Shown: piece after piece, positions 1-64,000 of the stretch
How positions within the stretch are numbered: position 1 is the stretch's first letter
Layout of the letters: the number at the start of each line of letters is the position of its first letter
The notes under the pieces: model-generated
Seen by the model: the letters and a program-made list of their open reading frames with translations, nothing else
Databases searched by the model: none
What the model was told of the DNA's origin: nothing
Position numbers and translations under genes: made by a program
NCBI RefSeq assembly: GCF_003992675.1
Contig: NZ_RZMZ01000016.1
Location: 124,001-188,000 of the forward strand
DNA length: 64,000 nt
Source of the DNA: Flagellimonas marinaquae
GTDB lineage: Bacteria; Bacteroidota; Bacteroidia; Flavobacteriales; Flavobacteriaceae
Reading direction: 5' to 3'

Positions 1-404
1 CTGTGCATCAATGGAAGCCTATCGAGAACATGGGAGAGACCAAGGAAGCCTTTAAGTGGGTCAACCAGATCATGTCCACCAAGCTTATGAAGCTTTATGA
101 GGATGATTATGCGAATTTGGCCCTCTCAATCATGCAATGGAACAATATTCATCACCTCCCCGTGGAAAACGGGAAAGGTGAGCTCGTTGGCTTGCTTACC
201 TGGAGCCATATCGAAAAGTTTGAGCAATTGGACAAGAAGGGAGCCAGGGTAGGGGATATCATGGTGAAGGATGTTATCACCATAACGCCCAAAACTGAGA
301 TAAGCAAAGCAAAATCATTGATGGACGAGTACAAAATTGGATGTTTGCCCATCTGTGTGGACACACATATTGTGGGGATCATCAGTAAAGTTGATTTGAA
401 GTAG
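1..404 (+). CDS. CBS-domain protein, C-terminal part (5' end outside window)
   Basis: The reading frame is open to the left edge, so only the last ~134 residues are present. The visible part is a tandem CBS pair: the first repeat covers roughly residues 24-75 (IMSTKLMKLYEDDYANLALS, then LPVENGKGELVGLLTW) and the second roughly residues 83-133 (VGDIMVKDVITITPKTEISK, ending in GIISKVDLK). CBS pairs usually bind adenine nucleotides and regulate an attached domain. The stop is one base before the ATG of the aspartoacylase-like gene, so the two are very likely co-translated. In related marine bacteria such CBS tails can follow a glutamate-cysteine-ligase-like (GCS2) domain beside a deacylase and a RimK-type ATP-grasp ligase. 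That is recalled family context, and the enzymatic part cannot be seen here. Confidence 0.85.
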   Translation, partial: VHQWKPIENMGETKEAFKWVNQIMSTKLMKLYEDDYANLALSIMQWNNIHHLPVENGKGELVGLLTWSHIEKFEQLDKKGARVGDIMVKDVITITPKTEISKAKSLMDEYKIGCLPICVDTHIVGIISKVDLK

Positions 405-405
405 T

Positions 406-1608
406 ATGGTATTGGTTCATAGCACGGCATTGGATGAAACGGTAAAAATTGATAGGGTCATTGATCATATTCGTGGAAGACCGGGAGGTCCTACCGTTGT
501 TTTTTTTGGTGGGGTACACGGTAACGAAACAGCTGGGGTTTTCGCATTAAAGGAAGTTTTTAAAGAGCTTAAATCGAACAATGTCCCTATTGATGGTGAG
601 ATTTATGCGATATCTGGAAACTTGGGAGCGCTCACTACAAGACAACGGTTCCAGGACGAGGATTTGAACAGGATCTGGTTTTCGGAACGAATCACAAGGA
701 TTGTGGAGAAAAAGGAGATTCACAATAAGGAAGAAAAAGAACTCCATGACTTGTATGTTCTGATAGATTCCATCCTGGAAACAGGAAACCCTCCCTTTTA
801 TTTCTTAGATCTGCATACCACCTCGGGTGATACATCACCGTTTATGGTGCTCAACGATAGTTTGTTGAACCGCACCTATGCGTCGCATTACCCATTGCCC
901 ATTATATTGGGGATTGAGGAGTATTTAAAAGGAGCCCTATTGAGTTATATCAACGAGTTGGGTTATGTGTCGTTAGGTTTTGAAAGCGGGCAGCATGACG
1001 ATGATAAGGCAGTGCATAATTGCATTGAGTTTGTGCGGTATTCCTTGGCGTTGGTCGAATCGATGCCCGTTTCTTCCGAAAAACTTAAGGAATTAAAAGA
1101 AACTGTTGCCGGATTCAGTGTTCCGCGTCACCGGTTTTTTGAGATTTATCATCAGCATGATATTGGTCCCGATACAACCTTTGAAATGTATCCTGGTTAT
1201 GTCAATTTTCAAAAGGTACCCAAAGGCGCTCCGTTGGCTTCGGTGGATGGAGTAGCTCTCAAAACCACAAAAACCCGACAGATTTTTATGCCGCTCTATC
1301 AAAAACAGGGGAATGAAGGATTCTATTTTATTCGCCCAATTCCCCAATTTGTATTGTGGCTTTCCAAAAAGCTACGAAGGTTTAAGGTAGACCATATTTT
1401 GGTAAAACTTCCGGGAGTTTCTTGGGCTGACAATAACAAGGACACTTTGTTGATAGACCTCCGTATTGCCCGGTTTTTTGCCAAGCCCTTTCTGCACCTA
1501 TTGGGTTATAGGGCCCGCAGGTACGACCACGCGCACCTCATCGCCAAGAACAGGGAAAGTGCCTCTAAATCTCACGAGTATAGCAAAACCACTTGGTTTA
1601 GGCCATAA
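406..1608 (+). CDS. Succinylglutamate desuccinylase / aspartoacylase family zinc hydrolase
   Basis: A 400-residue protein of the M14-like AstE/AspA family, which removes acyl groups from N-acyl amino acids or amides. The zinc-binding pattern is intact: GGVHGNETAG gives H38 and E41, and FLDLHTTSGDTSP gives H137. The substrate-binding DEDLNRIW follows at about residue 84. The usual N-terminal catalytic domain is followed by a C-terminal region (about 240-400) resembling the family's beta domain. The start ATG lies one base after the stop of the CBS gene, which implies coupling. No signal peptide is visible, so it is probably cytosolic. The true substrate is unknown. With a CBS/amidoligase partner it could hydrolyse an acylated peptide-like metabolite rather than succinylglutamate, since no arginine-degradation (ast) genes are nearby. 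Confidence 0.85.
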   Translation: MVLVHSTALDETVKIDRVIDHIRGRPGGPTVVFFGGVHGNETAGVFALKEVFKELKSNNVPIDGEIYAISGNLGALTTRQRFQDEDLNRIWFSERITRIVEKKEIHNKEEKELHDLYVLIDSILETGNPPFYFLDLHTTSGDTSPFMVLNDSLLNRTYASHYPLPIILGIEEYLKGALLSYINELGYVSLGFESGQHDDDKAVHNCIEFVRYSLALVESMPVSSEKLKELKETVAGFSVPRHRFFEIYHQHDIGPDTTFEMYPGYVNFQKVPKGAPLASVDGVALKTTKTRQIFMPLYQKQGNEGFYFIRPIPQFVLWLSKKLRRFKVDHILVKLPGVSWADNNKDTLLIDLRIARFFAKPFLHLLGYRARRYDHAHLIAKNRESASKSHEYSKTTWFRP

Positions 1609-1611
1609 AAA

Positions 1612-1639
1612 AAAGGCCCAAGAACTGTCTTGGACCTTT
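1612..1639 (-). terminator. Rho-independent terminator of the tonB gene
   Basis: The arms AAAGGCCCAAGA and TCTTGGACCTTT form a 12-bp stem with one mismatch/wobble and a 4-nt loop. The run of eight A on the plus strand at 1607-1614 gives the U-tract for the minus-strand transcript. It sits between two convergent genes. Confidence 0.75.
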
Positions 1640-1660
1640 AGGTATAAAGGATAGTTGGCT

Positions 1661-2392
1661 TTAATTTGCTTTCATGACAAAGTTGATGGGAATGCTGTAT
1701 TTAACACTTACGGCCTTACCTCTTTGCTCGCCAGGCTTCACTTTGGGCAAGGAAGCGATGATACGCTCCGCTTCTTTTTCCAAAAGTTTGTCCGGACCTC
1801 TTTTTTGTATGTTGGTCACCCGGCCTTTGGAATCAATCACAAATTGAAGATATACCCTTCCGGTAATGCCCATATCCAAGGCGGCTGGGGGATAGGAAAA
1901 GTTCTTTTTGATATGCTCTTGAACTTTCTGATTAAAACACTCTTTTCGTTCAGCTTGGCTTTGAAGGTTTTCACAGCCCGGGAACACAGGTACATTTTCA
2001 ATAACGGCAAAGGGTATTACTATGTCCTCTTCGACCTCTTCTACATTTACATCCTCGATGCTTACCACGGCATCCTCGATAAAGGTCTCTTGGCTACTCT
2101 CGGTGCTCTCTATTACGGTCTCTTTTACATCTTCCACGTCCTCTACGATCTCAATGACATCAGGAGCTGATGGCGGTGGTGGAGGCGGTGCGGTGCGGAT
2201 TACTTCTGTAATGGGTACATCTTCCTTAAGTTCGTCGGTTACCTGTACAACTTCTGAAACTTTGGATTCCTCGTCATAGAACTTTACTTCAAAGGATTGC
2301 CATGTCATAAACAATACGGAAGTAAGTCCTATCATAAAATAAAGACTGCTATTTCGTCCTATTTCTGCGTTTGGGTTCTTTTTTGGTTTCAT
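1661..2392 (-). CDS. Energy transducer TonB
   Basis: A 243-residue TonB protein that transmits the proton-motive force from ExbB/ExbD to outer-membrane receptors. It has one N-terminal membrane anchor (about residues 15-32, SSLYFMIGLTSVLFMTWQSF), a proline run (PPPPPP, about residue 70), and a long Glu/Val-rich acidic periplasmic spacer (about 80-130). The TonB C-terminal domain covers about 160-243, with the typical YPPAALDMGITGRVYLQFVI stretch and a final SIPINFVM strand. The spacer is acidic rather than the usual Pro/Lys-rich type, which is common in Bacteroidota. No exb genes are adjacent. The ExbB/ExbD set of this window lies 23 kb away, so this TonB may work with that set or with another one. 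Confidence 0.92.
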   Translation of the reverse strand: MKPKKNPNAEIGRNSSLYFMIGLTSVLFMTWQSFEVKFYDEESKVSEVVQVTDELKEDVPITEVIRTAPPPPPPSAPDVIEIVEDVEDVKETVIESTESSQETFIEDAVVSIEDVNVEEVEEDIVIPFAVIENVPVFPGCENLQSQAERKECFNQKVQEHIKKNFSYPPAALDMGITGRVYLQFVIDSKGRVTNIQKRGPDKLLEKEAERIIASLPKVKPGEQRGKAVSVKYSIPINFVMKAN

Positions 2393-2502
2393 GACTTCTA
2401 CTATTTAACTCTGTTAAAGGTAGCCTTCTTCAGTAACGCAAAATATGATAATAATCAGTTTTTGATAGGAGTAAGAATTTTGCTTTCAGAAAGTTACATA
2501 GG

Positions 2503-3216
2503 TCAATCCGTCAAAAGTGCCATATCCTTTTGGGTAAGATCAATAAAGAAAGAGATACTTAATCGTATCATATGGTCGCTGGAATTACTGAATTTATGAT
2601 TGAAGTATCCGATGTCTGCCTTGATTTCCTTGCTCATCTGACGACCGAAACCAACAAACACTCGATTTTGGTTAAATATATCTCCGTCCATACTAAGAAA
2701 CAGTTCGTCAAAGGCTTTAAAATAGAAACCATTTTGGATAGGTCGAACATATTGTAGCCGGTATCGAACCCTATTATTTACCTCTGGCGCCTCACCGCCG
2801 ATCCAACGCCTATTCTCAAATCGTATCCGATGGGAAAATGAATTATCGTTGAATTTGGAATTTAAAGTGTATTCACCGTACAGCCAGAGCTGATTGGTAT
2901 TTGCTACGGTATTGGTTTCCAAATAAGAATTGGAGTTGAGCAGGGCAAACCCACCAGTAAGTTCTGAGTTTTGACCTGTTTGATACGAAGCGCCCGTCCT
3001 AAAGAAGAAAAATCCATACCTGTCCAGCATGTGGTGGTGCCGAATGATGCCTACAGCCGGTATGCTCCAATCTTCATGTACCTTGGCTGTGCCACACAGT
3101 AATAGCCATGAGCCATACTCGTTTTCTTCAGGATGCTGTGCGAGAAGCGATTGGGATAGCAGGACGGAACATATAAAGGAACAAACCCATCCAAAAAAAT
3201 ACTTTGCAAACCCCAT
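2503..3216 (-). CDS. DUF2490 outer-membrane protein
   Basis: A 237-residue protein from the ATG at 3216; a TTG 30 bases upstream is possible but less likely. It starts with a clear signal peptide (MGFAKYFFGWVCSFICSVLL, cleaved after about SLLAQ). The rest is an alternating pattern of aromatic and polar residues typical of a beta-barrel and matches the DUF2490 family: WLYGEYTLNSKFNDNSFSHR, NRVRYRLQYVRP, and a C-terminal strand ending IRLSISFFIDL. Members are predicted outer-membrane barrels with no established function. It stands between tonB and the ROK kinase, with about 110 bases to tonB, so it need not be in one operon with either. Confidence 0.8.
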   Translation of the reverse strand: MGFAKYFFGWVCSFICSVLLSQSLLAQHPEENEYGSWLLLCGTAKVHEDWSIPAVGIIRHHHMLDRYGFFFFRTGASYQTGQNSELTGGFALLNSNSYLETNTVANTNQLWLYGEYTLNSKFNDNSFSHRIRFENRRWIGGEAPEVNNRVRYRLQYVRPIQNGFYFKAFDELFLSMDGDIFNQNRVFVGFGRQMSKEIKADIGYFNHKFSNSSDHMIRLSISFFIDLTQKDMALLTD

Positions 3217-3321
3217 GGTCAATCGTTTTTGATTGTTGGAGTACAAAGTTTTTCATTAAAATGCTCGACAAAGTATGACGCATGTCATAGAATGACTTTT
3301 TCAATAAAAAAGTGGTGCAGC

Positions 3322-4290
3322 TTAGGCTTGTTTTTTCTTTTCATTTTCCCAGATGAGGGCTGCAGCACCACAGATGGCGGCAGTTTTGCCCTCCATGCTC
3401 GAATGTAGCAGCTTTACCTTGCCCTTGTACACATCTAGTAGGAATCCGTTGAAATATTTTTCCAAAGGCGTCATGATCCATTTACCGCTATTGGTGAGTC
3501 CGCCCATTAAAATAAACGCTTCTGGTTGGGTAAAAGCGGTGAAATTGGCCAGTGCCTGCGCCATGATGCGAGCGGTATAGTCGAACGCCTTTAGGGCAAT
3601 CTCATCCCCTTCCTCCGCAGCTTGGGTAATGTCCTCCCCATGTAAATCGTTGTAGGCAATATCCCTAAAACGGCTATCTACCAAGTATTTGCTCTGCATA
3701 AACATTACCGTTCGCTTAAGGCCGGTAGCGGAAACATAGGCTTCCAATCCGCCCTTTACACCCAATCCGGTCAATCTCCCATCGCCCATGGTCATGTCCA
3801 CATGGCCCAATTCGCCTGCAAAGCCATCATACCCATCAATCAACTGACCGTTGGCCACAATCCCCGCACCAAAACCGGTACCGAGGGTGATCACGATAAA
3901 ATCGGTCATGTTCTTGGCGCCCCCAAATAGCATTTCGCCTAGTGCAGCTGCACTGGCATCGTTCATGATACGTATGGGCATGGGCATGCGCTTTTTTAAC
4001 TTCTCTACCAAGGGAACGGTGCCCTTCCACAATAAATTACTGGCATTTTCAATAGTACCGTTTTTGCTGGAGGCATTGGGTGCGCCAATGCCGCAGCCAA
4101 TCACATTGGCCTCTTGTCCCAATTGGGCCAATAACTCATCGGAGGTAGACTTTATTTTGTTCAAATACTCTTCCAAATTGGGGAAATCCTTCGTTCTAAA
4201 AAAGGTTTGTTCGTGGCATACACCCTGTTCATCAACAAGGCCTATCTTGGTTTTGGTACCACCAATGTCTATCCCAATGACTAAATCCAT
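3322..4290 (-). CDS. ROK family sugar kinase (glucokinase-like) without the zinc cysteines
   Basis: A 322-residue ROK protein without a DNA-binding domain, so a kinase rather than a repressor. It probably phosphorylates glucose or an N-acetylated hexose. Visible motifs are the N-terminal phosphate loop GIDIGGTKTKIG (residues 6-17), the catalytic Asp in IMNDASAAALGE (D111), and the second phosphate loop LGTGFGAGIV (136-145). In most ROK kinases the His of GELGH is followed by a CxCGxxGC zinc knuckle. Here His163 is kept, but the following stretch (about 164-182) has no cysteine at all, so the structural zinc site is absent or different. It is transcribed alone, divergent from the universal stress gene. 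Confidence 0.88.
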   Translation of the reverse strand: MDLVIGIDIGGTKTKIGLVDEQGVCHEQTFFRTKDFPNLEEYLNKIKSTSDELLAQLGQEANVIGCGIGAPNASSKNGTIENASNLLWKGTVPLVEKLKKRMPMPIRIMNDASAAALGEMLFGGAKNMTDFIVITLGTGFGAGIVANGQLIDGYDGFAGELGHVDMTMGDGRLTGLGVKGGLEAYVSATGLKRTVMFMQSKYLVDSRFRDIAYNDLHGEDITQAAEEGDEIALKAFDYTARIMAQALANFTAFTQPEAFILMGGLTNSGKWIMTPLEKYFNGFLLDVYKGKVKLLHSSMEGKTAAICGAAALIWENEKKKQA

Positions 4291-4445
4291 AACTAAAGCG
4301 GTGTTGTTTTGCGGTTTTTAAATATAACCAAAAAAGGTGGCAATAAAATAACCCTCTCGACTTTTATAACGCCCGTTTTTTTGCTAATATCAAGGAAAAG
4401 TTGAAAATACTGACTTCTGTCATGTTTTAGGTCGAAGCCTGATTC

Positions 4446-4453
4446 TACTTTTG
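4446..4453 (+). promoter_or_regulatory. Promoter -7 box upstream of the universal stress gene
   Basis: TACTTTTG matches the Bacteroidota TAnnTTTG -7 element and lies 32 bases before the ATG at 4486. No clear -33 TTG is seen at ideal spacing. Confidence 0.5.
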
Positions 4454-4485
4454 AAAACAAATACAATTAATTAACAATCTTAGGT

Positions 4486-5277
4486 ATGAGCAGTTTAAAA
4501 AAAGTATTGATTCCATTTGATTTTTCTGAGGCATCGGTAAATGCCTTGGAGTATGTCGTCAATTTTATAGGCACCCAAAGGTCGATTGGTATTTTAGGCC
4601 TTTACGTGGGCACCATGCCCTTGAGCGAAGCGGATAACGAAAAGCTCCGCAAGGAGTTTTCGCAATTGTTGGATTCGTTCAATACAAAGTTGAAGGTTTC
4701 TCCTGAGTTCACTACAGATACAGGGGAAGTGATCAGCACCATTCTTTCGGTCCAGGAAAAGAGCAATGCCGATTTGATCATGATGGGCACCATGGGTGAT
4801 AAAATCACCGATGAGGCTATCACCAATACATCAAAATTGGTTTTAAAGGCAGATTGTCCGGTCCTCGCCATTCCCTATGGCACAGGAATAAAGGAGCCCC
4901 AGAACATCGCACTTGTGATGGGAGGAGAAAAAATTGAGGATAAAGCGGTGTTGGAAACCCTGTTGGACATGGCTCGCTCTTTTGATGCCAGGATTCATGT
5001 GTTGACCATTTATAAAGAATCCATATACGATGAGGAGGCCATTAAGGAATCCAATGAAAACCTGTTGCAGTACTATTTGGAGCATTTTTATGCGGACCAT
5101 ACCTTTATTAAAAGTGAGGATGTGGAGCAAGGGATATTGGACTACATCAAAGAGAAAAAGATTGATATGTTGACCATATTGCCCCGTAACCACACCGAAA
5201 AAAGTACACCTTCGGAAGGTAGGCTCACAAAACTGTTGACCCTGCACTCCGAGATTCCGGTGCTGGCACTGGACTAA
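4486..5277 (+). CDS. Universal stress protein, tandem UspA domains
   Basis: A 263-residue cytosolic protein with two UspA-type folds (about 1-135 and 138-263). The first opens with KKVLIPFDFSEASVNALEYV. It contains the glycine-rich segment IMMGTMGDK (about residue 105), which in ATP-binding members contacts the nucleotide (GxxGx9GS). Here the GS end is replaced by a Thr/Asn segment, so ATP binding is uncertain. The second domain is more diverged. Its stop is 18 bases before the SLC13 permease, suggesting co-transcription with the carbon-metabolism genes downstream. USPs commonly respond to energy or nutrient stress. Confidence 0.88.
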   Translation: MSSLKKVLIPFDFSEASVNALEYVVNFIGTQRSIGILGLYVGTMPLSEADNEKLRKEFSQLLDSFNTKLKVSPEFTTDTGEVISTILSVQEKSNADLIMMGTMGDKITDEAITNTSKLVLKADCPVLAIPYGTGIKEPQNIALVMGGEKIEDKAVLETLLDMARSFDARIHVLTIYKESIYDEEAIKESNENLLQYYLEHFYADHTFIKSEDVEQGILDYIKEKKIDMLTILPRNHTEKSTPSEGRLTKLLTLHSEIPVLALD

Positions 5278-5295
5278 CCCTTTGAAATATCTAGC

Positions 5296-7131
5296 ATGCT
5301 GCCACTGCTGATTATTCTTGGAATTACCATCATATTGTTTATATGGGGCAAATTCCCGCCCGATGTTGTGGCTCTCATGGCCATGTTATCGCTCTTTTTG
5401 ACCGGTATTTTAGACCTTGGCGAAACCTTGGCGGGATTCAGTAATCCCACCGTAATTATGATTGCAGCCCTTTTCATCATTGGTGAAGGGCTCTCCAGAA
5501 CAGGATGGACTGCTATGGCCGGACAGTTTTTTGTGAAATGGGCACGTAGGAATGTTTCCCGACTTTTGGTGATCGTCACCTTAGGGTCCAGTCTGTTATC
5601 GGGATTTGTTAGCAATACGGGAACCGTGGCAGCTTTGCTGCCAGTAACCGTCACTGCCGCATGGAACGCAGGCACTCTGCCTTCAAAATTGTTGATTCCA
5701 GTGGCCTTCGGTTCCAATACGGGCGGATTGTTGACCCTGACAGGGACACCGCCCAATATTATTGTGAGCAATGCCTTGGCCCAAAATGGTTTTACGGGCT
5801 TTTCGTTCTTTGAATTTGGATTGATAGGAGTGCCATTGCTCCTTATCTCTATCCTTTATTTTCGATATGTTGGCCACAGGCTGCTTCCCGAACATCGGAC
5901 GAACAACAAACCCATGGCCATTGATCAGGAAATGCATAAGTGGATCGAAAATTACAGTATCGGGGACAACCTATATCGTCTACGAATTCGTTCCATGTCG
6001 CAATTGATCAACACCAAGATTGGGGATTGGAATTTTGAATCGGAACATAAGGTATCCGTAATGAGGCTAAAACGAAGACATCCCAACAAGCTCCAAAGGA
6101 TTCCCCAATTTGTGGAAATGCCGGGCTTGGATACGGAAATGCGATATCACGATATCATTACCGTAAAGGGCGAGCCCGAGGATGTGGATAAGTTGGTCTT
6201 GAAGTTTCATTTGGGTGTAATCCCGTTGAAACCCGAGAAGGATATGCTCAAAAAAGAGTTGATCAACCAAGAGGTGGGCATGGCAGAAATGATCATTACC
6301 CCAAAATCGGTTTTTGTTGGGAAAACAGTACCCTTAGGCCACTACCTCAAACAGGCAGGAGTGCAGCTTTTGGCAGTTTCGAGGGATAATGCCCCATTAA
6401 TGGGAAAAATCAAGATCAAAGCAGGTGATGCCTTTGTAATCAGGGGGCAGTGGGAAAACATTATTGCCCTGAAATCCGTGTATGAGAACTTGGTGATATC
6501 GGGAAGTCCGGAAGCACTGTCCAAAAACGTAGACCAATTGACCACCAAGAGTTACATTGCCTTGGGCACTTTGGTGTTGATGGTCCTTCTCTTGGTGCTG
6601 AATGTATTGCCGGGTGCCATGGCGGCCCTCATATGTGCAGGGATAATGATGTTGACCGGATGTGTGCCCATTTCCAAGGCATACCAAGGGATAAGTTGGA
6701 CCAGTGTGGTGATGATTGCTGCCATGATTCCCATGGGATTGGCGTTGCAAAAAACAGGGGTGGCTCAACTTGCCGCAGAAAGTCTGGTAAGCAGTTTGGG
6801 AAGCATCCATCCGGTGGCCTTATTGGCTGGAATTTTCCTGTTGACCGCAGCCTTTAGTCAAACCATCAACAATTCGGCAACTGCGGTGTTGATGGCGCCG
6901 ATAGCCATCATTGCTTCGACCACATTGGGAGTTTCGCCAAAACCCTTTATGATCGCGGTAGCCGTGAGTGCATCTACGGCATTTTTGACCCCGGTAGGCA
7001 CTACCACAAACGCTATGGTGATGGTGGCGGGAGGATATAAATTTATAGATTATGTAAAAGTGGGCGGCCCGTTGCTCCTGCTTTTCTTTATAGCAACATT
7101 AGTATTGGTTCCATGGATATGGAGCTTCTAA
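5296..7131 (+). CDS. SLC13-family permease with internal RCK/TrkA-C domains
   Basis: A 611-residue inner-membrane transporter of the DASS/SLC13 ion-transporter superfamily. The two membrane halves (about 1-195 and 410-611) are each rich in hydrophobic helices and hold the repeated SNT/NNS motifs: SGFVSNTGTVAALLPVTV and FGSNTGGLLTLTGTPPNII in the first, FSQTINNSATAVLMAPIA and LTPVGTTTNAMV in the second. Between them lie two soluble TrkA-C (RCK_C) regions (about 215-300 and 305-395), for example DIITVKGEPEDVDKLVLKF. Such proteins carry dicarboxylates, sulfate or other anions with Na+. Position directly before PEP carboxykinase (18 bases) favours C4-dicarboxylate import feeding gluconeogenesis, but the substrate is not proven. 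Confidence 0.85.
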   Translation: MLPLLIILGITIILFIWGKFPPDVVALMAMLSLFLTGILDLGETLAGFSNPTVIMIAALFIIGEGLSRTGWTAMAGQFFVKWARRNVSRLLVIVTLGSSLLSGFVSNTGTVAALLPVTVTAAWNAGTLPSKLLIPVAFGSNTGGLLTLTGTPPNIIVSNALAQNGFTGFSFFEFGLIGVPLLLISILYFRYVGHRLLPEHRTNNKPMAIDQEMHKWIENYSIGDNLYRLRIRSMSQLINTKIGDWNFESEHKVSVMRLKRRHPNKLQRIPQFVEMPGLDTEMRYHDIITVKGEPEDVDKLVLKFHLGVIPLKPEKDMLKKELINQEVGMAEMIITPKSVFVGKTVPLGHYLKQAGVQLLAVSRDNAPLMGKIKIKAGDAFVIRGQWENIIALKSVYENLVISGSPEALSKNVDQLTTKSYIALGTLVLMVLLLVLNVLPGAMAALICAGIMMLTGCVPISKAYQGISWTSVVMIAAMIPMGLALQKTGVAQLAAESLVSSLGSIHPVALLAGIFLLTAAFSQTINNSATAVLMAPIAIIASTTLGVSPKPFMIAVAVSASTAFLTPVGTTTNAMVMVAGGYKFIDYVKVGGPLLLLFFIATLVLVPWIWSF

Positions 7132-7149
7132 CCATTAAAATCGAAAGAT

Positions 7150-8766
7150 ATGAGCACAAACAAAGATCTTGGTAAGTACGGATTAAAAAATGTCACGGCG
7201 CAATGGAACCTGGACGCGGAGACATTACAACGACTGACTGTGGAAAAAGGTATGGGTGTAGAAACCGAAAATGGCACTCTATGCATCAATACCGGAAAAT
7301 TTACTGGACGTTCTCCGAAGGACCGTTTTTTGGTGAAGGACGATTACACAAAGGACAAGGTATGGTGGGGCAGGATCAATAAGGCCGTTTCACCCGAAAA
7401 CTTTGATAAATTATATGATGAGGTGGTCAACTATCTTAGCGGAAAGGAAGTTTTTGTCCGAGATGCTGCGGTATGCGCCGATCCCAAATATAAGATGAAC
7501 GTAAGAACCATTACGGAATACCCATGGTCCAACTACTTCATCAAAAACATGTTCTTGAGATTGGATGAAAGCGAATTGGAGAATTTTGAAGAAGAGTGGT
7601 TGGTATTGTGCGCTCCAGGGTATGAGACAGACAAGCCAGCCGAACACGGAATTTTGAGCGGAAACTTTTCTATACTTAACTTCACCAAAAAAATTGCCTT
7701 GGTGGCTGGTTCGGCCTACACAGGAGAGATGAAAAAGGGTATTTTTTCTGCTCTGAATCTTATTCTTCCCACGGAAAAAGAGGTTTTGCCAATGCACTGC
7801 TCCGCCAATGTTGGCGAAGCTGGCGATACCGCCATTTTCTTCGGACTTTCCGGAACGGGAAAAACTACTTTGTCCGCTGACCCTGAGAGAAAACTTATCG
7901 GGGACGATGAGCACGGGTGGACCAAGGAGGATACCATATTCAATTTTGAGGGAGGATGCTATGCGAAGGTGATTGACCTGACCGAAGAAAAGGAACCCGA
8001 TATTTATAGGGCCATACGCCCAGGGGCACTCTTGGAAAACGTGGTGTTCAAAGAAGGCACCAAAGAAGTGGATTATTTTGATAGCACGATCACCCAAAAC
8101 ACTAGGGTAAGCTATCCCATTCATCATATCGACAACATTCAGGAGCCATCTTATGCTTCCAACCCCAAAAATATCTTTTTCTTAACTTGTGATGCCTTTG
8201 GCGTTTTGCCACCTGTCGCTAAATTGACCCCAGGTCAAGCAGCGTACCATTTCATTTCGGGCTATACGGCCAAGGTGGCGGGAACGGAAGCAGGGATTAC
8301 CGAGCCCGTCCCATCGTTCTCTGCCTGTTTTGGGGAGCCATTTATGCCTTTGCACCCAGCGGTATATGCCGAAATGTTGAGTGAAAAAATGAAGGCATCG
8401 GGAGCGAACGTTTGGTTAATCAATACCGGGTGGAGCGGCGGACCCTACGGAGTGGGATCCAGGATCAAGCTGAAATATACCAGAGCTATGATTTCTGCCA
8501 TCTTGGAAGGTAAATTGGATGATATTGATTATGATACACATCCCATTTTTGGCCTACATATGCCAAAGTATTGTCCCGGCGTTCCAACCGAAATTTTGGA
8601 CCCGATGAACACATGGCTGCAAAAAGGAGCCTATGTGAGCAAAGCAATACAGTTGGCACATTCGTTCCATATCAACTTTGATAAGTTTGCAAGCCAAGCT
8701 ACCGAAGAGATTATGAACGGTGGACCACTGATCGATTCGCACCATAGTTTGACAGAACACCTTTAA
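7150..8766 (+). CDS. pckA: Phosphoenolpyruvate carboxykinase (ATP)
   Basis: A 538-residue enzyme, the normal length for the ATP-dependent type, converting oxaloacetate and ATP to PEP, CO2 and ADP (first step of gluconeogenesis). The kinase-1a P-loop GLSGTGKTT (residues 232-240) and the metal-binding LIGDDEHGW (249-257) are intact, as are the substrate motif TGRSPKDRF (52-60) and the C-terminal NTGWSGGPYG adenine-binding loop. It lies 18 bases after the SLC13 permease and 12 bases before the phosphofructokinase, so the three are probably one transcript. In Bacteroidota this enzyme can also run in the carboxylating direction. Confidence 0.97.
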   Translation: MSTNKDLGKYGLKNVTAQWNLDAETLQRLTVEKGMGVETENGTLCINTGKFTGRSPKDRFLVKDDYTKDKVWWGRINKAVSPENFDKLYDEVVNYLSGKEVFVRDAAVCADPKYKMNVRTITEYPWSNYFIKNMFLRLDESELENFEEEWLVLCAPGYETDKPAEHGILSGNFSILNFTKKIALVAGSAYTGEMKKGIFSALNLILPTEKEVLPMHCSANVGEAGDTAIFFGLSGTGKTTLSADPERKLIGDDEHGWTKEDTIFNFEGGCYAKVIDLTEEKEPDIYRAIRPGALLENVVFKEGTKEVDYFDSTITQNTRVSYPIHHIDNIQEPSYASNPKNIFFLTCDAFGVLPPVAKLTPGQAAYHFISGYTAKVAGTEAGITEPVPSFSACFGEPFMPLHPAVYAEMLSEKMKASGANVWLINTGWSGGPYGVGSRIKLKYTRAMISAILEGKLDDIDYDTHPIFGLHMPKYCPGVPTEILDPMNTWLQKGAYVSKAIQLAHSFHINFDKFASQATEEIMNGGPLIDSHHSLTEHL

Positions 8767-8778
8767 CATATTATATAA

Positions 8779-10101
8779 GTGACCGATAAGAATAGATTCA
8801 ACATAGAAAGCTTAGGGGCGTCCAATTTCCGGTCGCCACTACAATTGAGTACGATTAAGGGAGACAACATCTTTAATTTTGTAAGTGATGGGGATAGGTT
8901 GGTATTCGACCCTTCCATTTCTTACTTTAATCACTGCCTGACCAATAAAGAGGAACCAGTGTGTCTGGAAAAGGCTGGTCCAAGACAAGACCTCTTTTTT
9001 GATGCCAAGAACACTACGGCGGCCATAGTCACCTGTGGTGGCTTGTGCCCGGGAATCAACAATGTGATCCGTGGACTGGTCATGGCACTTCATTATTTCT
9101 ATGGAATCAAAAAAATTATTGGTATTCCCTACGGCTACGAAGGGCTGAATCCAGATAAAGGACATGAACTTGTGGAACTGACACCGGATAAGGTGAAGGA
9201 TATCCATCAATTTGGAGGAACTTTTTTAGGGTCTTCCCGTGGTGCACAGGATGTGTCGGTGATGGTGGATACCTTAGAAAACAATCAAGTGGACATGCTG
9301 TTCGCCATAGGCGGTGATGGCACCTTGAAAGGGGTGAACGCCATTGGTGAGGAAATCGCCAAACGGAACGGTAAGATCAGCGTGGTCGGCATACCAAAAA
9401 CCATCGATAATGATATCGATCTCATCGATGAGTCTTTTGGTTTTGAGACAGCTTTTGATGTGGCCAGCCCTATTTTACGCGATGCCCATAATGAGGCCAC
9501 GGGTGCCTTCAACGGAATTTCCATCATCAAACTCATGGGAAGGGATAGCGGCTTTATAGCGGCATCAGCGGCACTGGCCATGCCTGTGGTCAATTTTGTA
9601 CTGATACCCGAAATGGACTTTTCCTTGGAAGGGGAACATGGCTTTTTAAAAATTTTGGAGGAGCGATTGGAGCAGAAAAAACATGCCGTAATCGTTGTGG
9701 CCGAAGGGGCCGGACAACAATTGTTCACCAAAAAAGAGGAAGTGAAGGACGCATCGGGGAACGTCCAGCATCAAGACATTGGGGTTTTCCTAAAGGAAAA
9801 AATAGCAGACCACTTCAAAGGGAAAAGGCCGGTCACCATCAAATACATAGACCCTAGCTACATTGTGAGATGCGCTCCGGCCAACTCCAGCGACAGTGTC
9901 TACTGTAGCAGATTGGCCTATCACGCAGTACACGGGGCCATGGCCGGAAAAACCAAGTTTGTGGCCAGTAAGATCAACAACCGGTACGTTTATGTTCCCA
10001 TTACCGAAGTGACGAAAAAGAGAAAAAAAATCGATTTGGAAGGTGAGTTTTGGTTCTCGGTGCTACAAAGTACGGGACAGCCATTTTCGTTGGGACAATA
10101 A
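8779..10101 (+). CDS. ATP-dependent 6-phosphofructokinase, long plant-like type
   Basis: A 440-residue member of the PFK family with an N-terminal extension of about 75 residues, starting at GTG (no suitable ATG in frame near the start). Motifs: nucleotide loop TCGGLCPGINNVIRG (about 85-99), GGDGT (178-182) and PKTIDND (207-213). Gly after GGD is the ATP-type residue (PPi enzymes have Asp there), while Lys in PKTIDND is shared with PPi-type and plant enzymes. ATP is therefore the likely donor, with some doubt. It phosphorylates fructose-6-phosphate in glycolysis. It follows the gluconeogenic pckA by 12 bases, an odd pairing of opposing enzymes in one apparent operon. Confidence 0.92.
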   Translation: MTDKNRFNIESLGASNFRSPLQLSTIKGDNIFNFVSDGDRLVFDPSISYFNHCLTNKEEPVCLEKAGPRQDLFFDAKNTTAAIVTCGGLCPGINNVIRGLVMALHYFYGIKKIIGIPYGYEGLNPDKGHELVELTPDKVKDIHQFGGTFLGSSRGAQDVSVMVDTLENNQVDMLFAIGGDGTLKGVNAIGEEIAKRNGKISVVGIPKTIDNDIDLIDESFGFETAFDVASPILRDAHNEATGAFNGISIIKLMGRDSGFIAASAALAMPVVNFVLIPEMDFSLEGEHGFLKILEERLEQKKHAVIVVAEGAGQQLFTKKEEVKDASGNVQHQDIGVFLKEKIADHFKGKRPVTIKYIDPSYIVRCAPANSSDSVYCSRLAYHAVHGAMAGKTKFVASKINNRYVYVPITEVTKKRKKIDLEGEFWFSVLQSTGQPFSLGQ

Positions 10102-10148
10102 TCGGATTTAAACTGACAATTGTCATTAAATTTAAAATGAAAGGGTCA

Positions 10149-10156
10149 TAGATTTG
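10149..10156 (+). promoter_or_regulatory. Promoter -7 box for the HPF-like gene
   Basis: TAGATTTG fits TAnnTTTG and is 21 bases before the ATG at 10178. It suggests the HPF-like gene can be expressed separately from pckA and the phosphofructokinase gene. Confidence 0.5.
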
Positions 10157-10177
10157 ACCATAATCAAAACAATAATC

Positions 10178-10477
10178 ATGGAAGTACATGTTCAATATCA
10201 AAAGATGATGACCAGCGATGCGCTGACCCAATTGTTAATGAAAAAGTTAGAGGGGCTGGAACAAAAATATAGTTGGTTGATCAAAGCCAATGTGCTGTTC
10301 AAGACCGAAAATGATAAAACAGGAGAGGGTAAAATCTGTGAAATAGAATTGAGTGCCCCTGGTCCACGAATTTTTGCCAAATCCGATACCGACGATTTTG
10401 AAAAGTCCATGTCCAAGACGATAGACGACCTCAAAAGGCAGTTGGAGAAAAGACAGGCTACCTTTAGCACACACTGA
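10178..10477 (+). CDS. HPF/RaiA-like ribosome-associated factor
   Basis: A 99-residue short-form hibernation-factor-like protein (start chosen at the ATG giving MEVHVQYQKM; a TTG eight codons earlier is in the promoter box). It shows the S30AE/HPF beta-alpha-beta-beta-beta-alpha order: VHVQYQKMMTSDALTQLLMK, an inner strand SWLIKANVLFKTEND, strand KICEIELSAPGPRIFAKS, and a C-terminal helix of basic/acidic repeats KSMSKTIDDLKRQLEKR. Short HPF proteins bind the decoding region of resting 30S/70S ribosomes. The match is by pattern and length and residue conservation is modest, so a divergent family member is possible. It sits between metabolic genes rather than near rpoN, its usual neighbour in Proteobacteria. 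Confidence 0.78.
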   Translation: MEVHVQYQKMMTSDALTQLLMKKLEGLEQKYSWLIKANVLFKTENDKTGEGKICEIELSAPGPRIFAKSDTDDFEKSMSKTIDDLKRQLEKRQATFSTH

Positions 10478-10522
10478 ACAAAAGTGAAGTCCTTGCTGCA
10501 CACGAATCTATAAATCTATACA

Positions 10523-11149
10523 ATGAAAGCGACATTAATCGGTCTAAGTCTTCTGCTCCTTATGGGATGCTCGTCCACCAAATTGGTGGGTACATGGAAG
10601 AATCCGGATACCGTAATCTTTGATGCCTATCAAGTACTGGTAGTCGGAATGACACAGGAAGATGCCACTCGTGTGGAATTTGAGACCAAATTTGCCGATG
10701 CGCTTAAGAGTCAAGGTGTAGATGCCGTGCGCAGCATTGACCTTTTTGATGTGGAATTTACATCTGCCGAACGATCTGAACAGGAATTGGCAGAAGTAGA
10801 GGAGCAGCTATTGGATAAAGGGTTTGATGCCATCCTTTTCACCAAGCTTGTGGGTACGGAGAACCGAAGGACCTTTAAAGAGCATCTCAATGACATGGAC
10901 AAATTGTTCATGCGATTCAGTACGGATTACCTGGAGCACCAAGACATCTATTACGACCCTGAGTACTACGATACTTTTAGTATTTATCACGCGGAGACGT
11001 CGCTCTACTGTATTTGTATTGGAAAGGAAATAGAACTAATTTGGAGGGGAGAGGTTAATGTTACCGAACCCAATAACATCAACAAAGCAATTGATTCCTA
11101 TATCAAATTAGTGACAAAATCAATGGGAGAGGTAGATGTGATTTTTTAA
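10523..11149 (+). CDS. Hypothetical lipoprotein
   Basis: A 208-residue protein with a typical lipoprotein signal (MKATLIGLSLLLLMGCSSTK; lipidated Cys at residue 16). The mature part opens with LVGTWKNPDTVIFDAYQVLV and contains an alternating alpha/beta stretch in which a charged helix (EQELAEVEEQLLDKG) is followed by FDAILFTKLVG. This layout, where an ageing or CsgG-like fold is used to sum cell-envelope signals, resembles DUF4136-type lipoproteins, but I do not recognise the family firmly. A Tyr/Asp-rich region (DIYYDPEYYDTFSIYH) precedes the last strands. The stop overlaps by 4 bases the stop of a small convergent gene. Confidence 0.75.
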   Translation: MKATLIGLSLLLLMGCSSTKLVGTWKNPDTVIFDAYQVLVVGMTQEDATRVEFETKFADALKSQGVDAVRSIDLFDVEFTSAERSEQELAEVEEQLLDKGFDAILFTKLVGTENRRTFKEHLNDMDKLFMRFSTDYLEHQDIYYDPEYYDTFSIYHAETSLYCICIGKEIELIWRGEVNVTEPNNINKAIDSYIKLVTKSMGEVDVIF

Positions 11150-11295
11150 GACGACATTCCCAAGGCCTCCAAAACCCCTAAAAAGTCCAAAACAATCAAA
11201 ACCGGAATTGCGATCAGAATAACAATCAATATGAAAACCATGATGCGCAAAAAACCGACCATAAGTTTGTTGCCAAAGCTAATTTCATCTGCCAT
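11146..11295 (-). CDS. Small single-pass membrane protein, 49 residues
   Basis: An ATG at 11295 (complement) opens a 49-codon frame that fills the gap between two larger genes. It reads MADEISFGNKLMVGFLRIM, then a strongly hydrophobic helix of about 25 residues (FILIVILIAIPVLIVLDFLG), and ends EALGMSS. The polar, slightly acidic head and the Lys/Arg before the helix predict a single transmembrane segment with the N-terminus inside or at the interface. The frame overlaps the end of the lipoprotein gene by only 4 bases, so it is not a shadow ORF. The helix is continuous and uninterrupted by rare codons, which favours a real gene. Function unknown. Confidence 0.6.
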   Translation of the reverse strand: MADEISFGNKLMVGFLRIMVFILIVILIAIPVLIVLDFLGVLEALGMSS

Positions 11296-11400
11296 AATAG
11301 TGTAATTTCTTTCAATTTAAGAAATTATTTGCGCATTCCCTTTATTTTCCATTGTACTATTCGACTAACGGATGGATTTGCGGCATGTGCTGTAAACCAA

Positions 11401-12792
11401 TTATTTGGAGCGTTCGTTTTTACGGCTGAGCAATTTGCCTAGCTCTTCGAGGCTAATTCCCTTGGTCTCCGGCATCATAAAGATGACCCACAGCAATTGG
11501 AGCACCATCATAACGGCAAAGAAGATAAAGATGGGCCAGGGATTATCCTTAAAAATCCCAATCTCGGCATCAAGAAAAGTTGGGGTGAGTAATGTAATGA
11601 GTGCGGCAAAGACCCAGTGTGTACCTGTTCCCCAAGATTGTCCGTAGGAACGCACCTTATTAGGGAATATTTCGGAAATGAACACCCAAATCACTGCACC
11701 CTGCCCCACAGCATGCGAGGCGATAAAAATCAATATAAAAGTGAGCAGCAATACCGAACTTGCACCGGAGTAAAAGCACCAGCCCACCATGGCCAAGCTA
11801 ATGATGTAGCCAATGGAACCGATATACATTAATTGCTTGCGCCCAAGCTTATCGATCAAGGAGATGCCCACAAAGGTGAATATGAGATTGATGACCCCTA
11901 TGGAAATGGAACTAAAGAGTGATTCGCCCGAAGCAAGGCCAGCACGTTCGAGAATTTCAGGAGCGTAGTACAGTACAAAATTGATGCCCGACAATTGATT
12001 GAAAAAGGCAATCAAGAAGGCCAGCATAAGTGGTTTGTTATACTTTCCTGAAAACAGGCTGTCTTGTTGCTTTTCAGTGGTCTCCACCAAAGCGATTTTG
12101 ATTTCTTCCAAATGTATAGACGCCCTGTCCTTGGCGATGCCCAATAAGGTAATGGACTCCATCACGATGGCATCGGCACGATTCTTCATGAGCAACCATC
12201 TGGGGCTGTTCGGTATTTTAAATACCATTAGGGTGTAGATCAAAGCAGGTAGCCCTTCAATGCCCAACATCCAGCGCCAAGCGATGCTTTCATCAAAAAT
12301 AATCCCAATGAGATAGTTGGAAATAAATGCGATGAGGATACCAAAAACAATATTGAACTGGTACATGGCCGTCAACCGGCCCCGGGTCTGTGCCGTGGAA
12401 ATCTCCGAAATATAAACCGGAGCCGCAACGGAGGATGCTCCTACGCCAATACCACCGATAAATCTGAACAGTGAAAAACTGTACGGTTCAGGAGCAAACG
12501 CAGAGCCAACTGCCGACGCAAAATAGAGGATTCCAATCCAGAACAAGGTTTTCTTGCGTCCCAACCTATCGGTGGGAATCCCGCCAAAAAGCGAGCCCAA
12601 CACCGTTCCCCAAAGGGCCATGGACATGATAAAAATACCGTGGAACGTAAAAATGGAATCGCCCAAGAACCAGTTGGTCTGCCAAATTTCCTTTATGGGC
12701 TGGTTGGCACCGGAGATCACAACGGTGTCGAACCCAAACAAAAAGCCCGCTAGGGCCGCCGTCAACGAAATTCTAAAAATGCGCTTGTCCAT
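11401..12792 (-). CDS. Sugar porter family MFS transporter
   Basis: A 463-residue, 12-helix inner-membrane symporter of the XylE/GalP/GLUT type. Signatures: the first-loop motif TDRLGRKK (about residue 80), its second-half copy DKLGRKQ (about 310), the sugar-porter PNSPRWLL after helix 6, the QLSGINFVLYYAPEIL stretch of helix 7 that contacts sugar, and the C-terminal PETKGISLEELGKLL. Length and order are those of proton-coupled hexose/pentose carriers. It stands alone on the minus strand with about 100 bases before the start of the small membrane protein and 32 bases after the Kdo transferase gene, so it may be read from the same promoter as the latter. Exact sugar unknown. Confidence 0.93.
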   Translation of the reverse strand: MDKRIFRISLTAALAGFLFGFDTVVISGANQPIKEIWQTNWFLGDSIFTFHGIFIMSMALWGTVLGSLFGGIPTDRLGRKKTLFWIGILYFASAVGSAFAPEPYSFSLFRFIGGIGVGASSVAAPVYISEISTAQTRGRLTAMYQFNIVFGILIAFISNYLIGIIFDESIAWRWMLGIEGLPALIYTLMVFKIPNSPRWLLMKNRADAIVMESITLLGIAKDRASIHLEEIKIALVETTEKQQDSLFSGKYNKPLMLAFLIAFFNQLSGINFVLYYAPEILERAGLASGESLFSSISIGVINLIFTFVGISLIDKLGRKQLMYIGSIGYIISLAMVGWCFYSGASSVLLLTFILIFIASHAVGQGAVIWVFISEIFPNKVRSYGQSWGTGTHWVFAALITLLTPTFLDAEIGIFKDNPWPIFIFFAVMMVLQLLWVIFMMPETKGISLEELGKLLSRKNERSK

Positions 12793-12824
12793 GTAGGTTG
12801 AATTTTGCTAAAGCTAACCAAATT

Positions 12825-14066
12825 TTACAAAACCGTGGAAATGTATTTCATGATCAAATCGGACGCCCCCTTGTTGGAGTTGATGTAATCCGAATTGATT
12901 TTCCCCTTATTTTGTAGCGTGGTCGGATGGTCGAGCAAATCTTTCATCAAATTGATAAAACTGTCTTTGCTGGAAACTGGAACTATACCTCCTGCCTTAA
13001 CCAGGTCTTCTGCTTCCTTGAAGCCTTCAAATTGCGGGCCTATGACAATGGGTATCCCAAAAACCGCTGGTTCCATGGTATTGTGCAATCCTGTGGCAAA
13101 GCCACCGCCCACATAGGCAATATTGGCATAACTGTAAATCTTGGTCAATAGCCCAATAGTGTCAATGATCAAGACATCCACTTCCTTTAAATTTTGGTTG
13201 CCCAGTTCGGAATAGCAAACCGTATTTTTTTTGAGTGCGGCGGTAATTTTATCAATATGCGACGGCTTAATTTGATGTGGGGCAATCACCAACTTCAATC
13301 GTTCTTTAGTATGGTTGATGTAATCGATAAGGATGGCCTCGTCTTCCGGCCAAGTGCTCCCCGCAACCAAACACAATTGATTGTTCTTGAAACTGTCCAT
13401 AAAATCCAACCGATTGTTGCGTTCCAGAATTTCCGATACGCGGTCCAGTCGGGTATCGCCTCCCACTTGCGCGTTTGCAATGCCAATGGACTCCAATAGC
13501 TTTTTGGAATCATCATCCTGCACAAAGTATGCATCGAATTTTTGAAGGCTTTTCCGCATAAACCCACCATAGGCCTTAAAATAGATTTGTCTTTTGGAAA
13601 AAATGGCCGATATCAAAAGGGTAGGAATGTTTTGTTTTTTTAACTGATGTAGATAGTTGGGCCAAACCTCGTACTTCACAAAAATGGCCAGTTCGGGTTG
13701 TACCAGTTTCAAAAAACGTTTGGCGTTGGAAAGATGGTCAATGGGCAGATAGACCACCACATCGGCTGCTGGGGTATTCTTTTTTACCTCATAACCGGAA
13801 GGTGAGAAGAAACTGAGCACTAATTTATGGTTGGGATATTGGGAGCGCAAGCGCTCCAAAATGGGCAATCCTTGCTCAAATTCGCCCAAAGAGGCTACAT
13901 GCATCCAAATGGTTATGTCCCCAGGAGCCAATTTTTCTTTCAAAATGGAGAACGTTTGCTTCCTGCCATGGACAAACAACTTGATCTTGGCATTGAAAAG
14001 GGCGACCACATGTAGGCCTAACCAGGTAATGTTGATGAGAATATGGTAAATAAAACGCAAAGACAT
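12825..14066 (-). CDS. waaA: 3-deoxy-D-manno-octulosonic acid (Kdo) transferase
   Basis: A 413-residue GT-B glycosyltransferase (family GT30) that adds Kdo from CMP-Kdo to lipid IVA in LPS core assembly. It has an N-terminal membrane anchor helix (about 5-25), followed by WMHVASLGEFEQGLP, whose Glu62 corresponds to the catalytic base. The acceptor domain contains FVKYEVWPNYLHQL. The C-terminal nucleotide domain has GGGFATGLHNTMEPAVFGIP, the conserved donor-binding loop. Length matches bacterial WaaA. It is divergent from the sugar aminotransferase and GalE genes, consistent with a surface-polysaccharide neighbourhood. Confidence 0.93.
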   Translation of the reverse strand: MSLRFIYHILINITWLGLHVVALFNAKIKLFVHGRKQTFSILKEKLAPGDITIWMHVASLGEFEQGLPILERLRSQYPNHKLVLSFFSPSGYEVKKNTPAADVVVYLPIDHLSNAKRFLKLVQPELAIFVKYEVWPNYLHQLKKQNIPTLLISAIFSKRQIYFKAYGGFMRKSLQKFDAYFVQDDDSKKLLESIGIANAQVGGDTRLDRVSEILERNNRLDFMDSFKNNQLCLVAGSTWPEDEAILIDYINHTKERLKLVIAPHQIKPSHIDKITAALKKNTVCYSELGNQNLKEVDVLIIDTIGLLTKIYSYANIAYVGGGFATGLHNTMEPAVFGIPIVIGPQFEGFKEAEDLVKAGGIVPVSSKDSFINLMKDLLDHPTTLQNKGKINSDYINSNKGASDLIMKYISTVL

Positions 14067-14122
14067 CTTTTTTGCTAAAATACATTCTTTCGGTCAGAGG
14101 CCATTATAGCATCTTAATTTCT

Positions 14123-14130
14123 TAATTTTG
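14123..14130 (+). promoter_or_regulatory. Promoter -7 box for the aminotransferase-galE genes
   Basis: TAATTTTG fits TAnnTTTG and is 19 bases before the ATG at 14149. Confidence 0.55.
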
Positions 14131-14148
14131 AATCATTAATTTATTCGG

Positions 14149-15303
14149 ATGAAAAAAATTCAAATGGTTGACCTCAAAGGTCAGTATGAAGGCATAAAAA
14201 CAGAGGTCAATGAAGCCATAGCGGAAATCTTGGACTCTTCCGCGTTCATAAATGGTCCACATGTGCAAGCGTTCCAAAACGAATTGCAGGATTATTTAGG
14301 GGTAAAGCATGTGATTCCATGTGCAAACGGAACCGACGCCCTCCAAATATGTATGATGGGACTTGGATTAAAGCCAGGTGATGAGGTGATCACAGCCGAT
14401 TTCACCTTCGCCGCAACCGTAGAGGTGATTGGTCTGTTACAATTGACGCCGGTTTTGGTAGATGTACGCCAAGATACTTTTAATATCGATGTCAACGCTA
14501 TTGAAAAGGCCATTACACCAAAAACCAAGGCCATTGTGCCCGTCCATCTATTCGGGCAATGTGCCGATATGGATGCGATTATGGAACTGGCGAAAAAACA
14601 TGATCTCTATGTAATCGAGGATAATGCGCAAGCCATAGGTGGATCTTACTTCTCCAAAGATGGTTCCAAGCAAAAGGCGGGTACCATTGGGCATATTGGA
14701 GCCACCTCTTTTTTTCCATCCAAGAACCTAGGCTGTTATGGGGACGGGGGTGCCATCTTTACCAATGATGATGATTTGGCACATATCATTCGTGGAATCG
14801 TAAATCACGGGATGTACAAAAGATATTATCACGATGTGGTCGGTGTCAATTCCCGATTGGACTCCATTCAGGCAGCGGTATTGCGTGCCAAGCTTCCCAA
14901 ATTGGATTATTATAACCAGAAGCGTTGGGAGGCAGCATCAAAATATACCAAGGCATTCCGAGGCCAAGAGCATATTGTGCCGCCGCGCATACCTTGTGAA
15001 TGCGAAATCGGGAAAAGTCTTTGCGACTGTCATGTGTTCCACCAGTACACCCTTCGTATTTTGAACGGAAAACGGGATGGTCTTGTGCAACATTTGAACG
15101 ATAACGACGTTCCCTGTGGTGTGTATTATCCAGTACCACTGCATAAACAAAAGGCCTATGCCGATGAACGATACAATGAAGATGATTTCCCTGTGACCAA
15201 CCAATTGGTAAACGAGGTGATTTCTTTGCCCATGCATACGGAGCTGGATGATGAACAAATTGATTACATAACCAATTTGGTTATCGACTTTGTAAACAAA
15301 TAA
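14149..15303 (+). CDS. DegT/DnrJ/EryC1/StrS-family sugar aminotransferase
   Basis: A 384-residue PLP enzyme that aminates a nucleotide-linked keto-sugar. It has the family opening (KIQMVDLKGQYEGIKTEV), the cofactor-contacting NGTDALQI and EDNAQAIGG, and the PLP lysine in SFFPSKNLGCYGDGG. An unusual loop near residue 284 contains C-x-C, then a second C-x-C-H (IPCECEIGKSLCDCHVFHQY). This four-Cys/His cluster is not part of the standard fold and could bind a metal. A similar loop is, from memory, present in other flavobacterial members. galE follows after 2 bases. The pair suggests synthesis of an amino sugar for LPS, capsule or glycoprotein. Confidence 0.92.
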   Translation: MKKIQMVDLKGQYEGIKTEVNEAIAEILDSSAFINGPHVQAFQNELQDYLGVKHVIPCANGTDALQICMMGLGLKPGDEVITADFTFAATVEVIGLLQLTPVLVDVRQDTFNIDVNAIEKAITPKTKAIVPVHLFGQCADMDAIMELAKKHDLYVIEDNAQAIGGSYFSKDGSKQKAGTIGHIGATSFFPSKNLGCYGDGGAIFTNDDDLAHIIRGIVNHGMYKRYYHDVVGVNSRLDSIQAAVLRAKLPKLDYYNQKRWEAASKYTKAFRGQEHIVPPRIPCECEIGKSLCDCHVFHQYTLRILNGKRDGLVQHLNDNDVPCGVYYPVPLHKQKAYADERYNEDDFPVTNQLVNEVISLPMHTELDDEQIDYITNLVIDFVNK

Positions 15304-15305
15304 AC

Positions 15306-16328
15306 ATGAAAATACTTGTAACTGGTGGTCTGGGCTTTATTGGTTCCCATACTGCAGTGGAACTCCAGAATGAGGGCCATGAGGTGGTCATTGTGGACAA
15401 CCTCTCCAATTCTTCCAAGGATGTTTTGGATGGTATTATCGCCATAACGGGAAAAAGACCCATTTTTGAAGAATTTGACCTACGTGAAAAATCAAAGGTT
15501 CAAGATTTCTTCACTAAACACAGCGATATTGCAGGTGTTATCCATTTTGCAGCATCCAAAGCGGTAGGGGAAAGCGTGGAAAACCCATTGTTGTATTATG
15601 AGAACAATCTTGGGGTGCTGGTCTACATCCTTCAAGAGCTAAAGAAAAAGAACGGTGCGAGTTTTATTTTCAGTAGCTCCTGTACCGTTTATGGCCAAGC
15701 GGACCAAATGCCGATTACCGAATCCGCCCCGGTTAAACCTGCCGAATCCCCTTACGGAAATACCAAACAAGTGGGAGAAGAAATTATTCGGGATATCTGC
15801 AAGGTAACACCAGAACTTAAGGCGATTGCCCTTCGATATTTTAATCCTATTGGAGCGCATCCTTCCGTAAAGTTGGGTGAATTGCCCATTGGAGTGCCCC
15901 AAAATTTGGTTCCTTTTATCACACAAACAGGGGTTGGGTTGCGCAAGGAGCTCTCTGTGTTTGGAGATGACTACCCCACCGAGGACGGCACCTGTATTCG
16001 AGATTATATCCATGTAGTGGATTTGGCAAAGGCCCACGTTGCAGCCCTTCAGCGATTGTTGGAAAACAAAAATGAAAGCAACTACGAGGTTTTTAATTTG
16101 GGCACAGGAAAAGGCAGTTCCGTATTGGAGGTAATACAGAGCTTTGAGCGTGTTACTGGTGAAAAGTTAAACTATAAAATTGTGGGTAGGCGGCCAGGTG
16201 ATGTCATTCAGGCGTATGCCGATACCACCAAGGCCAACCAAGTATTGGGGTGGAAAGCAGAATCCAGTTTGGACGATGCCATGAAATCGGCCTGGGAATG
16301 GGAGAAAAAGGTAAGAAACGCCACATAG
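15306..16328 (+). CDS. galE: UDP-glucose 4-epimerase
   Basis: A 340-residue short-chain dehydrogenase that interconverts UDP-glucose and UDP-galactose (possibly also the GlcNAc forms). It has the NAD-binding TGGLGFIGSHTA (about 6-17), the catalytic SSSCTVYG and YGNTK (S..YxxxK), and the substrate segment ALRYFNPIGAHPS. The catalytic triad is complete. It starts 2 bases after the aminotransferase stop and is probably co-translated with it. Length fits GalE, without extra domains. Confidence 0.95.
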   Translation: MKILVTGGLGFIGSHTAVELQNEGHEVVIVDNLSNSSKDVLDGIIAITGKRPIFEEFDLREKSKVQDFFTKHSDIAGVIHFAASKAVGESVENPLLYYENNLGVLVYILQELKKKNGASFIFSSSCTVYGQADQMPITESAPVKPAESPYGNTKQVGEEIIRDICKVTPELKAIALRYFNPIGAHPSVKLGELPIGVPQNLVPFITQTGVGLRKELSVFGDDYPTEDGTCIRDYIHVVDLAKAHVAALQRLLENKNESNYEVFNLGTGKGSSVLEVIQSFERVTGEKLNYKIVGRRPGDVIQAYADTTKANQVLGWKAESSLDDAMKSAWEWEKKVRNAT

Positions 16329-16364
16329 GTCGTCCTAAATTGCCTTTTTTATCGTAGATAAGGT

Positions 16365-16721
16365 ATGCTGTCCAACTTTACAAACAGTCTGGAGTTGCTG
16401 GAAGCGGTCCAGCAGGAACAACTCTATCACAAATTGCTACATCAGCTCAAAAAGGATTTTGAATTGGCCAATGTGCCTATAAATATCCCTATGGACATTG
16501 CTCCCGAAGAGCTCAAAAGCACCATTCACGAGAAAGTCTATTTTCTAATGGTGGAAAAGTTCCCCGAATATCTAAACCTTTTGTATGTGGTAGATATTTC
16601 TGAAAAGGAAGTCAAAAAAATAGCTCCCGCCGATGTGGTCGACATTTCGGCGGAAGTATCTTTTTTACTGTTGAAACGGGAATGGCAAAAGGTATGGTAC
16701 AAGGCCAAATATAGCCGCTGA
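16365..16721 (+). CDS. Conserved hypothetical protein, 118 residues
   Basis: A small soluble protein with no signal peptide or membrane helix. It is mostly helical by eye: an amphipathic first half (LELLEAVQQEQLYHKLLHQL) and a second half with KVYFLMVEKFPEYLNLLYVV that reads as a buried strand/helix. I do not recognise a domain, though the sequence has the even composition of a real gene. It lies 36 bases after galE on the same strand and may share its transcript. It ends 8 bases before the convergent acyltransferase. Confidence 0.7.
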   Translation: MLSNFTNSLELLEAVQQEQLYHKLLHQLKKDFELANVPINIPMDIAPEELKSTIHEKVYFLMVEKFPEYLNLLYVVDISEKEVKKIAPADVVDISAEVSFLLLKREWQKVWYKAKYSR

Positions 16722-16728
16722 CCTAGCA

Positions 16729-17829
16729 TCAGACTTTTACGTAGATACCTTTCTTGTCCATAATATAGCCTACCAGCCAGCAGGTGAGCATCACCCAAAG
16801 CGCAAACAGGAACGAGCCTACATAGCCTCCCGACCAAGAGATGAATATGGTATCGGCTATCCAACTGTACAGCGACTGCCCATTCACATCAATGGCAAAA
16901 AGGGTAATGATGAAAAGTTCTGACAAGAGATAAATGAACAAGGTGTTTTTGCCAAAGACCTCAAAAAAGTAACTCCATCCCTTTGTTTTTTTCATATCGA
17001 GGAAATAGATGAGAATGGCTATCACAAAAAGGTCGATACCACAGGTGAGCAAAACAAAGGAGCTGGTCCACAGTTTTTTATTGATGGGCAAAATAAGGTC
17101 CCAGGCCAAGCCTGCAAATACAAGTGCACAACCGACCATCATCAATTTGGCAACGGTTTCGAAGTTTTGGCCATTGTTTTGGATAAACCGTCCGGCCAAG
17201 TACCCTATAATCACGTTGACAATGGCAGGAAGCGTACTCAATAATCCCTCGGGGTCAAAAGGTATGCCCTCTCCTTTGTACATATGGTCAGTACCTATCA
17301 GCCATTGGTCCAGTTGCAGCACGGCATTCCCGGTCAAGGTAAGATCACCAAAGCCTATCAAAATAAGATGGTAGCCCACCAAAAAGGCTACGCTGAGCCA
17401 TATGGCAGTTCTGGTCTTCACAAAGTGAAGAATGATCGAGGCAAACATATAACAGAGTGCGATTCGCTGTAAAACTCCAAAAATCCGTGTTTCGGAAAAA
17501 GGTTTTAGCTGGCCGTCGTCAAAAAACGGGTACCAGTACATCAAAAAGCCCAACAAAAAGATGATGGCCGTTCGCTTCAATATTTTTTTGAAAACAGCGG
17601 ATTGCCCCATGCTTTCGTACTTCTTCATGCTAAAGCTCATGGAATTTCCCACCACGAACAAAAAGGTGGGAAAAACAAGATCGGTCAAGGTAAAACCGTT
17701 CCATTCGGCGTGCAACAATGGGGAAAAGGTAGTAGCGTAGTTCCCAGGAGAATTTACAATGATCATCAAGGCGACATCCAGACCCCTGAAGACATCCAAG
17801 GAGAGGTATCGATTTTTAAATAAGGACAT
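16729..17829 (-). CDS. HGSNAT/DUF5009-type membrane acyltransferase
   Basis: A 366-residue polytopic membrane protein (about 10 helices) of the heparan-alpha-glucosaminide N-acetyltransferase-like group (also called NagX / DUF5009). It begins YLSLDVFRGLDVALMIIVNS and contains DLVFPTFLFVVGNSMSFSMK, the two family hallmarks. Members are thought to move an acyl group across the inner membrane onto a sugar amine or hydroxyl, and in Bacteroidota they are often linked to aminosugar use. The gene is monocistronic between convergent and divergent neighbours, so its substrate is not indicated by context, apart from the sugar genes just upstream on the other strand. Confidence 0.88.
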   Translation of the reverse strand: MSLFKNRYLSLDVFRGLDVALMIIVNSPGNYATTFSPLLHAEWNGFTLTDLVFPTFLFVVGNSMSFSMKKYESMGQSAVFKKILKRTAIIFLLGFLMYWYPFFDDGQLKPFSETRIFGVLQRIALCYMFASIILHFVKTRTAIWLSVAFLVGYHLILIGFGDLTLTGNAVLQLDQWLIGTDHMYKGEGIPFDPEGLLSTLPAIVNVIIGYLAGRFIQNNGQNFETVAKLMMVGCALVFAGLAWDLILPINKKLWTSSFVLLTCGIDLFVIAILIYFLDMKKTKGWSYFFEVFGKNTLFIYLLSELFIITLFAIDVNGQSLYSWIADTIFISWSGGYVGSFLFALWVMLTCWLVGYIMDKKGIYVKV

Positions 17830-17992
17830 ATTGGTTTGATTAGTTGGCCCTCCAAGTTAAATTATTTTTAGTTTCCCCTGTTAATTTCAGTTAAAAATTT
17901 CATTTTTAGTGCTATCCTGTTTATTCTGTGATATAGTTGTAAATTTGAAGAAGAATTTATGGGCAATGCGAGCATATGAACGCTAAAACCCG

Positions 17993-18000
17993 TATTTTTG
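17993..18000 (+). promoter_or_regulatory. Promoter -7 box for sucA
   Basis: TATTTTTG matches TAnnTTTG and is 37 bases before the sucA ATG. The 209-base gap 17830-18037 holds nothing else I can recognise. Confidence 0.55.
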
Positions 18001-18037
18001 ACAAAATTTTCCATAAAGTTTTGGAGAAACAGAAAGA

Positions 18038-20839
18038 ATGGACAAATATTCATTTTTAAACGCTGCGCATACATCATTCTTTGCGGAGCAATACGATAAA
18101 TATCTAACGAATCCAGATAACGTAGAGCCCAGTTGGAGGGCTTTTTTTCAGGGTTTTGATTTCGGTTTGGAAGGTTCCTTGGAGGATTTGGGCATCGACT
18201 CGGATAAGAGTGGCATGGTCGTACTCACCAATGGAAGAAAGGTGGAAATGCCGGAAACCCTGCAAAAGGAGTTCCAGGTCATCCGTTTGATTGACGGATA
18301 CCGCTCCCGGGGGCACCTCTTTACCAAGACCAACCCCGTTAGGGAAAGGAGAAAGTATGAGCCAACCTTGGAAATCGACAATTTTGGACTTACGCAAGAG
18401 GACTTGGATACCGTTTTTGATGCCGGGAAAATCCTAGGAATAGGTCCCGCATCCTTGAAAGAGATCATCCGTCACTTGGAGAGTATCTATTGTGATGCCA
18501 TTGGGGTGGAGTATATGTACATCCGAACCCCGGAGCGTATTCAGTGGATTCAGGATTGGCTCAACAAGAACGATAATCATCCCGATTATACACCGGAGGA
18601 GAAGAAGAACATTCTTAGAAAATTGAACGAGGCTGTATCCTTCGAGAGCTTTTTGCACACCAAATATGTGGGACAAAAGCGTTTTTCATTGGAAGGTGGA
18701 GAATCCTTGATTCCTGCTTTGGATGTGATTATTGAAAAGGCCGCCGACCAAGGGGTGAAACAATTTGTGGTGGGGATGGCCCATAGGGGTCGTTTGAACG
18801 TGCTCACCAATATCTTTGGGAAATCTCCCAAGGATATTTTTAGCGAGTTTGATGGAAAGGATTACGAGGAAACCATCTTTGATGGGGATGTGAAATATCA
18901 CTTGGGATGGACCTCCAAAAGAGAGACCGACTCAGGGAAAATGGTCAACATGAACATAGCCCCGAACCCATCGCACTTGGAGACCGTCAATTCCATAGTT
19001 GAAGGTATTGCAAGGGCCAAGCAGGATAGAGATCACGGCGACAATATTTCTGAGGTGCTCCCTATTTTGATTCACGGAGATGCCGCCTTTGCTGGGCAGG
19101 GTGTGGTGTACGAAGTGATACAGATGGCCCGTTTGGAGGGCTACACTACGGGAGGTACCATTCATATTGTGGTGAACAACCAAATTGGATTTACCACGAA
19201 CTATTTGGATGCCAGATCATCAACCTACTGTACCGATGTGGGCAAAGTGACCCTTTCCCCGGTACTTCATGTAAATGCTGACGACGCAGAGGCAGTGGTG
19301 CACGCCACAACCTTTGCCTTGGAATATAGAATGCGTTACAAGCGCGATATTTTCTTGGACCTGTTGGGTTACCGTAAATACGGGCACAACGAGGGTGACG
19401 AACCCAAGTTTACACAGCCCCTATTGTACAAATCCATTTCCAAGCATAAAAATCCAAGGGATATTTACGCAGAGAAGTTGATTGCTGAAGGCATTATCGA
19501 CGAGAACTACGTTAAAGAGCTAGAGGAAAAATACAAGAACGATTTGGAGGAGAACCTTATGGATTCCCGTAAAATCGAGAAGACCAGGATAACTCCGTTC
19601 ATGCAAGATGAATGGGAAGGGTTTGAGCAGGTAACCGAAGAGGTGATGCTGCAACCCATGGATACTTCGTACGACCTCAAAAAATTGGATGAAATTGCCA
19701 AGAGTATCACCAAACTTCCTGAGGATAAAAAATTCTTGAGGAAATTGGAACGATTGGTGGAGGGCCGTCATCAAATGTATTTTGAGGACAACAAGCTGGA
19801 TTGGGCCATGGGTGAGTTGTTGGCTTACGGCTCATTGATTGAGGAAGGCTATGATGTGCGTATGACAGGTCAAGATGTGGAAAGGGGAACCTTCTCGCAT
19901 AGGCATGCGGTCATCAAAACCGAAATGCACGAAGAAGAAGTGGTGTTGTTGAATGAAATGGGTGATAACCAAAATGGGAAGTTCCACATCTATAACTCAT
20001 TGCTTTCAGAATATGCAGTGATGGGATTTGATTATGGTTACGCCATGGCAAGCCCAAAAACATTGACCATTTGGGAGGCTCAGTTCGGTGATTTCAGTAA
20101 CGGTGCCCAAATCATCATTGACCAATATCTGTCATCCGCAGAAGACAAATGGAAATTGCAAAATGGATTGGTACTTCTCTTGCCGCATGGGTATGAAGGT
20201 CAGGGAGCGGAGCACTCATCTGCCCGCATGGAAAGGTACTTGCAATTGTGCGCCAAGGACAATATGTTCGTGGCCGATGTGACCACGCCTGCCAACTTGT
20301 TCCATCTCTTCCGTAGACAAATGAAGGCCAATTTCCGTAAGCCATTGGTGGTTTTTACGCCTAAAAGTTTGTTGAGGCACCCCAAAGTGGTTTCCACTAA
20401 GGAAGAAATGGCCAATGGAAGTTTCCAAATGGTTATAGATGATGCAGATGTTAAGGCTAGCAAAGTGAAGACATTGGTATTCTGCACCGGTAAGTTCTAC
20501 TATGATCTTTTGGAGAAAAGAGAGGAGCTTGGACGGGAGGAAGATGTGGCTTTGGTCCGTTTGGAACAATTGTTTCCACTGCCAGCCAAAGAAATGCGAA
20601 GCATTATCAAAAAATACAAGAATGCAGACGACATCGTATGGGCCCAAGAAGAGCCCCGAAACATGGGAGCTTGGAGCCATATGTTGATGCATTTGGACGA
20701 AGCTAAGCAATTTAGGGTGGCTTCCCGAAGATTCTATGGCGCCCCTGCAGCAGGTAGTGCCGTGCGCTCCAAAAGACGTCATGCCGAAGTGTTGGAATAC
20801 GTTTTTGACAAGAGCAAGGACAATATGCAAATAAGATAA
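18038..20839 (+). CDS. sucA: 2-oxoglutarate dehydrogenase E1 component
   Basis: A 933-residue thiamin-diphosphate enzyme of the TCA cycle that decarboxylates 2-oxoglutarate and passes the succinyl group to E2. The N-terminal E2-contacting stretch is typical (FLNAAHTSFFAEQYDKYLTN, PSWRAFFQGFDFG). The core carries GMAHRGRLNVL, the HGDAAFAGQGVVYE segment of the ThDP/Mg2+ site, and the C-terminal transketolase-like half with LPHGYEGQGAEHSSAR. Length matches bacterial SucA. It is followed by sucB after 24 bases. The E3 (lpd) gene is not in the window. Confidence 0.97.
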   Translation: MDKYSFLNAAHTSFFAEQYDKYLTNPDNVEPSWRAFFQGFDFGLEGSLEDLGIDSDKSGMVVLTNGRKVEMPETLQKEFQVIRLIDGYRSRGHLFTKTNPVRERRKYEPTLEIDNFGLTQEDLDTVFDAGKILGIGPASLKEIIRHLESIYCDAIGVEYMYIRTPERIQWIQDWLNKNDNHPDYTPEEKKNILRKLNEAVSFESFLHTKYVGQKRFSLEGGESLIPALDVIIEKAADQGVKQFVVGMAHRGRLNVLTNIFGKSPKDIFSEFDGKDYEETIFDGDVKYHLGWTSKRETDSGKMVNMNIAPNPSHLETVNSIVEGIARAKQDRDHGDNISEVLPILIHGDAAFAGQGVVYEVIQMARLEGYTTGGTIHIVVNNQIGFTTNYLDARSSTYCTDVGKVTLSPVLHVNADDAEAVVHATTFALEYRMRYKRDIFLDLLGYRKYGHNEGDEPKFTQPLLYKSISKHKNPRDIYAEKLIAEGIIDENYVKELEEKYKNDLEENLMDSRKIEKTRITPFMQDEWEGFEQVTEEVMLQPMDTSYDLKKLDEIAKSITKLPEDKKFLRKLERLVEGRHQMYFEDNKLDWAMGELLAYGSLIEEGYDVRMTGQDVERGTFSHRHAVIKTEMHEEEVVLLNEMGDNQNGKFHIYNSLLSEYAVMGFDYGYAMASPKTLTIWEAQFGDFSNGAQIIIDQYLSSAEDKWKLQNGLVLLLPHGYEGQGAEHSSARMERYLQLCAKDNMFVADVTTPANLFHLFRRQMKANFRKPLVVFTPKSLLRHPKVVSTKEEMANGSFQMVIDDADVKASKVKTLVFCTGKFYYDLLEKREELGREEDVALVRLEQLFPLPAKEMRSIIKKYKNADDIVWAQEEPRNMGAWSHMLMHLDEAKQFRVASRRFYGAPAAGSAVRSKRRHAEVLEYVFDKSKDNMQIR

Positions 20840-20863
20840 TATCACGATTAAACGATAAATAGA

Positions 20864-22084
20864 ATGGTTTTAGAAATGAAAGTTCCCTCACCAGGGGAAT
20901 CCATTACAGAGGTAGAGATTGCCGAGTGGTTGGTCGAGGATGGAGACTATGTGGAGAAGGACCAGGCCATAGCCGAGGTAGACTCGGACAAGGCTACATT
21001 GGAGCTTCCTGCCGAGGAGAGCGGAATTATTACCCTTAAGGCCGAAGTAGGCGACGCTGTTGCCGTTGGTGAGGTAGTTTGCCTTATTGATACAAGCGCC
21101 AAAAAACCAGAAGGTTCATCTGGTGATTCTGGTAAAAAAGAGGAGTCCAAAAAAGAAGAGCCTAAAAAGGAAGCACCCAAGAAAGAAGAGCCCAAAAAGG
21201 AAACCTATGCTTCTGGGACACCATCGCCAGCGGCCAAGAAAATATTGGATGAAAAAGGTATTGAACCTTCATCCGTATCCGGTAGCGGAAAAGATGGCCG
21301 TATCACCAAGGATGATGCCGTGAAGGCCAAGCCATCCATGGGTACGCCCACCGGAGGCAACCGTGGTGAGAGCCGTTCTAAACTCTCCATGCTTCGCCGA
21401 AAAGTAGCTGAGCGATTGGTATCTGCCAAGAACGAAACGGCGATGTTGACCACTTTCAACGAAGTGGATATGTCCGCTATTTTCGAGTTGCGTAGCCAAT
21501 ACAAGGAAGAGTTCAAGGAAAAGCACGGGGTGAGTCTAGGATTTATGTCCTTCTTCACCAAGGCCGTTATCCGCGCTCTTCAAATGTATCCGGCCGTTAA
21601 CTCCATGATCGATGGTAAGGAAATGATCACCTACGAGTTCTGCGACATCAGTATTGCGGTTTCAGGACCCAAAGGTTTGATGGTTCCCGTTATCCGAAAT
21701 GCGGAGAATTTGACCTTCAGAGGTATCGAATCCGAAGTAAAACGATTGGCCATCCGTGCCAGGGAAGGAGAGATCACCGTGGATGAAATGACAGGGGGTA
21801 CCTTTACCATTACCAACGGAGGTGTGTTCGGTTCCATGTTGTCCACCCCGATCATTAACCCGCCACAAAGTGGAATTTTGGGTATGCACAACATTGTGGA
21901 ACGTGCCATTGTTCGAGATGGTGCCATTGCGATTGCTCCAGTAATGTACGTAGCGCTTTCTTATGATCACAGAATCATTGATGGTAAAGAGTCCGTTGGA
22001 TTCTTGGTGGCTGTGAAAGAAGCATTGGAAAGTCCAGAAGAATTGCTGATGGACGGTAACGTGAAAAAAGCGTTGGAATTATAA
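20864..22084 (+). CDS. sucB: 2-oxoglutarate dehydrogenase E2, dihydrolipoyl succinyltransferase
   Basis: A 406-residue three-domain protein. The lipoyl domain (about 1-76) carries EVDSDKATLE, with the lipoyl Lys at 43. A charged linker made of KKEEPKKE-like repeats (about 90-113) follows, then an E3-binding domain (about 118-155, SPAAKKILDEKGIEPSSVSG) and the catalytic domain (about 175-406) with the acyltransferase HxxxDG in SYDHRIIDGKES. It transfers succinyl to CoA. A single lipoyl domain is usual for SucB. It forms an operon with sucA, and a strong bidirectional terminator follows. Confidence 0.97.
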   Translation: MVLEMKVPSPGESITEVEIAEWLVEDGDYVEKDQAIAEVDSDKATLELPAEESGIITLKAEVGDAVAVGEVVCLIDTSAKKPEGSSGDSGKKEESKKEEPKKEAPKKEEPKKETYASGTPSPAAKKILDEKGIEPSSVSGSGKDGRITKDDAVKAKPSMGTPTGGNRGESRSKLSMLRRKVAERLVSAKNETAMLTTFNEVDMSAIFELRSQYKEEFKEKHGVSLGFMSFFTKAVIRALQMYPAVNSMIDGKEMITYEFCDISIAVSGPKGLMVPVIRNAENLTFRGIESEVKRLAIRAREGEITVDEMTGGTFTITNGGVFGSMLSTPIINPPQSGILGMHNIVERAIVRDGAIAIAPVMYVALSYDHRIIDGKESVGFLVAVKEALESPEELLMDGNVKKALEL

Positions 22085-22095
22085 ATAAATGTCAC

Positions 22096-22111
22096 CTCGA
22101 GCACAGTCGAG
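22096..22111. repeat. Short intergenic palindrome, TCGAGCGCAGTCGA family
   Basis: CTCGAGCACAGTCGAG forms a 5-bp stem (CTCGA/TCGAG) and is one degenerate copy of a palindrome family repeated in this window at 22594-22615 and 46061-46126. It sits directly after sucB. Confidence 0.6.
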
Positions 22112-22125
22112 AGATTTATAAAACG

Positions 22126-22158
22126 AATGCCTTTACTTTTTTAAGTAGAGGCATTTTT
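22126..22158. terminator. Bidirectional terminator between sucB and the retropepsin gene
   Basis: AATGCCTTTACTT and AAGTAGAGGCATT form a 13-bp stem with one G-T pair around a T4 loop, followed by a T-rich run on the plus strand. It overlaps the last codons of the minus-strand protease gene. Confidence 0.8.
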
Positions 22159-22573
22159 TATTGTAGTCGATTACCGCTTTTCCCTTTTTGAGAAGATCTG
22201 CGCCAATAATCCCATCTACCGGCAGGGCATTATGCGATACCAACGCTTGGTTGACATGGGTAAGATCAAAAAGAACAACCTTCTGCTTTTTCTTTTTCCA
22301 GTCGCCAATCTCGATTTTGTTTTTATTGGAAATTAAGGTTTCCATTTCTGTGGCCCCCGCTCCGGCAGCTTTTATGTCCGTCGCCTCCGATAGCATTTTA
22401 AAAAACTCGATTTTGTCCATCCCCACACAGGTGTTGGAGGCTCCTGTATCCAAAATAAATTTACCAGTAACCCCATTAATGCTGGCCACCAACTCAAAGT
22501 GGTTGGTTTCGGTCAATACCAAAGGTATTTTAAAGTAGTCTTTGGATTTGAGGAATTTTTTGAGGGATGCCAT
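22133..22573 (-). CDS. Retropepsin-like aspartic protease (clan AA)
   Basis: A 146-residue single-domain protein of the retropepsin-like fold found in bacteria. The catalytic loop is FILDTGASNTCV with Asp42. The flap-side and C-terminal signature IDGIIGADLLKKGKAVIDY (I-I-G-A-D-L-L) is clear. Such proteins act as dimers, since one chain supplies one Asp. No signal peptide is seen, so it appears cytosolic. It is monocistronic, between a terminator and an intergenic palindrome. Its physiological substrate is unknown. Confidence 0.88.
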   Translation of the reverse strand: MASLKKFLKSKDYFKIPLVLTETNHFELVASINGVTGKFILDTGASNTCVGMDKIEFFKMLSEATDIKAAGAGATEMETLISNKNKIEIGDWKKKKQKVVLFDLTHVNQALVSHNALPVDGIIGADLLKKGKAVIDYNKKCLYLKK

Positions 22574-22593
22574 ATTAGTAATTTAGAAATGTC

Positions 22594-22615
22594 ATGCTAA
22601 GCGCAGTCGAAGCAT
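22594..22615. repeat. Intergenic palindrome, TCGAGCGCAGTCGA family
   Basis: ATGCT ... AGCAT arms enclose the core AAGCGCAGTCGA. It is a copy of the same repeat family as 22096-22111 and 46061-46126, located upstream of the lipoprotein gene at 22675. Confidence 0.55.
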
Positions 22616-22662
22616 CAATGGTATAATTTAGAAACAAAGTTTTGGGACGTCTAAGATAACCC

Positions 22663-22670
22663 TATTTTTG
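22663..22670 (+). promoter_or_regulatory. Promoter -7 box almost touching the start codon
   Basis: TATTTTTG ends only 4 bases before the ATG at 22675. Transcription would then begin at or just inside the start codon, implying a leaderless mRNA or a later start. Confidence 0.45.
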
Positions 22671-22674
22671 TGTT

Positions 22675-23289
22675 ATGTGTAAATCCAATTTCAGTAAGAT
22701 TTTCAGAGGTATTCTCTTTTTGGCTATGTCGATCTTTGTATCCTGTGGAGGGAACCACCGTCAGGAAATTGATTCGGTTGAAATTGCCAATAGTTATATC
22801 GACGCGTTGAATACATCGGACTATAATGAATTGGTAGGGCTTTTTGTGGACAGCATTCGTTTTAACGAAATGGATTATGTTCGAACCTTTAGTCGGGAAG
22901 AGTATCGCTCCTTGTTTCAATGGGATTCTGTGTTTGCGCCAACATATAGAATTTTGAGTGTGAAGAAGGTTGGGGGAGAGCTTCATCTTAAAGTGTCAAA
23001 GGAGTGTGAAAGGATTAACTTTTTGCATGAAAGCCCCTTTGTTACCAATGAAATTATGCAAATCAAGGATGGAGGTATTTATCGAATCGATATTATCGAA
23101 TATGTTGATTTTAATGATTCCCTTTGGGTAGGGAATCGGGAAAGACTAGTGTCTTGGATTGAGAAGAATCATCCAGAGCTCAATGGGTTTATTTACGACC
23201 AGACCAAAGAAGGGGCTCTCAAGTTTCGAAAGGCAATAGCCTATTATAAGAGCAACAGAGATTTCAATAACCGGCAAGAAAATAACTAA
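22675..23289 (+). CDS. Hypothetical lipoprotein
   Basis: A 204-residue protein with a lipoprotein signal (MCKSNFSKIFRGILFLAMSI, then FVSCGGN, with the acylated Cys near residue 24). The mature part resembles the NTF2-like/SnoaL layout: a helix (VEIANSYIDALNTSDYNELV), then GLFVDSIRF, and later strands (TYRILSVKKVGGELHLKVSK). It could therefore be a small ligand-binding barrel, but I do not identify a named family. No enzyme motif is visible. A promoter-like box sits just 4 bases upstream of the ATG. Confidence 0.7.
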   Translation: MCKSNFSKIFRGILFLAMSIFVSCGGNHRQEIDSVEIANSYIDALNTSDYNELVGLFVDSIRFNEMDYVRTFSREEYRSLFQWDSVFAPTYRILSVKKVGGELHLKVSKECERINFLHESPFVTNEIMQIKDGGIYRIDIIEYVDFNDSLWVGNRERLVSWIEKNHPELNGFIYDQTKEGALKFRKAIAYYKSNRDFNNRQENN

Positions 23290-23293
23290 ATGG

Positions 23294-23313
23294 ATTCTCG
23301 CCTTCGCGAGAAT
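23294..23313. repeat. Intergenic palindrome, second family
   Basis: ATTCTCGCCTTCGCGAGAAT, a 7-bp stem with a short CTT-type loop. It belongs to the same style as the ATTCCTGC...GCAGGAAT copies near 42 kb and the 44727 copy. It fills most of the 40-base gap before tatD. Confidence 0.65.
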
Positions 23314-23329
23314 AGCATAACTATTACAT

Positions 23330-24097
23330 ATGATCATAACCGATACCCATACCCATTTATATAGTGAAGCTTTTGACGAGGATAGAGATGAAATGATGCA
23401 ACGGGCCTTGGATGCCGGAGTGAAACGGTTTTTTGTTCCCGCCATTGATTCTACTTACACACAGCCCATGTTGGATTTGGAAACCAATTATCCCGATAAT
23501 GTGTTTTTGATGATGGGGCTGCACCCAACGCATGTCAAGGATAATTATAAGGACGAGTTGTCCCACGTAGAAGAGTGGTTGTCGAAGAAAAAATTCTACG
23601 CCGTGGGCGAAATAGGGGTGGACCTGTATTGGGACAAAACCACATTAAAAGAACAGCAAGATGCTTTTGCCTATCAGATTCGGTTGGCAAAAAAGCACCA
23701 ACTCCCCATTGTAATCCATTGCCGCGATGCCTTTGATGAGGTGTTCGAGGTATTGGAACAGGAAAAAGGGGAGGGGCTCTTTGGGATTTTCCATTGTTTT
23801 ACCGGAACCTTGGAGCAAGCACACCGTGCCCTTTCCTATAATATGAAATTGGGTATTGGGGGCGTGGCCACCTTTAAAAATGGTAAAATCGACCAGTTTT
23901 TAAATGAAATCGATTTGAAACACATCGTTTTGGAAACAGATGCGCCCTATTTGGCCCCTGCGCCCTATCGCGGCAAACGAAACGAAAGCTCTTACATAAT
24001 AAAGGTTTTGGAAAAGCTATCATCTATATATGGTATGCCGGAAGAGGATATTGCAGCGATTACCACAGAAAACTCCAAAGAAATATTCGGAATCTGA
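23330..24097 (+). CDS. tatD: TatD family metal-dependent hydrolase
   Basis: A 255-residue TIM-barrel hydrolase. Metal ligands are visible: ITDTHTHLY (H7, H9), GEIGVDLYWD (Glu), PIVIHCRDAFDE (His), GIFHCFTG (His) and LETDAPYLAP (Asp). TatD proteins are Mg2+/Mn2+-dependent DNases or deacylases with roles in DNA repair and quality control. The type I asparaginase starts 3 bases after its stop, implying translational coupling. Confidence 0.92.
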   Translation: MIITDTHTHLYSEAFDEDRDEMMQRALDAGVKRFFVPAIDSTYTQPMLDLETNYPDNVFLMMGLHPTHVKDNYKDELSHVEEWLSKKKFYAVGEIGVDLYWDKTTLKEQQDAFAYQIRLAKKHQLPIVIHCRDAFDEVFEVLEQEKGEGLFGIFHCFTGTLEQAHRALSYNMKLGIGGVATFKNGKIDQFLNEIDLKHIVLETDAPYLAPAPYRGKRNESSYIIKVLEKLSSIYGMPEEDIAAITTENSKEIFGI

Positions 24098-24100
24098 TCT

Positions 24101-25132
24101 ATGAAAAACAAGACCAATATATTGCTGATCTATACAGGGGGTACCATCGGTATGGTGAAGGATTATAAAACCGGAGCCTTAAAGGCGTTCAATTTTGAGG
24201 AATTGGTCAAGAACATTCCAGAACTGAAGCAATTGGACTGCAACTTGAGAGGAGTTTCGTTCGACAATCCTATCGATTCCTCCAATATGAACCCCCATTA
24301 TTGGGCCGTAATTGCATCTATCATCGAAGAACATTATGAGGACAACGATGGCTTTGTGGTCCTACACGGGAGTGACACCATGAGTTATTCCGCATCTGCG
24401 CTTAGCTTTATGTTGGAGAATTTGCAAAAGCCGGTCATATTTACAGGCTCCCAGTTGCCCATTGGCGACCTGCGTACCGATGCGAAAGAAAACCTGATTA
24501 CATCCATCGAAATTGCCGCCCTTCGAAAAAAGGGTAAACCCGTGTTGCAGGAAGTTGGACTTTATTTTGAGTACAAATTGTACAGGGGCAATCGCACCAC
24601 CAAAATCAACGCGGAACATTTCGAAGCCTTTGATTCTTTAAATTATCCACCGTTGGTGGAATCGGGGGTGCATTTGAAAGTGCATTACAACGATTTGATC
24701 AAAAAGGAGACCAAAAACAAGTCGTTGCAAGTCCATAAAAAAATGGACAATCGGGTAGCAATACTCAAACTGTTTCCCGGAATCAACCAAAATGTGCTCC
24801 ATGCAGTACTGAACATTCCAGATTTAAAGGCCTTGATCTTGGAAACCTATGGAGCAGGGAACGCGCCCATGGACGATTGGTTTTTGGAAGCCATCAAAAA
24901 ATCGGTAGAAAATGGATTGCATATCATAAACGTGACACAATGCTCAGGAGGAAGTGTTTTTATGGGACACTATGAAACGAGCGAAAAGCTCAAGGAGATG
25001 CAACTGGTTAATGGCAAGGATATTACAACCGAAGCAGCCGTTACAAAAGCGATGTACCTATTGGGGACGGGGGTTCCCGACAAATTGTTCAAGACAATTT
25101 TTGAGACACCGCTACGTGGTGAAATGGTGTAA
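24101..25132 (+). CDS. Type I (cytosolic) L-asparaginase
   Basis: A 343-residue AnsA-like enzyme hydrolysing asparagine to aspartate and ammonia. It has the first catalytic Thr in YTGGTIGM, the second in VLHGSDTMSYSASA, and the Lys/Asp-bearing segments TGSQLPIGDLRTDAKEN. There is no signal peptide, so it is the cytoplasmic low-affinity type. It is co-directional with tatD (3-base gap). The next plus-strand gene is the tRNA, with about 66 bases between. Confidence 0.93.
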   Translation: MKNKTNILLIYTGGTIGMVKDYKTGALKAFNFEELVKNIPELKQLDCNLRGVSFDNPIDSSNMNPHYWAVIASIIEEHYEDNDGFVVLHGSDTMSYSASALSFMLENLQKPVIFTGSQLPIGDLRTDAKENLITSIEIAALRKKGKPVLQEVGLYFEYKLYRGNRTTKINAEHFEAFDSLNYPPLVESGVHLKVHYNDLIKKETKNKSLQVHKKMDNRVAILKLFPGINQNVLHAVLNIPDLKALILETYGAGNAPMDDWFLEAIKKSVENGLHIINVTQCSGGSVFMGHYETSEKLKEMQLVNGKDITTEAAVTKAMYLLGTGVPDKLFKTIFETPLRGEMV

Positions 25133-25198
25133 AATTAACGCTCCAAATTTCTATAACTGATTATTTTTTTGTTTATTGGTCGCCCTAAATGAAACAAT

Positions 25199-25286
25199 AG
25201 AGAGGTGGCCGAGTGGTCGAAGGCGCACGCCTGGAAAGTGTGTATACACCAAAAGTGTATCGAGGGTTCGAATCCCTTCCTCTCTG
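25199..25286 (+). tRNA. tRNA-Ser (GGA anticodon)
   Basis: An 88-base class II tRNA. The acceptor stem AGAGAGG / CCTCTCT is perfectly paired with discriminator G. The D stem is GCC/GGC, the anticodon loop CTGGAAA has anticodon GGA at 25233-25235, a long variable arm follows (TATAC...GTATC), and the T arm has loop TTCGAAT. CCA is not encoded (the genome reads CAA). It reads UCC and UCU serine codons. Confidence 0.95.
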
Positions 25287-25364
25287 CAAGGTATTTTAGT
25301 TTTTCTATTATAAAATTTTTATATCTTTAACATTATTAACTAACTAAATTTAAGTTTAAGTAAA

Positions 25365-26093
25365 ATGAAAAAAATATCCTTTACTCTGGCTGCTGCCGGA
25401 ATGTTTGTGATGGGAACTACAACTGCGTCTGCAGCAATGTTGCAAGAAGAAGCTGAAGCCAGCAAAGGTTTCACCCAGGTATTGAAAGAGCAATTTATCC
25501 AAGGGGGACCTGCCTTCATGGGAATCGTATTGCTATGTTTGATCTTGGGATTGGCAGTTGCCATCGAAAGAATCATTTATTTGAATTTGGCCACTACCAA
25601 TTCCACCAAATTGAAGCAACAAGTTGAGGACGCTTTGGCTTCAGGAGGTGTAGAAGCAGCCAAAGAAGTATGTAGAAACACTAAAGGACCTGTTGCGTCT
25701 ATCTACTACCAAGGTTTGGATAGAGCTGATGAAGGTTTGGAATCTGCTGAAAAAGCAGTTGTTTCTTACGGAGGTGTGCAAATGGGCCAGTTGGAGAAAA
25801 ACGTATCTTGGTTGTCCCTGTTTATCGCCATTGCTCCCATGCTAGGGTTCATGGGTACGGTAATCGGTATGATTCAGGCCTTCCAGAAAATTGCAGCTGT
25901 AGGTAACTTGAGTGCTTCCCTTATTGCGGGAGATATCCAGGTGGCGTTGTTGACAACCGTATTCGGTTTGATCACGGCGATTATCCTTCAGATTTTCTAC
26001 AACTATATTATTGCTAAAATCGATAGTATCGTAAATGACATGGAAGACAGCTCAATCGCTTTGATCGACATGTTGGCTGCCCACAAGAAGTAA
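25365..26093 (+). CDS. exbB: MotA/TolQ/ExbB proton-channel protein
   Basis: A 242-residue inner-membrane protein that forms the pentameric channel with ExbD. There is an N-terminal hydrophobic segment (about 5-25, possibly a cleaved signal or first helix) and a helix at about 48-70 (PAFMGIVLLCLILGLAVAIE). The large cytosolic loop holds the ExbB signature (SWLSLFIAIAPMLGFMGTVI, about 145-164), and a final helix pair lies around 185-215 with LTTVFGLITAIILQIF. It opens a five-gene cluster: exbB, a small membrane protein, exbD, exbD and a PorT-family barrel, all closely spaced and same-strand. Confidence 0.9.
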   Translation: MKKISFTLAAAGMFVMGTTTASAAMLQEEAEASKGFTQVLKEQFIQGGPAFMGIVLLCLILGLAVAIERIIYLNLATTNSTKLKQQVEDALASGGVEAAKEVCRNTKGPVASIYYQGLDRADEGLESAEKAVVSYGGVQMGQLEKNVSWLSLFIAIAPMLGFMGTVIGMIQAFQKIAAVGNLSASLIAGDIQVALLTTVFGLITAIILQIFYNYIIAKIDSIVNDMEDSSIALIDMLAAHKK

Positions 26094-26119
26094 TTACGAA
26101 TTAAAAACTATCGAGAATC

Positions 26120-26557
26120 ATGAATAAAATAGTTAAAATATTGCTCATCGTCATCGGATTGGTAGCTGCCGTACTTTGGTTCTCCCTTCCTTCTGCCGAT
26201 GATCCAAGCGCCATCAACAGTGGAGCCATGAACTTTATGTTCGTTATTATGTACATCCTGTTGGCCATTGCCGTAATCACTACGGTAGTCTTCGGGTTTG
26301 CAAAATTGTTCTCCACAAAAGGAAGTTTAAAGAAGGCCCTTTTCGCCATAGGTGGATTGGCCATCGTGGTAGCCGTTTCTTATGGGCTATCATCTGATAA
26401 TATGGCCGTGGTCGAAGCAATGTCCGAAAGGGGCGTAGAGACTACGGAAGGAACTGTGAAAAACATCGGAATGGGATTGAACGTATTCTTCATCCTAACA
26501 GCAATAGCTGTAGTTCTGATGGTAGTACCAGGTTTGAAAAAAATGTTTGTAAAGTAA
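26120..26557 (+). CDS. Small four-helix membrane protein between ExbB and ExbD
   Basis: A 145-residue protein with four hydrophobic segments (about 4-22, 33-58, 72-90 and 117-138) joined by short loops. The first loop is FSLPSADDPSAINSGAMN and the longest is residues 90-116. It has no enzyme motif and no known domain that I recognise. Its place, 27 bases after exbB and 12 before exbD, suggests a subunit or assembly partner of the TonB motor. The same gene order is, from memory, common in Flavobacteriaceae, which supports a functional link. Confidence 0.78.
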   Translation: MNKIVKILLIVIGLVAAVLWFSLPSADDPSAINSGAMNFMFVIMYILLAIAVITTVVFGFAKLFSTKGSLKKALFAIGGLAIVVAVSYGLSSDNMAVVEAMSERGVETTEGTVKNIGMGLNVFFILTAIAVVLMVVPGLKKMFVK

Positions 26558-26568
26558 AAAGTTGAATT

Positions 26569-27174
26569 ATGCCTAGAAGAAAAGGAGCACCGGAAGTAAA
26601 TGCCGGCTCCATGGCGGACATCGCATTCCTCTTGCTTATCTTTTTCTTGGTGACCACCACCATAGAAACGGATGCAGGATTGGATAGGATGTTGCCGCCG
26701 ATAGAGCCGCCAGATCAAGATGTTGTAATTAAGCAGAAAAACATTTTTACTGTAAACATCAACAAGAATGGACAGCTTTTGGTCGAGGATAATTTGATGG
26801 AAATGAAGGACCTTAGAAAGGCCGCCACCGCTTTCTTGGAAAACGGTGCGGACGGTACCTGTACTTATTGTAAAGGTAAAAAAGACCCATCTTCGTCAGA
26901 TAACCCAACCAAAGCCATTATTTCGTTGAAGAACGACAGGGAAACCAAGTATAGCACCTACATTACGGTTCAAAATGAATTGGTAGGAGCCTATAATGAC
27001 TTGCGTAACCGTGAAGCACAGCGTTTGTACGGTAAGGATTTTACCGATATGGAAGCGGATTATTTGGATCCGGAGACTCCATCAAGCATTAGAGATGACC
27101 TGAAAGACAAAGTGAAGCGTATCCAAGATATGTTCCCACAGAAGCTTTCAGAAGCAGAAACAACAACCAATTAA
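26569..27174 (+). CDS. exbD: ExbD/TolR biopolymer transport protein, first copy
   Basis: A 201-residue ExbD: a short basic cytosolic tail (MPRRKGAPEVNAG), one membrane helix with the essential Asp in SMADIAFLLLIFFLVTTT (D18), then a periplasmic domain. It is longer than the usual ExbD of about 140 residues. The periplasmic part contains an extra stretch with CTYCKGKK (about residues 97-104) that could bridge as a CxxC disulfide or bind metal, and a charged C-terminal tail. It works with ExbB to harvest the proton gradient for TonB. Confidence 0.9.
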   Translation: MPRRKGAPEVNAGSMADIAFLLLIFFLVTTTIETDAGLDRMLPPIEPPDQDVVIKQKNIFTVNINKNGQLLVEDNLMEMKDLRKAATAFLENGADGTCTYCKGKKDPSSSDNPTKAIISLKNDRETKYSTYITVQNELVGAYNDLRNREAQRLYGKDFTDMEADYLDPETPSSIRDDLKDKVKRIQDMFPQKLSEAETTTN

Positions 27175-27185
27175 AACTATTTAAT

Positions 27186-27668
27186 ATGGCTAAGTTTACC
27201 AAAAAGAAGGATGGCGATTTGCCAGCGGTATCAACAGCTTCGTTGCCGGATATCGTTTTCATGCTACTGTTCTTCTTTATGACAGTAACCACAATGAAAG
27301 ATAGTTCGCTAATGGTTGCCAATACCCTTCCCAACGCTTCTGAAATCAAGAAGTTGGAGAAGAAGGATCGTGTTATTTATATTTACGTGGGAACACCTAC
27401 GCAAGAATATCAAAAGGTTTTTGGTACTGAACCAAAAATCCAATTGAACGATAAGTTTGCCAATGTGGACGAAGTAGGTTCGTTTATTTTGGCAGAACGC
27501 GCAAAAAAACCGCAAGAACTTCAGAACGTATTGACTACTGCTTTGAAAGTGGATAAGGATGCCAATATGGGCCTTATTACCGATATCAAGCAACAATTGA
27601 GAGAAGTGAACGCCCTAAAGGTAAATTATACGACCTATGAGGGAGACGCTTTTAACAATCTACAGTAG
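27186..27668 (+). CDS. exbD: ExbD/TolR biopolymer transport protein, second copy
   Basis: A 160-residue ExbD with the membrane helix and Asp in SLPDIVFMLLFFFMTVTT (D22) and a standard-length periplasmic domain. It lies 11 bases after the first ExbD. Two dissimilar ExbD copies in one cluster are typical of Bacteroidota, and a heteromeric channel is a reasonable inference. A strong terminator follows. Confidence 0.9.
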   Translation: MAKFTKKKDGDLPAVSTASLPDIVFMLLFFFMTVTTMKDSSLMVANTLPNASEIKKLEKKDRVIYIYVGTPTQEYQKVFGTEPKIQLNDKFANVDEVGSFILAERAKKPQELQNVLTTALKVDKDANMGLITDIKQQLREVNALKVNYTTYEGDAFNNLQ

Positions 27669-27690
27669 ACAATAACTTAGATTTAGTGGG

Positions 27691-27727
27691 AAACGCTCCA
27701 AATTTTTAATTTGGGGCGTTTTTTGTT
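27691..27727 (+). terminator. Rho-independent terminator after the exb genes
   Basis: AAACGCTCCAAA pairs with TTTGGGGCGTTT (12 bp, one G-T) around a TTTTTAA loop, followed by a T-run. It closes the exbB-exbD-exbD transcript before the PorT-family gene, which then begins only a few bases later. Confidence 0.85.
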
Positions 27728-27739
27728 TTAAATTCACTT

Positions 27740-28441
27740 ATGATTCGTTTTATAAATCAGTTAATGATTGGCGCATGTGCCCTGTACTCGGTTTCGACTT
27801 GGGGACAGTCCTCTGTGGATAGTATCCAAGAGTTAGATCAAAACTATTTGGAGGACCAATTTTATGTTGGTGTGGCCTATAATGTGTTATTGGATGCACC
27901 TGATGACATGGGGCAGCGCAATTTTTCCTATAACCTGCAAGCGGGATTTATCAAGGATATACCATTAAATCAAAGACGAAATTTTGGGTTGGGCATAGGA
28001 ATTGGGTACGCGGTCAATTCGTATTATTCAAATTTGGTGGCATCCGAAGAAGGCAACCAGGTCACCTATAGTGTAACGCCAGATGTTGGTTTTAACCGCA
28101 GCAAGCTCGAAACGCATGCTGTTGAATTTCCATTGGAACTTCGTTGGCGCACCTCTACAGCTGCCGATTATAAGTTTTGGCGCGTATATGCCGGAGTAAA
28201 GTTTGGGTATGTTTTCTCGGGCCGGTCTAAATTGGTGATGGATAGTGGCAATGAATCATTTTCCAATCCGGATATCCAAGAGTTTCAATATGGCTTGATG
28301 CTGAATTTTGGATACAACACGTGGAATGTACACGCCTATTATGGTCTGAATTCCCTGCTCAAAGATGGAACCACATTGAACGAGGCGCCCATCGATGACT
28401 TGAACATACTTCGTATCGGTCTTATTTTTTATATCCTATAA
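27740..28441 (+). CDS. PorT-family outer-membrane beta-barrel protein
   Basis: A 233-residue protein with a signal peptide (about residues 1-23, ending near TWGQS) followed by barrel strands: YVGVAYNVLLDA, FSYNLQAGFIKDIPL, FGLGIGIGYAVNS, WRVYAGVKFGYVFSG, and a final ILRIGLIFYIL. This is the OMP_b-brl_2/PorT layout. True PorT is a type IX secretion component, and whether this is that protein or a paralog cannot be settled by reading. It sits downstream of the exb terminator, and its stop overlaps the PAP2-like gene stop by 6 bases (convergent). Confidence 0.82.
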   Translation: MIRFINQLMIGACALYSVSTWGQSSVDSIQELDQNYLEDQFYVGVAYNVLLDAPDDMGQRNFSYNLQAGFIKDIPLNQRRNFGLGIGIGYAVNSYYSNLVASEEGNQVTYSVTPDVGFNRSKLETHAVEFPLELRWRTSTAADYKFWRVYAGVKFGYVFSGRSKLVMDSGNESFSNPDIQEFQYGLMLNFGYNTWNVHAYYGLNSLLKDGTTLNEAPIDDLNILRIGLIFYIL

Positions 28442-29038
28442 CCAATATTTCAGAATGATAAGCTGGGAGCAACTTCCCAGTAGAAACCCTATCAATAATT
28501 CGTTGGCAGTGTGCGCACGCAAGTATAGGCGGGACGTTGCCACCAAGCCCGTACAAAGAGTAAACAAACTAATGGCAGTGGTAATGTTGATTTCAAAATG
28601 GATGCTCAAGGCCACCAGAAAGGTCAAGATGCTCCCCATGCCCAAAAGGTGCATACTTGTTTTAAATTTGAAGAACAATAGGATAAGTGTTGCAGAAGTG
28701 GCCGTCAATAGTCCCGTAAAATAGTAAAAGAGCTCGTGTACGTAATTATTGGGTATTACCTTGTACAATATCATTAAAAAAATGATACAGCTAATGTAAA
28801 GCGGGTATTTGCGCTCTTGGACCGTAGGAAGGAAAATCGAATGGATGATTCCTAGGTTCTTTAAGATCAGAAAAAAGATAATCGGAATGATTACCGTAAG
28901 AATAAATATGGGGAGGATGTTGCCGCTCTGGGTTTCCAAGGTACTATACGGGGCCACCAGAAAATAAGCAATCGTGCCTCCAATCGGGATAAACAACGGA
29001 TGGAACAGGTACGATATAATGTGGAATATGTGGCGCAT
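28436..29038 (-). CDS. PAP2-like integral membrane protein
   Basis: A 200-residue protein with about six membrane helices. The C-terminal signature ATSRLYLRAHTANELLIGFL resembles the PAP2 phosphatase motif SRx5Hx3D, but the Asp is replaced by Glu or shifted and the first KxxxxxxRP motif is not clear, so activity is uncertain. The start is the ATG at 29038, which overlaps the rpoN stop by one base (TGATG), so translation is coupled to sigma-54. A TTG one codon earlier is less likely. Confidence 0.72.
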   Translation of the reverse strand: MRHIFHIISYLFHPLFIPIGGTIAYFLVAPYSTLETQSGNILPIFILTVIIPIIFFLILKNLGIIHSIFLPTVQERKYPLYISCIIFLMILYKVIPNNYVHELFYYFTGLLTATSATLILLFFKFKTSMHLLGMGSILTFLVALSIHFEINITTAISLFTLCTGLVATSRLYLRAHTANELLIGFLLGSCSQLIILKYWL

Positions 29039-30495
29039 CAAATTTCTTTTCGTAGTCGGGCTACCGGTATGCCCAACTGTTCCCGATATTTGGCGACTGT
29101 TCGCCGGGCAATCGGATATCCCCTTTCTTTGAGAATCTTGGCCAGCTTTGCATCGGTAAGGGGCTTCTTCTTCTCCTCGTCGCGAATAACGGTTTCCAAT
29201 ATCTTTTTGATTTCCTTGGTGGATACATCCTCGCCCTGCTCATTTTTCATCGCCTCGGAAAAGAAATCCTTGATCAATTTAGTGCCGTAGGGGGTGTCCA
29301 CGTATTTACTGTTGGCCACCCGAGATACGGTGGAAACATCCATGTCAATCCTATCTGCGATATCCTTCAAGATCATGGGGCGTAATTTCCGCTCGTCCCC
29401 GGTCATAAAGTATTCTTTCTGATATTCCATGATGGTGTTCATGGTAATATACAAGGTCTGCTGTCGCTGGCGGATGGCATCAATGAACCATTTGGCCGCA
29501 TCCAGCTTTTGTTTGATGAACATCACCGTATCCTTTTGGGATTTCGACTTTTCCTTGGCGTTTTTGTACCCTTCGAGCATATTGCTATATTCTTTGGATA
29601 CGTGAAGCTCTGGTGCATTTCTGCCATTTAGGGTAAGCTCCAGCTCTCCATCCACTATTTTAATGGAAAAATCGGGCACGATGTGCTCTATCATCCGGGT
29701 GTTGCCAGAGTAGGAGCCTCCCGGTTTTGGGTTCAGCTTTTCAATTTCCGAAATGGCTTCCTTGAGTTCTTCTTCCGAAACGTGATGTTTTTGGATGAGC
29801 TTGGCATAATGCTTTTTGGTAAAATGTTCAAAGGACCGCTCCAAGATGCTAATGGCCAATTCTATCGAAGGTTTTGGCTCCTTTCGTTTCAGCTGAATGA
29901 TCAAACACTCGTCCAACGATCGGGCTGCCACGCCCGGGGGGTCCAAGTCTTGAACCATCCTTAAAACCTCCTTGATCTTGTCCTCTTCCACATAAATGTT
30001 CTGGGTAAAGGCCAAATCGTCCATAATGTCCGCGAGGGGCCGGCGGATATAGCCGCTTTCATCCACACTGCCCACTAAAAACTCTGCAATGGCCCATTCT
30101 TCATCGTCCAGATACACCGTATTGAGTTGATTGAGCAAGTATTGGGTAAAGGATATTCCTGCTGCGTAAGGCACTTGCTTATCCTCATCGTCCGCACTGT
30201 AATTATTGGTTTGGGTGCGGTAATCTGGGATTTCGTCGTCACTGAGGTAATCATCGATATTGATTTCCTCGGTGTCGATATTTTCGTTGTCCTCCGACTC
30301 ATCATAGGTATCCTCGTACAGATCATCCAGGTTGTCCGTTTCCTCTTTGCCACTCTCCAAGGCAGGGTTTTCCTCCAGCTCTTGTTTCAAACGCTGTTCA
30401 AAAGCCAATGTAGGCAGTTGAATCAGTTTCATGAGCTGAATCTGCTGTGGAGACAGTTTCTGGGAAAGCTTAAACTGTAGATGTTGCTTCAGCAT
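29038..30495 (-). CDS. rpoN: RNA polymerase sigma-54 factor
   Basis: A 485-residue sigma-54. Region I opens with the Gln/Leu-rich QHLQFKLSQKLSPQQIQLMK, followed by an acidic region II (about 45-95, Asp/Glu-rich). The core-binding and DNA-binding parts include the helix-turn-helix, with ADRIDMDVSTVSRVANSKYV. The RpoN box ARRTVAKYREQLGIP sits close to the C-terminus. All family parts are present and length is normal. It needs AAA+ enhancer-binding activators, none of which is in this window. It lies 47 bases downstream of asnS, same strand. Confidence 0.96.
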   Translation of the reverse strand: MLKQHLQFKLSQKLSPQQIQLMKLIQLPTLAFEQRLKQELEENPALESGKEETDNLDDLYEDTYDESEDNENIDTEEINIDDYLSDDEIPDYRTQTNNYSADDEDKQVPYAAGISFTQYLLNQLNTVYLDDEEWAIAEFLVGSVDESGYIRRPLADIMDDLAFTQNIYVEEDKIKEVLRMVQDLDPPGVAARSLDECLIIQLKRKEPKPSIELAISILERSFEHFTKKHYAKLIQKHHVSEEELKEAISEIEKLNPKPGGSYSGNTRMIEHIVPDFSIKIVDGELELTLNGRNAPELHVSKEYSNMLEGYKNAKEKSKSQKDTVMFIKQKLDAAKWFIDAIRQRQQTLYITMNTIMEYQKEYFMTGDERKLRPMILKDIADRIDMDVSTVSRVANSKYVDTPYGTKLIKDFFSEAMKNEQGEDVSTKEIKKILETVIRDEEKKKPLTDAKLAKILKERGYPIARRTVAKYREQLGIPVARLRKEI

Positions 30496-30542
30496 ATAAA
30501 TTGATGAATTGGAATCTTACCTTTTAAAATACTAAAATCAAA

Positions 30543-31976
30543 TTAAAACTCCGCATTTTGCGGTGTTCTAGGGTAGGGTATCACGTCTCTAATGTTGCCC
30601 ATGCCCGTAGCAAATTGAACCATGCGCTCAAATCCAAGACCAAACCCACTGTGTACCGCGGTCCCAAATTTCCGGAGGTCCAAATACCACCAAAGTTCCT
30701 TGGCGTCAATGTCGAGTTCCTTGATTTTTTGTTCCAGCACATCCAAACGTTCTTCCCGCTGCGAACCACCAACTATTTCACCAATTCCTGGGAAAAGTAC
30801 GTCCATGGCACGAACGGTCTTACCGTCGTCATTCAGGCGCATGTAGAACGCTTTGATGTTGGCCGGGTAATCGAACAGGATTACGGGGCATTTAAAATGT
30901 TTTTCCACCAAAAAGCGTTCGTGCTCACTTTGTAAGTCAGCACCCCACTCTTCGATAGGGAACTGGAATTTTTTCTTTTTGTTCGGTTTGCTGTTCTTCA
31001 AGATATCAATGGCCTCGGTATAGGAAACCCTTTTGAAATTGTTTTCCACCACAAACTTCAATTTTTCAATGAGTGCCATTTCGGACCGTTCGGTCTGTGG
31101 CTTGCTCTTCTCCTCTTCCAATAGGCGTTTTTCCAAGAACTCAAGATCATCTTGGCAATGGTCCAGCACATATTGAAGTATGTATTTGATGAAATCCTCT
31201 ACCAAATCCATGTTGGCATCCAGATCATAAAATGCCATTTCGGGCTCTATCATCCAAAATTCTGCCAGGTGACGGGATGTGTTGGAGTTTTCTGCCCTAA
31301 ACGTGGGGCCAAAGGTGTATACTTTGCCCAACCCCATGGCATAGGTCTCTGCTTCCAACTGTCCGGACACGGTCAAATTGGTTTCCTTGCCAAAAAAGTC
31401 CTCGGTGTAATCTACCTCCCCAGCATCGTTCAAAGGCGGATTCTTTTCATCCAATGTGGTTACCCTGAACATTTCTCCTGCACCCTCGGCATCAGAACCG
31501 GTAATGATAGGGGCATGCATATAATAAAATCCATTTTGCTGAAAGTAGCTGTGAACTGCAAAGGACAGCACCGAACGGATGCGCATTACGGCCGCAAAGG
31601 TATTGGTACGAACCCTAAGATGCGCCTTCTCCCTTAAAAACTCCAAGGAATGTTTTTTGGGTTGAATGGGATAGGTCTCGGGATCTGCCGTTCCGTGCAC
31701 GAATACATCGGTGACCTGGATTTCCACGCTCTGTCCTCGGCCTTGGCTTTCTTCCAAGGTTCCGGTGACCTTTAGCGCGGCCCCAGTGGAAATTTGCTTT
31801 AAAAGTGCTTCGTCCAAATTTTCAAAATCCACCACACATTGCATGTTGTGAATGGTTGAGCCATCGTTCAAGGCAATGAACCTGTTGCTTCTAAATGTTT
31901 TTACCCATCCATTTACTTCAACGGAGTCTCCTACGGGCTGCTTTTCCAGCAATTCTTTTATGGAATAAGAAATCAT
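30543..31976 (-). CDS. asnS: Asparagine--tRNA ligase
   Basis: A 477-residue class II aminoacyl-tRNA synthetase. The OB-fold anticodon domain (about 1-110, VEVNGWVKTFRSNRFIALND) is followed by the catalytic core with motif 2 (TFGPTFRAENSNTSRHLAEF) and motif 3 (GFGLGFERMVQFATG, near the C-terminus). The fRAENSNTSRHL form and absence of an Asp-specific insertion fit AsnRS rather than AspRS. Length is normal. Confidence 0.96.
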   Translation of the reverse strand: MISYSIKELLEKQPVGDSVEVNGWVKTFRSNRFIALNDGSTIHNMQCVVDFENLDEALLKQISTGAALKVTGTLEESQGRGQSVEIQVTDVFVHGTADPETYPIQPKKHSLEFLREKAHLRVRTNTFAAVMRIRSVLSFAVHSYFQQNGFYYMHAPIITGSDAEGAGEMFRVTTLDEKNPPLNDAGEVDYTEDFFGKETNLTVSGQLEAETYAMGLGKVYTFGPTFRAENSNTSRHLAEFWMIEPEMAFYDLDANMDLVEDFIKYILQYVLDHCQDDLEFLEKRLLEEEKSKPQTERSEMALIEKLKFVVENNFKRVSYTEAIDILKNSKPNKKKKFQFPIEEWGADLQSEHERFLVEKHFKCPVILFDYPANIKAFYMRLNDDGKTVRAMDVLFPGIGEIVGGSQREERLDVLEQKIKELDIDAKELWWYLDLRKFGTAVHSGFGLGFERMVQFATGMGNIRDVIPYPRTPQNAEF

Positions 31977-32066
31977 TCTAAAACTATCTTAATTGAGTCG
32001 GTAAAGATAGGTTTTTGATAAAAAATGATGGCAATGGAATAGCCTAATTTATGGGAGTTTCCGTTA

Positions 32067-34466
32067 CTATTTGTCCTTGGGATTGTCTTCGTCCTTGGGC
32101 AAAATGTCTATTTGTGGCTTTTTGAGCACCTGCTTATTGGCAATGCTTCGTTCCAAAGAGAGCAATAAGGATGGTAATAAGATCAAATTGGATAACATGG
32201 CAAATAGCAGTGTGGCCGATACCAGACCTCCCAAAGCCTTGGTGCCCCCAAAGCTGGAAACAATGAACACCGAGAACCCAAAGAACAGTACGATGGAGGT
32301 ATAGAACATACTTACACCGGTTTCGCGAAGGGCTGCATACACCGAACGTTTAATGTGCCAACGATTGGCCGCCAACTCTTGACGGTATTTGGCCAAAAAG
32401 TGAATGGTGTCGTCCACCGAAATACCAAATGCAATACTGAACACCAAAATCGTTGATGGTTTAATGGGCACTCCTAAATACCCCATGACTCCTGCGGTGA
32501 TGACCAAGGGCAGCAGGTTGGGTACCAACGAAATAATCACCATTTTATACGAGCGGAACAGATATGCCATGAATAGGGAAATGAGTCCAATGGCCAAGGC
32601 AAGGGAAAGCAGGAGATTCTTGACCAAGTATTTTGTTCCTTTTAGGAACAAGAGCGCTTTGCCCGTCATAAAAACATCATAGCGATCAGCTGGAAACTGT
32701 TTGGCAATGGCTTCCTGTACATCTTTTTCTATTTCTTCCATGCGGTCGATTTTTACATCGCGCATGTAGGTGGTCAAACGTGCGGTTTGGCCAGTACTGT
32801 CCACAAAACTTTGTAAAAGGTCCGTGCCTCCAGTGGATGACTTTTGCACGGCGTTCATGATAAACGTGTTTTCTTGGCTGGTGGGCAGTTGATAGTATTT
32901 AGGTATGCCGTTATAAAAGGCCTGCTTGGAATATTTCACCAGATCAACAATCGAAATAGGTCTGGACAGTTCCGGGATTTCGTCGATAACGGTTCCCAAT
33001 TGGTCCATTCGTTTAAGGGTCGATGGTTTCATCACGCCGTTTTTCCGCTTGGTGTCGACCACAATTTCCATGGGCATGATGCCGTCAAATTCGGCTTCAA
33101 AAAATTGGATGTCCTTATAAAAATGACTGTTTTTGGGCAAGTCCTCAATCCTACTTCCGGTGATGCGCATTTGATAAATCCCAACAATGCTCAATACCAA
33201 AATGGCTACTGTGGTAATGTACACCGCAATTCTGTGGTTACGCACCATATTTTCCATCCAGTTGACAAAAATATCCATCCATTTTTTGTTCAGGTGCTTC
33301 AAATGCTTGGTCTTTGGAAGCGGCATAAAGCTGTAAATGATGGGTATGATCAACAAGGAAAGAATAAAAATTCCCACAATATTGATGGAAGCAACGATAC
33401 CAAATTCTTTGAGCAGGTCACTATCCAAAATGATAAAGGTTGCGAAGCCCGAAGCTGTCGTAATATTGGTCATTAAGGTGGCGTTTCCGATTTTGGAAAT
33501 CACCCGTTGCAGGGAAAGCGCTTGGTTCCCGTGTTTTTTTACCTCTTGTTGGTATTTGTTGATAAGGAAAATGCAATTGGGTATACCGATGACGATGATC
33601 AGTGGCGGAATAAGGGCGGTAAGGATGGTAATCTCATATTTGAGCAGTCCCAAAATACCGAAGGCCCACATGACCCCAATGATCACCACACACATGGATA
33701 TAAAGGTGGCCCTAAAACTTCTGAAGAAAAAGAAAAAGATGATGGAGGTTACCAAAAGCGCTCCCACGATAAAAATTCCTATTTCGTCCACAATGGATTT
33801 GGTGTTCCACGTTCGGATGTAGGGCATCCCAGAGACGCGAACGTCCAATTGGGTCTCTTGCTCAAAATTTTCCACAAGGTCGGCCAAGTCATTGAGGATA
33901 AACTCGTTCCGAACTGCGGTATTCATGATGTCCTTGTCCAGATACACCACTGTTTGTATGGTTCCGCTTTCGGGGTTGTAGACCAGATTGTCGTAAAACG
34001 GAAGTTCGTTGAAAAGGTGGTTGGTAAGCGAATCAATCTCCTGTTTGGTCTTTGGGGCGGACTTGATCAAAGGATTCATCACAAAGGTCTGTGTCTCCGA
34101 ATCCTTGACGAGTTCTTTTAGGTTTTCCAAAGAAATCACGTAGTCCACTTCGGGGAACGCATCTAGCTGTTTACTGAGCGTGTTCCAACGGTTGAAGTTT
34201 TTGGGCGTGAACAAAGCCGAATCCCGAATGGCCAAAACGATGGCGTTGCCCTCTTCGCCAAATATTTGGGTAAATGCATTGTATTGAATGGTTGCGGGAT
34301 GGTCGTCGGGAAGTATATTGGCCTCGGTATTGGAAAACTGCATGTTTTTCCATTGCAAGGCCAAGAATACGGTCATTCCAACGACGCCAAGTAGAATAAG
34401 AATCCTATTGCGGAGAATAATACTTGCGACCTTAGGCCAAAATCCTTTAGTGAGCTTTGCTACCAT
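32067..34466 (-). CDS. RND superfamily (MMPL-type) transporter
   Basis: A 799-residue inner-membrane exporter with 12 helices in two repeats. It follows the MMPL/SSD pattern: first helix LGVVGMTVFLALQW, then a large periplasmic loop (about 40-230), five more helices, a second periplasmic loop (about 450-620), and the last block with FGISVDDTIHFLAKYRQELA. That last motif holds the Asp pair that relays protons in RND proteins. It also has SIAFG and GLVSATLLFAMLSNLILLPS. Substrate is unknown; lipids, hopanoids or antibiotics are typical for the group. Single gene upstream of asnS, 90 bases away, with an AT-rich gap. Confidence 0.9.
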   Translation of the reverse strand: MVAKLTKGFWPKVASIILRNRILILLGVVGMTVFLALQWKNMQFSNTEANILPDDHPATIQYNAFTQIFGEEGNAIVLAIRDSALFTPKNFNRWNTLSKQLDAFPEVDYVISLENLKELVKDSETQTFVMNPLIKSAPKTKQEIDSLTNHLFNELPFYDNLVYNPESGTIQTVVYLDKDIMNTAVRNEFILNDLADLVENFEQETQLDVRVSGMPYIRTWNTKSIVDEIGIFIVGALLVTSIIFFFFFRSFRATFISMCVVIIGVMWAFGILGLLKYEITILTALIPPLIIVIGIPNCIFLINKYQQEVKKHGNQALSLQRVISKIGNATLMTNITTASGFATFIILDSDLLKEFGIVASINIVGIFILSLLIIPIIYSFMPLPKTKHLKHLNKKWMDIFVNWMENMVRNHRIAVYITTVAILVLSIVGIYQMRITGSRIEDLPKNSHFYKDIQFFEAEFDGIMPMEIVVDTKRKNGVMKPSTLKRMDQLGTVIDEIPELSRPISIVDLVKYSKQAFYNGIPKYYQLPTSQENTFIMNAVQKSSTGGTDLLQSFVDSTGQTARLTTYMRDVKIDRMEEIEKDVQEAIAKQFPADRYDVFMTGKALLFLKGTKYLVKNLLLSLALAIGLISLFMAYLFRSYKMVIISLVPNLLPLVITAGVMGYLGVPIKPSTILVFSIAFGISVDDTIHFLAKYRQELAANRWHIKRSVYAALRETGVSMFYTSIVLFFGFSVFIVSSFGGTKALGGLVSATLLFAMLSNLILLPSLLLSLERSIANKQVLKKPQIDILPKDEDNPKDK

Positions 34467-34541
34467 GTGGGTTTTGTTGGGCGCAAAGGTAGAAAATGAT
34501 ATGTTGTGTTCCTAGGAAAGGACCCTACCAAAACCCAAGTT

Positions 34542-35096
34542 TTATACCTTCATGATTTCCGCTTCTTTTGACGATAGGATGTTATCGACCTTATCACTAT
34601 AGGTGTCGGTCAATTCCTGTACGTCTACTTCGGCGTTCTTTAAAAGGTCCTCCGATATATCCAATGCCTTAAGTTCTTTATTGGCATCTTGTCGAGCGCT
34701 CCGGATACTTACCTTGGCATCTTCTGCTTCGGCCTTGGCCTGTTTTACCAATTGTTTTCTTCGTTCCTCTGTCAATGGGGGTACATTAATAATGACCATT
34801 TCTCCATTGTTCATGGGATTAAAGCCCAAATTGGCGTTCATGATGGCAGTTTCTATCTCTCCCAAAAGATTTTTTTCCCATGGCTGTACGGAAAGGGTTC
34901 GTGCATCAGGGGTATTGATGTTGGATACTTGAGAAAGTGGGGTCTGTGATCCATAGTAATTCACCATCACAGTAGAGAGCATCATGGGGCTTGCCTTGCC
35001 GGCCCTAATTTTGGTCAATGCTTTTTGCAGGTGGGCGATACTGGCCTCCATGCTTTCTTTGGTGCTGTCCAGAATAAATTTTACTTCTTCGTCCAT
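34542..35096 (-). CDS. frr: Ribosome recycling factor
   Basis: A 184-residue RRF (start chosen at the ATG giving MDEEVKFILDSTKESM; a TTG three codons upstream is possible). The three-helix bundle is seen, with KIRAGKASPMMLSTVMVNYYG and the C-terminal KDNILSSKEAEIMKV-like end. It splits 70S post-termination complexes with EF-G. It is the last gene of the pyrH-frr pair, 42 bases after pyrH, the usual bacterial order. Confidence 0.96.
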   Translation of the reverse strand: MDEEVKFILDSTKESMEASIAHLQKALTKIRAGKASPMMLSTVMVNYYGSQTPLSQVSNINTPDARTLSVQPWEKNLLGEIETAIMNANLGFNPMNNGEMVIINVPPLTEERRKQLVKQAKAEAEDAKVSIRSARQDANKELKALDISEDLLKNAEVDVQELTDTYSDKVDNILSSKEAEIMKV

Positions 35097-35138
35097 AACA
35101 TTCAAATTTATAAAATTGAAACCAAATTGTGCGTCAGT

Positions 35139-35846
35139 TTACACATTGACCACGGTTCCTATATTTTCTCCAGATACTATTTTGTTCAAGTTGCCTCGGG
35201 TATTCATATCGAAGACCACAATGGGCAGTTCGTTTTCTTGGCTTAGGGTAAACGCGGTGGTGTCCATGACCTTGAGTCCTTTGGAAAGCACTTCGTTAAA
35301 GGAAATGGAGTCAAACTTGGTGGCATCTTTGTGTTTCTCCGGGTCAGCAGTATAGATACCGTCAACACGGGTACCTTTTAAAATCACATCTGCCTTGATT
35401 TCGATGGCCCGCAATACGGCTGCGGAATCGGTGGTGAAGTAAGGATTTCCCGTTCCTCCTCCAAAAATAACGACCCGTCCTTTTTCCAAATGGCGGATGG
35501 CCCTACGCCTAATAAAGGGTTCTGCCACTTCATTGATTTTGATGGCCGATTGCAACCTGGTCTGAACGCCTTTGAGTTCGAGCGCGCTCTGCAAAGCCAA
35601 ACCATTGATGACGGTGGCCAACATGCCCATATGGTCGCCTTGGACCCGGTCCATTCCTTGGCTTGCCCCGGCGAGACCCCTAAAAATGTTGCCTCCTCCA
35701 ATTACGATGGCGACTTCAACACCTTTGTCGATTACCGATTTTATTTCTTCGGCATATTCGTCCAATCGCTTGGCATCTATACCGTATTGTTGTTCGCCCA
35801 TAAGGGCTTCCCCGCTCAATTTTAATAAAATTCTTTTGTAATGCAT
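35139..35846 (-). CDS. pyrH: UMP kinase
   Basis: A 235-residue hexameric UMP kinase of the amino-acid-kinase family. Motifs: [13 protein letters not shown] (phosphate loop), [10 protein letters not shown], and [19 protein letters not shown] (UMP contacts). Function is pyrimidine nucleotide synthesis. It stands between tsf and frr, as in most bacteria. Confidence 0.97.
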
Positions 35847-35927
35847 TTAGAGTTTCTTGAAGTCCGGACAAAAATAATCAAAATTATTTATGGGATAGGA
35901 AGAATTGCAGGTTTGATGCGGACATAA

Positions 35928-35956
35928 AAAAACCGCTTCTTTTTGGGAAGCGGTTC
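35928..35956 (-). terminator. Rho-independent terminator of rpsB-tsf
   Basis: AACCGCTTC pairs with GAAGCGGTT exactly, around a short loop. The A-run on the plus strand before it is the U-tract for the minus-strand transcript. It lies 24 bases after the tsf stop. Confidence 0.85.
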
Positions 35957-35978
35957 GTTTATTTATGCGTGTGGTGAA

Positions 35979-36803
35979 TTAACCCAATGCCACTCTTGTG
36001 AAACCAGTCACCTCCAAATTGGAGTCTACGGATTTTACATATTGGGCAACACTTTGCTTGCTGTCTTTAATGAAATCTTGGTTCACCAAAGTATTGTCTT
36101 TAAAGAAACGCTTCAATTTTCCTTGAGCGATTTTGTCCAACATTTCCTCTGGCTTACCTTCTTGACGCAATTGATCTTTTGCAATTTCAATCTCTTTGTC
36201 AATGATGGATTGGTCAACACCTTCTTCGTTCAAGGCGACCGGGTTCATTGCGGCAGCTTGCATGGCTACATCTTTGGCAGCTTCGGCAGCACCGTCAACA
36301 TTGGCGGACAAACCTACCAAGGTTGCGATTTTGTTCCCTGCGTGGATGTAAGATCCTACGAAAGGAGCGCTCAATCTTTCAAAGCTTCCGATTTCGATTT
36401 TCTCACCGATTACACCAGTTTGCTCGGTCAATTTATCAGCAACGGTCATTCCGTTGAAAGAAGCGGCTAGAAAGTCTTCTTTCTTGTCAAAACCTAGTGC
36501 CAAATCGGCCAAATCGGTTGCAAGTTTTACAAAGCTATCATTCTTGGCAACAAAGTCGGTTTCACAGTTTAGGGAGATAACCACTCCTTGTGTATTGTCA
36601 TCGTTTACCTTTGCGATGGCAGCACCTTCGGATGAATCTCTGTCAGCTCTTTTTGCTGCAACTTTTTGACCTTTCTTTCTTAGGATTTCGATGGCTTGGT
36701 CAAAATCTCCTTCAGCTTCAACCAAAGCTTTTTTACAATCCATCATTCCAGCTCCAGTAGCTTGTCTTAGTTTATTTACCTCTGCGGCAGTAATCTTTGC
36801 CAT
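35979..36803 (-). CDS. tsf: Elongation factor Ts
   Basis: A 274-residue guanine-nucleotide exchange factor for EF-Tu. The N-terminal module TAAEVNKLRQATGAGMMDCK and the core VVISLNCETDFVAKNDSFVK are clear, with the dimerisation region in the C-terminal half. It follows rpsB after 80 bases and ends at a strong terminator. Confidence 0.97.
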   Translation of the reverse strand: MAKITAAEVNKLRQATGAGMMDCKKALVEAEGDFDQAIEILRKKGQKVAAKRADRDSSEGAAIAKVNDDNTQGVVISLNCETDFVAKNDSFVKLATDLADLALGFDKKEDFLAASFNGMTVADKLTEQTGVIGEKIEIGSFERLSAPFVGSYIHAGNKIATLVGLSANVDGAAEAAKDVAMQAAAMNPVALNEEGVDQSIIDKEIEIAKDQLRQEGKPEEMLDKIAQGKLKRFFKDNTLVNQDFIKDSKQSVAQYVKSVDSNLEVTGFTRVALG

Positions 36804-36883
36804 TTTTTCTTTCTTTTTAAATTTTATGTAAAGTAAAACACTATCAAAGTGTTTTGGTTTAGGACAATGTTAAATCAACAGGT

Positions 36884-38002
36884 TTATTCAACTCCGCCTT
36901 TAACGCTGTCTTGCCATTCCTTTAGTTCGTCCCAGTTGCCATCGGCAGCCATTTTGGCCTGTTTTGGCCAAGATGTTGGGTCCAAGTGAGCTAATGTTGA
37001 ACTGGCTTCGGTCAAGATTTCCTTGATTTTTTCAGCGTCAGTGTCCGCTAGTGCAGCGTAAGTACTTAGTCCATTGGCAACCAATGCCTCTGCAGCTTTT
37101 GGCCCAATACCTTCAATTTTGGTAAGGTCTTCTGGCTTGGCTTCAGTCTCCTTTTTGGCAGGCTTTTCCTCAGCAGGCTTCTCTTCCTTGGTTGGTGCGG
37201 CCTCGGCTTTCTTAGCAGGCTTTTCTTCAGCAGCTTTTTCCTTTTTCTTTGGAGTTTCCTCTACGGCATCGGTAGTGTCTTCGTCCTTGTCCTTTCCACT
37301 TCCTTTGTCATTTTTGCGCTCTTCCAATCCTTCAGCAACGGCTTTGGTTACGTGCTCCAAGATAATTTCAATGGATTTACCAGCATCATCGTTGGATGGG
37401 ATGGCGAAATCCACATCGCGAGGGTCGGAGTTGGTATCTACCATGGCGAAAATTGGAATGTTCAATTTTTGCGCTTCTTTTACGGCGATGTGCTCACGCA
37501 TGGTGTCCACAATAAATAGGGCACCTGGCAAACGGGTCATATCTGCAATGGAACCCAAGTTTTTCTCCAACTTGGCACGCAAACGGTCTACTTGCAATCT
37601 TTCTTTCTTGGAAAGAGTGTTGAATGTTCCGTCCTTCTTCATGCGGTCGATAGCGGCCATTTTTTTGACAGCCTTACGAATGGTGACGAAGTTGGTCAAC
37701 ATACCACCGGGCCACCTTTCGGTGATGTACGGCATGTTCACTTTGGATACTTTGTCCGCTACAATGTCCTTTGCTTGTTTTTTTGTGGCTACAAAAAGGA
37801 TTTTTCTTCCTGAGGCGGCAATTTTCTTAAGGGCTTCGTTGGCCTCTTCAAGTTTTGCAGCTGTTTTGTAGAGATTGATAACGTGAATCCCGTTACGCTC
37901 CATGTAGATATAGGGAGCCATGTTGGGGTTCCACTTTCGTGTTAGGTGTCCAAAATGCACACCTGCTTCCAGTAAGTCTTTTACTTCAATTTTACTTGCC
38001 AT
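36884..38002 (-). CDS. rpsB: 30S ribosomal protein S2 with C-terminal helix-hairpin-helix extension
   Basis: A 372-residue protein, against about 230-250 for a normal S2. Residues 1-228 are complete S2 (EAGVHFGHLTRKWNPNMAPY; TRLPGALFIVDTMREHIAVK). Residues 229-290 are a low-complexity linker of Lys, Glu, Ala and Pro. Residues 291-334 form a helix-hairpin-helix domain (LTKIEGIGPKAAEALVANGL). The tail 340-372 (DPTSWPKQAKMAADGNWDEL) resembles the end of extended L21 proteins in Bacteroidota. The HhH could contact DNA or RNA. It is the first gene of rpsB-tsf. Start is ATG, with no sign of frameshift in the fusion. Confidence 0.95.
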   Translation of the reverse strand: MASKIEVKDLLEAGVHFGHLTRKWNPNMAPYIYMERNGIHVINLYKTAAKLEEANEALKKIAASGRKILFVATKKQAKDIVADKVSKVNMPYITERWPGGMLTNFVTIRKAVKKMAAIDRMKKDGTFNTLSKKERLQVDRLRAKLEKNLGSIADMTRLPGALFIVDTMREHIAVKEAQKLNIPIFAMVDTNSDPRDVDFAIPSNDDAGKSIEIILEHVTKAVAEGLEERKNDKGSGKDKDEDTTDAVEETPKKKEKAAEEKPAKKAEAAPTKEEKPAEEKPAKKETEAKPEDLTKIEGIGPKAAEALVANGLSTYAALADTDAEKIKEILTEASSTLAHLDPTSWPKQAKMAADGNWDELKEWQDSVKGGVE

Positions 38003-38153
38003 TTTTTGTACTTAGTTTACGTTCCGTTGTAAGTAGCAATGCGCTGGTGGTCACAACTTAATGTTCGCCCAGCCCATTTAGATGCTAAACTAGTTTCCAA
38101 AAAGTCGAAATGTATATTCCCTTTTGGAACAACGACAACTTGGTTAAAAATTT

Positions 38154-38182
38154 AACCCTGAAATATGTACGCTTTCAGGGTT
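38154..38182 (-). terminator. Terminator of the rplM-rpsI transcript
   Basis: AACCCTGAAA and TTTCAGGGTT form a perfect 10-bp stem with a 9-base loop, between rpsI and the rpsB promoter region, with an A/T-rich flank on the minus-strand exit side. Confidence 0.8.
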
Positions 38183-38225
38183 TTCAATGAACTTATATAT
38201 AGTTGGGTGCGATACCCAATGTATA

Positions 38226-38612
38226 TTAACGCTTGGAGAATTGGAATTTCTTACGGGCTTTCTTCTGACCGAATTTCTTTCTTTCCACCATTCTTGGGTC
38301 TCTTGTCAATAGACCTTCTGGCTTAAGAATGCCTCTGTTTTCCGCATCGATTTCGCACATAGCTCTTGACAAAGCCAAACGAACGGCTTCTGCCTGACCT
38401 GTGATACCACCTCCGTAAACATTTACTTTTACGTCATAGTTACCTTCAGTTTCTGTAAGGGCGAAAGGCTGTTTTACTTTGTACTGCAATGTGCCAGTAG
38501 TAAAGTAATCGTTAAGATCTCTCTTGTTTATGGTGATGTTTCCAGAACCTTCGGAAACATATACTCTGGCTACAGCAGTTTTTCTTCTACCTATCTTATG
38601 AACCACTTCCAT
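38226..38612 (-). CDS. rpsI: 30S ribosomal protein S9
   Basis: A 128-residue S9 with the conserved start VHKIGRRKTAVARVYV, the GQAEAVRLALSRAM segment, and the basic tail RKKFGQKKARKKFQFSKR that reaches the P-site tRNA. Its ATG overlaps the rplM stop by one base (TAATG), giving tight coupling with L13. Confidence 0.98.
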   Translation of the reverse strand: MEVVHKIGRRKTAVARVYVSEGSGNITINKRDLNDYFTTGTLQYKVKQPFALTETEGNYDVKVNVYGGGITGQAEAVRLALSRAMCEIDAENRGILKPEGLLTRDPRMVERKKFGQKKARKKFQFSKR

Positions 38613-39067
38613 TATTTGTAGTCGTTTAAGTTTATAGCTTTTGGTTTTTGCGCTTCTTGTCCGTGCTCGGCACCAGCATACACCTTTAAGTTTCTGAATA
38701 GATCCGCTCCAAGTTTGTTTTTTGGAAGCATTCCTTTTACAGAGTTTTCGATAATACGCTCAGGATGTTTGGCCAATAAATCTTTAGCGGAAGTGGAACG
38801 TTGTCCACCTGGGTAACCAGTATACCTTAGATATTCTTTCTCATCCCACTTGTTGCCGGTCATGTCGATTTTCTCAGCATTGATAACAATTACATTGTCT
38901 CCACAATCAACATGGGGCGTAAAGTTGGTTTTGTATTTCCCTCTAAGTATTTTGGCTACTTTAGACGCCAATCTTCCCAAGGTCTGTCCTTCAGCATCAA
39001 CCAATAACCATTGTTTGTCAACAGTAGATTTATTGGCGGAAATAGTTTTATAACTTAATGTATCCAC
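38612..39067 (-). CDS. rplM: 50S ribosomal protein L13
   Basis: A 151-residue L13 starting at GTG (complement of 39065-39067). It contains [20 protein letters not shown] and the [12 protein letters not shown]-type end. It is the first gene of rplM-rpsI. A clear promoter and a small hairpin lie upstream. Confidence 0.97.
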
Positions 39068-39113
39068 TTCTCGAATATTATTGATTTAATAACCTTTCCC
39101 GAATAACGGGCTG

Positions 39114-39121
39114 CAAATGTA
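39114..39121 (-). promoter_or_regulatory. Promoter of rplM-rpsI
   Basis: On the minus strand, TACATTTG (39121-39114) is preceded by TTTG at 39144-39141, with 19 bases between. This is the best match in the window to the Bacteroidota TTTG-N19-TAnnTTTG promoter. The CCCG(TTATT)CGGG hairpin at 39098-39110 would sit at the very 5' end of the mRNA. Confidence 0.75.
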
Positions 39122-39314
39122 CAATTATTAGATTGAATTACAAACGGTTGATTGGGAATATTTTTCCACTTTTTTCAATTTGGATAGGAGTGCAAAAATA
39201 CCCTCCAAATGATAACCGTATGAAACGTTAAAAATACCTTAAAATTCTGAGACACTGTAACTCTGCCTGATTTTGTGGGTCTTTATCGTATCAACCTAAT
39301 CAAAAAACGAACAA

Positions 39315-41966
39315 GTGAAGTATGCAGTCCTGGTTTTCGCGACCCTTCTTTCTATTTCCAAAAGTCAAGCACAGGATTCCACCGAGGTAGTCGTTAAAAA
39401 AACATATACCACCCACGATTTAGGTGAATATGCCGCACCCACTATCAATGGTATTTTGGAAGATGAGGCTTGGAACCTTGTGGATTGGGCCGGCGATTAC
39501 ATTGAATGGCAGCCCGATGAGAACACTCCGCCCAGTCATCAGACCAAGTTTAAAATACTATATGATAGCAAGAACCTATATATAGGTGTACGCTGTTATG
39601 ATGATGAGCCCGATAAAATCGTAAAAAGATTGTCTCGAAGGGATGGCTTCGATGGTGATTGGGTAGAGTTCAACATTGATAGCTATTTTGATAAGCGTAC
39701 CGCCTTTTCATTTACCATCACCGCTGCAGGGGTCAAGGGAGATGAGTTTATATCCAACAACGGCAATAATTGGGATTCGAGCTGGAATCCCATCTGGTAT
39801 GCCAAATCCCATGTGGACGATGAAGGCTGGACGGCCGAACTACGGATACCTTTAAGCCAGTTGAAATTTGGCAGTGCGGAGGAGCAGGTATGGGGGTTTC
39901 AGTCCACCCGACGTTTTTTTAGGGACGAGGAACGCTCACTTTGGCAGCGAAAACCCGTGGATCAGCCCGGTTGGGTCAGTGAATTTGGGGAACTCCATGG
40001 ATTAAAGAACATCGAACCCCAGAAACAACTCGAAATACAGCCCTATACGGTAACGAATACAGAGACTTATGAGGCAGAAGAAAACAATCCGTTCCGGGAT
40101 GGGAGCGAAAATAACCTGACGGTAGGACTCGATGCCAAGATCGGTATTACCAACGACCTTACTTTGGATTTGACGGTAAACCCAGATTTTGGACAGGTGG
40201 ATGCCGACCCATCGGCCATTGCGTTGGATGGTTTTCAGATTTTCTTTCAAGAACGGCGGCCATTTTTTGTGGAGAACAAGAACATTTTTGATTTCAGTGT
40301 TTCCCAATCACAAGCAGGAAATACTTTTGGTTCCGATAATATCTTCTATTCCCGAAGAATCGGTAGAAGTCCGCAAGGCTACCCCAATACCGCGGACGGC
40401 GAATTTGTAAATCAACCAGATAATACCCCGATTATTGGAGCGGCCAAGTTTAGCGGCAAGACCAAGGATGGATGGGCCATTGGCGTACTCGAGAGCGTAA
40501 CGGCCCAGCGAACTGCGACGATTTTGAATGGCAATGGCGATACCCGGGATGAAATGGTAGAGCCATTGACCAATTATTTTGTGGGAAGGCTTCAAAAGGA
40601 TTTCAATGAACGGAACTCCTATATTGGCGGTATTGTTACGGCAACAAATAGAGAAAGCTTACCAGAACAGCTCAATTTTTTACATGATGCGGCCTACACA
40701 GGCGGACTGGACTTTAAACACCAGTGGGCCAATAGGGATTGGTACGTGGGCGGCAACATCACTTTGAGCCATGTGCGCGGGAGCCAAGAAGCCATAACCA
40801 ATACTCAGGAATCCATCACCCATTTGTTCGGAAGGGTAGGGGCGGACCATGTAGCCGTGGATACCACCAGAACATCATTGACGGGTACCGGGGGCAATGT
40901 GCAAATAGGAAAGATTGGCAATGGCCATTGGCGTTTTGAATCGGGAGTCACCTGGCGTTCGCCCGAACTGGAACTCAATGATATCGGTTTTCAACGCCAA
41001 GCAGATGATGTACGCCACTATACTTGGATAGGTTATCAAACCCTAAAACCCGATAGTACCTTTAGGCGGGTGGGCATCAACTACAACCATTGGTCAGCAT
41101 GGGATTTTCAAGGGAATCATAATTATATGCAGTTTAATACCAACAGCTGGCAAAACTGGAAGGGCAACTGGAATACCAACATAGGTTTCAATTTTGCACC
41201 GATTGAATACTCCAACTTTGCTTTGCGGGGCGGTCCACGGCTTAGGCAATCCCCTTGGATGAGTTTTTGGAACAGTATCAACACCGATAACCGGAAAAAA
41301 ATGCGTTTTTCCTTTTTTCACAATGGAAGAAAGGCTCTGGATAATTCCATAAAGACCTATTATATTGAAGGAGGCTTTGTGTACCAACCGATAAATGCCC
41401 TACGGATTTCCGCATTTCCAAGTCTGCAAATCAATAACGATCAGTTGCAGTTCATCAATAATTTTGATGATGTCAATGGTTCGCCGCGCTATCTGAATGG
41501 GGAAATCGACCAACGTACTTTGAGCATGTCCATTCGGTTGAATTATACCATCAATCCCAACTTGACCATTCAATATTGGGGACAACCATTTATTTCCCGT
41601 GGACGCTATTCCAATTTTAAGCATATCACGGACCCGGTTGCCAAGACCTTTGCGGATAGATTTGTGCAATACACGTCTGAACAGACCGAGCTTTCCGAAG
41701 GTACCTACACCATTGATGAAGATTTGGATGGTATAACCGATTTTAGTTTTGACAATCCAGATTTTTCCTTTGTGCAGTTCCGTTCCAACTTGGTCATCCG
41801 ATGGGAGTACATTCCAGGGTCGGAAATATTCTTGGTATGGTCGCAAGATGTGTCAAGGAATGGTGACCCGACGAATGGACTGCTTTCCAGTTTGGGGGAC
41901 AACATTTTTGGACAAAAACCACAAAACATCTTTTTGTTGAAGGCTACGTATCGGTTTGTGCTTTAA
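39315..41966 (+). CDS. DUF5916 / carbohydrate-binding-like outer-membrane protein
   Basis: An 883-residue exported protein with a signal peptide (VLVFATLLSISKSQAQ, about residues 5-20), starting at GTG. The N-terminal part (about 40-220) is a CBM9-like module: APTINGILEDEAWNLVDWAG, SKNLYIGVRCYDDEPDKIVK and FDGDWVEFNIDSYFDKRTAF. The rest is long and beta-rich, with repeated aromatic strands (WNTNIGFNFAPIEYSNFALR, IRLNYTINPNLTIQYWGQPF) expected of an outer-membrane barrel, ending in LKATYRFVL. No enzyme motif is seen. Members are widespread in marine Bacteroidota and of unknown role. It stands alone, flanked by a repeat element. Confidence 0.87.
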   Translation: MKYAVLVFATLLSISKSQAQDSTEVVVKKTYTTHDLGEYAAPTINGILEDEAWNLVDWAGDYIEWQPDENTPPSHQTKFKILYDSKNLYIGVRCYDDEPDKIVKRLSRRDGFDGDWVEFNIDSYFDKRTAFSFTITAAGVKGDEFISNNGNNWDSSWNPIWYAKSHVDDEGWTAELRIPLSQLKFGSAEEQVWGFQSTRRFFRDEERSLWQRKPVDQPGWVSEFGELHGLKNIEPQKQLEIQPYTVTNTETYEAEENNPFRDGSENNLTVGLDAKIGITNDLTLDLTVNPDFGQVDADPSAIALDGFQIFFQERRPFFVENKNIFDFSVSQSQAGNTFGSDNIFYSRRIGRSPQGYPNTADGEFVNQPDNTPIIGAAKFSGKTKDGWAIGVLESVTAQRTATILNGNGDTRDEMVEPLTNYFVGRLQKDFNERNSYIGGIVTATNRESLPEQLNFLHDAAYTGGLDFKHQWANRDWYVGGNITLSHVRGSQEAITNTQESITHLFGRVGADHVAVDTTRTSLTGTGGNVQIGKIGNGHWRFESGVTWRSPELELNDIGFQRQADDVRHYTWIGYQTLKPDSTFRRVGINYNHWSAWDFQGNHNYMQFNTNSWQNWKGNWNTNIGFNFAPIEYSNFALRGGPRLRQSPWMSFWNSINTDNRKKMRFSFFHNGRKALDNSIKTYYIEGGFVYQPINALRISAFPSLQINNDQLQFINNFDDVNGSPRYLNGEIDQRTLSMSIRLNYTINPNLTIQYWGQPFISRGRYSNFKHITDPVAKTFADRFVQYTSEQTELSEGTYTIDEDLDGITDFSFDNPDFSFVQFRSNLVIRWEYIPGSEIFLVWSQDVSRNGDPTNGLLSSLGDNIFGQKPQNIFLLKATYRFVL

Positions 41967-41967
41967 T

Positions 41968-42153
41968 TGTCATTCCTGCGAAAGCAGGAATCCATGTAAC
42001 TTGATTGAAATTTGTCAATTCGAGTGATTTTAGAGCCAAAGTGAAAAAATGGTATCGAGAATCAGAATTTCAAATGAAGCCTGTTCTCGATACTTTTTCC
42101 TAAAGGAAAAAACTCGAACTGACAATTAGATTCCTGCCTTCGCAGGAATGACA
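41968..42153. repeat. 186-bp nested palindromic (MITE-like) element
   Basis: The 25-base ends 41968-41992 and 42129-42153 are inverted copies of each other with one mismatch, and each end is itself a palindrome (ATTCCTGCGAAAGCAGGAAT). Inside lies a second inverted pair: TTGTCAATTCGAGT at 42012-42025 against the complement of ACTCGAACTGACAA at 42112-42125. Inside that is a perfect 10-bp hairpin, GTATCGAGAA (42052-42061) / TTCTCGATAC (42084-42093), followed by T5. It fills the whole gap between the convergent DUF5916 and aminotransferase genes and could also end transcription. No ORF is present. Confidence 0.75.
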
Positions 42154-42154
42154 T

Positions 42155-43255
42155 TTAGGATGTTGTGATTTTCTGAAGCGCCTTTACCAGAGCAGCATTC
42201 GCCTCTGCATCGCCTATGGTAATCCTCACCTTGCCTGGAGCGCCAAACTGTGAAACAGGTCGCACCATGATACCTTCTTCCATCATTTTATCCGTGAACT
42301 CCATTTCGGGAAGTGGCGGGTCGATGATAAAAAAGTTCGCTTGACTGGGCCAGTACTTTATTCCTAGTTGGTCAAATGCTTTGGCGATATAAGTTCTACC
42401 TTCCAGAACGGTCTTCACGGTTTTGGCAATGAACTCCTTGTCGTTCAAGGCTCCAATGGCAGCCTCGATGGAAGTCAACGGCAACAAAAAAGGTTTGTGG
42501 ATCAATCGCACATAATTGGCAATGGTGGCTGTGGTGTAGCCATATCCGATGCGCTGTCCTGCCAAACCATAGGTTTTGGAAAAACTGTTCAGTCCAATCA
42601 CATTATGACCTTGCAGCACGTAGGGCAATGCCGTAACATAATCGGCTGCATCGGCGAAATGACGATAGACTTCATCAAACACCACCACAATGTTTTTGGG
42701 AACACGCGCCATAAAATCGTCCATCACCGCTTTTGGAATATAGGTGCCCGTAGGGTTGTTGGGGCTGGTCAGGAAAATAATCTTGGTCTTTTCGGTGATG
42801 GCATTCAAAATACCTTCTACGTCCAAATCGTAATTGGGGGCCAAGAGCGGAATATCCACTTGGTTTGCACCATACCACCTTGAAAAAACGGAGTAGGGCA
42901 GGAAGCAGGGATTGGAAAATATCACTTCGTCCCCCTCGTTGATAAAGGCGCGGAGGACAATATCAATGACCTCCGACCCGCTATTCCCGCACAAAAACTG
43001 GTCGGCACTCAACTGACCGTCAAAATCCTGGACCAAGGCTTCGCGCAAACGGATATCGGTCTGGTCGGGATAGATATCGACCTTATCGAGTGCAGCTTTC
43101 ATGGCTGCTAAGGCCTTGGGCGATGCTCCCAAAGGATTCTCGTTGGAGGACAACTTATAAATTTTTTTATGTGATGGTGGAATGTTTTTTCCACCTTTAT
43201 AAACCTCTTTGGGCACCAAATGGGCCTTAAAAATGGATGTAATATCTTTTTGCAT
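42155..43255 (-). CDS. HisC-like class I/II aminotransferase, probably aromatic
   Basis: A 366-residue fold-type I PLP enzyme of the histidinol-phosphate aminotransferase family. It has YKLSSNENPLGASPKALAAM near the N-terminus, the SNPCFLPYSVFSRWYGA segment, NNPTGTYIP, and the PLP Lys in GLNSFSKTYGLAGQRIGYG. No other his gene is near. It lies next to the tyrosine-degradation genes, so a tyrosine or phenylalanine to arylpyruvate transaminase (feeding HPPD) is more plausible than histidine synthesis. Its start directly abuts the ParE stop. Confidence 0.88.
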   Translation of the reverse strand: MQKDITSIFKAHLVPKEVYKGGKNIPPSHKKIYKLSSNENPLGASPKALAAMKAALDKVDIYPDQTDIRLREALVQDFDGQLSADQFLCGNSGSEVIDIVLRAFINEGDEVIFSNPCFLPYSVFSRWYGANQVDIPLLAPNYDLDVEGILNAITEKTKIIFLTSPNNPTGTYIPKAVMDDFMARVPKNIVVVFDEVYRHFADAADYVTALPYVLQGHNVIGLNSFSKTYGLAGQRIGYGYTTATIANYVRLIHKPFLLPLTSIEAAIGALNDKEFIAKTVKTVLEGRTYIAKAFDQLGIKYWPSQANFFIIDPPLPEMEFTDKMMEEGIMVRPVSQFGAPGKVRITIGDAEANAALVKALQKITTS

Positions 43256-43558
43256 TTAACTTTCGATTAAAAAATTTTTCAAATCCCTTCCTCCATGTAA
43301 TACCCGCACAATGCGTACCCTTGCCTTTATTTTTCTATAAAAGATGATATGGGAGTTGTAAGGAAAACTGTAAAGGCCTTCTTTAATTTCATTTCTTTTC
43401 TTCCCAATGTCAGGGTTGTTGGCGATTGCTTCAAAATGTTCGTTTAATCCAACCAAATATGCAATGGCTTGTGTGGAACCGAATTTGATTTCACCATAAG
43501 CGAAAATAGCTTCAATATCATTATCCGCTTCTTGCGATAATACATACCCATCAATCAC
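43256..43558 (-). CDS. parE: ParE/RelE-superfamily toxin
   Basis: A 100-residue toxin of the ParE type, starting at GTG. It shows YVLSQEADNDIEAIFAYGEI (the typical a-D-l-x-I-w-x-Y start), YLVGLNEHFEAIANNPDIGK (helix 2), and RIVRVLHGGRDLKNFL, the C-terminal R-I-x-R-V-L-H-x-x-x-D motif. ParE toxins poison DNA gyrase, while RelE relatives cleave mRNA. The ParE form is suggested by the ParD-type partner. It overlaps that partner by 4 bases (GTGA). Confidence 0.92.
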   Translation of the reverse strand: MIDGYVLSQEADNDIEAIFAYGEIKFGSTQAIAYLVGLNEHFEAIANNPDIGKKRNEIKEGLYSFPYNSHIIFYRKIKARVRIVRVLHGGRDLKNFLIES

Positions 43559-43779
43559 CCCTTCCTCTTTGAAGCAATAATTTCTTCCATCGTTCTTGGG
43601 CTATCCGGTCCGTTCCAACCTTTCTCGATTTCCCTTCTAAGGTCATCAATCACTTTTTCCCTGTAAATTTTGTGCAGGCGCAAGGCATCGCGTATCACTT
43701 CGCTATTGTTCTGGTATTCCCCTGTTGCCACCTGTTGGGTGATATATTCTTCCTGTTTTTTTGTAAAACTGATGTTCAT
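43555..43779 (-). CDS. parD: ParD-type antitoxin
   Basis: A 74-residue antitoxin from the ATG at 43779 (longer upstream readings carry non-conserved residues). The first part, MNISFTKKQEEYITQQVATG, then EYQNNSEVIRDALRLHK, is the ribbon-helix-helix fold that binds the operon's operator. The acidic/basic tail (REKVIDDLRREIEKGWNGPD) wraps the toxin. It precedes parE, the usual order. Confidence 0.9.
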   Translation of the reverse strand: MNISFTKKQEEYITQQVATGEYQNNSEVIRDALRLHKIYREKVIDDLRREIEKGWNGPDSPRTMEEIIASKRKG

Positions 43780-43840
43780 AATACTCTTAGTCTTTAAAAT
43801 CAAAATTACAAAAAATGTCCAAAATTGATAAATATGGACA

Positions 43841-44710
43841 TTACAAGCTCTCCGCAAACAACAAATAGACCATGGCCTTTTCAGTATCGCCCTTTTCCAA
43901 AAGCTGTTTGGCTAGGGAGTGCAGTTCGGTTTTGGATTTATTTTGAACTCCATCAACCTCAATAACAGTTTTAATTGCTTCGGTAGTGGGCAATTGTTCC
44001 AAATTTCCCAATCGGCCTAAATTATTCCCTGTGAGCACATCGCTCTCACGAATCCCTTTGGGCAATGCATCAACACCAATACCTTGACTACGAATGGGCT
44101 TTGGAATCTCAAACAAGGACTCTTTTATGGCTCGGATATACCAGTTACCCCCCATACGGCCCACCAAATCCAACTTTTCGGTGTCCAGCACATCATTCGT
44201 TACGTATTCATCGTTAATGTGGATCATGTCCACTTGGGCGATGATCAAATTTCCTGCCCCGGGTGTTTGGGCAATTTCCACTACTTCCAAAACGGTGCAT
44301 TCAAAGGAAACAGGAGCCTCGCCAACACGGGGCGGTTTTACCTTCACGCTAGGTACTTCGGTAAAGCCGGCTTTCACGAATTCGTTGACTCCTTTGTCGT
44401 ACGCCGTGCTGGAGAGCGACATTTGCTCCGCCATTTTGTGGTTCACTACATTGATGACCACTTGGGGTACTTCAATCACATTTTGATGCGTATGTTTTAA
44501 GGAATTGTCCCTGCCACTACGGGTTGGAGAAAATACCATCACTGGTGGATTGGAACTAAAGACATTAAAAAAACTGTACGGGCTCAGGTTTACGTTGCCT
44601 TCGGCGTCTACGGTACTGGCAAAGCAAATAGGCCTTGGGGCCACGGCAGTGGACAAAATGGTGTACAGTTCCGGTTGGGGTATGGTAGTTGGGTCTATGG
44701 TTTTGATCAT
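43841..44710 (-). CDS. Flavin reductase-like FMN-binding protein
   Basis: About 289 residues from the ATG at 44710. An ATG six codons upstream (44728) lies in an intergenic palindrome, so the later one is preferred. The flavin-reductase domain covers about 20-210: LSTAVAPRPICFASTVDAEG, SPYSFFNVFSSNPPVMVFSP and the FECTVLEVVEI strand. A further C-terminal part (about 215-289) is unassigned. Relatives supply reduced flavin or act on small aromatic or keto compounds. It is one of the genes of the tyrosine cluster, and whether it catalyses a pathway step is not shown. Confidence 0.85.
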   Translation of the reverse strand: MIKTIDPTTIPQPELYTILSTAVAPRPICFASTVDAEGNVNLSPYSFFNVFSSNPPVMVFSPTRSGRDNSLKHTHQNVIEVPQVVINVVNHKMAEQMSLSSTAYDKGVNEFVKAGFTEVPSVKVKPPRVGEAPVSFECTVLEVVEIAQTPGAGNLIIAQVDMIHINDEYVTNDVLDTEKLDLVGRMGGNWYIRAIKESLFEIPKPIRSQGIGVDALPKGIRESDVLTGNNLGRLGNLEQLPTTEAIKTVIEVDGVQNKSKTELHSLAKQLLEKGDTEKAMVYLLFAESL

Positions 44711-44726
44711 ATTTTGGTTTTCTATC

Positions 44727-44746
44727 ATTTCCGCGAAGGCGGAAAT
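44727..44746. repeat. Intergenic palindrome before the flavin reductase gene
   Basis: ATTTCCGCGAAGGCGGAAAT, an 8-bp stem of the TTCC-type palindrome family (compare 23294 and 41972). It covers the alternative upstream start of the gene. Confidence 0.65.
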
Positions 44747-44766
44747 CTCAATTCATTTTATATCCA

Positions 44767-44820
44767 GGTGACTTCGACTTCGCTCAGTCACCATTCAGTA
44801 GCTTCGATTAAGCTCAGCCA
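44767..44820. repeat. Two adjacent palindromic repeats between fahA and the flavin reductase
   Basis: GGTGACT...AGTCACC (44767-44792) is a 7-bp stem around TCGACTTCGCTC. A degenerate second copy follows at about 44798-44820 (AGTAGCTTCGATTAAGCTCA), probably from the same repeat family. Confidence 0.6.
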
Positions 44821-44826
44821 CTAAAA

Positions 44827-46047
44827 TTATTTAGCAGGCAACACTTTAGCGGAGACTTCGCCAAATCCGACCCGAATATCGCCATTTTGGGCATAACCTC
44901 GCATCGTTACCGTGTCGCCATCTTCAATAAATTTACGTTCGCTTCCGTCTTTTAGTTTGATGGGTTTCGTTCCTCCCCAAGACAATTCGAGCATGGAACC
45001 AAAACTGTTTTCCTCTTTACCGGAGATGGTTCCTGAGGCCATCATATCACCGATATTGATGTTACAACCATTTACCGTATGATGCGCCAATTGTTGGGCC
45101 ATGTTCCAGTACATATATTTGAAATTGCTTGAGCAAACCGTAGTTTCTTCACCGTCTTCTGGTTTGATGCCCACTTCTAGGTGGATGTCGTAGTTTTTGG
45201 CGCCATCAAATTGTAGATAGGGCAAAACTTCGGGTTCTTGTTTGGGCCCTGCTAATTTGAAGGGTTCCAAAGCTTCCAAAGTAACCACCCAAGGAGAAAT
45301 GGAAGAAGCAAAATTCTTGGCCAAAAACGGGCCAAGCGGTACATATTCCCATTTTTGGATATCACGTGCCGACCAATCGTTGAACAATACCAGCCCAAAA
45401 ATGTAATCTTCCGCATGTGCAGTGGATACCGATTCACCTAGTTGGGTCTCCTTTCCGCAAATAAATCCCATTTCCAGTTCAAAATCCAAACGTCGCGTAG
45501 GGCCAAAAACTGGACCTTCTGAATCATTGGGCTTTGTTTGACCCTTAGGTCGATGAATGGGTTGTCCGCTCACGATAATGGAACTTGCCCTACCGTGATA
45601 ACCCACTGGAATATGTTTCCAATTGGGCAAAAGTGCATTCTCCGGGTCGCGGAACATTTTACCTACATTGGTAGCGTGCTCCAAGCTGGAATAAAAATCG
45701 GTATAATCACCAACGGCAACGGGCATATGCATGTGGGCTTCGGATTGCTTCACAAAAAGTTCGGGCTTTCCTGCCAAAACGGAAGTATCATCCTTGATCC
45801 AATGCTGGATTTTTTTTCGGACACGGGTAGTGATTTCTTTCCCGAGTGAAATAAAATCGTTGAGGGTATCCTTTTCCAACAAGGCGGTGTTGAAGTCAAA
45901 CACATCCAGTTCGGCTACGGCGGCCAAATCCAAAATATATTCGCCCACCGCGACGCCTACCCTTGGACTTATATACTTGGTGGAAAAAATCCCAAAAGGA
46001 ATATTGTGAATCGAAAAATCTGAATTTTCGGGTATTTCTATAATCAT
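44827..46047 (-). CDS. fahA: Fumarylacetoacetase
   Basis: A 406-residue enzyme that splits fumarylacetoacetate into fumarate and acetoacetate, the last step of tyrosine breakdown. The N-terminal SH3-like part (about 1-110) precedes the FAH barrel with YHGRASSIIVSGQPIHRP, FELEMGFICGKE (metal-binding Glu) and FNDWSARDIQKWEYVPLGPF. Length is close to the usual 410-430. It is downstream of homogentisate dioxygenase, same strand, separated by an inverted repeat. Confidence 0.95.
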   Translation of the reverse strand: MIIEIPENSDFSIHNIPFGIFSTKYISPRVGVAVGEYILDLAAVAELDVFDFNTALLEKDTLNDFISLGKEITTRVRKKIQHWIKDDTSVLAGKPELFVKQSEAHMHMPVAVGDYTDFYSSLEHATNVGKMFRDPENALLPNWKHIPVGYHGRASSIIVSGQPIHRPKGQTKPNDSEGPVFGPTRRLDFELEMGFICGKETQLGESVSTAHAEDYIFGLVLFNDWSARDIQKWEYVPLGPFLAKNFASSISPWVVTLEALEPFKLAGPKQEPEVLPYLQFDGAKNYDIHLEVGIKPEDGEETTVCSSNFKYMYWNMAQQLAHHTVNGCNINIGDMMASGTISGKEENSFGSMLELSWGGTKPIKLKDGSERKFIEDGDTVTMRGYAQNGDIRVGFGEVSAKVLPAK

Positions 46048-46060
46048 CTGATGGTAAATA

Positions 46061-46126
46061 TGTCAGCTCGAGCGCATTCGAGAGCAATACTTAGGCCTTC
46101 TTTTCTCGACTGCGCTCGAAATGACA
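46061..46126. repeat. Inverted-repeat element between hmgA and fahA
   Basis: The left arm at 46061-46083 and the right arm at 46104-46126 are inverted copies with 20 of 23 positions matching by eye. Both carry the TCGAGCGCAGTCGA palindrome found near 22 kb, so each arm is itself palindromic. A second stem GGCCTTCT (46094-46101) / AGAAGGCC (46126-46133) overlaps. It may act as a terminator or RNA stabiliser. Confidence 0.7.
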
Positions 46127-46147
46127 GAAGGCCGTAATGAATTTATG

Positions 46148-47305
46148 TTACTCCAACCACGATTTATAATACTTGCCATCATCGATTTTGAGGGCGTTTT
46201 CTGTAATCTGTAAGGGTTTGAAGGTGTCTATCATCACTGCCAGTTCCTCTGTTCCTTTTTTGCCGATACTTGCCTCGTAGGTGCCTGGGTGCGGCCCGTG
46301 GGGAATACCCGCTGGGTGCAACGAAATGTACCCTGGTCCTATGCCTGTCCGGCTCATAAAATCCCCATCCACGTAATACAGCACCTCATCCGAATCTATA
46401 TTGGAATGGTTATAGGGTGCAGGTATGGATTTTGGGTGATAATCATACAGCCTTGGGCAGAACGAACAAACTACAAACGCACCGGTCTCAAAAGTCTGGT
46501 GCACAGGTGGTGGTTGGTGCACGCGGCCCGTTATCGGTTCAAAATTGTGGATGGAAAATCCGTAAGGGAAGTTGTAACCGTCCCATCCCACTACATCAAA
46601 AGGATGTGTGGCGTAAACGAGTTGGTGCAACATACCCTGTTTTTTGATTTTCATCAAAAATTCGCCTTTTTCATCAAAGGTTTGAAGGTCTTGTGGCAAT
46701 TTGTAGTCGCGCTCACAAAAAGGGGAGTGCTCCAATAGTTGTCCAAACCAGTTGCGATACCGTTTTGGGGTGTAAATAGGATGGAATGATTCGGCAAATA
46801 AAATACGGTTATCCTCTGTATCAAACTCTATCTGGTAAATCATCCCGCGTGGAATGATGAGGTAGTCCCCATATTCGAACGGAATGTTGCCCAAAAAGGT
46901 CTTCAAAGTTCCCGACCCTTTGTGGATAAAGAGCATTTCATCGGCATCGGCATTTTTATAAAAATAGTCGGTAACCGATTTTCTGGGTGCTGCCAAGCCA
47001 ACGTGAACATCGTTGTTGACCAAAAGGGGTTCGCGCGATTCCAAAAAGTCATCTTTGGGTGCTACATCAAAACCGATGAACTTACGGCTGGTAATGTTCT
47101 TTTCCACAGCGATTTTTGGGCTTGCGTCCACAGCTTTACCTATTTCCTTGACCTGTGTGGGTCTGTGGATGTGGTAGGAAAGTGAGGACATCCCATCAAA
47201 ACCGATAGTGCCAAAGAGCTGTTCGTAATAAAGCCCGCCACTAGGTTTTTCGAATTGGGTATGCCGCTTTTGCGGAATTTTCCCAAGTTTATGATAAATA
47301 GGCAT
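46148..47305 (-). CDS. hmgA: Homogentisate 1,2-dioxygenase
   Basis: A 385-residue bicupin that opens the aromatic ring of homogentisate to maleylacetoacetate. The cupin iron site is visible: LHPAGIPHGPHPGTYEASIG (His-x5-Glu type) near the C-terminus. The N-terminal cupin holds DEMLFIHKGSGTLKTFLGNI. Length is slightly shorter than the usual 430-450, as in many Bacteroidota homologs. It lies between the HPPD and fumarylacetoacetase genes. The maleylacetoacetate isomerase gene is not in the window. Confidence 0.94.
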   Translation of the reverse strand: MPIYHKLGKIPQKRHTQFEKPSGGLYYEQLFGTIGFDGMSSLSYHIHRPTQVKEIGKAVDASPKIAVEKNITSRKFIGFDVAPKDDFLESREPLLVNNDVHVGLAAPRKSVTDYFYKNADADEMLFIHKGSGTLKTFLGNIPFEYGDYLIIPRGMIYQIEFDTEDNRILFAESFHPIYTPKRYRNWFGQLLEHSPFCERDYKLPQDLQTFDEKGEFLMKIKKQGMLHQLVYATHPFDVVGWDGYNFPYGFSIHNFEPITGRVHQPPPVHQTFETGAFVVCSFCPRLYDYHPKSIPAPYNHSNIDSDEVLYYVDGDFMSRTGIGPGYISLHPAGIPHGPHPGTYEASIGKKGTEELAVMIDTFKPLQITENALKIDDGKYYKSWLE

Positions 47306-47385
47306 TTTTTTCCGTTTTGACTTTAAAGTTATGGGTTATGAACCTGAAATTCAAAAGCTCATAAACCATTTCTCTTCACTTCTGA

Positions 47386-48519
47386 TTAATGCAATGTGCC
47401 ACGTAGCTCCTGCTCACGTTCTATAGCTTCGAACAGTGCTTTAAAGTTACCTTTTCCGAAGGATTGTGCGCCCTTTCTTTGGATAATTTCGAAGAACATG
47501 GTCGGTCTGGGTTCCACAGGTTTGGTGAAAATCTGAAGCAAATAGCCTTCATCATCGCGGTCTACCAAGATACCAAGCTCCTTCAAGGGGGCAATATCCT
47601 CATCGATTTCCCCAACACGGTCGGTTACCGCATCGTAATAGGTAGCGGGCACTCGTAGGAATTCCACGCCTCGGCTTCTAAGGTCGCGAACGGTTTTAAT
47701 GATATCGTCCGTAGCCACTGCAATATGTTGTACCCCTTCGTCTTCGTAGAAATCCAAATACTCTTCTACTTGTGATTTTTTCTTTCCTTCGGCAGGTTCG
47801 TTGATAGGAAATTTGATGCGCCCATTTCCATTGCTCATTACTTTGCTCATCAAAGCAGTGTAATCGGTGGAAATATCATTATCATCAAACGAAAGGATAT
47901 TCTTGAATCCCAATACATCTTCGTAAAACTTTACCCAATGGTTCATCCTGTTCCACCCTACGTTACCTACCATATGGTCTACAAACTTTAGACCGGTTGG
48001 TTCTGGATTATAATCCGGGGTTTCCCATTTTTTAAAGCCAGGTAAGAAAGTTCCGTTATAATCTTTGCGTTCCACAAAAATATGTACGGTCTCCCCGTAG
48101 GTGTAAATTCCAGAACGCACCACTTTTCCATCTTTGTCCTCCTCAACTCTGGGCTCCATATAGGATGTGGCCCCTCGTTCCATAGCATTATTGTACGCTA
48201 CAGTGGCATCATCCACCCACAGGGCCACCACTTTTACGCCATCGCCATGCTTGTCGATGTGCTTTCCTATCTCGGTTCCACTTTTTAAGGGTGAAGTAAG
48301 TACCAATCGGATTTTATCCTGTACCACCACGTAGCTTTCACGGTCTTTGAGTCCTGTTTCGAGTCCCGCCTGTGCGTAGGATTGAAACCCAAAGGCGGTT
48401 TTGTAGTAGTGTGCCGCTTGTTTGGAATTCCCCACATACAGCTCCACGTAATCGGTGCCGTTGATAGGCATGAAGTCTTCTGAGGTATTTGCTTCTTTTG
48501 GAAGTGTTGATGTTTGCAT
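47386..48519 (-). CDS. hppD: 4-hydroxyphenylpyruvate dioxygenase
   Basis: A 377-residue enzyme with two VOC/glyoxalase domains (about 15-160 and 170-360), converting 4-hydroxyphenylpyruvate to homogentisate. The Fe(II) ligands are seen in FVDHMVGNVGWNRMNHWVKF (His), EGVQHIAVATDDI (His) and FFEIIQRKG (Glu). It is the first gene of the catabolic cluster. A promoter and a palindrome that could be the MarR operator lie directly upstream. Confidence 0.96.
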   Translation of the reverse strand: MQTSTLPKEANTSEDFMPINGTDYVELYVGNSKQAAHYYKTAFGFQSYAQAGLETGLKDRESYVVVQDKIRLVLTSPLKSGTEIGKHIDKHGDGVKVVALWVDDATVAYNNAMERGATSYMEPRVEEDKDGKVVRSGIYTYGETVHIFVERKDYNGTFLPGFKKWETPDYNPEPTGLKFVDHMVGNVGWNRMNHWVKFYEDVLGFKNILSFDDNDISTDYTALMSKVMSNGNGRIKFPINEPAEGKKKSQVEEYLDFYEDEGVQHIAVATDDIIKTVRDLRSRGVEFLRVPATYYDAVTDRVGEIDEDIAPLKELGILVDRDDEGYLLQIFTKPVEPRPTMFFEIIQRKGAQSFGKGNFKALFEAIEREQELRGTLH

Positions 48520-48551
48520 GATTCGTTATGTTTTTATGGTTTAGTCTTATT

Positions 48552-48566
48552 TTGTTGCATCAACAA
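48552..48566. promoter_or_regulatory. Candidate MarR operator upstream of hppD
   Basis: TTGTTGCATCAACAA is a perfect 6-bp inverted repeat around a 3-base centre. It lies 33-47 bases before the hppD start and directly after the hppD -7 box, so it would cover the transcription start. The divergent marR gene is the natural regulator. Confidence 0.5.
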
Positions 48567-48574
48567 CAAAAATA
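48567..48574 (-). promoter_or_regulatory. hppD promoter -7 box
   Basis: On the minus strand this reads TATTTTTG (TAnnTTTG). It adjoins the palindrome at 48552-48566. Confidence 0.6.
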
Positions 48575-48667
48575 ACAAAATCGGAACATGAAAGCGATTT
48601 TACGAACAGAAAATTGCGTTAAAATTCATACTGGCCATCGCATGAAGGCATACTAATTCGGAATCCC

Positions 48668-48675
48668 TATTTTTG
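48668..48675 (+). promoter_or_regulatory. marR promoter -7 box
   Basis: TATTTTTG lies 18 bases before the ATG at 48693, facing away from the hppD promoter. Confidence 0.6.
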
Positions 48676-48692
48676 TAGCTATTTTTAAGTCC

Positions 48693-49148
48693 ATGCTCAG
48701 TCGAATAGATGATATACAGGGAATGGGGTTCCATTTGGATTTGGTGCTCCGTAAGATTCAAAGGGCCTATCTGCGCAAGTTTACTGAACTTGGGGTGGAT
48801 ACGACCATTGAGCAATGGGTAGTGCTCTATCGTATTCATCAATTGGGCGATGATGCCAGCCAGCGCGATATTGTGAACGAAAACTTTCGGAACCGCGCCA
48901 CGACCTCACGCGTTATCGGTGGTCTGGAGAAAAAAGGATGGATTTCCAAGACTCGATTTAAAGGTGACCAAAAAAGGTTTAAACTGGAATTGACCCCAAA
49001 GGGGCAGGAAATATTAGACCTTACCTTGCCCAGTGCACTCGAGTTAAGGAAGTTGGCGATAACAAACGTGGATGCTTCGGAGTTCGAAACATTCATAAAA
49101 GTGTTGGACCAAATTGGGGAAAACTACGAAGAAGATACAGGCCAGTAG
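48693..49148 (+). CDS. MarR-family transcriptional regulator
   Basis: A 151-residue winged-helix repressor. The layout fits the family: an N-terminal dimerisation helix (FHLDLVLRKIQRAYLRKFTE), the recognition part ASQRDIVNENFRNRATTSRV with IGGLEKKGWISKTRFKGDQK (helix and wing), and a C-terminal helix. It is divergent from hppD with a shared 173-base gap containing a palindrome, so control of tyrosine catabolism is likely, probably with an aromatic intermediate as ligand. Its 3' end overlaps the TauE gene by 25 bases, convergent. Confidence 0.93.
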   Translation: MLSRIDDIQGMGFHLDLVLRKIQRAYLRKFTELGVDTTIEQWVVLYRIHQLGDDASQRDIVNENFRNRATTSRVIGGLEKKGWISKTRFKGDQKRFKLELTPKGQEILDLTLPSALELRKLAITNVDASEFETFIKVLDQIGENYEEDTGQ

Positions 49149-49873
49149 TCAAAAGTTAGCTTGGCTATCGTTATCAAACCAATCAGAAGAATCAATATTA
49201 AGCTGATTTTCCTAAATTTTTCCTGCGGAATGTAATGCAATATTTTTTTGCCCAAATATGTGCCCACCAAGCCGATTGCGAACAAAAAGGGTAAATAGGT
49301 CAGTTCTTCTTTTCCAATGTAGCCATTGCCGTAGTAGACGAAGGTGCGTGAAAAATCAATCATAAAATCAATAAATGCCGAGGTGGCGATAAAAGCACTT
49401 TTCTCCAAATTGAAGGCTGCCATGGTGAGTCCTCGAATAGCTCCACCCGTACCCAGAAGTCCTGCCGAAAACCCAGATAAGGTCCCTCCAATAATGGAGT
49501 TTTTTTTATTGGGAAGTATCACAATTTCGCTTTTGATCAAGAACAAAAGACTAAAAACCACAAAGAATACACCCAAGACGATTTCTAGCGTGGCACTATC
49601 CGCAATTTTGGAAAGAAATCCACCTATGATAACGAAAAGTACCGACGGAACCCCTATGTAAAGGAGTAGCTTTTTGTCCAATCCCTTTTTGAACAAAAAA
49701 ATCTTACTGACGTTGCTGGAGAGGTGAAAAATGGCCGTCATGCCCAGAACGGAATAAAAATCAAAATAAAAATTCCCCAAGGGTACAAAGAATACCGATG
49801 AGCCAAAGCCTCCAATGGTCCCGATAATTTCAGCAACCATGGCCAACAACAAAAAGAAATAGTTGATTTTCAT
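49124..49873 (-). CDS. TauE/SafE-family permease
   Basis: A 249-residue protein with about 8 membrane helices in two repeats. Motif-like segments: GTIGGFGSSVFFVPL near the N-terminus and GGTLSGFSAGLLGTGGAIRG in the middle, the paired GxxxGxGG turns of the family. Such proteins are anion (sulfite, organic sulfonate) exporters or importers. The substrate is unknown. It may be unrelated to tyrosine metabolism and simply convergent with marR. Confidence 0.87.
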   Translation of the reverse strand: MKINYFFLLLAMVAEIIGTIGGFGSSVFFVPLGNFYFDFYSVLGMTAIFHLSSNVSKIFLFKKGLDKKLLLYIGVPSVLFVIIGGFLSKIADSATLEIVLGVFFVVFSLLFLIKSEIVILPNKKNSIIGGTLSGFSAGLLGTGGAIRGLTMAAFNLEKSAFIATSAFIDFMIDFSRTFVYYGNGYIGKEELTYLPFLFAIGLVGTYLGKKILHYIPQEKFRKISLILILLIGLITIAKLTFDYWPVSSS

Positions 49874-50053
49874 ACGAAGGAAAGATAGTGCGAGATTGTA
49901 TATAGCGTATGATTTTATGCCATTTTACCCTAAAGAAATCTTAAAAAATGGATTTAAGGTTAATTCAGCATAGAAACTGGATAATCTATTGGACGTAGGG
50001 ACCATAAAACCACCGCAACTTTGTACCCGTATAACTTTTAGATATACAAAGCT

Positions 50054-50617
50054 ATGAAGACAACAAATGTTTATCCAACTATATGGGCTACACCCTATTA
50101 CACTCCAAGTGTGATGGCGGGTTGGTACGAAAGGAGTACCCAAGTAGCTGAATTGATTTTGAAAAATGACGTCGTAAACGACCTCAAAGTTTCGGAAATG
50201 AACCTTAATATCACCAAATTTTCAGCTATAACCGAAAATGGTGAGGAACGTTTTATTGTTGATTTTCCCGGGCAAAATCTGGTAAATCTGAAGGGAGTGG
50301 CCTCTGGGAATTTTATTCATTCCAAAAGCGTACTTTCCCTACCCGAAGGTACATACACCGCATTCCGATTTTATTTAGCGGACTGGGGCAACCAGTTTAT
50401 TTATGAAGATGGGGTAGAGGAATCTGCCAACACGTTCAACCGTTTGGATTTCCACATTGAGAACGGATTTGTGGTGGAAAATAGCAAAACTCCAGAAGTA
50501 AAGTTGTGGTTTGACTTTGCTCCCTACCAGTGGAAGCGACACTTAAAACCGCTTACGGATTTGTTTATGGGGAGCAAAAGTCAAAGGCCACGATTGGCCA
50601 ATAGTTTCGGCAATTGA
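50054..50617 (+). CDS. Hypothetical protein, 187 residues
   Basis: A soluble-looking protein with no signal peptide. The middle reads like a beta-sandwich (FIVDFPGQNLVNLKG, LPEGTYTAFRFYLADWGNQF, NRLDFHIENGFVVEN, VKLWFDFAPYQW), a little like DUF4382 domains, but the assignment is weak. The N-terminus (MKTTNVYPTIWATPYYTPSV) is rich in aromatics. It is preceded by a 181-base gap without a recognised promoter and followed by a strong terminator, so it is an independent unit. Confidence 0.7.
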   Translation: MKTTNVYPTIWATPYYTPSVMAGWYERSTQVAELILKNDVVNDLKVSEMNLNITKFSAITENGEERFIVDFPGQNLVNLKGVASGNFIHSKSVLSLPEGTYTAFRFYLADWGNQFIYEDGVEESANTFNRLDFHIENGFVVENSKTPEVKLWFDFAPYQWKRHLKPLTDLFMGSKSQRPRLANSFGN

Positions 50618-50640
50618 TCCATAGGCTATGAAAAGGAATG

Positions 50641-50668
50641 AAAAAGGCACCGTTTGGTGCCTTTTTTA
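50641..50668. terminator. Bidirectional terminator
   Basis: AAAAAGGCACC and GGTGCCTTTTTT form an 11-bp stem around GTTT, with A-run and T-run on either side. It serves both the hypothetical gene at 50054 and the protease gene ending at 50688. Confidence 0.9.
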
Positions 50669-50687
50669 GTTTGAAGTGTCTTAAAAA

Positions 50688-53600
50688 TTATTGATTGCCC
50701 TCTTCATCATAGCCTGCGGGCCGTTTCCATCGCACAGGGGCATCAGGTTCTGGTTTCATTATAAATTCTTGGGTTTCCAAAAGCTTTAATGCTTCTCGGA
50801 CGGCTCTTTCTAATTGGGGATCCTTTCCCGCAACAACATCTTTTGGGGCTTGGATCACCTCGATGTCGGGAGAAATGCCTTTTCCTTCCACATCCCATTC
50901 CCCATCATTATTGTAAAAGCCGCCTCGGGGAGCTACCATTCGTCCTCCATCAATAAAGGGAGGGGTGTCCCAAGTCCCAACAAGTCCACCCCAAGTTCGG
51001 GTTCCTACCAAAGGCCCCAATCCTTTTTCCTTGAACATATAGGGCAATAAATCCCCTCCAGACCCCGCACGTTCGTTAATAATCATCACTTTTGGACCCC
51101 ATATTCCAGCTATGGGACTGGTCCAAGGACGATTTTCATTGGCTTTACTGTTGAAATATCCAAAAGGTTCCCTGGACATGATGTCGATCATATAATCTGC
51201 TGCCGAACCGCCACCATTGTTACGCTCATCTAAAATGACCCCTTTCTTATCCTGTTGGGAGAAGTAGTACTTGTTGAAACTACGGAAGCCATTGCCACTG
51301 GTGTTGGGGATGTACACATAAGCCAGTTTTCCGCCTGACATTTGGTCTACCTTCCTTCGATTTTCTTCCACCCAGTCCATATACCGTAGTTGATACTCGT
51401 TGGCAACGGGTTTTACGGTGAGCATTCGCGAACCGTCCATACTTGGTTTGCTGTTTACTTGGATGTTGATGGTACGGTCTGCAGTCTGGGCCAATAAATC
51501 ATACATATTCTTGTCGGCCGATAGTGCTTTGCCGTTAATGCCCACAAGGTAATCCCCTTCCTTGACATCCAAGCCTGGCATGGCCAAAGGAGCGCGCAAC
51601 TCTGGATTCCAGTGTTCTCCGGTATATATTTTTTTGATTTGATAGTAGCCGTTGTCCAGTTCAAAATCTGCACCCAAAAGGCCTACCGGTACTCGGTCCA
51701 CATCGGGCATATCCCCTCCAGAAACGTAGGAATGACCAATGGCCACCTCTCCACTCAGAATATCGACCACATAGTTAAGGTCGGTTCTGTGTTTTACGTG
51801 CTTGATCCACGGTTGGTACCAGCTGTAAACTTTGTCCCAAGGTGCCCCGTGTACATTATCGACATAGAGAAAATCCCTCATGTATCGCCAACCCTCCTTA
51901 AAAATTTGTGCGTACTCCGCTTGGGGGTCAATTTTTATTTGGGCATCGATGCTGAGTTTGTCCTCTGGTTTGGGTGGGGCTTTGGTATCGGTAATCATCC
52001 AACCGCCTGAATTTTTGACCAATGCATATGTTCCATTCGTTGAGGTTCGCATAAAGTTAACGCCATCGGCAAAATCAGTGGCCTTTTCCTTCGCAACATC
52101 ATAAGAATGCACTTTTAGGCCAGGAGTATTGGGAACTGCTTCAGCCACAAAAATTTGCTTTTCGGGACCAGGCTGTAAAAACTGATAGTCCCTAGCAGGA
52201 AGCTCCAACGCGACCACCCTATCCTGAATGTTGGTAAAATCGATTACCACTGGCTTGGATGTCGATTCTTCTTCTTTTTTGTCATCCTTTTTTGATTTGG
52301 GTCCCTTGTCCGACGAGTTTTCTTCCGGTTTGGAGCTTTCTTCGTCCGTTTCGGGAAGGTTCGGGGCCTTGCCCGAAGCACTCAATACCAAAGCGTACAA
52401 ACTTCGGGTAACTCTGGGGTCATAAGAGCTCATATCCAGCCAACCTGAAGCTAGGCCGTAATCGGTACTGGCCAAAAAGTACAAGTATTCGCCGGACACA
52501 TCCCAAATAGGACTTGTAGCATCAGCCGTTCCTTCCGTTACCTGAACCGTTTTTCCGGTTTGGGTGTCGTAAATAAAAACGGCTTTAAAATGACTGTCCT
52601 GTTGTTTTTCATAGGTAATCCAGCGGCTATCGGGCGACCAAACGGGATTCATGGTCCTGTTCGGGTGGGCATAACGGTCTGTATCAACCTTGACCACCTT
52701 TCCCGATTCAATATTCACATACCACATATTGTAATCCGTGTCCGTATAGGCAATCAGTTTTCCGTTTGGGGACCAATCCGGTTGAAAGTAGAAGGTCGGG
52801 TTTTCCAAAGGATAGGATTTCTGGTCATTCCCATATTGATCGGAAACCACCAATTGATATTCCCCGCTGCGGTCGGAAAACCATGCTATTTTATCGCCTT
52901 TGGGCGACCACACGGGATACCGATCCGCCACCCCAGAGGATTGGGTGAGGTTTCTCCAGCTACCCTCCTCTTTGGGAAAGGTGAAAATATCGCCCCGATG
53001 TTCAAAGATGGCCCTTTTTCCGTTAGGTGAAATGTTTGCGTTTCTCACGGAATTTGCGGAAACCTTCTCCCATCGCTCTCGGCTAAAGTTCAGATCGCCC
53101 TTGACGGTTATGGTCAAAGGATTACTTTGTTTTGTGGCGAGGTCCATCAGGTGCAAGCGCCCCCCTTGTTCATACACCAGTTGGTTGTCAAGGACATCCA
53201 AGTTTTTTACATCAAATTTTTTGTGAAACGTAATCTGTTCCTCGGTCTTGGTATTGATATCAAAGCTCCATACATTACTGGTATAATCACGTTCGGATAG
53301 GTAGTACACCTTGTTGCCCGACCACACGGGGTACAGATGGCGTTCCTGGTCCAATTGAGGGGTGGTCATCAATTCATAGGTGTCCAAATTCACGATCCAA
53401 ATGGGCATGGCCTGTCCACCACGATAGTTTCGCCATTCGGGATCCCACGAAGTGATAGGGGTGTAGGCGATATATGAACCATCCGCAGCGATATTACCAT
53501 AAGCCCCTCTGGGAATTTCCAAGGCTTTGGGCAGTCCTCCGTTTGGTGAAACGGTAAAAAACTGACTGGTCATGGTCGGTCTTGCATTTCGGGTGGAACG

Positions 53601-53963
53601 AAACAGGATATCACCTTCGGGGGTCCAACCTTGTACTTCGTCCATGGCAGGATGAAAAGTAATCCGTTTGGGTGTGCCCCCGTCCGAAGGTATCACGTAC
53701 ACATCGCTGTTCCCATCGTACTCTGCCGTAAAAGCGATCCATTTCCCGTCCTTGGAAAAACGAGGGTCAGATTCGTTGCCTACCCCACTCGTAAGGCGTT
53801 GGGCTTCGCCACCGCTAAGTGGGGCTTTCCAAAGGTCGTTGGCGTGTACAAACACCACGGAATTATTGCTCAACGTGGGCTCACGCAACAATAATGTGCC
53901 CTCTTGGGCCGTCAGTTGTATCATTGCCAGTAATGCAATTCCTAAAATATATATTCTTCTCAT
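50688..53963 (-). CDS. Tricorn-type S41 peptidase
   Basis: A 1091-residue exported protease. A signal peptide (ILGIALLAMIQLTAQ, cleaved near residue 19) leads into a long beta-propeller (about 30-540) with TolB/WD-like repeats (SNDVYVIPSDGGTPKRITFH; APIWDVSGEYLYFLAS). A charged linker (about 545-580, rich in Ser, Glu, Lys) follows, then a C1-type core and PDZ-like domain (about 740-850). The S41 catalytic domain is at the C-terminal end with IINERAGSGGDLLPYMFKEK, where the Ser before GG is the nucleophile. Members degrade peptides, in the periplasm here. It stands alone, terminator-bounded. Confidence 0.93.
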   Translation of the reverse strand: MRRIYILGIALLAMIQLTAQEGTLLLREPTLSNNSVVFVHANDLWKAPLSGGEAQRLTSGVGNESDPRFSKDGKWIAFTAEYDGNSDVYVIPSDGGTPKRITFHPAMDEVQGWTPEGDILFRSTRNARPTMTSQFFTVSPNGGLPKALEIPRGAYGNIAADGSYIAYTPITSWDPEWRNYRGGQAMPIWIVNLDTYELMTTPQLDQERHLYPVWSGNKVYYLSERDYTSNVWSFDINTKTEEQITFHKKFDVKNLDVLDNQLVYEQGGRLHLMDLATKQSNPLTITVKGDLNFSRERWEKVSANSVRNANISPNGKRAIFEHRGDIFTFPKEEGSWRNLTQSSGVADRYPVWSPKGDKIAWFSDRSGEYQLVVSDQYGNDQKSYPLENPTFYFQPDWSPNGKLIAYTDTDYNMWYVNIESGKVVKVDTDRYAHPNRTMNPVWSPDSRWITYEKQQDSHFKAVFIYDTQTGKTVQVTEGTADATSPIWDVSGEYLYFLASTDYGLASGWLDMSSYDPRVTRSLYALVLSASGKAPNLPETDEESSKPEENSSDKGPKSKKDDKKEEESTSKPVVIDFTNIQDRVVALELPARDYQFLQPGPEKQIFVAEAVPNTPGLKVHSYDVAKEKATDFADGVNFMRTSTNGTYALVKNSGGWMITDTKAPPKPEDKLSIDAQIKIDPQAEYAQIFKEGWRYMRDFLYVDNVHGAPWDKVYSWYQPWIKHVKHRTDLNYVVDILSGEVAIGHSYVSGGDMPDVDRVPVGLLGADFELDNGYYQIKKIYTGEHWNPELRAPLAMPGLDVKEGDYLVGINGKALSADKNMYDLLAQTADRTINIQVNSKPSMDGSRMLTVKPVANEYQLRYMDWVEENRRKVDQMSGGKLAYVYIPNTSGNGFRSFNKYYFSQQDKKGVILDERNNGGGSAADYMIDIMSREPFGYFNSKANENRPWTSPIAGIWGPKVMIINERAGSGGDLLPYMFKEKGLGPLVGTRTWGGLVGTWDTPPFIDGGRMVAPRGGFYNNDGEWDVEGKGISPDIEVIQAPKDVVAGKDPQLERAVREALKLLETQEFIMKPEPDAPVRWKRPAGYDEEGNQ

Positions 53964-54067
53964 TGGATTGGTTTGAGGTTACTAACTAATTATTGGGATA
54001 CTTCCCTAGTGCCTTAAAAATACATAAAACAAGGGAGGAGTTGTCCGACCAAGGTATAAAAGCTGAT

Positions 54068-54343
54068 TCAAGAGGATAACGTCCGCAACCGCTTCAGTTT
54101 TTCCAATACTTCGTAGACCGAAAAGCTTCGCGCAAAGCGGTACATTTCCTTGTCGTCTACCTTGATGATGACTACCGGAAGGGTAAAGACCATTGATTGT
54201 CCGGTAAACGCTGCTTCCTCCTCCACATCCACCAAACGGATGTCTACTTTTGGGAAGTTTTCCTGTACGGCCTCAAGGAGTTTAGGCTTCAACACCTTGC
54301 AGACCCCACAGGTTTTGCTGGTAAAATAAATCAGTTCCGTCAT
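54068..54343 (-). CDS. Thioredoxin-like protein
   Basis: A 91-residue protein from the ATG at 54343 (a TTG four codons upstream is less likely). It has the thioredoxin fold with active site TSKTCGVCKVLKP (Cys12 and Cys15) and the cis-Pro in VFTLPVVIIKV. It has no signal peptide. The CGVC active site and 90-residue length fit a small reducing thioredoxin. It is same-strand and 24 bases after the NIPSNAP lipoprotein gene. Confidence 0.88.
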   Translation of the reverse strand: MTELIYFTSKTCGVCKVLKPKLLEAVQENFPKVDIRLVDVEEEAAFTGQSMVFTLPVVIIKVDDKEMYRFARSFSVYEVLEKLKRLRTLSS

Positions 54344-54366
54344 GTGATACTTCAAGTTCGAATTAC

Positions 54367-55179
54367 CTAATAATTGGAATATTCAGTGGGGTACAAGAGC
54401 CATATATCAGCATGGTTCACATTATTTTCATATTTGGGCATGACAATCAGTTCCTTCCATTCTGGAGAATCCACAAAAGCTTCCCAGTTCTTGTCCCTAG
54501 TGGCCATATCGGCATGGGTGGTCATGTACATTAAATTGGGCATTTTGGGCCCGGAGAGCACTTCACCGTAAAATACAGCGTTAAATCCCAGTCGGTCAAA
54601 CAGCTTTACTTCTCCTCCCGCATTGAACATATCCACTTTGTTCCAATAATATTTTTCCGTAGGAGATTCATAACTACGTAGTTCATAAATCCGCTCCGAT
54701 CTTGGACTCTCCAAATTGGGTGTTTTCATCTGCGGCATATCTGCAAAGGCGCGCATCAGGATGGATTGGATATGATCGTAAGGTGGGTTGTCGTAATTTG
54801 CATCGATATAGGCGCTGCCAGCGCTCATATAAGTGCTGTCTTTCATGATGTTTTCCTCCAATGCGCGGAACTGTTCCAAATCTTCAAAAGGTAATAGCAC
54901 ATAGGTTTTCTGTACCGTATCGGTTTCGGTTGGACGTGATTTAAAAACCCCGATCTTGTCAATACCCTGTCTTTTTGCAGCAGGCATGAACGTGTTTTGG
55001 AGGTAGTTGTCCACTGTGGCCACTTGTTCCTCGGAGTTGAAGGAATAGATTTTCAGTTGATAGAATTCACGTTGATCTGATGTGGTCTCCGGTGATTGGG
55101 TGGTTTCCTCGGTTTCGGGTTTCGGGTTGCCGCAGCTTGCCAGGATGCAACAGGCCAATAGCAGTTTGATAGTTTTCAT
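54367..55179 (-). CDS. NIPSNAP-family lipoprotein
   Basis: A 270-residue protein with a lipoprotein signal (MKTIKLLLACCILASCGNPK, Cys at 16), a Thr/Glu-rich stretch, then two NIPSNAP-like domains: FYQLKIYSFNSEEQVATVDN (about 40-150) and RIYELRSYESPTEKYYWNKV (about 160-270). NIPSNAP is a ferredoxin-like fold of unclear biochemical role. The membrane-anchored form is frequent in Bacteroidota, sometimes near sugar-oxidation genes. Here the only neighbours are a thioredoxin and an MFS gene. Confidence 0.88.
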   Translation of the reverse strand: MKTIKLLLACCILASCGNPKPETEETTQSPETTSDQREFYQLKIYSFNSEEQVATVDNYLQNTFMPAAKRQGIDKIGVFKSRPTETDTVQKTYVLLPFEDLEQFRALEENIMKDSTYMSAGSAYIDANYDNPPYDHIQSILMRAFADMPQMKTPNLESPRSERIYELRSYESPTEKYYWNKVDMFNAGGEVKLFDRLGFNAVFYGEVLSGPKMPNLMYMTTHADMATRDKNWEAFVDSPEWKELIVMPKYENNVNHADIWLLYPTEYSNY

Positions 55180-55260
55180 GTAGCGTAGTTTGGTTATAAA
55201 ATAGGATGCCCCAAGATACGGATTAAATCAAAGAGGTTTGGAACAGTTTCGGATGTGTTT

Positions 55261-56433
55261 TTAACCTCTTTTCTTCGAAGCCAAGGCTATTAACCCTAAA
55301 ATGGGACCTATGGACAAAACCATGTAAACCATGTTGGAGCCGGTCCATATTCGAACTTCATTTACCAATTGAATGCTGACAATGGTAATGGCAAATCCAA
55401 TACAGTTCACAATGGTTAGAGCGGTGCCTTTGATCTCTGCGGAAGCGTTTTGGGCCACCAAGGTGGAGAAGAGAGGGGAATCGGCAATTACGACCATGCC
55501 CCAGAATAGTAAAAAGGCGATGAAAAGGGTGGTTGACCCCTGCATGAAAAGTAAGGGTGAAATCAAACAACAAACCCCAGAGAGGAGAAGAGCGATGGAA
55601 GCTACGCGTTTGGTTCCGGCCACTTGGGACAGATAACCGCCCAATACGCAGGCCAAGCCACCTACGGCAATAATGACAAAGGACAATAAGGGAATGGGAA
55701 AGTGGGTGTTTGGATGGGCAAGCGCATAGATTTGCAGCATGATCGGGACAAAGGCCCAAAAAGTATACAGCTCCCACATGTGGCCAAAATAGCCGAAGGC
55801 GGCCGAGCGAAAATTTCGGTTTTGGAACACTTGGACGAAGGCGGATAATTGAAGCTGTTGGCTCCGTTTTCGGTAAGGGCCATTGGGAACGAGCGCAATC
55901 ATCAGGCTGCCGCCCAAAACGGCCAAGCCGGAAGTGGACACCAAAACGGTATTCCACGGCAGGGTATGGGTCATTTCCTTGAGCAAATGGGGAAATGCGG
56001 TGCCGACCACCAGCGCACCGACCAAATAACCGAGGGATTTGCCCAATCCTTTTTCGTAGTAATCGGCGGCAATCTTCATGCCTACGGGGTAGATGCCCGC
56101 GAGAAAAAAGCCCGTCAAAAACCGAAAGGATAAGATGCTCGCCAGTCCGTTACCGTCCCAAACCACACCCAAATTAAAGAGTGCCCCCAAAACAGCACAG
56201 CCAAAAAATACCTTGGATGGCGAAAACCGATCAGCAATGGATAACATGGCAAATACAAGGGTACCGAGGATAAACCCAAACTGCACTGCTGAGGTTAAAT
56301 GTCCCACCGCACTTTCACTTAACCCAAAGGTGGCAACCAAATCACGCATGACTCCATTGCCCGCAAACCAAAGCGAGGTGCAGCAAAACTGCGACAACAC
56401 GATGACGGGGAGGATGTGTTTGGAGGGTTTCAT
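55261..56433 (-). CDS. MFS transporter
   Basis: A 390-residue protein of 12 helices with the MFS layout; the typical loop between helices 2 and 3 is weak (IADRFSPSKVFF). A long hydrophobic stretch opens it (ILPVIVLSQFCCTSLWFAGN). The second half contains GGYLSQVAGTKRVASIALLL. Substrate unknown; drug, nitrate-like and sugar carriers share the fold. It is separated by 82 bases from the lipoprotein gene downstream. Confidence 0.9.
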   Translation of the reverse strand: MKPSKHILPVIVLSQFCCTSLWFAGNGVMRDLVATFGLSESAVGHLTSAVQFGFILGTLVFAMLSIADRFSPSKVFFGCAVLGALFNLGVVWDGNGLASILSFRFLTGFFLAGIYPVGMKIAADYYEKGLGKSLGYLVGALVVGTAFPHLLKEMTHTLPWNTVLVSTSGLAVLGGSLMIALVPNGPYRKRSQQLQLSAFVQVFQNRNFRSAAFGYFGHMWELYTFWAFVPIMLQIYALAHPNTHFPIPLLSFVIIAVGGLACVLGGYLSQVAGTKRVASIALLLSGVCCLISPLLFMQGSTTLFIAFLLFWGMVVIADSPLFSTLVAQNASAEIKGTALTIVNCIGFAITIVSIQLVNEVRIWTGSNMVYMVLSIGPILGLIALASKKRG

Positions 56434-56475
56434 TTTTTTTGGAGTTCAACTAGTGAAAAATGTGGTAATAATAAA

Positions 56476-57243
56476 TTATTTGATATTTGATTCATCCATA
56501 TAATCAAAGTCTAGCTCAAAAGCTTGATTGATAGAATCAATATTTTTTATCACATAAGTAAGCTCTCCTTTTTCAAATGCCTTCTCACCCATATAATCGA
56601 TGGGCTGGATAAAATACTTTCTATTCTTAGTATCAAAGAATCTTACAAACCCATAATGAAATGCAGATTTAACATGAGTCCATTCTGTTTGAGTATTCTT
56701 GGCAAGAAAATTGTAAGTCAAAGCTGTATCCGGTAAGCCTATAGTTATGTCCTTAAGATCAAATTCAGATGTATTTTTAAGACTGAATTTTAAGCTTCTA
56801 GTTGCTTTAATTTGATTTTCTATGGTTTGGTTGTTTTCATTTCCTTTGTTGATGTGGGAAGGAATGAAAAGACGGATAGCACCGATTATCCCAAAAAGAA
56901 TAAAGAATGTCAGATATATCTTTTGGTATCGGGTTAACGGTTCTTTTTTTAATCCTTTTTGAAATTTTTCATGACCTTTTCCAAACTTCTTTAGTTCAAT
57001 CCCTTTTTCTGTCAATTTGAAATAACCACTATTGTTTGCTGGTTTACCTATAATTTTAAAATATCCATGATTGACTCCAAAGGATTTTATTTCATCACAT
57101 AAATCCAGAAATTCTTCTCTTTCATTTGCTGATTTTGGATTGAACTCATCGAAAAGGGTATTATTAATAGAGAATAATCCAGAAGGGTCAGATAATTTAT
57201 TGACGGTAAAATCAAAATACTTTGTCACCTCTTTTTCATTCAT
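56476..57243 (-). CDS. AT-rich membrane-anchored winged-helix-like protein
   Basis: A 255-residue protein unlike its neighbours in base use: the DNA is visibly richer in A/T than the polA or MFS genes. The N-terminal part (about 1-95) looks like a winged helix (FLDLCDEIKSFGVNHGYFKI, then the wing NNSGYFKLTEKGIELKKFGK). One membrane helix follows (about 104-125, IYLTFFILFGIIGAIRLFIP). The remaining 130 residues would lie outside, beta-rich (TRSLKFSLKNTSEFDLKDIT, YFIQPIDYMGEKAFEKGELT). I do not recognise the family. The architecture fits a signal receptor or an accessory defence gene, and the base bias suggests acquisition. Confidence 0.7.
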   Translation of the reverse strand: MNEKEVTKYFDFTVNKLSDPSGLFSINNTLFDEFNPKSANEREEFLDLCDEIKSFGVNHGYFKIIGKPANNSGYFKLTEKGIELKKFGKGHEKFQKGLKKEPLTRYQKIYLTFFILFGIIGAIRLFIPSHINKGNENNQTIENQIKATRSLKFSLKNTSEFDLKDITIGLPDTALTYNFLAKNTQTEWTHVKSAFHYGFVRFFDTKNRKYFIQPIDYMGEKAFEKGELTYVIKNIDSINQAFELDFDYMDESNIK

Positions 57244-57281
57244 TTACACTATTTTGATAATTCTCATTAAAGGTTAGGCTT

Positions 57282-60116
57282 CTAATGCGCCTCTAACCAA
57301 TTCTCACCAATGCCCACTTCCACATCTAGCGGCACGGAGAGTTTATAGGCATTCTCCATTTCCGATTTGATGAGCTGTTTCATTTCTTCCAACTCGGGTT
57401 TGTAACAATCAAACACCAATTCATCGTGAACCTGCAGCAGCATTTTGGTCTTGTACTTTCCTTCGGAAAGCTTTTTATGGATGTTGATCATCGCAATTTT
57501 AATGATGTCCGCGGCACTTCCTTGAATGGGGGCATTCACGGCGTTTCGCTCTGCGGCACCGCGCACCACTTGGTTCCCCGCGTTGATGTCCTTTAAATAC
57601 CTACGGCGCCCCAACACCGTTTGCACATAACCATGCTCACGGGCAAAATCTACCTGCTCGCTGATGTAATTGCGTAATTTGGGATAGGTCTTGTAGTAGG
57701 TGTCGATAAGCTCCTTGGCTTCGGAACGGCTCAAATCCGTTTGGTTGCTCAACCCGAAGGCCGACACCCCATAAATAATCCCAAAGTTCACCGTTTTGGC
57801 GTTGCTACGCTGTTCGCGGGTCACTTCGTCAATCGACACATTAAATACTTTGGATGCCGTGGAAGCGTGAATGTCCTCCCCATTTTTAAATGCGGAGATC
57901 ATCGTGTCCTCCTCGCTCAGGGCCGCGATAATACGCAACTCAATTTGGGAGTAATCCGCCGCCAAGAGGACGTAATTCTCGTCCCTTGGGATAAAGGCCT
58001 TACGCACTTGCCGTCCGCGCTCAGTACGGATGGGGATGTTTTGCAAGTTCGGATTGTTGCTGCTCAAACGGCCTGTAGCGGCTACCGTTTGCATATAATC
58101 GGTATGCACCCGACCTGTTTTTTGTTGGACTTCATTCGGCAGGGCATCCACATAGGTGCTTTTTAGTTTGGCCAATCCGCGGTAGTCCAGCACGTTTTTG
58201 ATGATTTCGTGGTCCTTTGCCAAGTAGGACAGTACATCTTCCGAAGTGGAATATTGACCTGTTTTGGTCTTTTTCGGCTTATCCACCAGTTTCAACTTGC
58301 CAAAAAGGATGTCGCCCAATTGTTTGGGGGAGGCAATGTTGAATTCTTCGCCTGCATCAGCATAGATTTTCTTTTCCAGTTCCGCAATGTCCTTTTCAAG
58401 CGCTGTTGAAAGGTCGTTCAAATAAGCCTTATCCAAATTGATGCCTTCCAACTCCATATCTGCCAATACGCGGAGCAACGGAATTTCAATCTCATCGAAC
58501 AATGTATCCGTTTGGGCTTCCTTGAGTTCTGGAGTAAATTTCAGCCCCAGTTGAAACGTGATATCTGCATCCTCCACAGCATATTCCGTTTGTTTTTCCA
58601 AAGGAACCTCGCGCATACTGAGTTGGTTCTTGCCCTTTTTTCCGATGAGTTCGGTGATGGAAATGGGTGTGTAGTTGAGGTAGGTCTCGGACAGCACATC
58701 CATATTGTGGCGCATATCGGGGTTGATGAGGTAGTGGGCCAGCATGGTATCGAACAATTTTCCTTTGACCTCCACCCCGTAGTTTTGCATCACTTTGATG
58801 TCATATTTGAGGTTTTGTCCCACCTTTTCAATGGTTTCCGATTCAAAGAAAGGACGTAATTTTTCAATCAACGGTTGTGCATCATTTTGATTGTCGGGGA
58901 AGGGCACATAAAACCCTTTGCCGGGCGACCAACTAAATGAAATACCCACCAATTCGGCTTCCAGCGGATTTAGGGAGGTAGTCTCGGTATCAAAACAGAC
59001 GGAGGGTTGCTTCATCAGCATTTCCAGAAAGAGTTCCATCCCTAAACCATCCTGCACGTTCTGATAAAAGTGGGGAACGTCGCCAATGGTCATGCGGCTG
59101 TTCACATCTTTGATGGTGGCCGCGGCCTCCGACGGGTCGCCACCAAAAAGGGTAAACTGACCACTGCCCGCTACTTTGGCCTCTTTCTTGGCGGTTGGGG
59201 TGCTCGTCACTTGGGTGGTCGCTTCCGCTTCTTCGGTAAATAATTTGATGAACTGGTCCTTGAGCCTACGGAATTCGAGTTCTTCAAAAATCTCTTGGAC
59301 CTTTTCGGCATCGGGCGGACACATTTCGTAGTCTTCCGCATGGAATTGTACGTCACAGTCCGTTTTGATTTCTGCCAATTGTCTGGATAAACGGCCCAAC
59401 TCGGCATGCTCTTCCACCTTCTCTTTCATTTTTCCCTTGAGCTGGTCGGTATTGCTCAACAGCCCTTCCATTGAATCGAACTGTTCGATGAACTTTTTGG
59501 CCGTTTTGTCACCTACACCGGGCAGTCCAGGAATATTGTCACTGGCATCGCCCATCATTCCTAAATAATCAATGACCTGTTCGGGGCGCTTCACGCCAAA
59601 GCGTTTTTGCACTTCGGGGATACCCCAAATTTCGATACCGTTTCCCATTCGAGCTGGACGGTACATAAAAATATTCTCGCTCACCAATTGCCCAAAATCC
59701 TTGTCAGGCGTTACCATGAACACCTTGTAGTTCTCTTTTTCGGCCTGTTTCGCCAAGGTACCGATAAGGTCGTCGGCCTCGTAGCCTTCCAATTCCACAA
59801 CGGGAATCTTCATGGCCTTCAAAATCTGCTGAATATAGGGAACGGCAATACGGATGGCATCAGGTGTTTCATCCCGATTTGCCTTATAATCTTCGAACAT
59901 TTCGGTCCGCTCTACGCTGCCTCCCTTGTCGAAGGCCACGGCCAAATGGTCGGGCTGTTCGCGCTTGATCACATCAAAAAGGGAGTTCATAAACCCCATA
60001 ATGGCTGAGGTGTCCATCCCTTTGGAGTTGATTCGTGGGTTCTTGATCAGGGCATAGTAGCCACGGAAAATTAGCGCGTAGGCGTCTAAAAGAAACAGTC
60101 TTTTTTGGTCAGACAT
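57282..60116 (-). CDS. polA: DNA polymerase I
   Basis: A 944-residue family A polymerase for lagging-strand and repair synthesis. The N-terminal 5'-3' exonuclease (about 1-290) has FDKGGSVERTEMF and VTPDKDFGQLVSE. The 3'-5' proofreading domain (about 345-535) keeps the DEDD residues: VCFDTETTSLNP, GQNLKYDIKVM and YAVEDADITFQ, so proofreading is probably active. The polymerase palm has LLAADYSQIELRIIAALSEE (motif A), RSNAKTVNFGIIYG (motif B) and LLQVHDELVFD (motif C). The length is normal. Monocistronic. Confidence 0.97.
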   Translation of the reverse strand: MSDQKRLFLLDAYALIFRGYYALIKNPRINSKGMDTSAIMGFMNSLFDVIKREQPDHLAVAFDKGGSVERTEMFEDYKANRDETPDAIRIAVPYIQQILKAMKIPVVELEGYEADDLIGTLAKQAEKENYKVFMVTPDKDFGQLVSENIFMYRPARMGNGIEIWGIPEVQKRFGVKRPEQVIDYLGMMGDASDNIPGLPGVGDKTAKKFIEQFDSMEGLLSNTDQLKGKMKEKVEEHAELGRLSRQLAEIKTDCDVQFHAEDYEMCPPDAEKVQEIFEELEFRRLKDQFIKLFTEEAEATTQVTSTPTAKKEAKVAGSGQFTLFGGDPSEAAATIKDVNSRMTIGDVPHFYQNVQDGLGMELFLEMLMKQPSVCFDTETTSLNPLEAELVGISFSWSPGKGFYVPFPDNQNDAQPLIEKLRPFFESETIEKVGQNLKYDIKVMQNYGVEVKGKLFDTMLAHYLINPDMRHNMDVLSETYLNYTPISITELIGKKGKNQLSMREVPLEKQTEYAVEDADITFQLGLKFTPELKEAQTDTLFDEIEIPLLRVLADMELEGINLDKAYLNDLSTALEKDIAELEKKIYADAGEEFNIASPKQLGDILFGKLKLVDKPKKTKTGQYSTSEDVLSYLAKDHEIIKNVLDYRGLAKLKSTYVDALPNEVQQKTGRVHTDYMQTVAATGRLSSNNPNLQNIPIRTERGRQVRKAFIPRDENYVLLAADYSQIELRIIAALSEEDTMISAFKNGEDIHASTASKVFNVSIDEVTREQRSNAKTVNFGIIYGVSAFGLSNQTDLSRSEAKELIDTYYKTYPKLRNYISEQVDFAREHGYVQTVLGRRRYLKDINAGNQVVRGAAERNAVNAPIQGSAADIIKIAMINIHKKLSEGKYKTKMLLQVHDELVFDCYKPELEEMKQLIKSEMENAYKLSVPLDVEVGIGENWLEAH

Positions 60117-60325
60117 TTTATTCAGATATCAATGTTCAATAAAAAATAATGGTCCCCAGAATAGGGTAGGGATTAAAAGTACGAATTGCTGTTTAAAAGA
60201 TATGAGAATTGAGATATTAGATTTGAGAGGATTTGATTTTAGCCTTAAAAGACAAGAGACAAGACGGATAAAACCAGCCGTCCTGATTCTTGAATCTAAA
60301 AGCGTAGCGCTCTTGGTTCTGATAT

Positions 60326-61327
60326 CTATTCGTAGAAGCTCACGACTTCTCGGTTCTCGTGTCCATTGGCAGAATACTCCCGATAAGTAAACCCGGGATG
60401 CACGCAGTAACCGCCTGTTTCCCCATTTTTGTTGATGGCCAAAAACCCAATTTGGAAATCCTTTCGGCCTGCATTTTTTTTCATGATACGTTTCACGCCT
60501 TCCTCACAGGCTTCCTGCGGACTTTTGCCCTGTCGCATCAATTCCACGATCAAGAAACTGCCCACCGTTCGGATGACTTCCTCACCAACACCAGTCGCCG
60601 TTGCCCCTCCTACTTCGTTGTCGATAAAGAGTCCTGCCCCAATTATAGGAGAGTCGCCAACACGTCCTGCTACTTTGTAGGCCATGCCGCTTGTGGTACA
60701 GGCTCCAGCAATATCCCCATTTTCATCAATGGCAAGCATGCCAATGGTATCGTGGTTTTCAATATTGATGGTGGTTTCGTATTGCGATGTTTTTAGCCAC
60801 TCTTCGTACTGTTTTCGTGTGCTATCGGTCAGCAGGTCCTCTTTTGGAAAGCCCTGTTCGTACGCAAACTTCTCAGCACCCTCTCCCGCTAGGATGATGT
60901 GTGGGGTCTCTTCCATCACTTTTCTGGCCACGGAAACCGGATGCACAATATTTTGCATACACACCACCGAACCACAATTCCCATCCTTGTCCATAATACA
61001 GGCGTCCAAGGTCACGTTTCCATCGCGGTCGGGACGGCCGCCTTTGCCCACCGTCTCGTTGGTTTCATCCGCTTCTTCTACCCTAACGCCTTGCTCCACG
61101 GCGTCCAAGGCATTTCCGCCAGAGTTAAGTACTTCCCAAGCTTTCTCGGTAGCATTGAAAAAGTTCCAGGTGCAGACCACAATGGGTTTGATGGGATTGG
61201 AAGTGGGAATTGTTGCAGCGGGAGCTACTTCGGGCTTCGGTTCTGTTTTACAAGCGACCAAATTGGAGGCAGCAACCAATCCGGCAGCGGAAAGGCTGGA
61301 ATTTTTAAGGAATTTGCGTCGTTCCAT
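60326..61327 (-). CDS. N4-(beta-N-acetylglucosaminyl)-L-asparaginase (glycosylasparaginase)
   Basis: A 333-residue N-terminal-nucleophile hydrolase that cleaves GlcNAc-Asn. It starts with a Tat-type leader (MERRKFLKNSSLSAAGLVAA), ending in a possible lipobox (NLVAC, about residues 22-26), so it is exported and possibly lipidated. The autocleavage/nucleophile site is NHDTIGMLAI, where the Thr starts the beta chain. The AGRVGDSPIIGAG substrate loop is present. It suits degradation of glycoprotein fragments taken up from algae or other cells. It is divergent from cutC (41-base gap). Confidence 0.93.
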   Translation of the reverse strand: MERRKFLKNSSLSAAGLVAASNLVACKTEPKPEVAPAATIPTSNPIKPIVVCTWNFFNATEKAWEVLNSGGNALDAVEQGVRVEEADETNETVGKGGRPDRDGNVTLDACIMDKDGNCGSVVCMQNIVHPVSVARKVMEETPHIILAGEGAEKFAYEQGFPKEDLLTDSTRKQYEEWLKTSQYETTINIENHDTIGMLAIDENGDIAGACTTSGMAYKVAGRVGDSPIIGAGLFIDNEVGGATATGVGEEVIRTVGSFLIVELMRQGKSPQEACEEGVKRIMKKNAGRKDFQIGFLAINKNGETGGYCVHPGFTYREYSANGHENREVVSFYE

Positions 61328-61367
61328 CGGTTGGTATGTTTACTTTTATATATGTTAAATATACAAT

Positions 61368-62087
61368 ATGCTGGTAGAAGTTTGCGCCAATTCGTTGGAA
61401 TCGGCAAGGAATGCGGAAAGGGCAGGAGCAGACCGGATTGAACTTTGTTCGGAGCTTGGAGTGGGCGGTATAACGCCCTCTGCTGGTTTGATGCAATTGG
61501 TAAAAAGGGAGCTGACAATTCCCATACATGTTCTGATTCGTCCAAGAGGTGGTCATTTTACCTATTCGGATAGCGAGTTTGAAGTGATGAAATCTGATAT
61601 TTTAGCTTGTAAAGCGTTAGGTGTTGACGGCATTGTTTCTGGAGTTTTGACTGAAGATTTTTCGGTTGATGTTGCACGGACAAGGACCCTAGTTGAGTTG
61701 GCCAATCCGATGCACTTCACCTTTCATCGGGCGTTTGATTGGGTTGCAGGTCCTTTGGAGGCTATCAAGCAGTTGGAAGACCTGGGTGTGCAAACGATTT
61801 TAACTTCAGGAGGCGAAACCGCTGCTGACAAAGGCATCAAAAATTTAGGGGATTGGCAACAAAAAACATCGATGACCCTAATGGCTGGGGGAGGCGTATC
61901 GCCACAAAATGCAGCAAACTTTAAGGCTATCGGACTTAAGGCGATTCATTGTTCGGGTACTTCCTTCGGAAATCAGTTGGACCTAAGTGGAAAAATCAGC
62001 ATGAATTCTTCCAAACATTTGGCGGAGGACCAAGTGGCCGTTTCCAATTTGGATATTTTGTCTGCTATTGTGCGTGCCGTTAAATAA
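61368..62087 (+). CDS. cutC: CutC family protein
   Basis: A 239-residue TIM-barrel protein of the CutC family, named for copper homeostasis although a direct copper role is doubtful. It has the opening LVEVCANSLESARNAERAGA, then DRIELCSELGVGGITPSAGL, the HVLIRPRGGHFTYSDSEFEV loop, and MAGGGVSPQNAANFKAIG. Length and residues are standard. It shares its short upstream gap with the divergent glycosylasparaginase gene. Confidence 0.94.
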   Translation: MLVEVCANSLESARNAERAGADRIELCSELGVGGITPSAGLMQLVKRELTIPIHVLIRPRGGHFTYSDSEFEVMKSDILACKALGVDGIVSGVLTEDFSVDVARTRTLVELANPMHFTFHRAFDWVAGPLEAIKQLEDLGVQTILTSGGETAADKGIKNLGDWQQKTSMTLMAGGGVSPQNAANFKAIGLKAIHCSGTSFGNQLDLSGKISMNSSKHLAEDQVAVSNLDILSAIVRAVK

Positions 62088-62121
62088 ATTTAAAAACCAC
62101 TGTTTAATAGTAGATTAGCCC

Positions 62122-62129
62122 TAATTTTG
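62122..62129 (+). promoter_or_regulatory. Promoter -7 box for the metallophosphoesterase
   Basis: TAATTTTG, 13 bases before the ATG at 62142. Confidence 0.55.
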
Positions 62130-62141
62130 TAAAAAAATTGT

Positions 62142-63374
62142 ATGTCCCGATTTATCGTTTTGGCAGTTCTCTATGTGGTGTTGGCCGTTTATGGCTTTCA
62201 GGCATTCCGGACACTTTTTAAGAGCCCGTTGATGCAATGGAGTTACGTAGTGCTCTTTTTGGCTGCCTTGATTTTCTTGACCGTTAAGGTAATGACCTAC
62301 GACCCTGGTGATGGCTTTAAGGGTACTGCTGCCATTGCGGGTACCATTTTTGCCGCTTTCTTTTTGTTGGCCTTGGTATTGGGTTTCTTTCTATTGTTGG
62401 AAGATATAATCCGTGTTATAGGTTATGGGTACAACAAGATTGTAGGGATTTCAGATTCGGATGCCGGGTATTTTCCTTCGCGAAGAAAATTTATTAGTGG
62501 TATTGCCCTTGGTTTGGCAGCATTGCCTTTTGGGGCGTTGTTGTACGGCATGTACCGTGGTAAATATAATTATCAAGTACTAAAATATGAGCTGGAGTTC
62601 GACGACCTTCCGGATGCCTTCCACAATTATCAAATCACACAGATTTCCGATGTGCATAGCGGTAGTTTTGATGATTATAAAAAAGTGGAATATGGGGTCA
62701 ATCTGATCAACGAACAACAGAGTGATGTCATCTTTTTTACTGGGGATATTGTGAACAACCGCTCCACGGAGTTGGAGCCTTGGAAGGAGGTTTTTTCCCG
62801 TTTGGAGGCCAAGGATGGATTGTATTCCATTTTGGGCAATCACGATTATGGGGATTATGCTGTTTGGGATACCGAAGAGGAGAAAGCACAAAACTTGGAG
62901 GATTTAAAGGCCATGCAAAAGGAAATGGGCTTTGATCTCTTGTTGAACTCCAACCGCTTTTTGGAGAAAGATGGCCAAAAAATTGCATTGGTAGGCGTAG
63001 AAAATTGGGGTAGAGGTGGCTTCAAGAAGGCCGGCGATTTACAAAAGGCAAAAGAAGGTGTTTCCCCAAAGGATTTTAAAATATTGTTGAGCCACGATCC
63101 CTCCCATTGGGAAGATGTGGTGCTCCATGACGACTACCATTTCCATTTGACCTTAAGCGGGCATACGCATGGAATGCAGTTCGGTGTGGAAATTCCAGGT
63201 TGGGTGAAGTGGAGCCCTGTTAAATGGCGCTATAAATATTGGGCAGGTATCTACAAAGAGTTGGACCAATTCATCAATGTGAACAGAGGTTTTGGTTTTA
63301 TAGGTTACCCTGGCCGTTTTGGCATTTGGCCGGAGATTTCCGTAATCACTTTAAAAAAGAGGGGGCTAACATAA
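62142..63374 (+). CDS. Membrane-anchored metallophosphoesterase
   Basis: A 410-residue protein. The N-terminal part has about four hydrophobic helices (1-20, 34-52, 64-95 and a further one near 121-140, FISGIALGLAALPFGALLYG). The C-terminal part (about 160-400) is a calcineurin-like phosphoesterase of the YkuE type: ITQISDVHSGSFDD (metal), FFTGDIVNNR, LGNHDYGDYA and LSGHTHGMQFG, all five metal-ligand motifs present. It may act on phospholipid head groups or cyclic nucleotides, and substrate is unproven. The domain would face the periplasm or the cytosol depending on helix number. Confidence 0.9.
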   Translation: MSRFIVLAVLYVVLAVYGFQAFRTLFKSPLMQWSYVVLFLAALIFLTVKVMTYDPGDGFKGTAAIAGTIFAAFFLLALVLGFFLLLEDIIRVIGYGYNKIVGISDSDAGYFPSRRKFISGIALGLAALPFGALLYGMYRGKYNYQVLKYELEFDDLPDAFHNYQITQISDVHSGSFDDYKKVEYGVNLINEQQSDVIFFTGDIVNNRSTELEPWKEVFSRLEAKDGLYSILGNHDYGDYAVWDTEEEKAQNLEDLKAMQKEMGFDLLLNSNRFLEKDGQKIALVGVENWGRGGFKKAGDLQKAKEGVSPKDFKILLSHDPSHWEDVVLHDDYHFHLTLSGHTHGMQFGVEIPGWVKWSPVKWRYKYWAGIYKELDQFINVNRGFGFIGYPGRFGIWPEISVITLKKRGLT

Positions 63375-63432
63375 ATGGATTCCCTACGGTTGTCTAAAGT
63401 CCACGGACTGTAAAAACATTCACATTTTTTCT

Positions 63433-63440
63433 TACATTTG
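63433..63440 (+). promoter_or_regulatory. Promoter -7 box for the thioredoxin-like gene
   Basis: TACATTTG, 20 bases before the ATG at 63460, with T-rich sequence upstream. Confidence 0.6.
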
Positions 63441-63459
63441 ACTGTAAACCTTAGAATAC

Positions 63460-63759
63460 ATGTCCAAATTCGGAGAACTCATAGATTTACAGGTCCCAGT
63501 TTTGTTAGACTTTTATGCGGAATGGAACGAGCAATCGACCGCCATGCATCCCGTGCTGAGCGATGTGGCAGCTGCCCTCGGTGACAAGGGCAAGGTCATA
63601 AAGATTGACGTGGACAAAAACAAGGAACTTTCCCAAGCCTTGCGAATTAAAGGACTTCCTACCTTGATGATCTATAAAAAAGGGGAGATGGTATGGCGGC
63701 AGAGCGGTGAGCAGGACGCCAACACATTGATTGGAATCCTTAATGAATATATCAAATAA
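63460..63759 (+). CDS. Thioredoxin-fold protein lacking the active-site cysteines
   Basis: A 99-residue protein with a full thioredoxin frame (VPVLLDFYAEW, then IDVDKNKELSQALRIKGLPTLMIYKKGE with the cis-Pro at 67). The catalytic WCGPC is replaced by W22-N-E-Q-S26, so neither cysteine is present. It cannot reduce disulfides by the normal mechanism and may act as a binding or chaperone-like thioredoxin. It has no signal peptide. It is monocistronic between a promoter and a strong terminator. From memory, homologs with the same change occur in other Flavobacteriaceae, so it is not likely a degraded gene. Confidence 0.88.
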   Translation: MSKFGELIDLQVPVLLDFYAEWNEQSTAMHPVLSDVAAALGDKGKVIKIDVDKNKELSQALRIKGLPTLMIYKKGEMVWRQSGEQDANTLIGILNEYIK

Positions 63760-63789
63760 AAAAAGCGAGGTGTTGGCCTCGCTTTTTTT
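63758..63789. terminator. Bidirectional terminator
   Basis: AAAAAAGCGAGG and CCTCGCTTTTTT form a 12-bp stem around a short loop with A- and T-runs. It ends the thioredoxin-like gene and the minus-strand gene that stops at 63793. Confidence 0.9.
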
Positions 63790-63792
63790 ATG

Positions 63793-64000
63793 CTATTGTT
63801 CTTCTTCTGGGATAATGGATTCCGGAATAGTATCGGGTGCATCCAATAGAACAGAATCTTCCATATCCGGGTCTATGGGAATGGGTTCATCCATTACATC
63901 CTCTTCTTCATCTACAAATTGGGAGAACATATCGATGTATTCATTGAAGATGATAGTTTCAGACTCGGCCAGTTCTTTGTCCCCGTTTTCAATGAGGATG
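63793..64000 (-). CDS. C-terminal end of an unknown acidic protein (partial)
   Basis: The frame ends in a stop at 63795-63793 (complement) and is open at the window edge. The visible last ~68 residues contain ELAESETIIFNEYIDMFSQF, then a very acidic, Pro/Asp/Glu-rich tail (EEEDVMDEPIPIDPDMED, IPESIIPEEEQ). No domain is recognisable from this part. Codon use and the adjacent terminator favour a real gene. The bulk of the gene lies outside. Confidence 0.65.
   Translation of the reverse strand, partial: ILIENGDKELAESETIIFNEYIDMFSQFVDEEEDVMDEPIPIDPDMEDSVLLDAPDTIPESIIPEEEQ

Follow-up and report, generated by a model that had tools for sequence, protein, structure and literature searches.

Ribosomal proteins are treated as nearly fixed. 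Long variants of two of them are modelled in NCBIfam, namely a long L21 (NF008915/NF008916, PRK12278) and a long S2 (NF008966, PRK12311), and we take both to be alphaproteobacterial. The closest solved S2 and L21 chains come from the 9oy8 and 7jil series, presumably of Flavobacterium johnsoniae. With 254 and 147 aa they are too short to hold a further domain and these structures therefore could not show the tail described below. A domain at the end of a flexible segment has also been described outside the ribosome: according to excerpts of PMC12079452, the C-terminal domain of protein-O follows a long flexible loop, is untraced in the structure and is common to NADH-quinone oxidoreductase subunit E and other proteins, its function being obscure. 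An excerpt of PMC6614801 describes AR2 of NusA as an acidic repeat with a dual helix-hairpin-helix (HhH) motif that binds SuhB and the RNA polymerase alphaCTD. Our literature search with narrow terms returned no account of HhH domain exchange among ribosomal proteins and nothing on point for the 'sunset domain' that names another S2 variant.

The window analysed here is a stretch of 64,000 nucleotides from Flagellimonas marinaquae (contig NZ_RZMZ01000016.1). It holds an rpsB frame with the following parts and neighbours:

36884..38002, minus strand: rpsB, uS2 with HhH tail, 372 aa plus stop
37319..38002, minus strand: uS2 core, residues 1-228, Pfam Ribosomal_S2, dN/dS 0.03-0.04
37130..37318, minus strand: Lys/Glu/Ala/Pro-rich linker, residues 229-291, predicted disordered, pLDDT ~30, pN 0.39, length variable
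36887..37129, minus strand: HhH tail domain, residues 292-372, five predicted helices, HHH_5, model pLDDT 89.8
35979..36803, minus strand: tsf (EF-Ts), downstream neighbour of rpsB, named by eye without family search
38226..38612, minus strand: rpsI (uS9), upstream neighbour of rpsB, named by eye without family search
38612..39067, minus strand: rplM (uL13), upstream neighbour of rpsB, named by eye without family search

The frame starts with ATG and contains zero internal stops. S2 gave one match genome-wide, i.e. it is a single copy, and it adjoins tsf (the latter assigned by eye). The preliminary description had read the frame as S2 with a charged linker and an HhH tail, and both domains were confirmed by Pfam: residues 10-225 matched Ribosomal_S2 (PF00318; 300.5 bits, cut-off 26.1, E 6.7e-90) and residues 291-329 matched HHH_5 (PF14520; 34.6 bits, cut-off 27, E 2.6e-8), with the charged linker covering residues 229-291. 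The NCBIfam model TIGR01011 was also matched above its cut-off (299.7 against 76.3 bits). The linker comprises 63 residues with a net charge of -1, and the tail 81 residues (292-372) with a net charge of -7 and the C-terminal end WPKQAKMAADGNWDELKEWQDSVKGGVE. When the last 88 residues were modelled alone, structure prediction gave five helices with a mean pLDDT of 89.8. In the full-length AlphaFold2 model (47 sequences) the linker is predicted to be disordered (pLDDT ~30) and the tail to be folded (~80). The S2 core itself was poorly predicted there, with block means of 35-83, which we think is due to the shallow alignment. A search of positions 35000-40000 of the window against Rfam gave zero matches.

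A frameshift or mis-assembly joining two separate genes was ruled out. S2 and tail share one open frame in 22 of the 23 other genomes of the genus (in three of these 22 the match consists of two pieces within the one frame), and in the 23rd, which is 75% complete, no more than 40 residues of the tail were seen, at the end of a contig. Scanning named genomes with the tail profile yielded 562 relatives, and in all 80 loci taken the S2 frame includes the tail (347-425 aa), though these loci were picked with the tail as query and so show the association of tail and S2 and not the frequency of the fusion. They include Allomuricauda/Flagellimonas, Maribacter, Zobellia, Eudoraea and Robiginitalea as well as Kriegella, Pricia, Euzebyella and Zeaxanthinibacter. 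The frameshift that the preliminary description had named as refuting its reading was not found. Across the 81 sequences (80 loci and the window) the tail length is constant at 81 residues, and that of the linker varies between 39 and 117. Compared with the window, the 80 loci gave a pooled dN/dS of 0.040 in the S2 core (0.03-0.04) and of 0.063 in the tail. In the linker, where synonymous sites are saturated, pN was 0.39. Purifying selection acts on the tail and the linker drifts.

We then compared tails of nine host types, 120 in all and 112 of them distinct, and found 18 positions that are at least 90% conserved. They fall on the hairpin (D1, L2, E6, G7, G9, P10 and K11), on L27 and L39, and on the ending (W54, Q57, A58, A61, G64, W66, L69, Q73 and G79). 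They include the polar E6, K11, Q57 and Q73. The hairpin GIGPK is intact and its K is nearly invariant. Among distinct tails the mean net charge was -4.5 for S2 of the Flavobacteriaceae (n=40, range -10 to +1; the motif-based reading missed 2 of 42 S2 loci, L015 and L021), -3.0 for L21 (n=31) and -1.1 for the copies on membrane proteins (n=35). The tails of bL27 range from -1 to -6 (n=7) and those of bL17 from -2 to -9 (n=4), those of bS1 carry -5 and -7, that of bL20 -4 and that of uL16 -14. As the only comparison of this kind, the HhH end of UvrC in the F. marinaquae genome carries +5 in 59 residues. The ribosomal tails are therefore mostly acidic, with exceptions: two of the 40 Flavobacteriaceae S2 tails have a net charge of 0 or +1, and in two genomes of another family, G606 and G633, the S2 tails carry +3 and -1 and the L21 tails +2 and +2.

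Foldseek with the tail model returned nothing significant, the best match being NusA of Planctomyces (E 0.92). On realignment the fold matched the polymerase theta helicase (Z 8.9), Rad51/RadA (7.7) and NusA repeats (7.1, 6.7 and 6.6), although Z values of up to 8.9 lie in the range that common helical folds reach by chance. For NusA entry 1wcn the Z of 7.1 corresponds to an rmsd of 3.0 over 67 of 70 residues, and for 6ib8_C (AR2) the Z of 6.7 to an rmsd of 2.3 over 61 of 65 residues. All three NusA entries lie at 6.6-7.1 and other HhH proteins score alike or higher. At the sequence level, AR2 of E. coli NusA matched the tail profile with 32% identity in 38 columns (E 4.5e-5 when only this pair is considered), UvrC with 32% over 37 columns (E 4.9e-4) and DNA polymerase beta with E 0.0055. 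Two other proteins of the F. marinaquae genome gave near-nil matches, NusA with E 0.3 and a DprA-like protein with E 0.058. The likeness to NusA is thus not specific, because UvrC and DNA polymerase beta match too and the Z values lie in the chance range. By these models the tail is an HhH-fold domain, a likeness that leaves protein and nucleic acid both as candidate ligands.

The domain is found on at least seven ribosomal proteins: uS2, bL21, bS1, bL27, bL17, bL20 and uL16. It has been exchanged between hosts, and the spread is wider than in the preliminary description, which had claimed a move between S2 and L21. Five of the seven (bL17, bL20, bL21, bL27 and uL16) belong to the 50S subunit. 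In the sampled genomes bL27 is the host in seven (G220, G247, G338, G573, G703, G724 and G820), bL17 in four (G188, G369, G758 and G780), bS1 in G247 and G338, bL20 in G576 only and a divergent uL16 in G410 only. Outside the Flavobacteriaceae tailed bL21 was found in G228, G362, G728, G606, G633 and G819. Non-ribosomal hosts in Bacteroidota are ActC and ActD of alternative complex III and membrane-anchored proteins with a TM segment, most of them with a stretch that is coiled-coil-like by eye. A phasin-like protein and, by eye, a CBM48-like protein also carry it. In G606 and G633 the domain occurs simultaneously on uS2, bL21, a membrane protein, ActC and ActD. This tally covers frames with an assigned host, so that tailed frames without an assignment (e.g. 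G025, G032, G428, G448, G547, G764 and G812) are excluded, and the motif-based reading also missed some tails or loci with odd motifs. Ten representatives were checked against Pfam, one each, among them L21 and the membrane protein L003 of F. marinaquae (see below). HHH_5 was confirmed for uS2 (G606), bS1, bL27, bL17, bL20, uL16, NrfD/ActC and ActD, where the tails of bL20 (20.0 bits) and uL16 (25.2 bits) fall below the cut-off of 27 and match our tail profiles with E 6e-32 (profile A2) and E 3e-15 (profile A1), respectively. The domain was present in 33 of 296 genomes of the phylum sample (profile A1, E 1e-5) and in 34 of 395 genomes of the class sample (profile A2, E 1e-10), and therefore its role is dispensable in most lineages.

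Several of these hosts were encountered individually. F. marinaquae itself has a protein of 187 aa (L003:1231-1791, C7:87269) with the same HhH tail and, by eye, a TM segment and a coiled coil, which matches zero Pfam families. The same genome has an NrfD/ActC-like membrane subunit whose C-terminus is a divergent HhH (L004, C16:210893). The tailed ActC and ActD of G606 and G633 correspond to loci L354 and L355. Phasin-like proteins with an HhH-type tail were seen in two genera (L107 and L108), L107 matching the NCBIfam model PhasinPhaH with E 5e-13, below its cut-off. A glycogen-binding protein, CBM48-like by eye, has the HhH tail in G358 and G758 (L241 and L335).

To place the S2 tail we sampled 149 genomes, one per genus, of a family that we take to be Flavobacteriaceae in view of the named loci. 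S2 was found in 145 of these genera and 21 of the 145 carry the tail on S2, so that it was not found in the remaining 124 genera with a detected S2. Outside the family but within the order, 15 genomes were examined, and none had an S2 match that reached the end of the tail; in two of them the tail matched an unread frame other than S2. The S2-core tree (56 rows) places all tailed S2 of the Flavobacteriaceae in one starred clade of marine flavobacteria, in which a tail-less group of three genera is nested. The tail tree (100 rows, 82 columns) was computed from 99 of the 127 collected tails and the window tail, leaving out 16 of the 20 same-genus S2 tails and 12 further tails that were near-duplicates or divergent. 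Here the S2 tails split into groups of 21 and 4, each beside bL21 tails. The AU test did not reject a single clade of family S2 tails (p 0.116), and this result together with the single clade in the S2-core tree speaks against two origins of the S2 tail within the Flavobacteriaceae. The preliminary description had suggested mapping the gain of the tail over the S2 and L21 of this family. For S2 the map is most simply explained by about one gain and one loss, as judged from the trees, and two origins were not supported. The S2 fusion in G606 and G633, which belong to another family (uS2 of G606 is confirmed by Pfam), would most simply be a second, separate gain, its place in the core tree being unsure as long branches meet there. 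Four further S2 loci (L301-L304) have long low-complexity charged tails and no HhH domain and thus resemble the linker minus the domain.

For L21 the earlier statement that long proteins with the same tail type occur in Bacteroidota proved right: L21 was detected in 146 family genera, and in 66 of them the tail match shares its open frame, an assignment made by coordinates; 19 of the 66 were read as sequence. Eight of these 66 genera have the S2 tail too. In total 97 family L21 were read, picked to cover all but two of those without the HhH tail. These two are fragments (G086 and G121); like 47 HhH-tailed L21, they were left unread. Of the 97, 62 have a Rho_N-type end, 19 the HhH tail type, 3 another HhH type, 9 a charged stretch only, and 4 little or nothing (one of them at a contig end). 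The bL21 of F. marinaquae itself belongs to the first group, with a Rho_N domain (E 3.4e-10) behind a Lys/Ala/Pro-rich linker (L055:150-683, C17:31799). In three family genera (L114, L283 and L284) bL21 has a quite different HhH tail with a W..QAK ending that is distant in the tail tree; these divergent tails were perhaps acquired from elsewhere. Among family genera the HhH tails of S2 and L21 are not associated (8/21 against 58/121, p 0.48). A Rho_N-type L21 was observed in 13 of 13 genera with only the S2 tail and in 49 of the 65 other read genera without the L21 HhH tail (p 0.059). With this p value and the lack of an association between the S2 and L21 tails, we rejected the idea that the S2 tail compensates for a lost L21 tail. 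We found no sign of gene conversion between the S2 and L21 tails in the eight genomes with both, where the within-genome identity of 58-76% is not consistently above the identity between genomes.

We tentatively interpret the S2 tail as a mobile, self-contained HhH docking domain on a long tether, with a protein as the favoured partner. In Bacteroidota such a domain would have been added repeatedly, via a long disordered linker, to the C-termini of ribosomal and some membrane proteins. On S2 it may work like a ball on a string, the tether of 63 residues allowing the domain to sweep the space around the ribosome until it binds a partner, and the ribosome would thereby be brought to that partner. 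The fusion, the selection on it and the exchange of hosts are observations, the flexible tether and the fold are predictions, and docking, a protein as partner and a partner common to the hosts are inferences. The host changes while the conserved residues of the domain stay, and for this reason the selected trait is probably the presence of the domain on the ribosome and not at a particular ribosomal site. We think that a protein is the most likely partner, bound much as NusA binds proteins through its acidic repeats: acidity prevails among the ribosomal tails, and in NusA such acidic HhH repeats are an established means of docking. The charge exceptions in S2 and L21 of G606 and G633 slightly weaken the docking interpretation and slightly strengthen the view that the tail touches RNA. 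According to this view, the hairpin would hold on to mRNA or rRNA close to the mRNA exit and so aid initiation where Shine-Dalgarno pairing is little used. It can point to the intact hairpin with its K, to the nucleic-acid HhH proteins among the matches (UvrC, polymerase beta with E 0.0055 and Rad51/RadA), to uS2 and bS1 as hosts, both of which lie on the mRNA platform, and to the tails that are neutral or slightly basic. The other five ribosomal hosts are 50S proteins, however, and further hosts are membrane proteins. Most tails are acidic, the family S2 tails averaging -4.5, whereas the UvrC end in the same genome carries +5. According to an excerpt of PMC9976891, Bacteroidia overall fail to recognise Shine-Dalgarno sequences, but the S2 tail is seen in few genera and not found in 124 of 145, and an initiation role is therefore disfavoured. 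The preliminary description had proposed just such an RNA-contacting initiation tail, which our results neither demonstrate nor refute; we regard it as unlikely.

In an alternative based on pairing between like domains, the ribosomal HhH tail would pair with the HhH of the membrane-anchored protein and in this way hold ribosomes at the membrane. A membrane-type HhH frame was found in 21 of 21 genera with the S2 tail and in 26 of the 128 others (Fisher p 6e-13), where membrane identity is assumed for the 47 short frames of this set and 16 were read as sequence, 11 of them within the 21 genera. A frame entered the set if it matched the tail, measured 99-237 aa and was not S2 or L21; G185 (90 aa, at a contig start) was excluded. 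The five simultaneous hosts in G606 and G633 also agree with pairing. With about one gain of the S2 tail in the family, however, the tree yields no more than 2 independent pairs (median p 0.5 in a sign test), so the co-occurrence is a lead that is not significant once kinship is counted. The corresponding link for L21 is weak (17/58 against 9/70, p 0.027, kinship uncorrected), and 41 of the 58 genera tailed on L21 but not on S2 are without a membrane-type frame. We consider pairing improbable, and give the same small chance to the broader idea that a single partner serves all the tails, be they on ribosomes, on ActC/ActD or on the membrane-anchored protein, or that these tails bind one another. 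Ribosomes and energy complexes would then be collected at the membrane by a modular docking system, in which the ribosome stays while each lineage switches the ribosomal protein that bears the tag. Conservation of particular polar residues across hosts goes beyond what acidity needs, and this counts against a role confined to assembly or solubility, where the charged linker and mostly acidic domain would chaperone S2 before it enters the ribosome and do nothing later. An acidic appendage could indeed shield basic, abundant ribosomal proteins, and host exchange would then be easy, but ActC and ActD are non-ribosomal and many L21 have Rho_N or only a charged stretch in its place, and we hold this explanation to be very unlikely. 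Equally hard to credit is a tie between ribosome and polymerase, in which the tail acts like NusA AR2 and binds the RNA polymerase alphaCTD or another transcription factor. Its basis is the likeness in fold and sequence to AR2, for which binding of alphaCTD is described in an excerpt of PMC6614801. This coupling leaves the tails on ActC/ActD and on membrane proteins unexplained, and the likeness extends to UvrC. Furthermore the NusA of F. marinaquae ends in an acidic stretch that is AR-like by eye, although it fails to match the profile (E 0.3), so no replacement is evident, and we dropped the idea that the S2 tail replaces acidic repeats absent from that NusA.

The addition of one domain to at least seven ribosomal proteins of both subunits and to unrelated proteins amounts to a natural experiment. 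The exchange of hosts suggests that the address is the whole ribosome and not one site, and the roving HhH domain resembles a docking tag that can be used again on new hosts, more than a component of translation initiation. Identification of the partner would reveal how tailed bacteria place or couple their ribosomes.

The described systems resemble the locus in different ways. The acidic repeats AR1/AR2 of NusA have an acidic dual-HhH fold that is used in docking, as we propose for the tail, but they lie within a transcription factor, the sequence likeness covers only 38 columns, and AR2 of E. coli is more acidic (-11 in 69 residues). The non-ribosomal proteins are related at the C-terminus: the tail alone matched NuoE (PRK12373) and PhaH with E 0.0038 and 0.0014, and profile A2 matched protein-O of the Dinoroseobacter shibae RC-LH1 (8yy9_O) with E 1.8e-8 and the 41 kd subunit of complex I (9wqv_a) with E 2.7e-5. 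In all four the W..QA ending is only partly like the WPxQAxxAxxGxWxEL of the tail. The Rho_N tail of bL21, for which PRK14537 (L20/unknown domain fusion) gives E 0.00098 in F. marinaquae, below the cut-off, is likewise a small domain on a charged linker but belongs to a different family. The S2 variants are closer in host: residues 4-351 of the window S2 align on 5-328 of the 334 positions of NF008966, and the tail alone falls weakly on 270-329 (E 0.012). A match of the tail to this model at E 6e-5 was discarded since the query included part of the linker. With 275.3 bits against a cut-off of 526 the window S2 is not a member of the NF008966 equivalog family, and neither is it one of NF051451 (S2 sunset domain variant), where it scored 251.7 bits against 710 and the match ended at model position 286 of 382. 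The models NF008915/NF008916 have an HhH-type C-terminus too, and the 81-residue tail matches their C-terminal ends with E 6e-6 and 1.5e-4, but their host is L21 and the cut-offs of 281 and 193 bits are far from reached. Long S2 and long L21 were thus already known from these NCBIfam models, and the exchange of hosts is what we add.
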